Assembly: GCA_944391075.1 (NCBI GenBank)
Contig: CALXSG010000011.1
Coordinates: 1-43,572, forward strand
Reading direction: 5' to 3'
Length of the DNA stretch: 43,572 bases
DNA from: an uncultured Rickettsiales bacterium
GTDB lineage: Bacteria > Pseudomonadota > Alphaproteobacteria > Rickettsiales > UBA1997
The position numbers and the translations under genes are program-made. Under the pieces are notes generated by a model. The model was not told where the DNA came from. It did not search any database and was given only the letters and a program-made list of their open reading frames with translations. Numbering within the stretch: the first letter of the stretch is position 1; each line of letters begins with the position of its first letter. Shown here in pieces: positions 1-43,572 of the stretch.

Positions 1-2067
1 CAGCAGGAACAATTACAAGAAGCTTTACAAGAAGGTGGTGATACACAAATTCTACGAAATTTATCTGATTCTGAGTGTGATTTTAGCAGAATTAATTTAA
101 ATTCATATCCATACAAATTGTTTTTATCTGCAGATAATGTATACATTATTCAGGAAAGGCAGCAGGAACAATTACAAGAAGCTTTACAAGAAGGTGGTGA
201 TACACAAATTCTACGAAATTTATCTGATTCTGAGTGCGATTTTAGTGAAGTTAATTTAAATTCAGAATTGTATGAAAATTTATCAGAAGAAAATAAAGGA
301 ATTGTTCAGGAAAGGCAACGGGAACAATTACAAGAAGCTTTACAAGAAAGCGGCAACACTCAAATTTTACGAAATTTAGCTAAGTCCAGTTATGATTTTA
401 GTGGAATTGATTTAAATTCAGAATTGTGTAAAAATTTATCAGAAGCTAATAAAACAATTATTCGACAAAGACAACAGGAACAATTAGAAGAAGTCTTACA
501 AACTAATAGCAGTAAAGAAAAATTACAAATTTTAGCCAATTCCGGTTATGATTTTAGTAAAGTAAATTTAGATTTATATGAAAATTTATCAGAAGAAAAT
601 AAAAAATTTATTCAGGAAAGGCGACAAGAACAATTAGAAGAAGCTTTAAAAGGTAATGGTAATAAACGAATTTTACAAAATTTAGTTGAATCTGAATTTG
701 ATTTTAGTAGAGTTAATTTAAACCTATATTCATATAAATCTTTATCTAAAAATAATAGGCAAATTGTTCAGAGAGGGAAACAGAAACAATTAACAGAAGC
801 TTTACAAGGCAATGGTGATAAAGAAAAATTACAAATTTTAGCCTATTTTGGTTGTGATTTTAGTAAAATTAACTTAAATTCAGAGTTGTATGAAAATTTA
901 TCAAAAGAAAATAAAATAATTATTCGACGAAGGCAACAAGAACAATTAACAGAAGCTTTACATGCTCATGGAGATAGACAAATTTTACGAAATTTAGCTA
1001 ATTCCGGTTGTGATTTCAGTAAAATTAATTTAAAGTCGGATTCATATGTACATTTATCAGAAGACAATAAAGAAATTATTCGACGAAGGCAACAAGAACA
1101 ATTAACAGAAGCATTACAAAAGAGTGGAAATGCATATATTTTACAGAATCTATCTAATTCCGGTTGTGATTTCAGTGGAATTAATTTAAATTCAGATTTG
1201 TATGTACATTTATCAAAAGACAATAAAGACATTGTGCAAAAAAGACAAGAAAAACAATTAGAAGAAGCCTTACGAGGTAATGGGGATAAACAAATTCTAC
1301 AAAATTTAGCCAATGCCGAGTATGATTTCAGTAAAATTAATTTAAATTCAACTTCATGTAAATATTTATCAGAAGACAATAAAAAAATTATTCAACAAAA
1401 GCAACAGGCACAATCAAAGGAAAAATCTAAATCTCAAAAAAATGTACAAATTACACAGGATGTGTCCGGTATTGTTAATGATCTTAGTAAAATTAATTTA
1501 AATTCAGATTTATATAAAAATGTACCAGAATATATTAAAAAAAATGTACAAGAAAGACAATATGAACAATTACAAGAAGCCTTACAAGGTAGTGGGGATA
1601 AACAAATTCTACAAAATTTAGCCAATGCCGAGTATGATTTCAGTAAAATTAATTTAAAGTCGGATTCATATGTGCATTTATCAGAAGACAATAAAGAAAT
1701 TATTCGAAAAAGACAACAAAAACAGCTAATAAAGGCTTTACAAAAACCTGAAAATATACCAATTCTACAAAATTTAGCCGATTCTGAGGTAAATTTTGGT
1801 ATAATTAGTTTATATTTGCGTACTGATTTATCGTCAACCGCTAAACAAATTATTCAAAAAAGGCAAGAAAAACAAGCAATGGAAAGAGAACAAAATACGC
1901 AGCAAGCTTCTATGCAACCAATATGGCGACGAAATCTTGGAGTATGTGGTACTTCTTCTGCAAATCAATCACAAAATACTCATTTAGGACAAAATCATAC
2001 TATTCCAGGAGCACAACAACCGCCAGCCTTTCCAGGATCCAGAAATCAAGGCAATCAAAGAGGGTAA
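1..2067 (+). CDS. 52-residue tandem-repeat protein, 5' end outside window
   Basis: The reading frame is open from the first base, so the true start lies upstream; a TTG at 118 is internal to a repeat and is not a credible start. The visible 688 residues hold about 12 degenerate repeats of 50-53 residues. Each follows the pattern QQEQLxEALQxxGDxxILxNL, then DFSxINLNS, then LYxxLSxxNKxII and a basic stretch. The repeats look alpha-helical and charged, with regular QEQL and NK positions. The last ~65 residues are a different, Gln/Asn/Pro/Gly-rich tail. I do not recognise the family. No membrane segment or catalytic motif is visible. Such repeats usually act in protein-protein contact or as secreted/surface proteins, but that is inference. 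An intrinsic terminator follows 50 bp after the stop. Confidence 0.75.
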   Translation, partial: QQEQLQEALQEGGDTQILRNLSDSECDFSRINLNSYPYKLFLSADNVYIIQERQQEQLQEALQEGGDTQILRNLSDSECDFSEVNLNSELYENLSEENKGIVQERQREQLQEALQESGNTQILRNLAKSSYDFSGIDLNSELCKNLSEANKTIIRQRQQEQLEEVLQTNSSKEKLQILANSGYDFSKVNLDLYENLSEENKKFIQERRQEQLEEALKGNGNKRILQNLVESEFDFSRVNLNLYSYKSLSKNNRQIVQRGKQKQLTEALQGNGDKEKLQILAYFGCDFSKINLNSELYENLSKENKIIIRRRQQEQLTEALHAHGDRQILRNLANSGCDFSKINLKSDSYVHLSEDNKEIIRRRQQEQLTEALQKSGNAYILQNLSNSGCDFSGINLNSDLYVHLSKDNKDIVQKRQEKQLEEALRGNGDKQILQNLANAEYDFSKINLNSTSCKYLSEDNKKIIQQKQQAQSKEKSKSQKNVQITQDVSGIVNDLSKINLNSDLYKNVPEYIKKNVQERQYEQLQEALQGSGDKQILQNLANAEYDFSKINLKSDSYVHLSEDNKEIIRKRQQKQLIKALQKPENIPILQNLADSEVNFGIISLYLRTDLSSTAKQIIQKRQEKQAMEREQNTQQASMQPIWRRNLGVCGTSSANQSQNTHLGQNHTIPGAQQPPAFPGSRNQGNQRG

Positions 2068-2116
2068 TAGAAATAGTATTTGGATTGATAAGTAAATACA
2101 TTAATATAATAAAAAT

Positions 2117-2140
2117 AGACTAGAATTTCTAGTCTGTTTT
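2117..2140 (+). terminator. Intrinsic terminator after the repeat protein gene
   Basis: A 7-bp perfect stem (AGACTAG / CTAGTCT) with a 5-base loop is followed by GTTTT. It lies between two convergent genes and serves the plus-strand repeat gene. Confidence 0.7.
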
Positions 2141-2163
2141 AGATTTAATTAAATATGAGTTAA

Positions 2164-2511
2164 TTATTCCTCTTCTTTCTTATTAGATCTTTTTTTACTA
2201 ATGATTTTAATGTCTTTGTATAAGCCTTTTTCAACTAATGCTTTTTCAATTCTTTTTCTAAGTTTTTTAGCTTGATCTGTTAATTTATTTCCTTTGTAGT
2301 TGATTATGAAAGAATCTAAACTTCCGTATTTGTTAACAGTTCTTAAAGTATTAGCAGCAATTTTTAATTTTACATTTACACCTAATACATCACTTTTTAA
2401 AACAACTTCTTTAAGGTTAGGTAAGAATTGTCTTTTTGTTCTTCTTTTTGATTTAGAAACATTGTTTCCACTCATTACACCTACACCTGTTAAATCACAT
2501 TTATTTGACAT
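2164..2511 (-). CDS. rpmB: 50S ribosomal protein L28
   Basis: Structural protein of the large ribosomal subunit. The N-terminus has the L28 signature: CDLTGVGVMSGNNVSKSKRR, then TKRQFLPNL. It is 115 residues, a little longer than the ~78-98 usual for bacteria, because of a Lys-rich C-terminus, as often seen in Alphaproteobacteria. The start is set by the conserved MSNKCDLTG and by an AAAGGAA ribosome-binding site 7 bases upstream. It is monocistronic on the minus strand, with its own promoter at 2547-2574, and converges on the repeat protein gene. No rpmG (L33) neighbour is present. Confidence 0.95.
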   Translation of the reverse strand: MSNKCDLTGVGVMSGNNVSKSKRRTKRQFLPNLKEVVLKSDVLGVNVKLKIAANTLRTVNKYGSLDSFIINYKGNKLTDQAKKLRKRIEKALVEKGLYKDIKIISKKRSNKKEEE

Positions 2512-2546
2512 AATTACATTCCTTTAAATTTAAAATTTATAAAAGA

Positions 2547-2574
2547 ATTATTATTTATTAAATATTATTGTCAA
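2547..2574 (-). promoter_or_regulatory. Predicted rpmB promoter
   Basis: On the minus strand TTGACA (2574-2569) is separated by 16 bp from AATAAT (2552-2547), 36 bases ahead of the rpmB ATG. The -35 box is a perfect sigma-70 match. Confidence 0.6.
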
Positions 2575-2708
2575 GAAAAATATTTAAAAAAAATTAATAA
2601 AAATATTGAAAATACTAATTCTATTAAGGGAAGATTTACATGAAAATAAATGTGTTGAAAAAATTTAAAAAGATTGTATTTTTTTATTAGAATAAAAAAA
2701 TAAGTATT

Positions 2709-3356
2709 ATGTCAAATATAAAAATTTCACCTTCTGTATTGTCAGCTGATTTTTCTAAATTAGGAGAGGAAATTGTTAAATTAGATAAAGGCGGAGCTGA
2801 TTATATACATTTAGATGTTATGGACGGACATTTTGTTCCTAATATAACATTTGGTCCTAAATTAATTAAAGATATTAGAAAATATACAAATAAAGTATTT
2901 GATACACATTTAATGATTGATAATCCTGATTTATATATTGAAGAGTTTGCAAAAGCTGGTAGTGATATTATTTCAGTTCAATATGAAAGTGTAATACATT
3001 TAGATAGAACTATATCTACAATAAAATCATTAGGTAAAAAAGCTGGTTTGGTTTTAAATCCAACTACAAGTGAAAGTGTTTTAGAATATATTATTGATAA
3101 GCTTGATATGATTTTAGTTATGTCAGTAAATCCTGGTTTTGGGGGACAAAGCTTTTTATCTAATCAATTAGAAAAAATTAGTAAGATTAGAAAAATGATT
3201 GAAAAAACAGGAAAAGATATTGATTTAGAAGTAGATGGTGGTATTAATGATATTACAGCAAAAGAAGTTAAAAAGGCTGGTGCTAATGTATTAGTTTCTG
3301 GATCATATATCTTTAAAAGTGAAGATTATGGTAAGGCTATTGAGTTATTAAGATAA
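2709..3356 (+). CDS. rpe: Ribulose-phosphate 3-epimerase
   Basis: Interconverts ribulose 5-phosphate and xylulose 5-phosphate in the pentose phosphate pathway; cytosolic TIM barrel. The 215-residue length is normal. Seen motifs: ISPSVLSADF at the N-terminus, HLDVMDGHFVPN with metal ligands H34 and D36, H67 in the DTHLM strand, MSVNPGFGGQSF (phosphate-binding loop), and VDGGI near residue 177, the second catalytic Asp. All key residues are present. The gene stands alone: the next gene starts 62 bp downstream and encodes a response regulator. The upstream 197 bp is shared with the divergent rpmB; only a weak promoter (TTGAAA near 2655) is visible. Confidence 0.96.
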   Translation: MSNIKISPSVLSADFSKLGEEIVKLDKGGADYIHLDVMDGHFVPNITFGPKLIKDIRKYTNKVFDTHLMIDNPDLYIEEFAKAGSDIISVQYESVIHLDRTISTIKSLGKKAGLVLNPTTSESVLEYIIDKLDMILVMSVNPGFGGQSFLSNQLEKISKIRKMIEKTGKDIDLEVDGGINDITAKEVKKAGANVLVSGSYIFKSEDYGKAIELLR

Positions 3357-3418
3357 ATATTTATTGATTTATATGCAATAATGTTTTATCATAGTTTTAG
3401 TAAGTTTTAGAATTTATT

Positions 3419-4087
3419 ATGGAAACTTCAAAAAAACATATTCTTGTAATAGATGATGATAGAAGAATTAGAGAATTGTTAAAACAATTTCTTAACAAGA
3501 ATGGTTTTTTTGTAACAACTAGTGCAAATACAAAAGAAGCTAGAAAAGAATTAGCAAAATTTATATTTGACATAATGGTTGTCGATCTGATGATGCCAGA
3601 TGAAATGGGTATAGATTTTTTAATTAAAATTAAAAAAGATGGCTATAATACACCAGCTATTATGCTTACAGCTATGGGTGATATAGATAATAAGACAAAG
3701 TGCTTTGAAAATGGTTGCGATGATTATTTAGTAAAACCATTTGAACCTAAGGAACTTATACTTAGAATTAATAACATATTGAATAAAAATAAAGAAACAA
3801 AACAAAATCTTTGTGAATTTGGCGACTATATTTTTAATTTTGATAAACAAATCTTAACTAAAAATGACGAAATGATATATCTTACAGATATTGAAATTAA
3901 GTTATTAGATATATTTTGTAAAAATATAGACAAACCATTAACAAGAGAAGAATTACTTTTTGATGACTTGAATGAAAGAAGTATTGATGTAGCTATTGCT
4001 AGACTTAGAAAAAAGATTGAGGATGATGTCAAAAAACCTAAATATATTAGGACCATTAGAAATAAAGGTTATGTTTTAAATAGTTAG
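3419..4087 (+). CDS. OmpR/PhoB-family response regulator (orphan)
   Basis: Two-domain DNA-binding response regulator of 222 residues. The receiver domain (about 5-120) has the acidic pocket D12-D14, phospho-acceptor D56 in VVDLMMP, T84 and K106 in the usual places. The C-terminal half is a winged-helix Trans_reg_C domain ending RTIRNKGYVL, the typical recognition-helix/wing signature. No histidine kinase lies beside it, so the partner must be elsewhere or the protein is cross-regulated. In many small alphaproteobacterial genomes such orphan regulators are common. The target genes cannot be told from this window. The stop codon overlaps the convergent DsbD-like gene by 4 bp, so there is no room for a terminator between them. 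Confidence 0.93.
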   Translation: METSKKHILVIDDDRRIRELLKQFLNKNGFFVTTSANTKEARKELAKFIFDIMVVDLMMPDEMGIDFLIKIKKDGYNTPAIMLTAMGDIDNKTKCFENGCDDYLVKPFEPKELILRINNILNKNKETKQNLCEFGDYIFNFDKQILTKNDEMIYLTDIEIKLLDIFCKNIDKPLTREELLFDDLNERSIDVAIARLRKKIEDDVKKPKYIRTIRNKGYVLNS

Positions 4088-5310
4088 TTCTTAACATACC
4101 CACATTTATTTAATTCTTCTATAAATTTATTAACTGTCATAGTTCCCGTAAAACTACAACCATCTCTATGTTCTTTATTGAAAATAATATATTTAGGAAC
4201 ATATACAGATGTGTCATTTTTATAAAATTCTTCAGCTTCTGTGTTATCTTGTGTAACATCTATTTTGATGGAAACAACATTGTTATTATTTAAATAATCC
4301 AGCACTTTGTATTTTGATAATACTGTTAGATTATTCATATTGCACATCATACACCATTTTGCTGTAATATTGATAAATACGGTTTTACCTTCATCTACAT
4401 ATTGATTGATTTGTTCTAGTGTAATTGTATTTTGCCACATTGTATTTTGTAATTCTATTGCTTTTTCTTCTTTATAGAAGGAAACTGGTATTGTTATAGC
4501 AAAGACTACTATTAAAGCTGTAATTTGAATATTTTGTTTTAGTTTTTTTATAAATTTAAATTGTAATGCTATAATAGTCATAAATAATATTAGTATAATG
4601 ATTGGTTTATAGCCAATAGATGAATATAAAACAGTCATTAACCAGAAAATAGTTAAAAATAATATTAAAATTACTAATTTTTCCATATTTCCTAAAAGAT
4701 ATTGCTTTTTCTTTAAGAAATTAAATATATTAGGATTAATTAGTATGAGTAAGAATGGTGTAGCCATACCAACACCAATCATAATAAAATTTAAAATTAT
4801 AGAGATATAGTTATCATTCATTATGGACATTGTAATTATAGAACCTAATATAGGAACAGAACAAGGGGTTGCAAAAACTACTAAGAATTTAGCCATAATA
4901 AAATTTTCTATAAAAATGCCTCTGTTCATAGCTTTTGATTTATTATATTTTCGTTGAAAATAATCTATTAACTTAGGCGAATAATTTAAATGAAATAAAC
5001 CTAACAAATTCAAAAAGAATAAAAATAATAGTAGTATAACAAAGATTAAAAAATATGGATTTTGAAAATGAAAGCCTATGTTAAAAGTTTTATCCATATA
5101 TCTAAATGATATACCTATGATAGATAAGATAAAAAATACAAATACAATACCAAGCGCTGACGCTATTGCACTAATTTTAACATTTTGTTTGCTATTTTCT
5201 GTTTGAGAATATTTGATAATGTCGTATATTTTGACAAGTAAAATTGGAATATTGCATGGCATAAGATTTATTGCAAGTCCAGCTAAATAAAATATTATAA
5301 TACTATTCAT
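4084..5310 (-). CDS. DsbD-like thiol:disulfide interchange protein (membrane domain plus thioredoxin domain)
   Basis: Inner-membrane electron conduit that passes reducing power from the cytoplasm to the periplasm. Residues 1-275 form a DsbD/CcdA-type membrane domain with about eight hydrophobic segments. The two functional cysteines appear as C19 in LMPCNIP and C150 in ATPCSVP. Residues ~285-408 form a periplasmic thioredoxin-like domain with the active site WCMMC (C320, C323). The N-terminal DsbD-alpha immunoglobulin-like domain is absent, so it must use a separate partner, as ScsB/CcdA-like proteins do. It is the last gene of the ftsY-smpB operon and overlaps the preceding small gene by 8 bp. 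Function is well supported; the exact substrate is unknown. Confidence 0.88.
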   Translation of the reverse strand: MNSIIIFYLAGLAINLMPCNIPILLVKIYDIIKYSQTENSKQNVKISAIASALGIVFVFFILSIIGISFRYMDKTFNIGFHFQNPYFLIFVILLLFLFFLNLLGLFHLNYSPKLIDYFQRKYNKSKAMNRGIFIENFIMAKFLVVFATPCSVPILGSIITMSIMNDNYISIILNFIMIGVGMATPFLLILINPNIFNFLKKKQYLLGNMEKLVILILFLTIFWLMTVLYSSIGYKPIIILILFMTIIALQFKFIKKLKQNIQITALIVVFAITIPVSFYKEEKAIELQNTMWQNTITLEQINQYVDEGKTVFINITAKWCMMCNMNNLTVLSKYKVLDYLNNNNVVSIKIDVTQDNTEAEEFYKNDTSVYVPKYIIFNKEHRDGCSFTGTMTVNKFIEELNKCGYVKN

Positions 5311-5635
5311 TTTGATCTATATTGTTTGTTTCATAAACTTCATAAACTTTGTTTTTGAAATAGTCTATCATATTTAAAACTATCTCAATATCATCTTTTA
5401 CTTTTAATAATTTTTGCATATTATCTTTATCTTTTAAATATATGATGTAGTCTTCAATCATTTTGTTGGCGCAGTCTTTCATTTCATCAATGATTGGATA
5501 CAAAATATCTTGTTTTTGTTTTATAGATAATTCTTTATTGGTTGATACTTTTTCGTTTAAATTATCTGCCATCTCGCAATAGCTATTTAAATTATTGTAT
5601 GTTTCTAAATCTTCATCTTGTATTACAAAAACCAT
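5303..5635 (-). CDS. Small conserved-looking acidic protein, unknown function
   Basis: A 110-residue protein between smpB (6 bp gap) and the DsbD-like gene (8 bp overlap), so surely co-transcribed with them. It is predicted to be mostly helical, rich in Asp, Glu, Asn and Lys, with two cysteines (about residues 20 and 55) and no signal peptide or membrane segment. The tight spacing on both sides argues for a real gene. I do not recognise the family. A link to the redox protein behind it is possible but only from position. Confidence 0.7.
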   Translation of the reverse strand: MVFVIQDEDLETYNNLNSYCEMADNLNEKVSTNKELSIKQKQDILYPIIDEMKDCANKMIEDYIIYLKDKDNMQKLLKVKDDIEIVLNMIDYFKNKVYEVYETNNIDQNE

Positions 5636-5641
5636 AATATA

Positions 5642-6100
5642 TTACCTATTATTTTCTTTTAACATTCTTTCTTTATCTCTTTTCCAATCTCTTTCTTTTA
5701 TATCTTTTCTTTTGTCATAAAGTTTTTTACCTTTGCCTAATGCTATTTTAAGTTTTGCCTTATTTCTATCATTTATATAAAGAGAAAGTGGAATTATTGT
5801 CATACCTTTTGTCTTAACACTGCCAGCAATTTTATTAATTTCTTTTTTATGTAATAATAATTGCCTATTTCTTGTAGGTTTATGATTAAAATATTTAGAT
5901 GTCATACTATAAACAGGAATATTCATATTGGATATTATAGCATTACCATCATTGTCTATGTATATATATGATTCTTGAATATTAGCTCTACCATTTCTTA
6001 AAGACTTAATTTCACTACCAAGCAAAGATAAACCTGCTTCATATTCTGTTAAGATTTCATAATCATGTCTAGCCTTTTTATTTTGAGCTATAAGTTTCAT
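5642..6100 (-). CDS. smpB: SsrA-binding protein SmpB
   Basis: Partner of tmRNA in trans-translation; binds the tRNA-like domain of SsrA and brings it to stalled ribosomes. Length 152 matches the family. Seen: the start MKLIAQNKKARHDYEIL, GLSLLGSEIKSLRNGRANI (core of the OB fold), SYIYIDNDGNA, HKPTRNRQLLLHKKEI, and the basic C-terminal tail with GKKLYDKRKDIKERD, which is the part that enters the decoding channel. All typical. It sits 6 bp downstream of ftsY and 6 bp upstream of the next gene in a four-gene operon. The tmRNA gene itself is not in this window. Confidence 0.96.
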   Translation of the reverse strand: MKLIAQNKKARHDYEILTEYEAGLSLLGSEIKSLRNGRANIQESYIYIDNDGNAIISNMNIPVYSMTSKYFNHKPTRNRQLLLHKKEINKIAGSVKTKGMTIIPLSLYINDRNKAKLKIALGKGKKLYDKRKDIKERDWKRDKERMLKENNR

Positions 6101-6106
6101 ATCATA

Positions 6107-7030
6107 TTATTCTAATTTTAATAAACTCTTTATATAATCATCAGCATTAAATTCTTGTAAATCATCAACGCCTTCACCAATACCAATAGCATAAATCGGT
6201 TTTTTGAATTCATGAACTATTGAAACTAATATACCACCTTTTGCTGTTCCGTCCATTTTATTCATAATAAGTCCGGAAACATTTAACATTTTATTAAATA
6301 TCTCAACTTGTTTTTTAGCATTTTGTCCAATAGTTGCATCTAAAACTAAAATTGTTTCGTCAACACCTTTGTCATCTAATTTTTTGAGTACTCTTTCAAT
6401 TTTTTGTAATTCATTCATTAAATTTATGTTATTTTGCATTCTACCGGCTGTGTCAACTAAAAGTACGTCATAATTTTCATTTTTAGCTTTTTCTAATGCT
6501 CTGTAAGCAACTGATGATGGATCCATTCCTGTTTTTTCAGCTTTTACTATTTCAACGCCAACTTTATCACACCATAATTCAAGTTGTTCAACGGCGCCAG
6601 CTCTAAAAGTATCACATGCTGCAATTAATACTTTTTTGCCTTCTTCTTTTAATTTTTTAGCAATTTTGCCAATAACAGTTGTTTTACCAACTCCATTAAT
6701 ACCAACAAACATTAAAATATATGGTTTTCTTTTTTCATCTATTACCAATTGTTTTTCTGAGTTGTGTAAAAATTCTTTAATATGTTTTGATAAAATAAGT
6801 TTAATATCTTCTGTTGTAGATGATTTTGAATACTTATTTTTCTTTAATTCACCAATAACTTTATTTGTAATATCAATACCTAAATCACTAGCAATGAGTA
6901 ATTCTTCTAATTCTTCTAATAATTCATCATCTATTTTCTTTCCTGAAAAAATACTAAACAAACCAGTTGAAATTTTGTCAGCTGATTTGTCCATTTTATT
7001 ATCAATGTTGGACTTTGTAAAAATTGACAC
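6107..7030 (-). CDS. ftsY: Signal recognition particle receptor FtsY
   Basis: SRP-family GTPase that docks ribosome-SRP complexes at the inner membrane. The 307 residues comprise an N domain (about 15-95) and a G domain. Seen: P-loop GINGVGKTT (110-118), DTFRAGA (140-146), DTAGR (193-197), MNKMDGTAKGG (256-266; G4 has Asn in place of the usual Thr) and GIGEGVDDL (282-291). The acidic A domain found in E. coli is absent, as in many Alphaproteobacteria; membrane contact probably relies on the N-terminal amphipathic segment. First gene of the operon ftsY-smpB-small gene-DsbD-like. Its promoter must lie in the 118 bp shared with the divergent nagA. Confidence 0.96.
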   Translation of the reverse strand: MSIFTKSNIDNKMDKSADKISTGLFSIFSGKKIDDELLEELEELLIASDLGIDITNKVIGELKKNKYSKSSTTEDIKLILSKHIKEFLHNSEKQLVIDEKRKPYILMFVGINGVGKTTVIGKIAKKLKEEGKKVLIAACDTFRAGAVEQLELWCDKVGVEIVKAEKTGMDPSSVAYRALEKAKNENYDVLLVDTAGRMQNNINLMNELQKIERVLKKLDDKGVDETILVLDATIGQNAKKQVEIFNKMLNVSGLIMNKMDGTAKGGILVSIVHEFKKPIYAIGIGEGVDDLQEFNADDYIKSLLKLE

Positions 7031-7148
7031 AATATTTAAAATAATTTATCTAAGTCTAATTATATTAGTATTATTTTTCAAAAATCAACTATTTTTATAT
7101 TGAAATTTCTTAAAATATGGTTTATTTTAAAGAAAAAACAAAAAGTTT

Positions 7149-8480
7149 ATGAAAAAAATAGATATTCAAGTAAATGGTGGTTCGGGTTTATTATTTAATG
7201 ACATCACCAATCTAAATCAATTTTTAAAGATTGAATTAAATCACCTAAAATATGGGCAATGTTTTATTATTCCTACTTTTATAACTGATAGTTTTGAGAA
7301 AATGCAAAAATTTGTTGATATTCTGTTAGAAAGAATATCATTTAATGATGAAGACTATAAAATCAATGATAAAACTATAATTTTGCCTAAATTATGGGGT
7401 ATACATATAGAAGGACCATTTATTACAAATAAAGGAACTCATCCCGAAAAATACTTGAAAGATTTTAATGAGGAAAATGTTGATGATATTATAAAAATTT
7501 TAAAACCATTAGGAAATTTACCTATTATCATGACAATAGCTCCGGAATTAATTTTAAAAGATGTAGATAATAGAATAGAATTAATAAAAAAATTAAAAAA
7601 AGAATTAAATATTACAATATCCGCTGGACATACAAAGATTACAAAAGAAGATTTTGCTAAAATACAGAATTTATTAAAAAATGATCAATATAAAATGCTT
7701 ACACACTTTCATAATGCAATGCTTGAAGGACATTTTAAAGGGGATATTGAAGGTATACCTTCTTATTTAATAGATAATGATTATCAAGGTTATTTTGGCT
7801 TTATAACTGATGGGCAACATACAGCAAGTGGTGAATTATTGCCTACATTACTTAATTATCATAATAATATATGTATTATTTCTGATTGTGCTTCGCCAGC
7901 TTGTTGTAAGGTTAATAAAAATAATAATTTATTTAAAATGGGTGGAAGTATTGGTGTTGTAGAACAAAAAGAAAATGAATTACCTAGCTTTTTCTGGACT
8001 GACTTTAAAAAAACCACTAACGAGCAAATAAAGAATAAAGAACTATCAAAAGAAGAATTATATAAGTTGTATGTAAAAGGTGAAGGTGGTTATAAAACAT
8101 TAGCTGGTTCTGCGGTTCATTTAAGTCAATGTTATCAATTTCTTAAAAATTTAGATATTGAAGAAGAATTAAAAAAGAGTAAAAATAAAGAAAAAACAAA
8201 AAAGTTGTTAGAAAAGGGTTTATTGAAGAACAATATTAAAGAACAGGATATTAAAAGTTTTATAGATACTGTAATAGATAAAATGTTTATAGATAATCAA
8301 ATTAAAGCTATAAATTTAGATAAAGACATACTAAATTATGAATTAATAGATAATAAATTATATAAAAATAATATTTTATATATTGATTTTGATGATGATT
8401 TTAATGACTTTTTAAAACAAGTAGATGGCAACCAAAAAGAATTAAAACAAGAATTAATGCAAAATATTGATTTATATTAG
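7149..8480 (+). CDS. nagA: N-acetylglucosamine-6-phosphate deacetylase, atypical ends
   Basis: Removes acetate from GlcNAc-6-phosphate in amino-sugar use or cell-wall recycling. The catalytic barrel is clear: DIQVNGGSG at the very N-terminus, WGIHIEGPF with metal ligand E88, SAGHT with H161, LTHFHNAM with H186, TDGQH (220-224), catalytic Asp D246 in ISDC, and LAGSAVHLSQ. The usual ~50 residues ahead of the DIQVNG strand, part of the beta-sandwich domain, are missing. At the C-terminus there is a Lys-rich ~100-residue extension not typical of NagA, whose last part may be a degenerate beta-sandwich. THFHNAM replaces the common THLFNAM. No nagB or transporter is next to it. Activity is likely but the altered ends are worth noting. 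Confidence 0.88.
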   Translation: MKKIDIQVNGGSGLLFNDITNLNQFLKIELNHLKYGQCFIIPTFITDSFEKMQKFVDILLERISFNDEDYKINDKTIILPKLWGIHIEGPFITNKGTHPEKYLKDFNEENVDDIIKILKPLGNLPIIMTIAPELILKDVDNRIELIKKLKKELNITISAGHTKITKEDFAKIQNLLKNDQYKMLTHFHNAMLEGHFKGDIEGIPSYLIDNDYQGYFGFITDGQHTASGELLPTLLNYHNNICIISDCASPACCKVNKNNNLFKMGGSIGVVEQKENELPSFFWTDFKKTTNEQIKNKELSKEELYKLYVKGEGGYKTLAGSAVHLSQCYQFLKNLDIEEELKKSKNKEKTKKLLEKGLLKNNIKEQDIKSFIDTVIDKMFIDNQIKAINLDKDILNYELIDNKLYKNNILYIDFDDDFNDFLKQVDGNQKELKQELMQNIDLY

Positions 8481-8482
8481 AA

Positions 8483-8558
8483 TGGCACACCCAGAGGGAC
8501 TTGAACCCCCAACCGACTGTTCCGAAGACAGTTGCTCTATCCATTAAGCTATGGGTGC
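8483..8558 (-). tRNA. tRNA-Arg (anticodon UCG)
   Basis: A 76-nt cloverleaf on the minus strand with encoded CCA end. The acceptor stem is GCACCCA / TGGGTGT (G-U at the outer pair), the anticodon arm ACTGT / ACAGT encloses CTTCGGA, giving anticodon TCG, and the T-loop is GTTCAAGTC. It lies 2 bp after the nagA stop, on the opposite strand. Confidence 0.93.
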
Positions 8559-8715
8559 ACTATTAAGAGTGTAGATTTATATTTTATATAAGTCAATAGA
8601 GTAGAAGTTATATTTATTTGATATAATAATTATTTTTATAGTGTTTATTATTAAATAATACTTGTAATTTTAAAAATAATATTAAACAATTGTAGAAGTT
8701 AAAGAATTTGATAAT

Positions 8716-9558
8716 ATGATTCATAAAAATATTTTTGTCTTTGATATAGAAACAATACCTGATACAGAAGCGGTTGAGTCTTTAATTGGCTTTAAAAGTG
8801 ATGATGTTAAAGAATTAAGACAAAAATTAGAAGAATATCATATTGATGTTTCAGGAGGAAACCCATTTCCTCGACAACCATTTCATAAAGTAGTTGCTAT
8901 TAGTTTTTTAGAAGCACAAATTGAATTGTGTAGAGATGGAACAGAAGATTATACTTTAATGGATTTAAGAAGTGGTGGTTTTGTTGAATCAACAGAAGAA
9001 GAAATTATAAAAGGTTTTTTTAATTATATGTCAAAAAATCCACCAAGATTAGTTAGTTATAATGGAAGAACATTTGATTTACCAGTATTAAAATATAGAG
9101 CTATGAAATATGGTATTTCAGCACCTTGGTTATATAAAAGTGGTGATAAATGGAGTAATTATAATCAAAGATATTCATTAGATTGGCATTGTGATTTATT
9201 AGAAGCTTTTTCTGATTTTGGTGCATCTTGTAGATGTAAAATGAACGAAGTTTGCTCTATTATGGGTATACCAGGAAAGATTGGAACTGATGGCTCGCAA
9301 GTTACAGAATTATATGATGCGGGAAAAATTAAAGAAATTAGAGATTATTGTGAAACTGATGTAATTAATACGTATTTATTATATTTAAATTTTCAATTAC
9401 ATTCAGGTAATTTAACGAAAGAAAATTTTATAAAATGTAATAAAGAGCTTATTGATTATTTAAAAAGTTTTAAAGATGATGATACAAAACCACATTTTAA
9501 AGAATTTTTAAATGAGTGGAAAAAGTTTGATACAAGAAATTTGTTTAATAAAGAGTAA
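8716..9558 (+). CDS. PolB-like 3'-5' exonuclease (PF10108 type)
   Basis: Stand-alone DEDD-superfamily exonuclease related to the proofreading domain of family B polymerases. Seen motifs: FVFDIET near the N-terminus (D10, E12; ExoI), LVSYNGRTFDLPVL (D121; ExoII) and RDYCETDVINTY (D215; ExoIII), all with their acidic metal ligands. The 280-residue length fits the family, which is widespread in Alphaproteobacteria. The substrate is not known; a DNA or RNA repair or turnover role is the usual assumption. A small membrane-protein gene follows after 3 bp and is probably translated from the same message. Confidence 0.88.
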   Translation: MIHKNIFVFDIETIPDTEAVESLIGFKSDDVKELRQKLEEYHIDVSGGNPFPRQPFHKVVAISFLEAQIELCRDGTEDYTLMDLRSGGFVESTEEEIIKGFFNYMSKNPPRLVSYNGRTFDLPVLKYRAMKYGISAPWLYKSGDKWSNYNQRYSLDWHCDLLEAFSDFGASCRCKMNEVCSIMGIPGKIGTDGSQVTELYDAGKIKEIRDYCETDVINTYLLYLNFQLHSGNLTKENFIKCNKELIDYLKSFKDDDTKPHFKEFLNEWKKFDTRNLFNKE

Positions 9559-9561
9559 AGT

Positions 9562-9900
9562 ATGACATTAGGTATAAATAGTGAACTTACAAATTTTATG
9601 GATAGAAAGAATAGAGAGTCCAAAGGAGAAGTTTTTAACTATCCAGATTATGGCTACTATGATGAAGACGATGATATTATTGTGCCAGTGCAAGAACAAA
9701 ATTTTAATCAAAAAGTTCCTGTCAATGTTAAAATTACAAATGCTTTTACATTTTCAAGAATTTTAGTTAATATAGTGTTTGTTATTCCAATAGTACTATC
9801 TGCTATATTTCTAATGGGTTATATATTCTTAGATTTTATACCAGCTGCAATAATCTTTTTTAAGAAAATGATAACCCTTGTAACAGTTATTAATTGGTAA
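9562..9900 (+). CDS. Small membrane protein, unknown function
   Basis: A 112-residue protein 3 bp downstream of the exonuclease gene. The first ~55 residues are polar and acidic (a Tyr/Asp-rich patch around 28-40). The rest is hydrophobic: one clear membrane segment at about 68-88 and a second at about 91-110, ending in INW close to the stop. No signal peptide or motif is recognised. The tight spacing and sensible composition support a real gene. It converges on nrdR 6 bp beyond its stop. Confidence 0.65.
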   Translation: MTLGINSELTNFMDRKNRESKGEVFNYPDYGYYDEDDDIIVPVQEQNFNQKVPVNVKITNAFTFSRILVNIVFVIPIVLSAIFLMGYIFLDFIPAAIIFFKKMITLVTVINW

Positions 9901-9906
9901 TATAAA

Positions 9907-10353
9907 CTAACTTGTGATTTTTTTGATAAAATTATCAAAATCTTCTGCTGTTTCAAAACTCATATAAACAGATGCAAACCTAATAAAAGAAACTTTATCA
10001 ATTCTTTCTAGACTGTCCATAATCATTTCACCTATATCAGAAGTTTTGACTTCTGTTGAGCCGCTACTCTCAATTCTTTTTACTATATCTTGTGCTATTC
10101 CTTCAATTTTTTTGTCAGTTAAATTTTTACCAGCACATAATTCAAGCGATCTAATAATTTTATCCTTGTCAAATAAAGCTTTTTGACCACTCTTTTTTAC
10201 AACATAAATTTCTTTTCTCAAAATTTTTTCAATGGTTGTAAATCTAGCATCACAATTAGGGCAAAGTCTTCTTCTTTTAATAGCTTCACCATCTTCACAA
10301 ATTCTACTATCTTTTACCGATGTTTCTTCATTTCCACAAAATGGACATCTCAT
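9907..10353 (-). CDS. nrdR: Transcriptional repressor NrdR
   Basis: Nucleotide-sensing repressor of ribonucleotide reductase genes. The 148-residue protein has an N-terminal zinc ribbon (C3, C6, C31, C34 in MRCPFCG and LCPNCDARF) and an ATP-cone domain beginning at about residue 48 with VVKKSGQKALFDKDKI. Length and motifs are standard. It is downstream of rsfS with a 10-bp gap, so the two are likely co-transcribed. No ribonucleotide reductase gene or clear NrdR-box pair was noted in the window, so its targets are elsewhere. Confidence 0.95.
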   Translation of the reverse strand: MRCPFCGNEETSVKDSRICEDGEAIKRRRLCPNCDARFTTIEKILRKEIYVVKKSGQKALFDKDKIIRSLELCAGKNLTDKKIEGIAQDIVKRIESSGSTEVKTSDIGEMIMDSLERIDKVSFIRFASVYMSFETAEDFDNFIKKITS

Positions 10354-10363
10354 ATTGTCTCCT

Positions 10364-10690
10364 TTATTTCTTTGTATAAAATAATTCTTCTAATTTATAA
10401 ATTTCTCTAACTGGTGGAATAAATAAGTGTACAATTACATTTCCTAAATCTAATATTATCCAACCATCATTAGCTGTTCCATTTAATGTTCCTTCAATTT
10501 CATATTCTTTTTTTAAATTAATTTTTAATGCTTCCATGGCTGATTCAATATGTTTTCCTGATCGTCCATCGCCAATAATAATTAAGTCAGCAAGTGAACT
10601 AATTTTGCTTGTATCAATAGAAATTATATTTTCAACCTTCAATTCTTCAAGTTGGCTAACTATATAAGTCTTTAATTTTGTTGTATCCAT
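10364..10690 (-). CDS. rsfS: Ribosome silencing factor RsfS
   Basis: Binds ribosomal protein L14 and blocks subunit joining under starvation; also takes part in large-subunit maturation. The 108 residues show the family pattern: KVENIISIDTSKISSLADLI, then GRSGKHIESAMEAL, then NDGWIILDLGNVIVHLF and RxxYKLEELF. The usual neighbours nadD and rlmH are absent; instead nrdR follows after 10 bp. It is divergent from the FkbM gene, whose predicted promoter lies 76-104 bp away. Confidence 0.92.
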   Translation of the reverse strand: MDTTKLKTYIVSQLEELKVENIISIDTSKISSLADLIIIGDGRSGKHIESAMEALKINLKKEYEIEGTLNGTANDGWIILDLGNVIVHLFIPPVREIYKLEELFYTKK

Positions 10691-10765
10691 AAATATTTTT
10701 AATATTAATCTAAATATATTATAAACTCTTTTTTTTAAAATACTATATCTTTTTTATTTTTCAAT

Positions 10766-10794
10766 TTGACAAATAAAGATATATATTATATGAT
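10766..10794 (+). promoter_or_regulatory. Predicted promoter of the FkbM-family gene
   Basis: TTGACA (10766-10771), 17-bp spacer, TATGAT (10789-10794). The string TTGACAAATAAAG recurs exactly in the promoter at 16154. The -10 box overlaps two candidate ATG codons at 10790 and 10793, which bears on the choice of start. Confidence 0.6.
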
Positions 10795-11911
10795 GCCACT
10801 AATATTAAATATTCAAAAATATATGCAAGATTATAATAATGTTATAGATATAATTTATTTATTAAAAGATAATAAATATATAGATAATTATTTAAAAATT
10901 TTTCAAAAAAAGATTAACAAACAATTTCCTAATCAATTAGATTTTAATAAAGATTTTTTAACAACTATTCTTAGTCAATTTAGTGAAAATACAGGCAAAG
11001 GTTCGTGGCCTAATGATTGGCTTTTATATTGTTGTAATCTTAATACTGATTATATAAAAGATTATTTAAGCGATTTTGATGAAAAAAGTCAAAATTATGT
11101 TAGTTTATTTTTGATTAGATACTTGTATTGCATTCCTTTTATTGCTAATATAATAAATGTATCTCATTGTTTTGATAATGAAGGCTACTATAATGATTTT
11201 TTATATACAGAAGATGAATTAAAAGAACAACAAGAATATCATAAAACTAATCAAAAAAAATTATCACAATATAAGTGTGCTGGGCATATGGATATTACAA
11301 GTTATTATTATCAACATGGTATAAATACTCTTCCTAAGGAAGTTAGAAAATATATTAGACACAAAGATTTTTTTGATATAGGCGCTTTTACGGGTGATAG
11401 TGCTGTTGTTTTAAATACCTTTTCTCCTAATAAAATTTATTCATTTGAACCAATGACAGAATTATATAATACATTACTTAAAACAATAGAAATGAATAAA
11501 TTGGATGGAAAAATAATTCCAGTAAATAAAGGTTTAGGTGGAAAAACAGAAACAAAAGTACTTGGTATAAATGAATGGAATATGGTATGCAATGCTGAAT
11601 TAGCTAAGAAACATATTGAATTTTTAGTGATTAAAACTGATGAATTCTGTTATAGTGTGAATTGTCAACCAGCTTTATTAAAATTAGATGTTGAAGGTTC
11701 TGAATATTCTATAATAGTAGAAGGTGCTGAAGAATTAATTAAAGAATTTGAACCTGTGCTATTAATTTCTGTATATCATACTCCAAAAGACTTTTTTGAA
11801 ATAAAAGATACTTTGAAAAAATGGGGTATAGGTTATACTTTTGAAATGGAACAACATAATCCATTTAGACCTAATATAGAAACCATATTAAAGTGTTATA
11901 AAATTAAATAA
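10790..11911 (+). CDS. FkbM-family SAM-dependent methyltransferase
   Basis: Probably a sugar or lipid O-methyltransferase of the FkbM type. Residues ~190-370 hold the fold: FDIGAFTGDSAVVL (SAM-binding motif I), IYSFEPMTELYNTL (post-I acidic residue), LLKLDVEGSEYSIIVEGAE (the hallmark DVEGxE) and a C-terminal LLISVYHTPKDFFEI. The first ~170 residues are a helical region without known motif. Start choice is open: a TTG at 10766 is the first base of a consensus -35 box and is not credible. ATG 10790/10793 overlaps the -10 box. If that promoter is used, translation would begin at ATG 10823. Members usually act in surface glycan or secondary metabolite modification; no glycan cluster is adjacent. 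Confidence 0.82.
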   Translation: MMPLILNIQKYMQDYNNVIDIIYLLKDNKYIDNYLKIFQKKINKQFPNQLDFNKDFLTTILSQFSENTGKGSWPNDWLLYCCNLNTDYIKDYLSDFDEKSQNYVSLFLIRYLYCIPFIANIINVSHCFDNEGYYNDFLYTEDELKEQQEYHKTNQKKLSQYKCAGHMDITSYYYQHGINTLPKEVRKYIRHKDFFDIGAFTGDSAVVLNTFSPNKIYSFEPMTELYNTLLKTIEMNKLDGKIIPVNKGLGGKTETKVLGINEWNMVCNAELAKKHIEFLVIKTDEFCYSVNCQPALLKLDVEGSEYSIIVEGAEELIKEFEPVLLISVYHTPKDFFEIKDTLKKWGIGYTFEMEQHNPFRPNIETILKCYKIK

Positions 11912-11972
11912 TGTATATTGTTAAATAATTTTATAGAATTAATATATTTCTATACTAAAAATAGAGGCCAGT

Positions 11973-13988
11973 TTGAAAATTAAATCATATTTAGAAAGAT
12001 TTAATAATTTTATAAATGATAGTTTCTTTAATGATTATCATAATTGGCTTTTATGGTGTCCTATAATTTTCGGTTTTGGTATTTTAACATATTTTAGATT
12101 TCCATATATTAATAGATTACTATTTTATAGTATTATATTGATATTTATAATATTATTTTATCTTTTTAGAAAAAGAAAAGATTATCTAATTTTTCTATTT
12201 ACATTATTTTTGTTGGCTATTGGTTATATAAGAATGTCAATCTATACAGATAATATAAATGCACCAACAGTAAAATATAGAATGGGCTATGTAAATATTG
12301 AAGGTATTGTCAAAGATATATCATACTATCAAAGAAACAACGAAACTAGAATTAGAATTGTAGTTGAAGTTAATAAAGCATATAGAAATAGAAAATTAAA
12401 TAAAGATCAAAGGGTTTCTAATAATATGACTCCATATTTTACAAAAGATGGGGTTATACATAACTTGCCTAAAAATATTAGAATTAATATGAGTTCAAGA
12501 AGTAAAATTCCTAAATTTGGTGAATATGTAAAAATTAGTGCAAACTTAATTCCAATACCTAAACAAGCTTATCCATATTCTTATAATCTTAGACGAATAC
12601 TATTTTATAAAGAAATTGGTGGTATTGCTTATAATGGTTATTTAAGAGACAGAAAAGAGCCTGATACTCATTCTTTTTATGAAAAACTAAAATATAAGAT
12701 TTATAATATTAGAGAGAACTTAAATACAAGAATTATTGAAAATATTAATTCAGAAGCTGGACCAATTGTTGCATCATTTATAACTGGCATTAGGGGAAGA
12801 ATAAGTTCAACTAATTATAATAATATGGCATATGCTGGACTTGCACATTTAATTTCAATATCTGGTTTACATATGGCTATTGTTATGGGCTTTGCATTTA
12901 GCATTTTAAGAAGAATATTAGTTGAGTTTGAAAATTTTGCTTTAAAACATAATATTAAAAAAATTTCGGCAATATTTGCAATTGTTGTTGGTTTAATTTA
13001 TCTTTGTATGACTGGTTTTCCTGTTTCTGCCAATAGAGCTTATATAATGTCGTTATTATTCTTTATATCTATATTAATAGAAAGAGAAATTGATACTCTT
13101 AGATTTTTAATGTTAGCAGGTAGTATATTATTATTTAATCAACCACATTTAGTTTTAGATCCAAGTTTTCAATTATCGTTTTTAGCTGTTTTAGGATTAG
13201 TTGCTGGTTTTAAATATTTAAAAGATCATAACATCAAGACTTATACAAACAAGATATGGCTAAAACCATTATATTATTCACTTGCTGTGTTATTATCTTC
13301 AATCATTACAGAAATTTCAACAACTCCAATAGCTATTTACCATTTTAATAACTATACTCCCTTTAATATGTTTACTAATTTAATAGCTGTGCCATTGGCT
13401 GGTTTTATAGCTTTGCCACTAGCTACATTATCAATATTATTAATGCCATTTAATCTTGAAAAATATTTCTTAATACCAGCTGGTTGGGCTATTGAAATAA
13501 TATTAGACATATCTAGATATGTTGTAAATATTCCTAATTCTGTTTTTGTTTTTCCTTCTCCAACCTTATTAGGTATTTCTTTAATGCTATTTGGCTTAAT
13601 ATGGTTTATGTTATGGGAACAAAAATGGAGATATTTTGGAGCTATACTTTTTATAATGGGACTTGTAGTTTCAATATTTCAAAAATATCCTGATATAGTT
13701 ATAGACAAAGATGATAAATTTATAATTATAGTTGATAATGACAGAACACTATATTTTTCAAATGATAAGAATGACTATAAAGTTTCAATAATTGAAAGAA
13801 AATTCGGGCAAGCAAATCATAAGAACATGAATGATTTTTGTAATACCATAAATAATAACAATTGTCAAAATTTTATTGATGAAATAGATAATATATTTAG
13901 AAATGAAGATATATTAGAAAATTTTAGAGAATTAAATATCAAATATAATATTTTCAATAAAGATTTAAAAGTTTTACTAAATAAATAA
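11973..13988 (+). CDS. comEC: ComEC/Rec2-family DNA uptake channel protein
   Basis: Inner-membrane protein that carries single-stranded DNA into the cytoplasm during transformation. The 671 residues show N-terminal membrane helices, a soluble OB-like region (about 100-240), and the Competence domain with LAHLISISGLHMAIVMG and TGFPVSANRAYIMSLLFF, followed by many membrane segments to about residue 570. The C-terminal metallo-beta-lactamase domain found in Gram-positive ComEC is missing; a ~100-residue soluble tail is present instead, as in many Alphaproteobacteria. The start is TTG with AGAGG a few bases upstream. The window's prepilin-like genes could belong to the same uptake or pilus system, but no assembly ATPase or secretin is seen here. 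Confidence 0.88.
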   Translation: MKIKSYLERFNNFINDSFFNDYHNWLLWCPIIFGFGILTYFRFPYINRLLFYSIILIFIILFYLFRKRKDYLIFLFTLFLLAIGYIRMSIYTDNINAPTVKYRMGYVNIEGIVKDISYYQRNNETRIRIVVEVNKAYRNRKLNKDQRVSNNMTPYFTKDGVIHNLPKNIRINMSSRSKIPKFGEYVKISANLIPIPKQAYPYSYNLRRILFYKEIGGIAYNGYLRDRKEPDTHSFYEKLKYKIYNIRENLNTRIIENINSEAGPIVASFITGIRGRISSTNYNNMAYAGLAHLISISGLHMAIVMGFAFSILRRILVEFENFALKHNIKKISAIFAIVVGLIYLCMTGFPVSANRAYIMSLLFFISILIEREIDTLRFLMLAGSILLFNQPHLVLDPSFQLSFLAVLGLVAGFKYLKDHNIKTYTNKIWLKPLYYSLAVLLSSIITEISTTPIAIYHFNNYTPFNMFTNLIAVPLAGFIALPLATLSILLMPFNLEKYFLIPAGWAIEIILDISRYVVNIPNSVFVFPSPTLLGISLMLFGLIWFMLWEQKWRYFGAILFIMGLVVSIFQKYPDIVIDKDDKFIIIVDNDRTLYFSNDKNDYKVSIIERKFGQANHKNMNDFCNTINNNNCQNFIDEIDNIFRNEDILENFRELNIKYNIFNKDLKVLLNK

Positions 13989-14033
13989 TAAAAAAATTTA
14001 CAATATTTTAGTTGTATTCTATTGTATTTTTTT

Positions 14034-14062
14034 GCCATTTACCTATATAGTAATTATGAAGT
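14034..14062 (+). promoter_or_regulatory. Possible dnaK promoter
   Basis: TTGCCA (14034-14039), 17 bp, TATGAA (14057-14062), 25 bases ahead of the dnaK ATG. No sigma-32 type pair (CTTGAAA with CCCCAT) is seen. Confidence 0.4.
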
Positions 14063-14086
14063 TTTATTAATTTTAGTAGGTATAAT

Positions 14087-16015
14087 ATGGGAAAAATAAT
14101 AGGTATTGACTTAGGTACAACAAACTCTTGTGTTGCAATTATGGAAGGTAAAAACACAAAAGTTATTGAAAATAGTGAAGGTAGAAGAACAACTCCTTCT
14201 ATTGTAGGTTTCTTAAAAGATGGTGAAAAAATTGTTGGTGAACCTGCAAAAAGACAACAAGTTACAAATGCAGAAAATACAATTTATTCTGTAAAAAGAT
14301 TAATCGGTAGAAGATATACAGATGCAGAAGTTAAAAAGGATATAGAAAGAGTTCCTTTTAAAATTGTTGAAGCTGCAAATGGTGATGCTTGGGTAGAAGC
14401 ACAAGGTGAAAAATATTCTCCATCACAAGTGTCAGCATTTATTTTACAAAAAATGAAAGAGACAGCAGAAGCTTATTTAGGCGAAAAAGTTACAGAAGCT
14501 GTTATTACAGTTCCTGCTTATTTTAATGATGCTCAAAGACAAGCTACAAAAGATGCTGGTAAAATTGCTGGTTTAGATGTTAAAAGAATAGTTAATGAAC
14601 CAACAGCTGCTGCATTGGCTTATGGTCTTGATAAAGAAGGAAATAAAAAAATTGTTGTATATGATTTAGGTGGTGGTACATTTGATGTATCAATTCTTGA
14701 AATTGGTGATGGTGTATTTGAAGTTAAAGCAACAAATGGTGATACTTTCTTAGGCGGTGAAGATTTTGATGCTAGAATTCAAAAATGGATGATTGATGAA
14801 TTTAAAGCTCAAAATGGTATTGATTTATCTAATGATAAACTTGCTATTCAAAGATTAAAAGAAGCTGCTGAAAATGCTAAAAAAGAATTATCATCTACAA
14901 CAGAAACAGAAATTAACTTACCATATATCACAGCTGATGCAACAGGTCCAAAACACTTAAATTTAAAACTTACAAGAGCTAAACTAGAACAATTAACTGA
15001 TGATTTAATTCAAAGAAGTATTGAACCATGTAAAAAAGCTATGGCTGATGCTGGTTTAAAAAATAGTGATATTGACGAAATCGTTTTAGTCGGTGGTATG
15101 ACTAGAATGCCAAAAGTTCAAGAAGTTGTTAAAAATTTCTTTGGTAAAGAACCACATAAAGGTGTAAACCCTGATGAAGTTGTTGCAGTTGGTGCAGCAA
15201 TTCAAGGTGGTGTTTTAAAAGGTGATGTTACAGATGTATTATTACTTGATGTTACACCATTGTCATTAGGTATTGAAACTATGGGTGGTGTATTTACAAG
15301 ATTAATTGACAGAAATACAACAATTCCTACAAAAAAGAGTCAAATTTTCTCAACAGCAGAAGATAATCAAAGTGCCGTTACAATCAAGGTATATCAAGGT
15401 GAAAGAGATATAGCTGTTTACAATAAATTATTAGGTGTATTTAATCTTGATGGTATTCCACCTGCTCCAAGAGGTATGCCACAAATTGAAGTTACATTTG
15501 ATATTGATGCTAATGGTGTTGTAAATGTTTCTGCAAAAGATGTTGGTACTGGTAAAGAACAAAAAATCACAATTCAATCTTCTGGTGGCTTAACAGAAGC
15601 AGAAATTGAAAAAATGATGAAAGATGCAGAGGCTAATGCTAGTGCTGATAAAGCTAAAAAAGAAATGGCTGACACAAAGAATCAAGCTGATACTTTAATT
15701 TATTCAACAGAAAAAGCTTTGAAAGATTATGGTGATAAAGTTAGCGAAGATGAAAAGAAGAAAATTCAAGAAAATATTGATGCTTTAAAGAAAGCTAATG
15801 AAGGTGAAAATCTTGAAGCAATTAAAAAAGGCATTGAAGAATTGAATAATGCTTCTATGAAATTAGGCGAAGCTATTTATAAGCAACAACAGGCACAAGC
15901 TGGTGCAACCAGTGGAGCTAGTGCAGAATCTCAATCAACAGATAGTTCTGCTAACTCATCATCTTCAACTGGAAATGATGATGTTGTTGATGCTGATTAT
16001 ACAGAGAAAAAATAA
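14087..16015 (+). CDS. dnaK: Molecular chaperone DnaK (Hsp70)
   Basis: ATP-driven folding chaperone. The 642-residue protein is complete: nucleotide-binding domain with [12 protein letters not shown] at the N-terminus, [25 protein letters not shown] and [17 protein letters not shown]; then the linker [15 protein letters not shown]; the substrate-binding beta domain; and a helical lid. The C-terminus ends [12 protein letters not shown], very like alphaproteobacterial DnaK tails. dnaJ and grpE, often linked to dnaK, are not adjacent: a strong intrinsic terminator follows and the next gene encodes an outer-membrane protein. Confidence 0.98.
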
Positions 16016-16040
16016 TCTAAATTATAATTAAAATTATTAA

Positions 16041-16079
16041 AAGTTTGTCCATTATATATAATTAATGGACAACTTTTTT
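16041..16079 (+). terminator. Intrinsic terminator after dnaK
   Basis: Stem GTCCATTA / TAATGGAC, extended by AAGTT / AACTT around a bulged T, is followed by a T-run. It isolates dnaK from the downstream gene. Confidence 0.85.
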
Positions 16080-16153
16080 ATTATTATGAATAATATTAAT
16101 TCATATTTATAATGATATATTTTTAAAATAATAAATATTTATTAATATTTGCC

Positions 16154-16182
16154 TTGACAAATAAAGTTATTTTATTAATAAT
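16154..16182 (+). promoter_or_regulatory. Predicted promoter of the outer-membrane protein gene
   Basis: TTGACA (16154-16159), 17 bp, AATAAT (16177-16182), 29 bases before the ATG at 16212. The 13-base string at the -35 box matches that at 10766. Confidence 0.65.
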
Positions 16183-16211
16183 CCCCATATATACAACCAT
16201 ATCAACAAACT

Positions 16212-17390
16212 ATGAAAAAGTTAAGAATTCTTATATTATTATTTCTTTTAATTAGTAATGCAAAAGCAGATTTATTTACATTACATGTAGAACAAGGTTC
16301 TATTAATGAAACTAGAAGTTTTACATCTATTTTAGATTTATTTGACAAATACGAAGACGGCGATCTTGATACAATTATTAATGGCTATGATAAAATGGCC
16401 CCTGCTAGTGGAAGTATAAATTTTAGAGGCATCATGATGTATTTAGATTTTGATGCAGGCAATGATTTAACATTCAAGGTACCAAATATAGATGTTGATA
16501 TGACATTTAATAGCACTGATGGGACACAAGAATCTTCTTTTGATGCTTTAACTGATTATTTAAAATCAAATAAAGATGATTTATTAAAGAAACTTTTAAA
16601 TGCAGCAGTTTCAGAAACCCCTTATGATTTAGTTGCAGGAAATCCTAATAGTATGATGTCAATGATGATTAATTCATCTTATAATATTTCACAAAATAAT
16701 TTATATGGTGCTATGATGTCTTATTTATCACCAAATGCATCAAGACACAACTTCTCATTTCAAGGTGAAGATGTCGAAGCTACAATATTCTCTTTACCAT
16801 TAGGTTATTCATTTAATTTTGGCGATAGTGGTTGGGCTTTGATTTTAGATATGCCATTAACATATATGGATATTGATGGTTCTATATCTTATGCGGCACA
16901 ATTAGGTATGTCTTTAAATATTCCGCTCACAAATTATTGGAATGTAATACTTGGTGGTAGAGCTGGTGCTATTGGTTCAGAAGATATGTTATCTGGTGGG
17001 GCATTATTTGGTGGTTCTATTGCAAGTAATTTAGAAATACCTATTGGAAATTGGAAGTTTGGTATGACTAATTTAGCAAGCATTGTAAAAGACTTTTCTT
17101 TAAAAATTGCCGATTATGAAATTGAATATGATTTACAAAATTATGCATTTAAAAATGGTTTAAATATTGCTTATAATTTTACTGATAAATATTCAACAAT
17201 GTTTGAATATAACTATACTTTTTATACAGGTGATAAATTGTTTATAGATAAATATCATGAATTAACTTTATATTTAACAAGATTATTTGAAAAGGGAAGT
17301 TTTGTTGAAGGTATTTCATTAGTTGCTAATTATACTTTTGATGGTGATATTTACAAAGCATATAAGGTTGGTTTTAATATTTTATTCTAA
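16212..17390 (+). CDS. Outer-membrane beta-barrel protein with signal peptide
   Basis: A 392-residue exported protein. Residues 1-19 form a signal peptide (basic start, LILLFLLI core, cleavage after NAKA). The mature part has a soluble N-terminal portion to about 170, then alternating amphipathic strands with turns rich in Gly, Asn and Asp, and ends in Phe (FNILF), the usual BAM-recognition signature of outer-membrane barrels. I do not recognise a specific family. It has its own promoter and is a single-gene unit between the dnaK terminator and the next promoter at 17415. A role as a surface or transport protein is inferred from topology only. Confidence 0.75.
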   Translation: MKKLRILILLFLLISNAKADLFTLHVEQGSINETRSFTSILDLFDKYEDGDLDTIINGYDKMAPASGSINFRGIMMYLDFDAGNDLTFKVPNIDVDMTFNSTDGTQESSFDALTDYLKSNKDDLLKKLLNAAVSETPYDLVAGNPNSMMSMMINSSYNISQNNLYGAMMSYLSPNASRHNFSFQGEDVEATIFSLPLGYSFNFGDSGWALILDMPLTYMDIDGSISYAAQLGMSLNIPLTNYWNVILGGRAGAIGSEDMLSGGALFGGSIASNLEIPIGNWKFGMTNLASIVKDFSLKIADYEIEYDLQNYAFKNGLNIAYNFTDKYSTMFEYNYTFYTGDKLFIDKYHELTLYLTRLFEKGSFVEGISLVANYTFDGDIYKAYKVGFNILF

Positions 17391-17414
17391 TTATTTAGAA
17401 AAATATTAATTCTA

Positions 17415-17442
17415 TTGACTTAATTAAATATTTTATTATAAT
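17415..17442 (+). promoter_or_regulatory. Predicted promoter of the first ELM1-like paralog
   Basis: TTGACT (17415-17420), 16 bp, TATAAT (17437-17442), 29 bases before the ATG at 17472. Confidence 0.75.
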
Positions 17443-17471
17443 TTACTATTATAAAAATAATATTTAATTCT

Positions 17472-18668
17472 ATGAAAGTTTATACAGTAGCAAATGACGA
17501 AAAAAATAAGGGTTATACTGCAACAGTACAAGCATTAGCTGTACTTGGTGATGATACTTATCAAAAAGAAACACAATATTTAAAATCCACAGAAGATGGT
17601 AATGGTTTTGATAATCAACAATTAACAACTTTTGTTGATAGTGTGTCTAAAACTGTTGATAATGGAGAGGAAGTTTGTGTATTATTTGCCGGTGGTAATG
17701 GTTGGAATCAAAGAATTAATACAATTCAAAGCCAATTAAAAGGTAAAAATGTAAAATATATTTTAGCTACAGACAGAATTAATGAAAATGAAAATTTTAA
17801 TGGTATTGAAAATTTAGAAGTTATTACACAAGAAACAGAGGAAAAAGTTAATAGTGTAATTGGTACAGGAAAGAATATTACAACACATGTTGTTGATATT
17901 GCTGCTTATGCTGATGCTAATAAAATACAAAATGATGCACAAAACTTTGAACAAGCAAATACTCCTCAAACAATTAATACAATAAAAGAAATTATTAAAG
18001 ATACTCCTTGTTTATTCTATTTAGGTGGTAGAGGAAAAGGTTTTAAAGGTAATAAAGAAGTTACTTCAGAAGCTTTTGAACATTTTGCACAAGAATCTTT
18101 AAATAAACTTAATGGACAAGGCAATTTAGTAGTGTTTACTCATGGACTTAGAACATTTACTGATATTGATAGCAATAATATGTTTGAACCTGTTAATAAT
18201 ATGTATCAATATATTCAAGAAAATCTACAAGAAAGACAAAAAGCTTATATTTTTTCTCAAAATGAAATAGAAGGCAATAAAAGAACTCCAATATTAAAAG
18301 AAATTACTAAGGAAGGAATTAATGATATTGAAATTAAAGGAAATCCTTATAATTGGTCTTTAATCCAAGCTCAACAAAATGGGCAAAGTGTTTATGCAAC
18401 ACAAGAACAACAAAATTTTCCAATTGAAGCAAGAAAAGCCGGTATTAGTGGAGAAAAAATTAATGGAATTGCATGGTCTTTACAAGCTGGTATACATCAA
18501 GATTTATATACAGCTATTAAAGGGAAAAAAGATCCAATAACATCAGAAAAAACATTTAAGACTATGTATTATAATAAAGGAATAAAGAGATTAGGCTTAG
18601 AAAATTCTACTTCATTTATTCAATCATCTAAAAAACAACAAACAAGTGGTTTAAGTATTGGTGGTTAA
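17472..18668 (+). CDS. Paralog 1 of a tandem pair; possible distant ELM1/DUF1022 relative
   Basis: A 398-residue soluble protein, no signal peptide. Features seen: MKVYTVANDEKNKGYTATVQ start, VCVLFAGGNGWNQRINTIQ (about 67-85), a segment ending THVVDIAAYADANKIQ (about 139-154), LFYLGGRGKGFKGNKE (about 177-192), GNLVVFTHGLRTF, then NPYNWSLIQAQQNGQSVYA. The order of these blocks resembles the mitochondrial fission ELM1 (DUF1022) family: a first Rossmann half, an HRV-like switch, a Gly-rich loop, an LLVTxSRRT-like strand and an NPY segment. The resemblance is by eye and remote, so the function stays open. The C-terminal ~60 residues differ wholly from paralog 2. It has its own strong promoter. 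Confidence 0.7.
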   Translation: MKVYTVANDEKNKGYTATVQALAVLGDDTYQKETQYLKSTEDGNGFDNQQLTTFVDSVSKTVDNGEEVCVLFAGGNGWNQRINTIQSQLKGKNVKYILATDRINENENFNGIENLEVITQETEEKVNSVIGTGKNITTHVVDIAAYADANKIQNDAQNFEQANTPQTINTIKEIIKDTPCLFYLGGRGKGFKGNKEVTSEAFEHFAQESLNKLNGQGNLVVFTHGLRTFTDIDSNNMFEPVNNMYQYIQENLQERQKAYIFSQNEIEGNKRTPILKEITKEGINDIEIKGNPYNWSLIQAQQNGQSVYATQEQQNFPIEARKAGISGEKINGIAWSLQAGIHQDLYTAIKGKKDPITSEKTFKTMYYNKGIKRLGLENSTSFIQSSKKQQTSGLSIGG

Positions 18669-18676
18669 AAATTTCT

Positions 18677-18704
18677 TGACTTATATTGATATTTTGTTAT
18701 AATA
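18677..18704 (+). promoter_or_regulatory. Predicted promoter of the second paralog
   Basis: TTGACT (18677-18682), 16 bp, TATAAT (18699-18704), 29 bases before the ATG at 18733. Spacing and distance to the start are the same as for paralog 1, so the promoter was copied with the gene. Confidence 0.75.
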
Positions 18705-18732
18705 TCTATTACTTATAATATTTTATTGATTA

Positions 18733-19992
18733 ATGAAAGTTTATACTGTTGCAAATGATTCTGGAAATTTTGGTTATACTTCAACTGTTAAGGCTTTAGC
18801 AAAGCTTAAGGACGAAAAGTATAATAAATTACAACATTTGCAATCAACTAAGGATGGTAAAGCATTTGATGGTGAGTTATTGGAAAAATTTACAAGTCAA
18901 ATGGCATATTCTATTGCTAATGGTGAAAAAGTTTGCGTATTATTTGCAGGTGGTGATGGTTGGAATGAAAGAATCAATACAATTCAAAAAGATTTAAAAG
19001 ATAAATTTAAATACACATATAAAAACATTAAATTTATTTTAGATACTGAGAAGATAAATGATAATGATAACTTTAATGGTATTGAAAATTTAGATGTTAT
19101 TACACAAGAAACAGAGGAAAAAGTTAATAGTGTAATTGATACAGGAAAGAATATTACAACACATGTTGTTGATATTGCAGCTTATGCTGATGCTAATAAA
19201 ATACAAAATGATGCACAAAACTTTGAAAAGAATAATCAAGATAAAATAGAAGAATTAAAAAATATTGTATCTAATACATCTTCTTTATTTTATTTAGGTG
19301 GTAGAGGTCCTGGCTTTGCAGGTAATAAAGAATTTAATACAGAGGCTTTTAAACATTTTGCACAAGAATCTTTAAATAAACTTAATGGACAAGGTAATTT
19401 AGTAGTATTTACTCATGGACTTAGAACCTTTACTGACATTGATAAAAATAATATGTTTGAACCTGTTAATAATATGTATCAATATATTCAAGAAAATCTA
19501 CAAGAAGGACAAAAAGCTTATATTTTTTCTCAAAATGAAATAGAAGGCAATAAAAGAACTCCAATATTAAAAGAAATTACTAAGGAAGGAATTAATGATA
19601 TTGAAATTAAAGGAAATCCTTATAATTGGTCTTTAATTCAAGCTCAACAAAATGGGCAAAGTGTTTATGCAACACAAGAACAACAGAATTTTCCAATTGA
19701 AGCTTTATCTGCCGGTATTAAAAATACTAATATTAATGGTATTGAGTGGGCTTTACAAGATCCTAAGATACATAAAACTCTTTATACAGATGTTATTCAT
19801 AGAGATAATTTTACAACATCTGCTGATATTTTTAAAAATATAGCTAAGGATAAACTTTATAAAGATGTAATGAGGGAAAATAATTTTAAAGCTATAATAA
19901 AAGATAGATCTTACAATCAAGATGAAGATTGCGTTACAAATACTCTTAAAAATAGACGTAAGAAACTTGATATATCGCTTATTGTACGTTAA
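18733..19992 (+). CDS. Paralog 2 of the tandem pair; possible distant ELM1/DUF1022 relative
   Basis: A 419-residue homolog of the gene just upstream, with the same block order. Similarity is uneven. The N-terminal ~100 residues are clearly diverged. A middle block (from GIENL through KIQNDAQNFE) is almost identical. The stretch from AFKHFAQESLNKL to QQNFPIEA (~120 residues) differs at only about three positions. The last ~80 residues are unrelated, and here the tail is longer and basic. The DNA is also nearly identical in the conserved blocks, which points to recent gene conversion or a mosaic duplication. Function is unknown; the ELM1-like reading is tentative. Confidence 0.7.
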   Translation: MKVYTVANDSGNFGYTSTVKALAKLKDEKYNKLQHLQSTKDGKAFDGELLEKFTSQMAYSIANGEKVCVLFAGGDGWNERINTIQKDLKDKFKYTYKNIKFILDTEKINDNDNFNGIENLDVITQETEEKVNSVIDTGKNITTHVVDIAAYADANKIQNDAQNFEKNNQDKIEELKNIVSNTSSLFYLGGRGPGFAGNKEFNTEAFKHFAQESLNKLNGQGNLVVFTHGLRTFTDIDKNNMFEPVNNMYQYIQENLQEGQKAYIFSQNEIEGNKRTPILKEITKEGINDIEIKGNPYNWSLIQAQQNGQSVYATQEQQNFPIEALSAGIKNTNINGIEWALQDPKIHKTLYTDVIHRDNFTTSADIFKNIAKDKLYKDVMRENNFKAIIKDRSYNQDEDCVTNTLKNRRKKLDISLIVR

Positions 19993-20046
19993 ATTATAAT
20001 TATTCTTTTTTTATAGAAAAAAATGTTAAAATAGAATAATTATATC

Positions 20047-20074
20047 TTGATTTTTAAATAATTATTTATATTAT
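20047..20074 (+). promoter_or_regulatory. Possible promoter of the superoxide reductase gene
   Basis: TTGATT (20047-20052), 16 bp, TATTAT (20069-20074). A consensus-like AAGGAG ribosome-binding site at 20097-20102 precedes the ATG at 20109; such a strong site is rare in this window. Confidence 0.5.
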
Positions 20075-20108
20075 ATCAACTACAAGTTGAATAATTAAGG
20101 AGTTTATT

Positions 20109-20489
20109 ATGGAAAAATTACAAGTTTATAAATGTCCAGTATGTGGAAATATAGTTGAAGTTTTACACGTTGGTGGTGGAAAATTAGTTTGTTGTGGTAA
20201 ACCTATGGAATTACAAGTAGAAGGAACAAGCGATGGTGCTTTGGAAAAACATGTTCCTGTTGTTGAAAAGAAGGATAATGGTTATTTAATTAAAGTTGGT
20301 TCAATTTCACATCCTATGACAGAAGAACATTATATTGAATGGATTGAAGTAATTACTGAAAATGCTACATATAAAAAATTTTTAAAACCAGGTGATGCAC
20401 CAGAGGCATTTTTTGATAATATAAAGGAAGATAAATTTACTGTTAAGGAATATTGTAACCTTCATGGTTTATATAAAACAGAGAAATAA
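20109..20489 (+). CDS. dfx: Desulfoferrodoxin (two-iron superoxide reductase)
   Basis: Reduces superoxide to peroxide without making oxygen, a defence of anaerobes. The 126 residues contain the desulforedoxin domain with four Cys ligands (C9, C12, C28, C29 in CPVC and VCCG) and the catalytic centre: K47 and H48 in LEKHVPV, H68 and H74 in [14 protein letters not shown], and C116 and H119 in YCNLHG. All iron ligands and the catalytic Lys and Glu are present. Unusual for an alphaproteobacterium, it suggests an anaerobic or microaerobic niche such as a gut. Rubredoxin, the common electron donor, is not adjacent. Single-gene unit with its own Shine-Dalgarno and terminator. Confidence 0.96.
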
Positions 20490-20517
20490 TTTATATATTT
20501 TAAAACTAACATAATTA

Positions 20518-20559
20518 TTAAAAGTCAATAATATTTTTATAAATATTGTTGACTTTTAA
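20518..20559 (+). terminator. Intrinsic terminator after dfx
   Basis: A long stem, TTAAAAGTCAA with AATATTT paired to AAATATT with TTGACTTTTAA (one mismatch), closes a TTAT loop. Both flanks are AT-rich. Confidence 0.75.
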
Positions 20560-20604
20560 TTATCTAACAAGCTAATATTCAATTAGATAAAATTTTAAAT
20601 ATAG

Positions 20605-22098
20605 ATGATGGAAAATACGACTCTGATTTCATTGAAGAATACAGAAGATTACAAAAGATTACCAAAAATACTTGTTATGGGTGTTGGTGGTGGTGGCTGT
20701 AATGCTATAAATAATATGATGTCAAAAGAAATAGAAGGCGTTGATTTTATTGCTGTAAATACGGATATGCAGTCCTTAGCGCATTCTAGCGCACCAAAAA
20801 CTATACAGTTGGGAAAAACTACAACAAGAGGACAAGGTGCGGGTTCTTTTCCTGAAATTGCACTTGCTGCCGCTGAAGAATCAAAAGAAGAAATTGAAGA
20901 AGCTTTAAAAGATGTAGAATTGTTATTTTTAACAGCAGGTATGGGTGGTGGTACAGGAACAGGTGCTACACCATATATTGCAAAACTTGCAAAAGAAAGA
21001 GATATTTTAACGGTTGCTGTTGTTACAAAACCATTCCAATATGAAGCAGAGGTTAGACTTAAAATTGCAGAACAGGGTATTGCAGAACTTAGAAGATATG
21101 TTGATACAATGATTGTTTTGCCTAACGAAAATTTATTTAGAATTGCAAATAAAGAAACTACATTAAAAGATGCTTTTGCATCTTCTGATAATGTCTTATA
21201 TTTAGGTGTAAAAGGTATTACAGATTTAATTACTACACCAGGTTTAATTAATCTTGACTTTGCTGATGTTAGAATGGTTATTAAAAAAATGGGTAGAGCT
21301 ATGATGGGCATGGGTGAAGGTGAAGGTGAAAATAGAGCTATAAAGGCCGTTGAGGAAGCTTTGTCAAATCCGTTGCTTGAAGATGTTAATATTAAGGGTG
21401 CTACAGGTGCTTTAATTAATATTACAGGTTCTCCTGATATGACATTGTTTGAATTTGATGAGGCAGCTAAAAGAGTTAGAGAAGAAATTGGTGGTAATAG
21501 TGCTACTATCAAGGTTGGTACAGCATTTTCAAAAGAATTAGAGGGTAAAGTTAGGGTATCAATATTTGCTACTGGTATGCAAGAAAGCTTCCCTTATGTA
21601 GAGGAAAATACAGAGAATATTATAGAAGATAAAAGCGAAAAAAATAAAGAGACAAAAAAAGAAAGTGAAGAAGATATTAAAAAAGCAATACAAGAAAATA
21701 TAGTTTTTGGTGACACAGAAAAGGATACTGTTAATAAACATGATAAAATTAAAAGTCCTAAAATAACAAAAGATAGTTTTATTGATGAAGAAAAACAACA
21801 AAGGGTCTTTTCAAGTAAAACTAAACTTACAGCTTCTAAAAATAATGATTATTTTGAAATGGCTGAACCTCAATTAGAAGATGTTATTATTGATGATGAT
21901 ACAAAAAAAAGTGGTTCTATCTTGTTCGGTTTTTTTAATAATTTTTCTTCAAAGAAAAATAAAGATAATAAAAATAAGAATAATGATGTTTTTGAGTCTA
22001 AAAATAAGAAAATTGAAATTAGAAACAATAATAATGATGATTTTGTTGATGACAAAATATTAAATATTCCTACTTATTTAAGAAATAAAAAAATATAA
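20605..22098 (+). CDS. ftsZ: Cell division protein FtsZ
   Basis: Tubulin-like GTPase forming the division ring. The globular domain (about 20-330) has GVGGGGCNAINNM, the GTP-binding tubulin signature GGGTGTG (114-120), the PNENLFRIA strand and the T7 catalytic loop NLDFADVR. Next comes a charged, Asn/Lys/Asp-rich linker of about 155 residues. The C-terminal conserved peptide NIPTYLRNKKI is the FtsA/ZipA-binding tail. Two ATGs stand in tandem at 20605 and 20608; either may start. The usual division-gene neighbours (ftsA, ftsQ, ddl, murC) are missing. The gene is followed by a terminator and the rRNA promoters. Confidence 0.97.
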   Translation: MMENTTLISLKNTEDYKRLPKILVMGVGGGGCNAINNMMSKEIEGVDFIAVNTDMQSLAHSSAPKTIQLGKTTTRGQGAGSFPEIALAAAEESKEEIEEALKDVELLFLTAGMGGGTGTGATPYIAKLAKERDILTVAVVTKPFQYEAEVRLKIAEQGIAELRRYVDTMIVLPNENLFRIANKETTLKDAFASSDNVLYLGVKGITDLITTPGLINLDFADVRMVIKKMGRAMMGMGEGEGENRAIKAVEEALSNPLLEDVNIKGATGALINITGSPDMTLFEFDEAAKRVREEIGGNSATIKVGTAFSKELEGKVRVSIFATGMQESFPYVEENTENIIEDKSEKNKETKKESEEDIKKAIQENIVFGDTEKDTVNKHDKIKSPKITKDSFIDEEKQQRVFSSKTKLTASKNNDYFEMAEPQLEDVIIDDDTKKSGSILFGFFNNFSSKKNKDNKNKNNDVFESKNKKIEIRNNNNDDFVDDKILNIPTYLRNKKI

Positions 22099-22133
22099 TT
22101 AATAAAAAAAATTAAAAATTTTTTAAAATTTTT

Positions 22134-22163
22134 TGGCTCAATTTATGTTGAGCCTTTATTTTT
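22134..22163 (+). terminator. Intrinsic terminator after ftsZ
   Basis: Stem GGCTCAA / TTGAGCC with a 6-base loop, followed by TTTATTTTTT. It separates ftsZ from the rRNA operon promoters. Confidence 0.85.
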
Positions 22164-22202
22164 TAATATTTAATGTTAATATAAAAAAATTTAAAATTTT
22201 TC

Positions 22203-22231
22203 TTGACTATTAAAAAATTGTATTTTATAAT
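22203..22231 (+). promoter_or_regulatory. rRNA operon promoter P1
   Basis: TTGACT (22203-22208), 17 bp, perfect TATAAT (22226-22231). It is followed by GATGAGGTGAGATTCGG, a GC-containing stretch suggestive of a discriminator/leader region. Confidence 0.8.
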
Positions 22232-22301
22232 AGATGAGGTGAGATTCGGAAACTCCAAAAAATAAAATTTAAAAATGAAATAAAAAAATAAAAAATATTT
22301 C

Positions 22302-22330
22302 TTGACTTTTATTTTTTTCTGTTTTATAAT
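22302..22330 (+). promoter_or_regulatory. rRNA operon promoter P2
   Basis: TTGACT (22302-22307), 17 bp, perfect TATAAT (22325-22330), 99 bp after P1 and with the same boxes and spacing. The 351 bp between ftsZ and the 23S gene hold only the ftsZ terminator, P1, P2 and the 23S leader; there is no 16S or tRNA gene. Confidence 0.8.
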
Positions 22331-22400
22331 AATTCTCGCTAAGTTGTTTTTATATTGTGAATATTGATATTAGTACAAAGTATTATACAGAAGTTCGTAT

Positions 22401-22449
22401 AGATTTAATTCTATATATAGTTCAATTACTTTGTATACTCAAGTTATTT

Positions 22450-22457
<8 letters not shown>
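22401..22457 (+). other. 5' arm of the 23S rRNA processing stem
   Basis: This arm pairs with 25190-25238: AGATTTAA, CTATATATAGTT, ACTTTGTATAC and TTAAAAAAGC each find their complement in reverse order downstream of the 23S. The resulting long interrupted helix brings the 23S ends together and is the expected RNase III substrate. Confidence 0.75.
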
Positions 22458-25200
<2,743 letters not shown>

Positions 25201-25317
25201 TAATGTATACAAAGTAAACTATATATAGTGTTAAATCTATATTACTTATTATTAATATATAACAGGTATAAAATGTACTAATATTAATAGCAATTTAAAG
25301 ACGTAACCGTCCTTAAA

Positions 25318-25436
25318 TAGCTTGGTAATCATAATAATGCGGACCCACTCGATACATTCCGAACTCGCCAGTGAAACGTAATTATGCCGATTGTACTATG
25401 GTCTCTATCATGGGAGATTAGGTTATTGCCAAGCTT
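25318..25436 (+). rRNA. rrf: 5S ribosomal RNA
   Basis: About 116-119 nt, 117 bp after the 23S. Helix I is AGCTTGG / CCAAGCT; internal landmarks are CCGAACTCG, GTGAAACG and GCCGATTGTACTATGG. The spacer between 23S and 5S (25201-25317) holds the 3' arm of the 23S processing stem and no tRNA. Confidence 0.92.
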
Positions 25437-25454
25437 TTTAAGGGCGGTTTTTTT
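25437..25454 (+). terminator. rRNA operon terminator
   Basis: TTTAAGGGCGGT followed by seven T. Its complementary arm, ACCGTCCTTAAA, lies in front of the 5S gene (25306-25317), so the 5S rRNA sits in the loop of the terminator stem, which can double as the 5S processing helix. Confidence 0.75.
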
Positions 25455-25518
25455 GTATCAGTTTTTTAAAAATCAATAACATAGTAAAAAATAAAGATAT
25501 AGACTACATTTGTACTTG

Positions 25519-25641
25519 AATTGTAGATATTATATTGAAGATATAATTAAGTTATTATATGATTATAATTATATATCTGCATCAAAACATTTTGAAAAAG
25601 CATTAATTGAATTAAAACAAATATTAGATGATAATAAGTAA
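25519..25641 (+). pseudogene. 3' remnant of the lysozyme-like/Cys-His tail gene
   Basis: Forty codons identical in DNA to the end of the gene at 32977-33726, including its stop and the CRY variant of the tail. There is no upstream part: the match begins abruptly 65 bp after the rRNA terminator. It is the left edge of a 336-bp direct repeat. Confidence 0.85.
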
Positions 25642-25854
25642 TAATATAAAAATTATTATTTTATTATAATCAATATTTTATGGAAGTATAATTTTTTATT
25701 ACCTATATTTTATTTATATAAAGTTTTAAAATAATCGTATGATTGTTATGGTGTGGAGGCGTGATGTGTAGATGATGCCTTTCGTAATGATAATTAAGTG
25801 TCTCAGTATCCCACCATACCGAGATTGCCACAGGCCTTTGGCCTTCGCAATGAC
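25519..25854. repeat. 336-bp direct repeat, left copy
   Basis: Matches 33604-33939 with a single mismatch in the final palindrome (CCTTTGG here, CCTTCGG there) and no gaps; offset 8085 bp. Patchier similarity to the right copy continues to about 26160. Confidence 0.9.
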
Positions 25855-26667
25855 AGTTATTTTTTGTCATTGCGAGTGAAGCGAAGCAATCCACAAACCA
25901 CAAAAGGTTAATATAAAAAACAGAAAAAAAGAATTCACTACTTTTAATCAAGTCAAAGAATTAATTTTAAATTAAATGTTAATTTTCAATTTTTCAATTT
26001 TGATCCTCACTTCGTTCGTTTCGCACTTCGTGGGACAACAAGCTAAAATGATTAAGCAAGCTTATCATTTTCCCACTTTGTGCTTCGATTTTCAATTTCT
26101 TATGGATTGCCACGAGTTGCAAGCAACTCTCGCAATGACAAGTCAAGAATAACCGAGATTGCCACAGGCCTTCGGCCTTCGCAATGACGATGTAGGAGTA
26201 ATGGCCTTCGCAATGACAAATCAAGAATAACGAGATTACTGCTCCTTCTGCGAAGTCTTGCAATGACAATGTGGGTGTACTGTCATTGCGAGGAGTAAAA
26301 CGACGAAGCAATCCATAAACCACTAATAACAAATAAAAAAATAGAAAATAAAAAGAAATTATTATCTGCAAATAAACAAAATAAGAGAATTCTGTGAATT
26401 ATATTGTATCCCATGCTGAGATTGCCACAGCTTTTTCAAAGCCTCACAATGACAAGCCTAGAATAAACGAGATTGCCACGAGTTGCAAAAGCAACTCTCG
26501 CAATGACAGTTATTTTTCTTCGTCATTGCGAGGAGTAAAACGACGAAGCAATCCATAAACCACTAATAGTCTATTCTTTTGCATAAAAACAAAAGAAATC
26601 ACTCCTGCACTTCACCAACACCAACACTCACTTTCCCATGTCATTGTGAGTAGAGTGAAGCAATCCA
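25823..26667. repeat. Palindromic repeat cluster 1
   Basis: About eleven 26-37 bp imperfect palindromes whose ends read GATTGC and GCAATGAC (or GTCATTGC and GCAATCC in the other orientation). Inner stems vary: GAGTTGC/GCAACTC, GGCC/GGCC, GGCTTT/AAAGCC, and GAGGAGTRAAACGACGAA. They resemble REP/MITE-type hairpins; no transposase gene is in the window. Confidence 0.8.
26010..26100. repeat. 91-bp hairpin element, copy 1
   Basis: Runs from CTTCGTTCGTTTCGCACTTC to TTCAATTTCT. It contains nested inverted repeats: GCAC..GTGGGA with TCCCAC..GTGC outside, and AAAATGAT/ATCATTTT around AAGCAAGCTT inside. Other copies are at 30029 and 34160. Confidence 0.75.
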
Positions 26668-27048
26668 TGGACTATAACAAACTAACACAAAAACAAAAAA
26701 GGAAAAAAATTCTTACTATTATGTAAAGGCTTGATTTTGATGTCGTGTAAGGACTCTTATTTCCTTTTTATGGTATTAGGTTTTCTAACATGATATCTAA
26801 GGTTTATAAAAGGTTAAGTTGAGTATTTTAAAATATTGTAAATAAAATCATAGTGTGATGGTGAAGTTGAGATTTGATAGTATTAGGTGCTGTATAAGAT
26901 ACTCAACACCACGAGAGAAAAATTATTTATTTTATTATAATAAAAATTTTCTGGAAGTATAAGATTTAAATTTTTTGATTTAATATTTTTAATTTAATAT
27001 TATTTTGCAACTTTAAGATTGGTTTAATGCTATATCATATGATCTTTT

Positions 27049-27205
27049 GTGGCATAGGGTCTCTTGACCATATACCGAAAGCTTGCAGAGGTGAAAATTA
27101 GAGTTTTAGCAAAAGCCCTTAAATAGTTAAATTTTGCAAAATCAATTTAGTTCTGAAATCAATTTTTGATAGCTTTGGGTGTTGGGCAAGATACTCAACG
27201 CCACG
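27049..27205. repeat. ~150-bp repeat with terminal hairpin, copy 2
   Basis: Begins near TGTGGCATAGGG and ends GGGTGTTGGGCAAGATACTC then AACGCCACG; the end can fold as a small hairpin. It is shared, with divergence, with about 26765-26912 and 28303-28422. No coding frame is conserved. Confidence 0.5.
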
Positions 27206-27266
27206 ATAAAATATTTCTAAATTCAACACTAAATGCTAATAAAAATTAAATCAATAATAAATTCGT

Positions 27267-27685
27267 TTATAGTTCAATTTTGTTTCCTTCAAAATTTAAA
27301 AAAAAGTGTTTTGTTTTTCTTTCATTATGAGCAAATGATATTATATTTTTAGCGCTATCTTTAACTTCTATTACTGCGTTTTTGCCACCCATGTCTGTTT
27401 TAATTCTACCTGGATCTATCAATAAAATTTTTGCTCCAATTTTATCTAGTTCATGTTTTAATAAACAGGCAGCAATATTTAAGCCCGCTTTTGACATATA
27501 ATATGGAATGTTTATATTGTCTGTGTTATAATTATTTTTATAGGACAATTCTATGCTACCAGCACCAGATGAAATTGCAATTTGTTTTATTATTAATTAA
27601 ATCATATATTTTCTGTATAACTTTACTTTATGATTTTTATTTAAAATGCCAGCATTACTATAAACAGTAATTAATATATAATAAA
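27267..27685 (-). pseudogene. Degenerate short-chain dehydrogenase/reductase
   Basis: Fragments of an SDR oxidoreductase in more than one frame. The C-terminal piece (27267-27597) has ISSGAGSIEL (catalytic Ser strand), YYMSKAGLN (catalytic Tyr and Lys) and IDPGRIKTDMGG. Upstream, in another frame, LITVYSNAGIL is the SDR NAG motif. Between them a stop and a loss of ~50 residues interrupt the gene, and the N-terminal nucleotide-binding part is absent. It begins directly behind the NUDIX gene and was probably its operon partner. An intact 93-residue frame exists but would lack the cofactor site, so I call it a pseudogene. Confidence 0.75.
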
Positions 27686-28129
27686 TTATATTTCAAATCC
27701 ATATTCACAATAAAACTTACCATTTAATGAATTTTCTATTCCAACTTTAATGTAATCTATTAATTTTTCTGGTAAATTATTTATATTAAAATACTTTAAG
27801 CCACCACATTTATTTGGTTCCATATTTTCAAGATTTCCATGATAATTTTCAATCATAAAAAACATATCAATACACTCTCTTTGTGGTGCTAATCTATGCA
27901 TTATACAAGATGGCTTTAAATCATCCATTTTTAAGTTCATTCCTGCTTCTTCATTAGCTTCTCTAATACAAGCAAATCTGGCAGGTTCATTTCCATCAAC
28001 ATGTCCTGCAGGTAAACTATAATAGCCATCCATATAGCCAGTATTTTCCCTTAATGATAATAATATATCATTACCATTTTTTACTATCAAATAAACAGCT
28101 GGAATAACTTTAAATCTTTCCTTTTGCAT
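27686..28129 (-). CDS. NUDIX hydrolase
   Basis: Hydrolyses a nucleoside diphosphate linked to some moiety X. The Nudix box is perfect: GHVDGNEPARFACI, then REANEEAGM, matching GX5EX7REUXEEXGU. The 147-residue protein begins MQKERFKVIPAVYLIV. I chose the ATG at 28129 because AAGGA stands 6 bases before it; the frame is open to an earlier ATG at 28156. Typical of small MutT-like/ADP-ribose or (d)NTP hydrolases; the substrate cannot be told. It is intact amid pseudogenes and repeats, with the SDR remnant immediately downstream on the same strand. Confidence 0.9.
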   Translation of the reverse strand: MQKERFKVIPAVYLIVKNGNDILLSLRENTGYMDGYYSLPAGHVDGNEPARFACIREANEEAGMNLKMDDLKPSCIMHRLAPQRECIDMFFMIENYHGNLENMEPNKCGGLKYFNINNLPEKLIDYIKVGIENSLNGKFYCEYGFEI

Positions 28130-28152
28130 TTTTAATCCTTTTTTATTGATAA

Positions 28153-28311
28153 TCATCTAAAATCATTTTTTTTATGTAATTGCGCAGATTCTGTTCTATT
28201 ATTGCTTAAATTAAATTTTATATTATTAGATAACTCCTCTTTATATTTTAAATAATCAGTAGCAAAATGTAAAGAGGTATATTCTACATATTTTGAATAT
28301 TTTTGTGGCAT
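28153..28311 (-). pseudogene. Short ORF, probable 3' gene remnant
   Basis: Fifty-two codons beginning MPQKYSKYVEYTSLHF, just upstream of the NUDIX gene and ending within its longer start variant. The composition looks protein-like, and the frame stays open for about ten codons before the ATG up to a stop. The upstream edge coincides with a copy of the ~150-bp repeat, which suggests that an older gene was cut by the repeat. I do not recognise it. Confidence 0.35.
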
Positions 28312-28422
28312 TTGTTTTTCTAACACTATACCAAGGGCTTACAAATAGTAGAATTTTACAAAATTAATTTGTGAATTCAATTTTTGATAGTATTGGGTGT
28401 TGGGTAAGATATATAATACCAC
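28303..28422. repeat. ~150-bp repeat with terminal hairpin, copy 3
   Basis: Shares TTTTTGATAGTATTGGGTGT then TGGGTAAGATA..ATACCAC with the copies ending at 26912 and 27205, and the AAATTAATTTGTGAATTCAA-like stretch before it with the 27049 copy. Confidence 0.5.
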
Positions 28423-28516
28423 AGGAATAGATTATCTAGAGTTCTATAAAGTTTTGAATATATATAGAATTATTAATATTATAATGATTTTAAATTCTTA
28501 CATTAAAGTAAAAATT

Positions 28517-29377
28517 TTAAAAACTAGAATTATATAAAGCTTCTCCACAATATGTTGTTCTATAATCGTCATAGCTTACTCTGCCACTCACATTATTATC
28601 TACATCACAAAATCCTCTAAATGCCCCTTTACAATAAATACCATCATCTATTTTCATATCTAATCTTTGAAAAATCTTATTTGTTGTCTTATCTTTTGTA
28701 TTTGGTAGTAAGAAAAATTTATTACCCGTTTTATATTTGTGTATCCAGTAATATGCCTGATCTTCATAGCCAACAATTTGACCTGGTTTAATATATCTCC
28801 AAGTATATAATATATTTTTATATGCATTTGAAGTAGGAATAGCCCCAACATCTTTTCCGCCATTGTTATTTATATTTATTAAATTTGTATTTTTAGGCTC
28901 AAAGTCTATAATATTATTTAAATATAGTTCTACAAAAGGAGCTGAATAAATGTTTGGTATACCATAACCATTTCCATTTTGATTATATGGAGCAGGAAAT
29001 GAGTTTGAATTATATTGATCATTAGAATAATAACCAATTGCTCCATCTCTATCTATATCACCAGGTAAATAACCTTTTAAAGAATAGAATGTAGCTAAAG
29101 CTTGATCATATTTTCTTATGTCTGTAATTATCGAAGATATTTTAGCACTTTCAATCAAACTAGCCCCACCAGTAATACCAGCTACAAGAAGTCCTATTAT
29201 TATAAGTACAATTGATAATTCAATAAGTGAGAAAGCTAAAATATTTTGAATATTATAAATATATTGATTTAATATTTTTTTATAACCTATTTGTTTAAAT
29301 ATACAATCTTTAAAATTTGTGGGGGGGGGGGATACTTTTTTAATAAAATTTTGATATTTTATATTATTCATTTTCAT
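28517..29377 (-). CDS. Prepilin-like protein with poly-C tract in its leader (in frame)
   Basis: A 286-residue type IV pilin-like/pseudopilin protein. A leader of about 49 residues precedes the prepilin peptidase site and helix FSLIELSIVLIIIGLLVAG, with Ala rather than Gly at -1 and Glu at +5. The C-terminal domain is Asn/Tyr-rich with Cys residues near the end (CKGAFRGFC, TYCGEA), fit for a pilin D-loop. The leader contains PPP coded by eleven C on the sense strand (29321-29331 as G). A change of one base would shut off the protein. Homologous to the gene at 34720 and the fragment at 32108. No pilus assembly genes are in the window. Confidence 0.82.
   Translation of the reverse strand: MKMNNIKYQNFIKKVSPPPTNFKDCIFKQIGYKKILNQYIYNIQNILAFSLIELSIVLIIIGLLVAGITGGASLIESAKISSIITDIRKYDQALATFYSLKGYLPGDIDRDGAIGYYSNDQYNSNSFPAPYNQNGNGYGIPNIYSAPFVELYLNNIIDFEPKNTNLININNNGGKDVGAIPTSNAYKNILYTWRYIKPGQIVGYEDQAYYWIHKYKTGNKFFLLPNTKDKTTNKIFQRLDMKIDDGIYCKGAFRGFCDVDNNVSGRVSYDDYRTTYCGEALYNSSF
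29321..29331. repeat. Homopolymeric G(11) tract, phase-variation candidate
   Basis: Eleven G on the plus strand (C on the coding strand) within codons 16-19 of the prepilin-like gene. In a genome this AT-rich such a run is striking. At this length the frame is open. Confidence 0.8.
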
Positions 29378-29506
29378 AATTTTAGATTATTATATGTTAT
29401 TAGTTTATACTGCTAAAATAATTAAATTATTTTTTATAAAAATGTCAAGATGTTATTATTATATATTATTTTTTTATTATAAATAATTTATTATTTTTAT
29501 ATTATA

Positions 29507-29555
29507 TTATTCTATTATTCTATTATTCTGTTATTCTATTATTATCCTATTACTA
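29507..29555. repeat. Short tandem repeat (TATTATTC-like)
   Basis: About five imperfect 8-9 bp units of the form CTATTATT, just upstream of the prepilin-like gene's 5' side. Confidence 0.6.
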
Positions 29556-29576
29556 TTAATATTATAAATTTATGTA

Positions 29577-30447
29577 TTGCCACAAACCTTCGGTTCTTGC
29601 AATGACAGTTCTTTCTTTGTCATTGCGAGGAGTGAAACGACGAAGCAATCCATAAACCATAAAAAGTTAATACAAAAACAAAAAGAAAAAGAATTCCATG
29701 AATAAATAATTGTATCCCATACCGAGATTGCCACAAACCTTCGGTTCTCGCAATGACGAGTTTTGTTTGACTGTCATAGTACTCCATACTGAGATTGCCG
29801 CGGCTTTTTCAAAGCCTCGCAATGACGAGTTTGTGAATACTGCCCTTTGTCCCATTTGTCATTGTGAGTAAAAAAGTAATCCTTCATCACCGTTCTTCGT
29901 CATTGCGAGGAGTGAAACGACGAAGCAATCCATAAACCATAAAAAGTTAATACAAAAACAGAAAATAAAAGGAAATCACTATTATTTATCAAATTAAAGA
30001 ATTAATTTTCAATTTTCAATTTCTTATGCTTCGTTCGTTTCGCACTTCGTGGGACGACAAGCTAAAATGATTAAGCAAGCATATCATTTTCCCACTTTGT
30101 GCTTCAATTTTCAATTTCTCTCTCAACCCCCCTGTTGCTTCGCAACTTCCCCCCTTACAAAGGGAGGTAAACCCCCACAAGCCACAAAAAGTAAATATAA
30201 AAACAGAAAATAAAAAGAATCACATGAATAAATAATTGTATCCCATGCTGAGATTGCCACGAGTTGCAAGCAACTCTCGCAATGACGAGTTTGTGAATAT
30301 CACCCTTTGCCCCTTCGTCATTGCGAAGGCCAAAGGCCTGTGGCAATCCATAAACCACTATTCTTTTATTTATTCACAGAAAAATAAAAGAATTCACCAC
30401 TCTTCACCCCTTCGTCATTGCGAGGAGTAAAACGACGAAGCAATCTA
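29577..30447. repeat. Palindromic repeat cluster 2
   Basis: About nine palindromes of the same family as in cluster 1, with inner stems AACC/GGTT, GGCTTT/AAAGCC, GAGTTGC/GCAACTC, AGGCC/GGCCT and the GAGGAGTGAAACGACGAA form. Confidence 0.8.
30029..30119. repeat. 91-bp hairpin element, copy 2
   Basis: Same nested inverted-repeat element as at 26010 and 34160, with scattered substitutions (GCATATCATTTT instead of GCTTATCATTTT). Confidence 0.75.
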
Positions 30448-30545
30448 CAAACAACCAATAATAAACACAAAAACAGAAAAGAAAAAGAATTCACCATAAA
30501 AAATAACAATAGTAAATATAAAAATAAAAAATAAAAAGATAAATA

Positions 30546-30672
30546 ATATATAATAAATAAAATTTGACAAAAGTAAATAATATTATATATTTATAAAAAA
30601 ATTCTATTATAAAATGAAAAAATTATTTATTCTATTTTTGTTGACATCCTTTAATTGTTTTGCTGATGAAAA
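30546..30672. repeat. Cassette head repeat (promoter plus signal peptide), copy 1
   Basis: Promoter, leader and the first ~19 codons are nearly identical to 32338-32464; after the signal peptide the two genes diverge completely. Confidence 0.85.
30564..30591 (+). promoter_or_regulatory. Predicted promoter of cassette 1
   Basis: TTGACA (30564-30569), 16 bp, TATATT (30586-30591), 23 bases before the ATG at 30614. Confidence 0.6.
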
Positions 30673-31306
30673 TATAAATTTTAAAAATTATCTATTGAAA
30701 GGTAATTTTAAAAAAGAAATATTTAGGGAGGATTATTTTTGGAGTTGGGATTTTAGAATTTTTGATAATAAAATTTTTTTAAATTTCGAAGGAGATATGG
30801 GTGATACAGAAGCTCCAGAAGAATTTCCAAATGGTGAATATGAATTACTTACAGAAAATAATTCAAAAATAAAAGTAAATGTTAAAGATGGGAAAATACA
30901 AGAATTTATATTATTAAGTAATGAAGAAAATTTTAAAAAATATGAAGAAAATATTTCAAATGATTATTGTAAGATAGCTATATTTTATTCTAATTATGAT
31001 ATTGTATATAGTGATAAAGAACATAAATATTATTATGTTATACCAGAAAATGGTGTGGTTGATTTAATGGGATATAAGGAAAAAATAATTTCTTGCATAT
31101 TTGATTATCATTCTTGTATTAGCATAAAAGGAAATCATAGTTATATTTTTATAGATGATACAGAAGGTAATTCAAAAAATTTTACCACAACAGAAAATAA
31201 TGATAAAATATTAAAAGAAGTGGCTAGTGATTCAAATATTACACCGGATATTATAATTAATAATTGTCAAGTTACTTATTATAATAAAAAATACTTCCAA
31301 TTCTAG
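30614..31306 (+). CDS. Secreted protein of cassette 1, putative immunity/inhibitor
   Basis: A 230-residue protein with a clear signal peptide (MKKLFILFLLTSFNCFA, cleavage after residue 17). The mature domain is acidic, rich in Asn, Lys, Tyr and Phe and probably mostly beta, with four Cys residues in its second half; no membrane anchor or lipobox is seen. The family is not recognised. The promoter and signal peptide are almost identical to those of the gene at 32406, while the mature parts are unrelated. It is followed after 46 bp by an M23 peptidase gene without signal peptide. A periplasmic protein paired with a wall hydrolase would fit an immunity protein or hydrolase inhibitor; that role is inference. 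Confidence 0.75.
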   Translation: MKKLFILFLLTSFNCFADENINFKNYLLKGNFKKEIFREDYFWSWDFRIFDNKIFLNFEGDMGDTEAPEEFPNGEYELLTENNSKIKVNVKDGKIQEFILLSNEENFKKYEENISNDYCKIAIFYSNYDIVYSDKEHKYYYVIPENGVVDLMGYKEKIISCIFDYHSCISIKGNHSYIFIDDTEGNSKNFTTTENNDKILKEVASDSNITPDIIINNCQVTYYNKKYFQF

Positions 31307-31352
31307 AATATAAATAAAAAATATAAGCAATTAATATTTATATTGTACTTAA

Positions 31353-32033
31353 ATGGTAAAATTTTCAAAACCCTTAAATCATGAAGATATGAGAATTACT
31401 ACGGATTTTCATGATCCAAAAAGGCCCAGCCATTCTGGAATAGATTTTGGTAATAATTCAGATGGCAAGCCAATTTATGCTGTTGCTAATGGTTATGTTA
31501 TATATTCAAATATAAGTGGTGGTTATGGAAATACTATTGTAATTAAACATAATGATGGCACATCAACACTATATGCCCATATGAAAAATATATCTAATTA
31601 TAAAGTTGGTGATTATGTTAAACAAAATAGTATAATTGGTTATGTTGGTAATACTGGAAATAGTAGGGGTTCTCATTTACATTTTGAAAGAATTGATAAA
31701 GAAGGAACCGAATCAATAGAAAAGTATTCAGGTAATGGCAAACTTGGTTTATTTCCTAAACAAAATAGAATAAACCCACATACAATAATTGACAATAAAA
31801 CCGGCTACTTTATATGGAGAAGTGAAAAAGATAATAATGTATGTAAAGAATGTACTAGTAGAGATGGAAAAATATTTGAATATGGCAAAGATATAGAACC
31901 ACCTTTACACCATAATTGTAGATGTTATATTGAAGATATAGATAAGTCATCATATGATTATAATTATATATCTACATCAAAGCATTTTGACAAAGCATTA
32001 ATTGAATTAAAACAAATACTAAATAATAATTAA
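31353..32033 (+). CDS. M23 (LytM-type) peptidoglycan endopeptidase with Cys/His C-terminal tail
   Basis: A 226-residue wall hydrolase with no signal peptide. Residues ~5-140 are an M23 metallopeptidase domain: zinc ligands H27 and D31 in HSGIDFG, H76 in LYAHM, and H110 in SHLHFE (with H108). Residues ~148-226 are a separate tail: W155, D160, C164 and C167 in VCKECTSRDG, then PPLHHNCRC with H186, H187, C189 and C191. This WxxxxD-CxxC-HxxCRC pattern resembles the C-terminal motif of phage Mu F/SPP1 gp7-type head proteins and some toxins. The tail is nearly identical in DNA to that of the gene at 32977. Paired with the secreted protein 46 bp upstream; effector-like by context. Confidence 0.85.
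   Translation: MVKFSKPLNHEDMRITTDFHDPKRPSHSGIDFGNNSDGKPIYAVANGYVIYSNISGGYGNTIVIKHNDGTSTLYAHMKNISNYKVGDYVKQNSIIGYVGNTGNSRGSHLHFERIDKEGTESIEKYSGNGKLGLFPKQNRINPHTIIDNKTGYFIWRSEKDNNVCKECTSRDGKIFEYGKDIEPPLHHNCRCYIEDIDKSSYDYNYISTSKHFDKALIELKQILNNN
31791..32033. repeat. Cassette tail repeat (Cys/His domain), copy 1
   Basis: About 240 bp coding for the shared tail, highly similar to 33481-33726. This copy keeps CRC (TGT AGA TGT); the other copy and the remnant at 25519 have CRY (TGT AGA TAT). Confidence 0.85.
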
Positions 32034-32107
32034 AATTTATAATAATATAAAATTATCATTCTACAATAATTAAATAATAATTATGATATATGATATATTA
32101 TATTTAT

Positions 32108-32278
32108 ATGAAAAATAATATTAAAATTACAAAATCTTTTAAAGAATATTTATATCAAAATAATTTAGGATTTTCAGTAATTGAATTAGCGATGGTATTA
32201 ATTATTATAAGTTTAATTATAGGTGTGATTATGGATGGGGTAAAACTTGTTGAGAGTGCAAAAATCATAAAAGGATAA
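32108..32278 (+). pseudogene. Truncated prepilin-like gene
   Basis: Fifty-six residues starting MKNNIKITKSFK. A 22-residue leader precedes the prepilin site and helix GFSVIELAMVLIIISLIIG, which runs to VESAKIIKG and a stop. The homologs at 28517 and 34720 continue for some 190-200 residues after the same ESAKI. Everything after the pilin helix is lost here. No G/C run is present in this leader. A short stand-alone helix protein is possible, but truncation is simpler. It lies between the two effector-like cassettes. Confidence 0.7.
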
Positions 32279-32337
32279 TATTATAAATATAAAAATAACT
32301 TAATACTATTAATAAAAATAATAATAAGATAAAAATT

Positions 32338-32464
32338 CTATATAATAAATAAAATTTGACAAAAGTAAATAATATTATACATTTATAAAAAAATTCTATT
32401 ATAAAATGAAAAAATTGTTTATTCTATTTTTATTAGTATCTTTTAATTGTTTTGCTGATGATGT
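32338..32464. repeat. Cassette head repeat (promoter plus signal peptide), copy 2
   Basis: Second copy of the promoter/leader/signal-peptide block at 30546-30672, offset 1792 bp. Confidence 0.85.
32356..32383 (+). promoter_or_regulatory. Predicted promoter of cassette 2
   Basis: TTGACA (32356-32361), then TACATT (32378-32383) after 16 bp, with TATTATAC just before. A duplicate of the promoter at 30564 with a substitution in the -10 area. Confidence 0.5.
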
Positions 32465-32912
32465 AAGGTCTGATTTTTTAGATATAAAAGAAAAAGATAA
32501 TCTTAATTGTTATGATGTTAAATTTGATTTTGAAAATGAAGAATATGAAGATGTGAGAAATAAGATTATTAAAATTGAAAATTTAACAGAATATGAAGAT
32601 AAAAATTATGTTGGTATTGCTTATTATGATCTAAATTCTGATGGTAAAGATGAAATACTTGCAAAAGTTTGCAATATTATTATGTATGGTTTTAGTGGAT
32701 GTGTAATTATAGTATATGAAGATTATGATGATAATTATGAACCAATTGGTATAGATGGCAATTTTGATTTATGTATATCTAATGAAAAAACTAATGGTTA
32801 TTATGATTTATATACAACTGTTAAAAATACTGGTATGGGAGAAAAGAAAAAATATCCAGATGATTTTTTAGAAATTAGAACATTCAAATTTAAAGATGGC
32901 AAATATCTATAA
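32406..32912 (+). CDS. Secreted protein of cassette 2, putative immunity/inhibitor
   Basis: A 168-residue protein with the same signal peptide as the gene at 30614 (MKKLFILFLLVSFNCFA). The mature part is unrelated to it: acidic, with ten or more Asp/Glu pairs, a YYDLNSDGKDEIL segment that looks like a calcium-binding or FG-GAP-like loop, and Cys residues at VCN, GCV and LCI that could form disulfides in the periplasm. The family is not recognised. It is 64 bp upstream of a lysozyme-like gene that lacks a signal peptide. By position and cassette logic it may neutralise that enzyme in the periplasm; this is inference. Confidence 0.75.
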   Translation: MKKLFILFLLVSFNCFADDVRSDFLDIKEKDNLNCYDVKFDFENEEYEDVRNKIIKIENLTEYEDKNYVGIAYYDLNSDGKDEILAKVCNIIMYGFSGCVIIVYEDYDDNYEPIGIDGNFDLCISNEKTNGYYDLYTTVKNTGMGEKKKYPDDFLEIRTFKFKDGKYL

Positions 32913-32976
32913 ATTGATACTTCCACAATAAAAATAGCATAAAATAATGTATATTAAATATTAATATCATTTATAT

Positions 32977-33726
32977 ATGAAGAATTACGAACAATTTCTT
33001 AATGATTTAGGAAATAGAGAATCTGGTGGTAATTATAAAATCATAAATTCATTAGGTTATTTAGGTAAATATCAATTTGGTAAATTGGCTTTAATTGATA
33101 TAGGTTATTATGGAAAAAATGGTTGGACGGGTAAGGATGGTATATATAGTAAAGATGATTTTTTAAATAACCCAAATATACAAGAAAAAGCTATAAGGGA
33201 ATATCAAAAAAAGATCTGGTTATATATTAAAAATAGTAAATTAGATAAATATATTGGTAAAGAAATTAATGGTACAAAAATTACAACTTCAAGTTTATTA
33301 GCAGGCTATCATTTAAAAGGTATAGGAGATAGCGCTAAAACAATTGAAAAGACTGGCAATAATGCCAGAGCTGGACTAAAAGCTTATTTAGAATCAAATG
33401 GCAAAATAGATGGTTCTGATGGTTATAAAACTAAAATATCAGAATATATAAAATTATTTAGTAATTATATAACTCCATTTGACAACAAAACTGGCTACTT
33501 TATATGGCGAAGTGAAAAAGATAATAATGTATGTAAAGAATGTACTAGTAGAGATGGAAAAATATTTGAATATGGCAAAGATATAGAACCACCTTTACAC
33601 CATAATTGTAGATATTATATTGAAGATATAATTAAGTTATTATATGATTATAATTATATATCTGCATCAAAACATTTTGAAAAAGCATTAATTGAATTAA
33701 AACAAATATTAGATGATAATAAGTAA
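32977..33726 (+). CDS. Lysozyme/transglycosylase-like protein with Cys/His C-terminal tail
   Basis: A 249-residue protein with no signal peptide. Residues ~1-165 look like a lysozyme-fold lytic transglycosylase: MKNYEQFLNDLGNRESGGNY with candidate catalytic E15 in RESGG, then LGYLGKYQFGKLAL (the G-x-YQF step typical of the fold), and a helical remainder. Residues ~172-249 are the same tail as in the M23 protein: W178, C186, C189, H208, H209, C211. The last Cys of the motif is Tyr (CRY, Y213). The enzymatic class is moderately sure. The final 123 bp and the following 200 bp are duplicated at 25519. Effector-like by pairing with the secreted protein upstream. Confidence 0.8.
   Translation: MKNYEQFLNDLGNRESGGNYKIINSLGYLGKYQFGKLALIDIGYYGKNGWTGKDGIYSKDDFLNNPNIQEKAIREYQKKIWLYIKNSKLDKYIGKEINGTKITTSSLLAGYHLKGIGDSAKTIEKTGNNARAGLKAYLESNGKIDGSDGYKTKISEYIKLFSNYITPFDNKTGYFIWRSEKDNNVCKECTSRDGKIFEYGKDIEPPLHHNCRYYIEDIIKLLYDYNYISASKHFEKALIELKQILDDNK
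33481..33726. repeat. Cassette tail repeat (Cys/His domain), copy 2
   Basis: Counterpart of 31791-32033, offset 1690 bp. Its final 123 bp are also found at 25519-25641. Confidence 0.85.
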
Positions 33727-33939
33727 TAATATAAAAATTATTATTTTATTATAATCAATATTTTATGGAAGTATAATTTTTTATTACCTATATTTTATTT
33801 ATATAAAGTTTTAAAATAATCGTATGATTGTTATGGTGTGGAGGCGTGATGTGTAGATGATGCCTTTCGTAATGATAATTAAGTGTCTCAGTATCCCACC
33901 ATACCGAGATTGCCACAGGCCTTCGGCCTTCGCAATGAC
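33604..33939. repeat. 336-bp direct repeat, right copy
   Basis: Covers the last 41 codons of the lysozyme-like gene and 213 bp behind it, ending in a palindrome. One mismatch to 25519-25854. Confidence 0.9.
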
Positions 33940-34519
33940 AAATCAAGAATAATGAGATTACTACTCCTTCTGCGAAGTCTTGCAATGACAATGTGGGTGT
34001 ACTGTCATTGCGAGCAAAGCGAAGCAATCCACAAACCACAAAAGGTTAATATAAAAAACAGAAAAAAAAGAATTCACTACTTTTAATCAAGTCAAAGAAT
34101 TAATTTTAAATAAAATGTTAATTTTCAATTTTTCAATTTTCAATTTTCAATTTCTTATACTTCGTTCGTTTCGCACTTCGTGGGACGAGAAGCTAAAATG
34201 ATTATGCAAGCTTATCATTTTCCCACTTTGTGCTTTAATTTTCAATTTCTTATGGATTGCCACGAGTTGCAAGCAACTCTCGCAATGACAAGTCAAGAAT
34301 AACCGAGATTGCTACGGCTTTTTCAAAGCCTCGCAATGACAGTTCTTTTTTTCGTCATTGCGAGCGAAGCGAAGCAATCCACAAACCACTAATGTTTTAT
34401 TTATTCATAGAAAAATAAAAGAATTTGCTATTAATAAAAAACACAAAATAAAAATAAAAAGAATTCACTATTCTTTGCCCTCTTCGTCATTGCGAGGAGT
34501 GAAACGACGAAGCAATCCA
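33907..34519. repeat. Palindromic repeat cluster 3
   Basis: About seven palindromes of the GATTGC/GCAATGAC family. The order of several flanking segments matches cluster 1, as expected if both derive from one duplicated stretch. Confidence 0.8.
34160..34250. repeat. 91-bp hairpin element, copy 3
   Basis: Same element as at 26010 and 30029, with ATTATGCAAGCTTATCATTTT in the centre. Confidence 0.75.
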
Positions 34520-34719
34520 CAAACCATAAAAAGTCAATACAAAAACAGAAAATAAAAAGAAATTACTATATATAAAAATAAATCAAAATAAAACTAAATT
34601 AAGAAAAACAAAAAGAATTTATAATATAAAAATAATAAAACAATATATATAATAAATCATTGATTTTAAAATTAACAAAATTATTATATAACTATAACAT
34701 TAATATTTTAATTCAATAT

Positions 34720-35554
34720 ATGAATAACAATAAAGAAGTCAAAACAATAATTAAAAGTTTGCGGGGGGGGGGTCATTTTTTATAAACAATTTAACAAAAT
34801 AGTTAATTCAAACAATAATACTGATTGTGTAAATCAAAATTTCATTAAATTCAAAATAAATAATTTCTTTGCTTTTTCCTTAATTGAATTATCTATTGTA
34901 CTTATCATAATAGGGCTTCTTGTAGCTGGTGTAACAGGTGGTGCTAGTTTAATTGAAAGTGCAAAAATTAGGGCATTGTCTAATGAAATTAATAATTATA
35001 AACAAGCTTATTTCACTTTTAGAGTTGCAAAGGATAGGGCGCCGGGCGATTTAAATAATAGTGGTATGATTGGACTTTACAGTGGACAAACTTATAATAC
35101 AAATAGCTTTCCAGATCCTTATAATTCAAATACTAAGAATGGTATACCAAATGAAATATCTGCTCCTTTTGTTGATTTGTATTTAGCTCAAATCATAGAT
35201 TTTCAACCAACAGAGACAAATACATCTACATATAGTAAAGCAAATGATAAAGCTAAACCAGCATCTAGTATATTAAAAAATTGTCAATATTATTTTGAAT
35301 ATGGTCAAGGTAATAATGCTAATACTCATTATAAATACAAAATAAAGCCTGGAAATAAAATAACAATTTATGGTCTAAAAACAATAGATCCAAAATATTT
35401 GCAAAATTATGATATAAAATATGATGATAGTTTATATAATAATGGAAGCGTTAGAAGTAATTGTGAAGTAGATCAGAATAACAATTATGCAGATTATGAA
35501 ACTGCTATTCTTGAAAAACAAAAATGTAGTTTAATGATTGTTGGAATAGATTAA
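34720..35554 (+). pseudogene. Prepilin-like gene switched out of frame by a G(10) tract
   Basis: Homolog of the gene at 28517. Starting at ATG 34720, the frame reads MNNNKEVKTIIKSLRGGG and ends at TAA 34783-34785, right after a run of ten G. The pilin helix FSLIELSIVLIIIGLLVAG and the ~190-residue C-terminal domain lie in another frame, open from just behind the run to 35554, with no ATG, GTG or TTG before the helix. Removing one G (or adding two) would join them into a complete protein with a leader of about 52 residues. So this is best read as a phase-variable gene in the OFF state, or else a homopolymer sequencing error. A TTG at 34976 is not a useful start, since it lies after the helix. 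Confidence 0.8.
34763..34772. repeat. Homopolymeric G(10) tract, phase-variation candidate
   Basis: Ten G at codons 15-18 of the prepilin-like gene. Nine or twelve G would put the pilin domain in frame with ATG 34720. Confidence 0.8.
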
Positions 35555-35579
35555 AATAATATGTAAATTATAAAAATAA

Positions 35580-35604
35580 AAAGGCATTGAAAACAATGCC
35601 TTTT
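35580..35604. terminator. Bidirectional intrinsic terminator
   Basis: AAAGGCATTG / CAATGCCTTT stem with AAAA loop, A-rich on the left and TTTT on the right, between the convergent prepilin-like and ferritin-like genes. Confidence 0.8.
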
Positions 35605-35631
35605 AAAGTTATGATTTTGATAAATAACTAA

Positions 35632-35988
35632 TTATTTCATGGTTAATAAAGCTTTTTTTGCACAAAATGCTTTGCAAATATCATCCAATAAAGCTTGCAT
35701 ACCATGTGTAAGTTCTTCTTTTTCACTAGCTTCTTTAACAAGAGTAATAATTTCTGAAACTAATTTTGATAAATCACTATTGATATAAGCAGGATTTAAT
35801 AAATTATTTGATAATTCGGCTTTTTTATTTAAACCCATAAAATACATTTCACCGATACCGTCTACAAGTTCATCGATATCTTCTTGTAATCTATCAAACA
35901 AAAGATGTTGAGAATAACTTGTAGTTGTCCAATGATTTAATTTACAAGAATATTTAAAGGCCACCAATTTTTGCATTAATTCAAACAT
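35632..35988 (-). CDS. Small ferritin-like/Dps-like four-helix protein (DUF5856 type)
   Basis: A 118-residue all-helical protein. The start LVAFKYSCKLNHWTTTSYSQ followed by HLLFDRLQEDIDELVDGIGE strongly recalls the first two helices of Dps/ferritin-like proteins (NYHW...HxLFxELxxELxExxDxxAE). The second half is shorter than in Dps. His, Asp and Glu at the expected spacing could bind iron, but the full metal site cannot be confirmed. It resembles phage-associated DUF5856 proteins. AAGGAG stands 7 bases before the ATG. Predicted promoter at 36022-36050. The function may be iron or oxidative-stress related, in keeping with the superoxide reductase; low certainty. Confidence 0.6.
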   Translation of the reverse strand: MFELMQKLVAFKYSCKLNHWTTTSYSQHLLFDRLQEDIDELVDGIGEMYFMGLNKKAELSNNLLNPAYINSDLSKLVSEIITLVKEASEKEELTHGMQALLDDICKAFCAKKALLTMK

Positions 35989-36021
35989 ATGAACTCCTTA
36001 TTTTTATTTATAATTAATAAT

Positions 36022-36050
36022 TAAATAACTTATTTTTTTGCAAATGTCAA
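36022..36050 (-). promoter_or_regulatory. Predicted promoter of the ferritin-like gene
   Basis: Minus strand: TTGACA (36050-36045), 17 bp, TATTTA (36027-36022), 34 bases before the start. Confidence 0.55.
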
Positions 36051-36086
36051 CTAAATTTTATAATATTTACAATTTATTGAAAAATA

Positions 36087-36737
36087 TTATTTTGCTAAAT
36101 TAATTGTTGCACTAATTGCTTTATAAGCCTCGTCATATATTTGTTTTATATTCTCAGCAAGCATGTAAAATGGTGTTGTGACAATTTTATTTTTTTCATC
36201 AACACAAATTTCACCTGTATTTGTATTTTTAAAAGTATTACCTAAATTTTGAACTATTTTTGCAATACTTTCATCATTTCCTAATGTAATTGTAATGTTT
36301 TGAAATACTTTTGCTAAAATCATAGGAGCTATACATGTAGCACAAATTGGTTTATTAGCATTTTTAAATTCTATTAATTTATTTTTTAAATCTTCTTCAA
36401 CTGTATAATTATTGCTATTTAAACCGAATGTAGAAAGATTTAGAGCGGCACCATAACCGCCAGGCAAAACTATACCATCAAAATCATTTACATTTATATT
36501 TTTTACTTCATCAATATTTCCTCTTGCAATTCTAGCTGATTCTATAAGTACATTTCTTTTTTCATTCATTTTTTGCCCGGTAATAAAATTAGCAACCAAA
36601 GTTTGATCTTTATTTATTGAAAAACATTGATAATCAGCACCTAATTGTTTAATTGATAATAATAACATTGTAGCTTCATGAATTTCGCTTCCATCTTGCG
36701 AGCCACAACCACTTAAAACTACTGCAAATTTTTTCAT
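36087..36737 (-). CDS. elbB: ElbB-like protein (DJ-1/PfpI superfamily)
   Basis: Class I glutamine-amidotransferase-like fold of 216 residues; E. coli ElbB is called an isoprenoid-biosynthesis or glyoxalase-like protein, with its physiological role unsettled. Seen: VVLSGCGSQDGSEIHEA, KRNVLIESARIARG, DGIVLPGGYGAALNLS, and the nucleophile elbow ICATCIAPM with C135. The C-terminal half carries the usual TGEICVDEKNKIVTTPFYML. Length and motifs match the family. Stand-alone gene; its upstream 129 bp contains the divergent tRNA-Gly promoter. Confidence 0.93.
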   Translation of the reverse strand: MKKFAVVLSGCGSQDGSEIHEATMLLLSIKQLGADYQCFSINKDQTLVANFITGQKMNEKRNVLIESARIARGNIDEVKNINVNDFDGIVLPGGYGAALNLSTFGLNSNNYTVEEDLKNKLIEFKNANKPICATCIAPMILAKVFQNITITLGNDESIAKIVQNLGNTFKNTNTGEICVDEKNKIVTTPFYMLAENIKQIYDEAYKAISATINLAK

Positions 36738-36828
36738 AGAATAACCTTTGTTGTTGAATTAGTGTGATAATAACAAACTATTTTATATTTTTACAATATT
36801 AATTTTAAAATATTTTTATATTTATTTC

Positions 36829-36857
36829 TTGCATTTTAAAAAAAATGTTTTTATAAT
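36829..36857 (+). promoter_or_regulatory. Predicted tRNA-Gly promoter
   Basis: TTGCAT (36829-36834), 17 bp, perfect TATAAT (36852-36857), 10 bases before the tRNA. Confidence 0.75.
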
Positions 36858-36866
36858 ATTCACTAT

Positions 36867-36941
36867 GCGGGTATAGCTCAGTGGTAGAGCACAACCTTGC
36901 CAAGGTTGGGGTCGCGAGTTCAAGCCTCGTTGCCCGCTCCA
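36867..36941 (+). tRNA. tRNA-Gly (anticodon GCC)
   Basis: A 75-nt cloverleaf with encoded CCA. Acceptor GCGGGTA / TGCCCGC, D-arm GCTCAGTGGTAGAGC, anticodon arm CAACC-TTGCCAA-GGTTG giving GCC, T-loop GTTCAAG. Confidence 0.95.
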
Positions 36942-36972
36942 TTTATTCTTCCTTATACGTTTTTATCAATGA

Positions 36973-37329
36973 TTATAAGTCATTATTATTAAGATACTTT
37001 TTGATAATATCTTCTATGTCTTTAATCAAGTTTTTAGTAATTAGTTCTTTTTTTAATTTTATTTCTTCTTTATTTAAATTGGAAAAATTATTTACATCAA
37101 TAAATAGTTCATATGGCTCAATATGCAATATTTCTGCCATTTTATCTAGTATTTCTGGTGATGGAAAGTGATAGCCAATTTCAACTTTTCCAATATAATT
37201 AGCAGAAACACCACATAACTCAGCAAATTGTTCTTGTGTTAATTTTAATTTTTTTCTATGTAATTTTATATTATAAATTAAATTTTTTTGAACTTTAAAC
37301 ATAATTTTTTTTAATTGATTATTACTCAA
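36973..37329 (-). CDS. XRE-family helix-turn-helix regulator
   Basis: A 118-residue single-domain repressor type. The HTH lies at about 20-78: IKLHRKKLKLTQEQFAELCG, VSANYIGKVEIGYHFPSPEI, then LDKMAEILHIEPYELF, all as in Cro/CI-like proteins. A Lys-rich helical tail follows. A second Met at codon 10 (MFKVQ) is a possible start. It is divergent from the CgtA-like gene with 93 bp between, so it may regulate that gene or itself. The small repressors found near mobile or phage genes look like this; the isolated capsid gene is 1.2 kb away. Confidence 0.85.
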   Translation of the reverse strand: MSNNQLKKIMFKVQKNLIYNIKLHRKKLKLTQEQFAELCGVSANYIGKVEIGYHFPSPEILDKMAEILHIEPYELFIDVNNFSNLNKEEIKLKKELITKNLIKDIEDIIKKYLNNNDL

Positions 37330-37357
37330 TAATTATATTTTTATTGAATATTTTTTA

Positions 37358-37385
37358 TTGACTTTTAAGATATTATTTATATTTT
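37358..37385 (+). promoter_or_regulatory. Predicted promoter of the CgtA-like gene
   Basis: TTGACT (37358-37363), 16 bp, TATTTT (37380-37385), 37 bases before ATG 37423. Confidence 0.5.
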
Positions 37386-37422
37386 ATGTAGCATTACTAT
37401 ATAAAATATAAATTTTTTGAGT

Positions 37423-38436
37423 ATGAATAATAATATTCTGTATTTTAAAAAAGAAAGTGATAGTAAAACTTTTTATTTTTTAAATTTCCCGATTTTGAGA
37501 TTTAAAATTGATGCTAATGATAAAATTTTCTCAAAAAATAACTTTTATAATGTGCTGTTGAGTTTGGTTTGTTGTTTTATACCATATAAAAAAAATAGAA
37601 GAAAAATAAAATTATTAAATGCATTTATACCAAAAACAATAAATTATAGAAGGTCAAAAGAGCCTGTTAAACCATATGCTTTTATTAGAGCAAAAAATGA
37701 AATTACTACAATAGATGCCTGTTTAAATAGTATTTTGCCAGTAATAAAAAAGGGAGTAATAGGTTATAATGATTGTGATGATGGTACAGAAGAATATATA
37801 TTAGATTTTTGTAAAAGAAATAAAGGTTTTATACCATACAAACACGAAGGTGGTTTGTATGGTTTTGATGATGGACGTTTATTTCAAAAAGATTGTGATG
37901 AAAGCAAAAAATATTATTATTACTCAAATAAGGTTTTAGAATTAATACCTAAAAACGAATGGTTATTAAAAGTGGATTGTGATCATGTTTTTGTACCTGA
38001 AAAGTTAGAAAGTTTAATGTATTTGCCAACAGATAATAATGATGTAGTTATATTACCAAGAATCAATTTACATTATGATGGTAAACAGATATATATTGAG
38101 AAAAATCACCCAATAACTTTGTCAAAAGATTTTTGGCTAATATATAATAAGAATATTATATTTAAGCCAATGATCGTTAAAAAATATAATGTATTGGTAG
38201 AACATTTAAAAGTTTCTTCTAGAAATATTGTTTATTCGGAACTTAATAATTATCATTTTCCATATATTAAAAAAAGAAGAAATAATATAGATATGAATAA
38301 TTTTATTGAGCTTCAAAAATTCATAGATGATGATTTATTAAATAAGTACATTAATGAAAAAGGTTTACCAATATTAGTTGATGATAATATATTAAAAAAT
38401 ATATCATTAGAATATATAAGTAAAATCAAAATATAA
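37423..38436 (+). CDS. CgtA-like glycosyltransferase (beta-1,4-N-acetylgalactosaminyltransferase type)
   Basis: GT-A fold glycosyltransferase of 337 residues. PYAFIRAKNEITTIDACLNS, ILPVIKKGVIGYNDCDDGTE and EYILDFCKRNKGFIPYKHE closely recall Campylobacter jejuni CgtA, which adds GalNAc to lipooligosaccharide in ganglioside mimics. The metal-binding DxD is DCD in EWLLKVDCDHVF (about 185-187). I start at ATG 37423 rather than the TTG two codons before. The acceptor and sugar here are unknown; LOS or capsule decoration is the likely setting. No other glycan gene is adjacent, and the base composition is like its neighbours. Confidence 0.8.
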   Translation: MNNNILYFKKESDSKTFYFLNFPILRFKIDANDKIFSKNNFYNVLLSLVCCFIPYKKNRRKIKLLNAFIPKTINYRRSKEPVKPYAFIRAKNEITTIDACLNSILPVIKKGVIGYNDCDDGTEEYILDFCKRNKGFIPYKHEGGLYGFDDGRLFQKDCDESKKYYYYSNKVLELIPKNEWLLKVDCDHVFVPEKLESLMYLPTDNNDVVILPRINLHYDGKQIYIEKNHPITLSKDFWLIYNKNIIFKPMIVKKYNVLVEHLKVSSRNIVYSELNNYHFPYIKKRRNNIDMNNFIELQKFIDDDLLNKYINEKGLPILVDDNILKNISLEYISKIKI

Positions 38437-38462
38437 TTTATACTTCCATATTTTTATTAATC

Positions 38463-38512
38463 TTTTACAAGTAGTTTAAACCATTTCGGTTATTATTAAT
38501 AAACTTGTAAAA
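38463..38512. promoter_or_regulatory. Inverted repeat just upstream of the capsid gene
   Basis: TTTTACAAGT (38463-38472) and ACTTGTAAAA (38503-38512) form a perfect 10-bp inverted repeat with 30 bp between, which itself contains AACC/GGTT. The right arm ends 3 bases before the ATG. It could be an operator or an RNA structure that hides the start. Confidence 0.55.
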
Positions 38513-38515
38513 TCT

Positions 38516-39715
38516 ATGAATTTGACAGAAATTAGTGAAAAAATTGATGAAATTGGTAATGCTTGGGAACATTTTAAAAGTGTTAACGATGAAAAATTGA
38601 GACAAATAGAGCAAAAAGGTTCTGCTGATTGTATGGTTATGGAAGAATTAAATAAAATAAATAATTCTTTAAATGAACAAAAACAGCAATTGGATCAATT
38701 GAGAATTAGTGCTTCTAGACCATCTTTTGAAGGTAAAAATATGGACTTTCAAGAGAATTTAGAACATAAAAAAGCTTTAAATAATTATTTGAAAAAAGGT
38801 ATTGATGCACCATTAGCTAATATAGAAACAAAAGCTGATTTAACAACTGCAACAGATTCTAGTTCTGCTTATGGTGGTTATTTACTTACACCAAATATGC
38901 AAAGAATTATTACTGGTGAATTAAATGATAATTGTTTTATGAGACAAATATGTTCTGTACAAACAATTTCATCTTCTGCATTAGAAGTTATTGATGATAC
39001 AAGTTTTGCAACTAGTTGGATTGCTGAAACTGGTACCGTTAATGACTCTGATTCTACTGTTTTAAATAAAATTACAGTAAAAGCACATGAATTGGTAGCA
39101 CAACCAAAAGTTTCTCAAAAATTACTTGATGATGCATCAATTAATATTGAAGAATGGCTTGCATATCAATTAGCTAATCAATTTATGCAAAAAGAAGAAG
39201 AGGCATTTTTGAAAGGTACAGGTGATACTAATAATCAACCAACAGGTATAACTAACTACACAAGTGATATTGAAATAATTGAATCAAGTTCAAGTGTTGA
39301 TGGCGGAATTGAAGCAGAAGACATAGTTGATTTATATTATTCTTTGAAAGAACAATATGTTGGAAATGCAAGTTTTGTAATGCCACGAACTGCTGTTTCT
39401 GCAATTAGAATGTTAAAAGATCCTACAAGTGGAGCATATTTATGGCAACCAGCTTTATTGGGTGGTAAAGAAGATACTTTAATGGGTTGTCCTGTTTATC
39501 AAAGTTCTAATATGCCGGCATTAGGAGCTGGTAGTTTATCGGTAATATTTGGTGATTTTAAATTTTATCAAATAGTTGATAGAAATGATATAAGAGTTTT
39601 GAGAGATCCATATACTGCTAAACCATATGTAAGATTCTACACAACAAAAAGAGTTGGTGGTGATGTAATTAGAAAAGAAGCATTTAAAATGTTAAAATGT
39701 GGAGCAACAGCTTAA
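38516..39715 (+). CDS. HK97-fold major capsid protein (isolated)
   Basis: A 399-residue phage-type major capsid protein. Residues ~1-100 form a coiled-coil delta/scaffold-like region (Gln/Glu/Leu-rich). The rest has the HK97 gp5 pattern: SSSAYGGYLLTP, the N-arm and spine, AYQLANQFMQKEEEAFLKGT, NQPTGITNY, FVMPRTAVSAIRMLKD, GCPVYQSSNMP, VIFGDFKFYQIVDRNDIRVL and the C-terminal YVRFYTTKRVGGDV. Length fits the gene transfer agent/siphovirus family. No portal, protease, terminase or tail gene flanks it; it is closed by its own terminator. That suits either a scattered GTA gene or a prophage relic with an intact frame. Confidence 0.92.
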   Translation: MNLTEISEKIDEIGNAWEHFKSVNDEKLRQIEQKGSADCMVMEELNKINNSLNEQKQQLDQLRISASRPSFEGKNMDFQENLEHKKALNNYLKKGIDAPLANIETKADLTTATDSSSAYGGYLLTPNMQRIITGELNDNCFMRQICSVQTISSSALEVIDDTSFATSWIAETGTVNDSDSTVLNKITVKAHELVAQPKVSQKLLDDASINIEEWLAYQLANQFMQKEEEAFLKGTGDTNNQPTGITNYTSDIEIIESSSSVDGGIEAEDIVDLYYSLKEQYVGNASFVMPRTAVSAIRMLKDPTSGAYLWQPALLGGKEDTLMGCPVYQSSNMPALGAGSLSVIFGDFKFYQIVDRNDIRVLRDPYTAKPYVRFYTTKRVGGDVIRKEAFKMLKCGATA

Positions 39716-39734
39716 TTATTTTTATTAATAATTA

Positions 39735-39767
39735 AAAAATAGTACTCATATTATGGGTACTATTTTT
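39735..39767 (+). terminator. Intrinsic terminator after the capsid gene
   Basis: AATAGTAC / GTACTATT stem, extended by two further pairs, followed by TTT. Confidence 0.8.
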
Positions 39768-39780
39768 ATTATATATTTAT

Positions 39781-39808
39781 TTGACTATAAGTTTTTTTAT
39801 TATATTTT
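39781..39808 (+). promoter_or_regulatory. Predicted promoter of the BamB-like gene
   Basis: TTGACT (39781-39786), 16 bp, TATTTT (39803-39808), 27 bases before ATG 39836. Confidence 0.5.
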
Positions 39809-39835
39809 TCTTATTATGTTATTTATAAAAAGATT

Positions 39836-41131
39836 ATGAAAAAAATATTTTATTTGTTATTTAGTATTTTAAGTCTTATTTCTTGTGCCGAAAAGAAAGT
39901 TATTTTAGGTGATAGAAAAGATATTTTTTTAATTGATAATAATATTGAAATACTTGCAAATAAAGATGATATTAAACTTTCTAATACAGAAACATTTTTA
40001 AATTATTATGGTGATAATTCTGCTTTAAATTCATATATTGAAAATTATAAAGTAGATGGTTTTTCTCTACAAGAAAATAAGATTTCTAGTAAAAAGTTTG
40101 GTGTAAAAAAATATTTCTTTTCAAGTCCAATTATAGTTGATAATATTTTATATACACTTGATGCAAAAGGAAATCTAATTGCAAAAGATATCAATAATTT
40201 AGATAAAACATTATGGAAAACTAGTATTATAAATAAAAACAATTACATTAATTATTTTGGTGGAAAAATTACTTATTACAATGATGTTATATATATATCT
40301 GACAGAATTAATGAAATTATTGCCGTTTCAAAAGATGGTGAAATTTTGTGGGAAAAACAATTAAATGCTGTTCCAATTTCTACTCCTGTTGTTTATGAAA
40401 ATACTATATATGTAATAACAAATGATAATAAATTATATGCATTAGATACTGATGGTGGAAGAATTAAATGGATTAATTATGGTACTGCAAAATCTTCTGC
40501 AATATTAGGTTCCGCAAACCCTGTAATATATAAGGATTATGTAATTGCATCATATTCTTCTGGTGAATTAGTAATAATGAATAGAAAAACAAGTGAGGTT
40601 ATATATACAAGTAATTTAACAGGTAGATATTTTATATTTTCAAACTTTGAATTAACTGATATTGACAGTACACCTATTATAAAAGACAATATTTTGATTG
40701 CCACAGCAAGCAATGGTGTGACAGAAGCTATTAATTTAGATAATATGCAAGTTTTATGGAAACAAAATTTTCCTTCATTAACAAATATTGTAATAAATAA
40801 TGATTTTGCTTACTTGATTACAACTGATAATATTGTTATGTCATTAAATATTAAAGATGGTAAAGTTGCTTGGTATACTCAACTTGATACATTTAAAGAT
40901 ATGAAAAAGAAAAAAGATTTAATATATTATAAGGCAATAGCAATGATAAACAATAAGTTATATGCATTCAATAATGTAAATCAATACAAAATTATTGACC
41001 CATATAATGGTAACGTTTTAGAAAATAAAGAAACAGAATTTAATTTTTATAATATACCATATTCACTTAATAACAAATTATATGGTATAGTTGAAAATGG
41101 TAGAAAAGTTGAGTTGGTAATATTTCAATAA
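39836..41131 (+). CDS. bamB: BamB-like PQQ-propeller lipoprotein
   Basis: Predicted outer-membrane lipoprotein of the barrel assembly machinery. The N-terminus is a lipoprotein signal with lipobox LISC (C17), followed by AEKK. Residues ~90-431 hold repeated PQQ-like blades: FSSPIIVDNILYTLDAKGNL, ISTPVVYENTIYVITNDNKL, YALDTDGGRIKW, SANPVIYKDYVIASYSSGEL and so on, forming a beta-propeller. The 431-residue length is usual for BamB. In other Alphaproteobacteria bamB tends to sit beside der; here it stands alone with its own promoter. It would assist insertion of barrels such as that at 16212. Confidence 0.8.
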   Translation: MKKIFYLLFSILSLISCAEKKVILGDRKDIFLIDNNIEILANKDDIKLSNTETFLNYYGDNSALNSYIENYKVDGFSLQENKISSKKFGVKKYFFSSPIIVDNILYTLDAKGNLIAKDINNLDKTLWKTSIINKNNYINYFGGKITYYNDVIYISDRINEIIAVSKDGEILWEKQLNAVPISTPVVYENTIYVITNDNKLYALDTDGGRIKWINYGTAKSSAILGSANPVIYKDYVIASYSSGELVIMNRKTSEVIYTSNLTGRYFIFSNFELTDIDSTPIIKDNILIATASNGVTEAINLDNMQVLWKQNFPSLTNIVINNDFAYLITTDNIVMSLNIKDGKVAWYTQLDTFKDMKKKKDLIYYKAIAMINNKLYAFNNVNQYKIIDPYNGNVLENKETEFNFYNIPYSLNNKLYGIVENGRKVELVIFQ

Positions 41132-41144
41132 TTGATATAATTAT

Positions 41145-42056
41145 TTATTCAACATAACCACTAACCTTTACTGTATTATCTTCTAACATTTTTGCTTGTA
41201 AAAAAGCTCCTGTTTGTGATGCTTGATAAAATTTTAATTCTTTGTTTTTTAGTTCTGGATAATATTTTGATAAATATTTTAGTACATATGATGTGCCAGA
41301 ACCACATGCTGGATCTTCTTTAAAATCTGGTAAAGCACCATATGGTAAAAATATTCTAATAAAATAATCACAATCTATTTCTTTTTCTTTATTTTTAAGC
41401 ACTACATCTATTCCTCTACATATTTTTCCATTTGATAAAGTAATTTTTTCTATTGCATCAAAATCTGGTTTTATCATATTAATAATTTCTAATGAAGAAA
41501 TATTTTTATCTATTGATAATTGTGATTTTTTAATTTCTATTGTGTAATCAAATTCTCCTTCTACTATATTTACAATATCAAAATATTCTTTATTTTCTAG
41601 ATTTATACTATTTATAATTTCTTCTTTTTTATGTTTATTTATTACTTCTTGCGGTTCAATAACAGAAATAAAAATTGATATTAAATCGCCATTGATTTCA
41701 GCAAATATACTATTTTGTTGTTTGTCCCCATATTTTGAATTATTAAAAAGTGGTACAAATTCAATTTTTTGTGGTTTTGTTATATCTATTAATTTATTAT
41801 CTACTAAAAATTTTGTAGAAACCAATGTTCCATGTCCACAAATAGGTTCTTCACCAGCATCTATAAAATATCTTATACAATATTTATTGCTATTATTAGT
41901 TGTTTGTAAAAATACACTTATAGGCAATTTGAGTTTTTGAGTTTGACTTAACATATAATTTATGTTATTCATGTCATCAACAAATTCAACACTAGCAGGA
42001 CTTCCTTTTAGATTATATTTTGAATTTACAAAAGCATTTTTAATATATACTGACAT
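41145..42056 (-). CDS. PhzF-family isomerase-like protein, catalytic Glu apparently missing
   Basis: A 303-residue two-lobed diaminopimelate-epimerase-like fold. Family motifs: KGSPASVEF near the start (usually GNPAAV), EEPICGHGTLVS at 69-80, and DPACGSGTSYVLKYL near 256-270. The catalytic Glu of PhzF/YddE sits in a SETAF-type segment; the aligned segment here is PISVF (45-49), with Ile in its place. If the alignment is right, the protein cannot catalyse the usual isomerisation the normal way. Substrate unknown, as for most of the family. It converges on the BamB-like gene (13 bp between stops). Confidence 0.85.
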   Translation of the reverse strand: MSVYIKNAFVNSKYNLKGSPASVEFVDDMNNINYMLSQTQKLKLPISVFLQTTNNSNKYCIRYFIDAGEEPICGHGTLVSTKFLVDNKLIDITKPQKIEFVPLFNNSKYGDKQQNSIFAEINGDLISIFISVIEPQEVINKHKKEEIINSINLENKEYFDIVNIVEGEFDYTIEIKKSQLSIDKNISSLEIINMIKPDFDAIEKITLSNGKICRGIDVVLKNKEKEIDCDYFIRIFLPYGALPDFKEDPACGSGTSYVLKYLSKYYPELKNKELKFYQASQTGAFLQAKMLEDNTVKVSGYVE

Positions 42057-42114
42057 TTTTATTATACAAAATTATAAATAAATATTTAAATGTTTAATAT
42101 TATTTAACTATTAA

Positions 42115-43572
42115 TTAATCAAATGAGCGACCACTATTTCCTTTATTTATTGTTTGCGTATCACTCTCTCGAAGTGCTTTATTAATATCTTTAGGTGTTT
42201 TTACAGTGCCATCTGAATTATTAACTGCAAATACCATTTTCAAACCTAAATCTGGTAAAGCAACTCTTCTCGTAAGAGGTTGCTCTCTTGGGCCGACTCC
42301 TAGAAAATTCTGAAGTTTTTTTAATGTTTCTGCTTTTATTGCTCCTGAATCTGTCGAATTTTCTCTATAATAATCTAATAATGTCCACTCATACCCATCT
42401 ATAGTGTATTTTTCGTTAAGGATCTTTTTTAAAGTATATCGCTCTGAATATTCTAAATTATTAATTCCAGATGTTGCTATTTCAGCCAATAAAGATTTTT
42501 GACCACCATTTTTTCCTATATCACATAAATAAGGTACTAAATATCTTTTTTGATCAGAATGTTTATTCATAGTGTCGTCCATAAACCAAATTTTATGTGT
42601 TAGTTTGCTTTTTATATCTTCTGGTTTATAATTATAATATCGACCAACATATTGAAATTCCTGAAGATAGAATAATGTTTCTGTTTTTATTTCTCCTGAA
42701 TCTTTCGAATTTTGGCTATAATAATCTAATAATGTCTGCTCACGCTCATCTATAGTGTATTTTTCATTAAAGATCTTTTTTAAAGTATATCGCTCTGAAG
42801 ATTCTAAATTATAAATTCCAAATATTGCTATTTCAGCCAATAAAGATTTTTGACCACCATTTTTTCCTATATCACATAAATAAGGTACTAAATATCTTTT
42901 TTGATCAGAATGTTTATTCATAGTGTCGTCCATAAACCAAATTTTATGTGTTAGTTTGCTTTTTATATCTTCTGGTTTATAATTATAATATCGACCAACA
43001 TATTGAAATTCCTGAAGATAGAATAATGTTTCTGTTTTTATTTCTCCTGAATCTTTCGAATTTTGGCTATAATAATCTAATAATATCCGCTCACGCTCAT
43101 CTATAGTGTATTTTTCGTTAAAGATCTTTTTTAAAGTATCTTGATCTGAAGATTCTAAATTATAAATTCCAAATATTGCTATTTCAGCCAATAAAGATTT
43201 TTGACCACCATTTTTTCCTATATCACATAAATAAGGTACTAAATATCTTTTTTGATCAGAATGTTTATTCATAGTGTCGTCCATAAACCAAATTTTATGT
43301 GTTAGTTTGCTTTTTATATCTTCTGGTTTATAATTATAATATCGACCAACATATTGAAATTCCTGAAGATAGAATAATGTTTCTATTCTTGTTTCTCCTG
43401 AATCTTTCGAATTTTGGCTATAATAATCTAATAATGTCTGCTCACGCTCATCTATAGTGTATTTTTCGTTAAAGATCTTTTTTAAAGTATATCGCTCTGA
43501 AGATTCTAAATTATAAATTCCAAATATTGCTATTTCAGCCAATAAAGATTTTTGACCACCATTTTTTCCTAT
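42115..43572 (-). CDS. Protein of near-identical 117-residue tandem repeats, 5' end outside window
   Basis: The frame is open to the window edge (486 codons including stop visible), so the true start lies beyond; the TTG at 43542 is inside a repeat. About three full 351-bp units lie in tandem, nearly identical in DNA, each coding for GGQKSLLAEIAIFGIYNLES, then TLKKIFNEKYTIDERE, LLDYYSQNSKDSG, LFYLQEFQYVGRYYNYKP, EDIKSKLTHKIWFMDD and KHSDQKRYLVPYLCD. A fourth, diverged partial unit leads into a unique C-terminus with VALPDLGLKMVFAVNNSDG and a Ser/Asn-rich end. I do not recognise the family. The pattern suits a large surface or secreted repeat protein; the copy number is probably unstable. Confidence 0.8.
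   Translation of the reverse strand: MGKNGGQKSLLAEIAIFGIYNLESSERYTLKKIFNEKYTIDEREQTLLDYYSQNSKDSGETRIETLFYLQEFQYVGRYYNYKPEDIKSKLTHKIWFMDDTMNKHSDQKRYLVPYLCDIGKNGGQKSLLAEIAIFGIYNLESSDQDTLKKIFNEKYTIDERERILLDYYSQNSKDSGEIKTETLFYLQEFQYVGRYYNYKPEDIKSKLTHKIWFMDDTMNKHSDQKRYLVPYLCDIGKNGGQKSLLAEIAIFGIYNLESSERYTLKKIFNEKYTIDEREQTLLDYYSQNSKDSGEIKTETLFYLQEFQYVGRYYNYKPEDIKSKLTHKIWFMDDTMNKHSDQKRYLVPYLCDIGKNGGQKSLLAEIATSGINNLEYSERYTLKKILNEKYTIDGYEWTLLDYYRENSTDSGAIKAETLKKLQNFLGVGPREQPLTRRVALPDLGLKMVFAVNNSDGTVKTPKDINKALRESDTQTINKGNSGRSFD

Follow-up and report, generated by a model that had tools for sequence, protein, structure and literature searches.

How does an intact major capsid gene come to stand alone in the genome of a Rickettsiales bacterium? 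The window (the whole stretch of DNA that was analysed, 43,572 nucleotides) corresponds to contig C11 in a draft genome of 1.16 Mb, here G000, and its ORF list contains at 38516–39715, on the forward strand, an intact frame of 399 amino acids. This frame matches PF05065 (256 bits, cut-off 24.2), for which it is the only match genome-wide in G000, as well as TIGR01554 major_cap_HK97 (324 bits, cut-off 27.5) and PHROG 10, confirming the HK97 family major capsid gene that had been recognised by a sequence-only reading of this stretch. Profiles, PDB matches and fold place it in the RcGTA g5 type. Its best PDB sequence match is RcGTA Rcc01687 (E 2.2e-62), followed by 9gyi (8e-33), and in a search with the predicted fold (mean pLDDT 71, alignment of 18 rows) RcGTA capsid chains occupy ranks 1–5 (E 6e-21 to 2e-18), followed by the capsid of a phage-inducible island, with encapsulins from rank 29 onward at about 3e-8. 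The sequence-only reading had offered dispersed GTA genes, a domesticated compartment or a prophage scar as explanations. Our best reading extends the first of these, in that a GTA appears to have been turned from an operon into a regulon: the gene probably encodes an RcGTA-type capsid and belonged to a head-tail cluster that has been broken into single genes with one common, unusual promoter.

The gene has its own terminator, as had been claimed, in the form of an intrinsic terminator-like hairpin at 39735–39767 on the forward strand (one found against 0.3 expected from shuffles). Among relatives, a similar hairpin lies 3′ of the capsid gene in locus L003 and beside it in L005, and no terminator-like hairpin was found at the capsid gene in L004. 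The neighbours differ from genome to genome, with 1 shared pair among 44 flanking frames in 10 genomes. The further claim that no other virion gene lies within the window stands in so far as no GTA head-tail gene is found beside the capsid gene, but it does not hold for phage-related sequence in general, as proteins with weakly matching Phage_Mu_F/SPP1 gp7-like tails are encoded at 31353–32033 and 32977–33726.

A profile search of the genome located the missing partners, each elsewhere: portal (C24:346–1359), prohead protease (C1:71559–71993), large terminase (C19:12084–12797), the distal tail protein g12/DUF2460 (C1:59926–60504) and the baseplate megatron g15/GTA_TIM (C2:37209–37979, inside a 1201-aa gene); a DUF2793 fibre-like gene lies on contig C7. 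NCBIfam names g15 a 'baseplate multidomain protein megatron' (976 bits, cut-off 800) and g12 a 'phage distal tail protein, Rcc01695 family'. The portal, capsid, g12 and g15 proteins have as their best PDB matches the chains of RcGTA of Rhodobacter capsulatus (Rcc01684, Rcc01687, Rcc01695 and the g15 protein), and are by this measure closer to RcGTA than to phages. The protease had no match in the PDB, and both it and the terminase belong to the right families for an RcGTA-type set. One genome thus holds the core head-tail genes, namely terminase, portal, protease, capsid, g12 and g15, which lends good support to the proposal that the capsid gene belongs to a GTA dispersed over an alphaproteobacterial genome.

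A contiguous head-tail cluster is usual for RcGTA-type GTAs and is the criterion of cluster-based surveys, without being part of their definition. No such cluster is present in G000, where the six core genes are spread over 5 contigs and the sole pair on one contig is 11.6 kb apart. Across 13 GTA-bearing members of the family there are just three same-contig gene pairs, 1.3 to 25 kb apart; these genomes are drafts of 35–230 contigs, so that such distances can be given on one contig only and are lower bounds. Elsewhere in the order, other families have some of these genes side by side, with portal, protease and capsid inside 4 kb in G028, G031, G040 and G043, which indicates that the scattering belongs to the family of G000 or arose near it. 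The G000 gene appears to be the capsid of a domesticated virus particle with scattered genes. A second portal gene in one relative (G002:C40:4618–5625, locus L088), perhaps of a prophage, lacks the upstream element described below.

The scattered genes are retained or lost together to a considerable extent. Among 25 family genomes, 8 have all six core genes, 11 have none and 6 have a partial set, where G002:C157 and G021 are counted as terminase-positive on assumed orthology. One of the partial sets, that of G014 (L017, L085), has broken capsid, portal and g15 genes, as expected when a gene set decays together, and another is that of G021, a genome 76% complete. In G009 the protease gene (L087) is split into two frames. 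Within the genus, dN/dS (NG86, with dS near or above 1 and saturated-dS pairs excluded) is 0.09–0.19 for the capsid gene and 0.04–0.29 for the other five genes, and the distance matrices of the six genes are congruent (r 0.71–0.96 over 15 gene pairs, permutation p 0.0005–0.0015). This is the pattern of vertical inheritance under purifying selection. The sequence-only reading had held that dN/dS near 1 and a lack of relatives would mark a mere remnant; dN/dS proved low and relatives are present.

What the sequence-only reading did not see, and what is the new and surprising part, is a promoter-like element common to the scattered GTA genes. Alignment of 10 capsid upstreams of the family reveals a single conserved block, TTTATACTTCC or close variants, which is found in 10/10 of them and lies in the window at 38437–38447 on the forward strand. 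The same block is found at about 57–64 nt upstream of portal, protease, g15 and some terminase genes, and all 11 g12 upstreams contain the element or a degenerate form of it. Its consensus is TTTRTACTTCC-N18-TATAAT, mostly 55–64 nt 5′ of the start codon; the capsid element of G000 sits farther from its start codon, at 75 nt. With the 18-nt spacing, the −10 place of the capsid gene falls at 38466–38471 (forward strand), where TACAAG is a poor match to TATAAT. Over the sites as a whole, a TATAAT-like hexamer occurs at offset 25 (the 18-nt spacer) in 21 of 50, compared with 1–13 at 57 other offsets, and a hexamer at such a fixed offset is, judged by sequence, promoter architecture with an unusual −35. 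The stretch singled out in the sequence-only reading begins (38437) exactly at TTTATACTTCC, which went unremarked there.

The association with GTA genes was quantified with a matrix of 14 positions, trained on the 10 capsid sites alone, and a mark of 10 bits. The test set comprised 55 upstreams of other GTA genes (portal 12, protease 13, g15 9, terminase 10 and g12 11). At least 10 bits were reached by 40 of these 55 and by 7 of 175 control ORFs of the same loci (rank test p 4e-25, which is only nominal as the rows are related). Among the seven control matches, two belong to DUF2793 fibre genes; many of the control loci had been picked for holding the motif, a bias that works against the result. 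The 15 upstreams under 10 bits include 6 of the 10 terminases, that of G000 among them; most genes of the G007/G014/G024 group miss the mark, and the G011 portal was scored as a miss though the element is present, because the first start codon of its frame lies too far upstream. The second portal of G002:C40 and G002:C157 were excluded from the test, as were the g15 fragments of G011 and G014 and, in G014, also the broken capsid and portal genes; the truncated G001 capsid gene has no upstream sequence. For G004 the terminase used was that on C104, which is 76% identical to that of G000, and a higher-scoring PF03237 match on C77 was set aside.

GTA genes in other families of the order contributed 16 upstreams, none of which reaches 10 bits (all are at or below 8.5), so that the element looks like a local invention. 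Genome-wide, GTA-bearing relatives contain it in excess (98 occurrences against 52 for the reversed pattern) and GTA-free relatives do not (13 against 39), a difference with a Fisher p of 7e-7, or 7e-5 without G000 and G011; G021 was placed in neither group, and G004 and G009 show no excess when taken singly. Sharing of one promoter by genes that lie apart suggests that they are still activated jointly. The open-access literature, a scope outside which most subscription papers fall, yielded no report of a promoter common to dispersed GTA genes.

The element also extends beyond GTA genes. The pattern TRTACTYCC has 45 matches in G000, against 25 for its reverse, and 22 are intergenic. Seven of these precede the portal, capsid, g12, g15 and DUF2793 genes, a 68-aa ORF and a 113-aa ORF, with the first T of the pattern 56–60 nt from the start at six and 77 nt at the capsid gene. 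The 113-aa protein (C1:88729) is predicted as a four-helix protein (single-sequence prediction, mean pLDDT 77), and a fold search with it gave no convincing match (best E 0.9). The remaining 15 intergenic sites do not precede a GTA gene or a small uncharacterised ORF at the usual distance; among them are sites with lepA, rmuC and an ATPase gene (names read from the translations) 93–125 nt downstream, so that the element may belong to a wider programme and is not purely GTA-specific. It is best described as a predicted promoter class that includes the GTA genes. As a possible common target of the other sites, tRNA genes were considered and dropped, as only 4 of the 22 loci scanned, the window aside, contained a tRNA gene, and these showed no common arrangement; an Rfam scan of 8 sources returned rRNA and tRNA only.

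Relatives supply further members of this class, although of 60 stretches around sites many have the site inside a long ORF and look like chance. A conserved 126–128-aa protein is found behind the element in G001, G003 and G004 (L180, L195, L197) at about 96–99 nt, with partial homologues near sites in G010 and G018 (L204, L212); it has no Pfam or PHROG match and is a candidate GTA part or regulator. A DUF2335 membrane protein follows the element in G001, and a tail-terminator-like protein (PHROG 176) in G011 (L172); the G002 homologue of the latter (L022:16436–16816) has a near match, TTTTTGTACTGCC, upstream. G011 offers textbook examples of the promoter, several of them before very short ORFs with strong ribosome sites, and in that genome host genes such as dnaB also lie behind this promoter type. 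The G011 mini-ORFs (L160, L167, L168, L171, L173, L174, L175, L177, L178 and L179) have 2 to about 12 codons, for example ATG ACT TAA, and some have a terminator-like hairpin after them; part of the copies form one repeat family, and others are dissimilar in sequence.

GafA/GafZ-type DUF6456 activators are known from Rhodobacterales and Caulobacter and are not part of the general definition of a GTA. A search for DUF6456, which PMC9638019 gives as the domain used to annotate GafA homologues, gave no match in G000 and matches in 2 of 41 genomes in all, and a GafA-like activator was accordingly dropped as a candidate for G000. A dedicated sigma factor was dropped likewise, as PF04545 picks out two proteins with sigma-70 region 4, and no third, in G000; most GTA-bearing relatives likewise have two.

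These results bear on two other accounts of how the capsid gene is controlled. The GTA could be dispersed and conserved and TACTTCC-N18-TATAAT nonetheless be an ordinary strong or condition-specific promoter class of the lineage rather than GTA control, with GTA genes as some of its users, an account that we regard as a real if lesser possibility. It would accommodate the 15 intergenic sites of G000 that lie away from GTA genes, the many G011 promoters before mini-ORFs or host genes, and the negative outcome of the searches for a dedicated sigma and a DUF6456 activator in G000, but it sits poorly with the lack of excess in GTA-free members of the same family and with an element far commoner before GTA genes than before other ORFs of the same loci. 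The sequence-only reading looked for control elsewhere, in a perfect 10-bp inverted repeat ending 3 bases before the ATG, which it considered a good place for repression. The repeat exists, with its arms at 38463–38472 (TTTTACAAGT) and 38503–38512 (ACTTGTAAAA) separated by 30 nt, and among 1000 dinucleotide shuffles of the leader (79 nt), a perfect repeat with arms of 10 bp or more and a loop of 3–40 appears in 19; 24 comparable repeats, by the same limits, occur in the window. It was found at one place in the G000 genome, is absent from the other 9 capsid leaders of the family and was not seen in the inspected upstreams of other GTA genes, where the common element is found instead. A single occurrence and absence from nine other leaders indicate that it is probably not the regulator, and it was set aside as a common control site. 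That it should be a repressor site or RNA switch specific to the G000 capsid gene is improbable, even though it is perfect, well placed and seldom matched in the shuffles, and though capsid leaders are longer than other GTA leaders and several form local hairpins that differ in sequence. Its left arm also covers the −10 place given by the 18-nt spacing, so that the mRNA would probably lack that arm. The repeat is probably incidental.

Two further accounts concern the nature of the gene rather than its control. A remnant of a decayed prophage would be consistent with the lack of a phage cluster around the capsid gene in the window, yet the gene is intact, under purifying selection and co-inherited with five other GTA genes, with whose presence its own covaries, and neither a contiguous phage genome nor a decaying fragment is found. 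Relatives of the capsid occur in 345 annotated phage records, all below 60% identity, with identities of at most 36% among the 30 of these 345 matches listed, and two scans of viral contigs gave no relative. A prophage scar is therefore very unlikely, and this account is refuted in the main. Encapsulins are stand-alone shells without portal, terminase or tail genes. A domesticated compartment making encapsulin-like use of the HK97 fold could explain a single capsid gene at the locus, and the fold is indeed held in common with encapsulins, but these are much more distant than the RcGTA capsids in the fold search, and the portal, protease, terminase and tail genes (g12, g15) are retained in the same genomes. 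This account can be given hardly any weight.

For a GTA turned into a regulon, the following mechanism can be proposed. TTTRTACTTCC would replace the −35 hexamer, with an 18-nt spacer and a TATAAT-like −10, and at capsid genes, which have a longer leader, the element lies farther from the start. A putative activator contacting TACTTCC may replace the −35 contact and recruit polymerase with RpoD, the housekeeping sigma; the scattered genes would then be induced together through their common promoter, and their products would assemble a DNA-packaging head and a tail as in RcGTA. In its fullest form the proposal is that a virus-derived particle passed from late-operon control to a host regulon whose units stand alone and are joined only by a newly evolved promoter class, read by the housekeeping RNA polymerase with a putative activator, that scattering locks its domestication and that small transcripts and a few host genes are co-controlled; taken as a whole this is tentative, and we would put it somewhat short of an even chance. 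No GTA-sized packaged fragment could carry the genes of the particle together, so that scattering would lock domestication, and self-packaging of the set as a unit is implausible. If so, the particle would move any gene and could no longer leave as a virus, and the small transcripts and few host genes could be the rest of the induced programme. The arrangement bears on how a virus becomes irreversibly domesticated.

Reduced genomes of Rickettsiales/Holosporaceae symbionts reportedly keep a GTA capsid and portal under purifying selection (George et al. 2022), with tail parts said to be missing; G000 differs in having g12, g15 and a fibre-like gene. The head-tail cluster of RcGTA comprises 17 genes, with a further seven distributed over four loci (PMC6821227); in G000 each of the six core genes stands by itself, and no protein with DUF6456 (GafA) turned up. 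The nearest arrangement is that of Orientia tsutsugamushi, for which the accessible portion of PMC10732058 places terminase, GTA_TIM, portal, DUF2163, capsid and protease genes in several places, so that in both a small GTA set is kept at several places of a Rickettsiales genome. That portion mentions no common promoter, which the family of G000 has; to the set it describes, G000 adds g12 and a fibre-like gene, and genes standing singly are the rule throughout the family. In control, the closest parallel is CcGTA of Caulobacter crescentus, where, in the sections available, GafY/GafZ act as one activator on about 20 separate promoters (PMC11150451, PMC9632790) and GafY, acting through RpoD, serves sigma-70 promoters whose −35 is degenerate (PMC11150451), which resembles the use of RpoD plus an activator at promoters with an unusual −35 that we propose. 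On the same sources, CcGTA differs in having one main cluster, whereas the G000 genes are scattered, and in that GafY binds far upstream with IHF, whereas the conserved block of G000 is at the −35 place; the GafZ/GafA-type DUF6456 protein of the CcGTA system was not found in G000.

A cluster-based survey, as far as its available text goes, reports a GTA in 0 of 70 Rickettsiales genomes (PMC6821227), and most of one is present in G000 as single genes. The common promoter is a handle by which remaining parts can be found from sequence alone, and it led to g12, the DUF2793 fibre gene and several uncharacterised genes. Such a promoter should persist only as long as joint expression of the genes is required, and so is also a handle on whether host-bound Rickettsiales still make use of their GTAs.

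Further intergenic TATACTTCC sites occur in the window at 25682–25690, 26953–26961 and 33767–33775 (minus strand), two of which duplicate each other, and elsewhere in G000 at C5:59001, 59259 and 59649 and at C2:75221 and 75450; most of these extra sites are followed at about 18 nt by a TATAAT-like box and have no ORF closer than 150 nt. In the two proteins at 31353–32033 and 32977–33726, the Phage_Mu_F/SPP1 gp7-like tails, which match weakly, under curated cut-offs, are joined to an M23 peptidase or lysozyme-like domain; they are not GTA head-tail genes. The tail is repeated, the end of a similar gene copy lies before 25680, and this make-up resembles that of MuF-type polymorphic toxins. Both ends of the contig (118–2067 and 42115–43542) encode long proteins of near-identical internal repeats.
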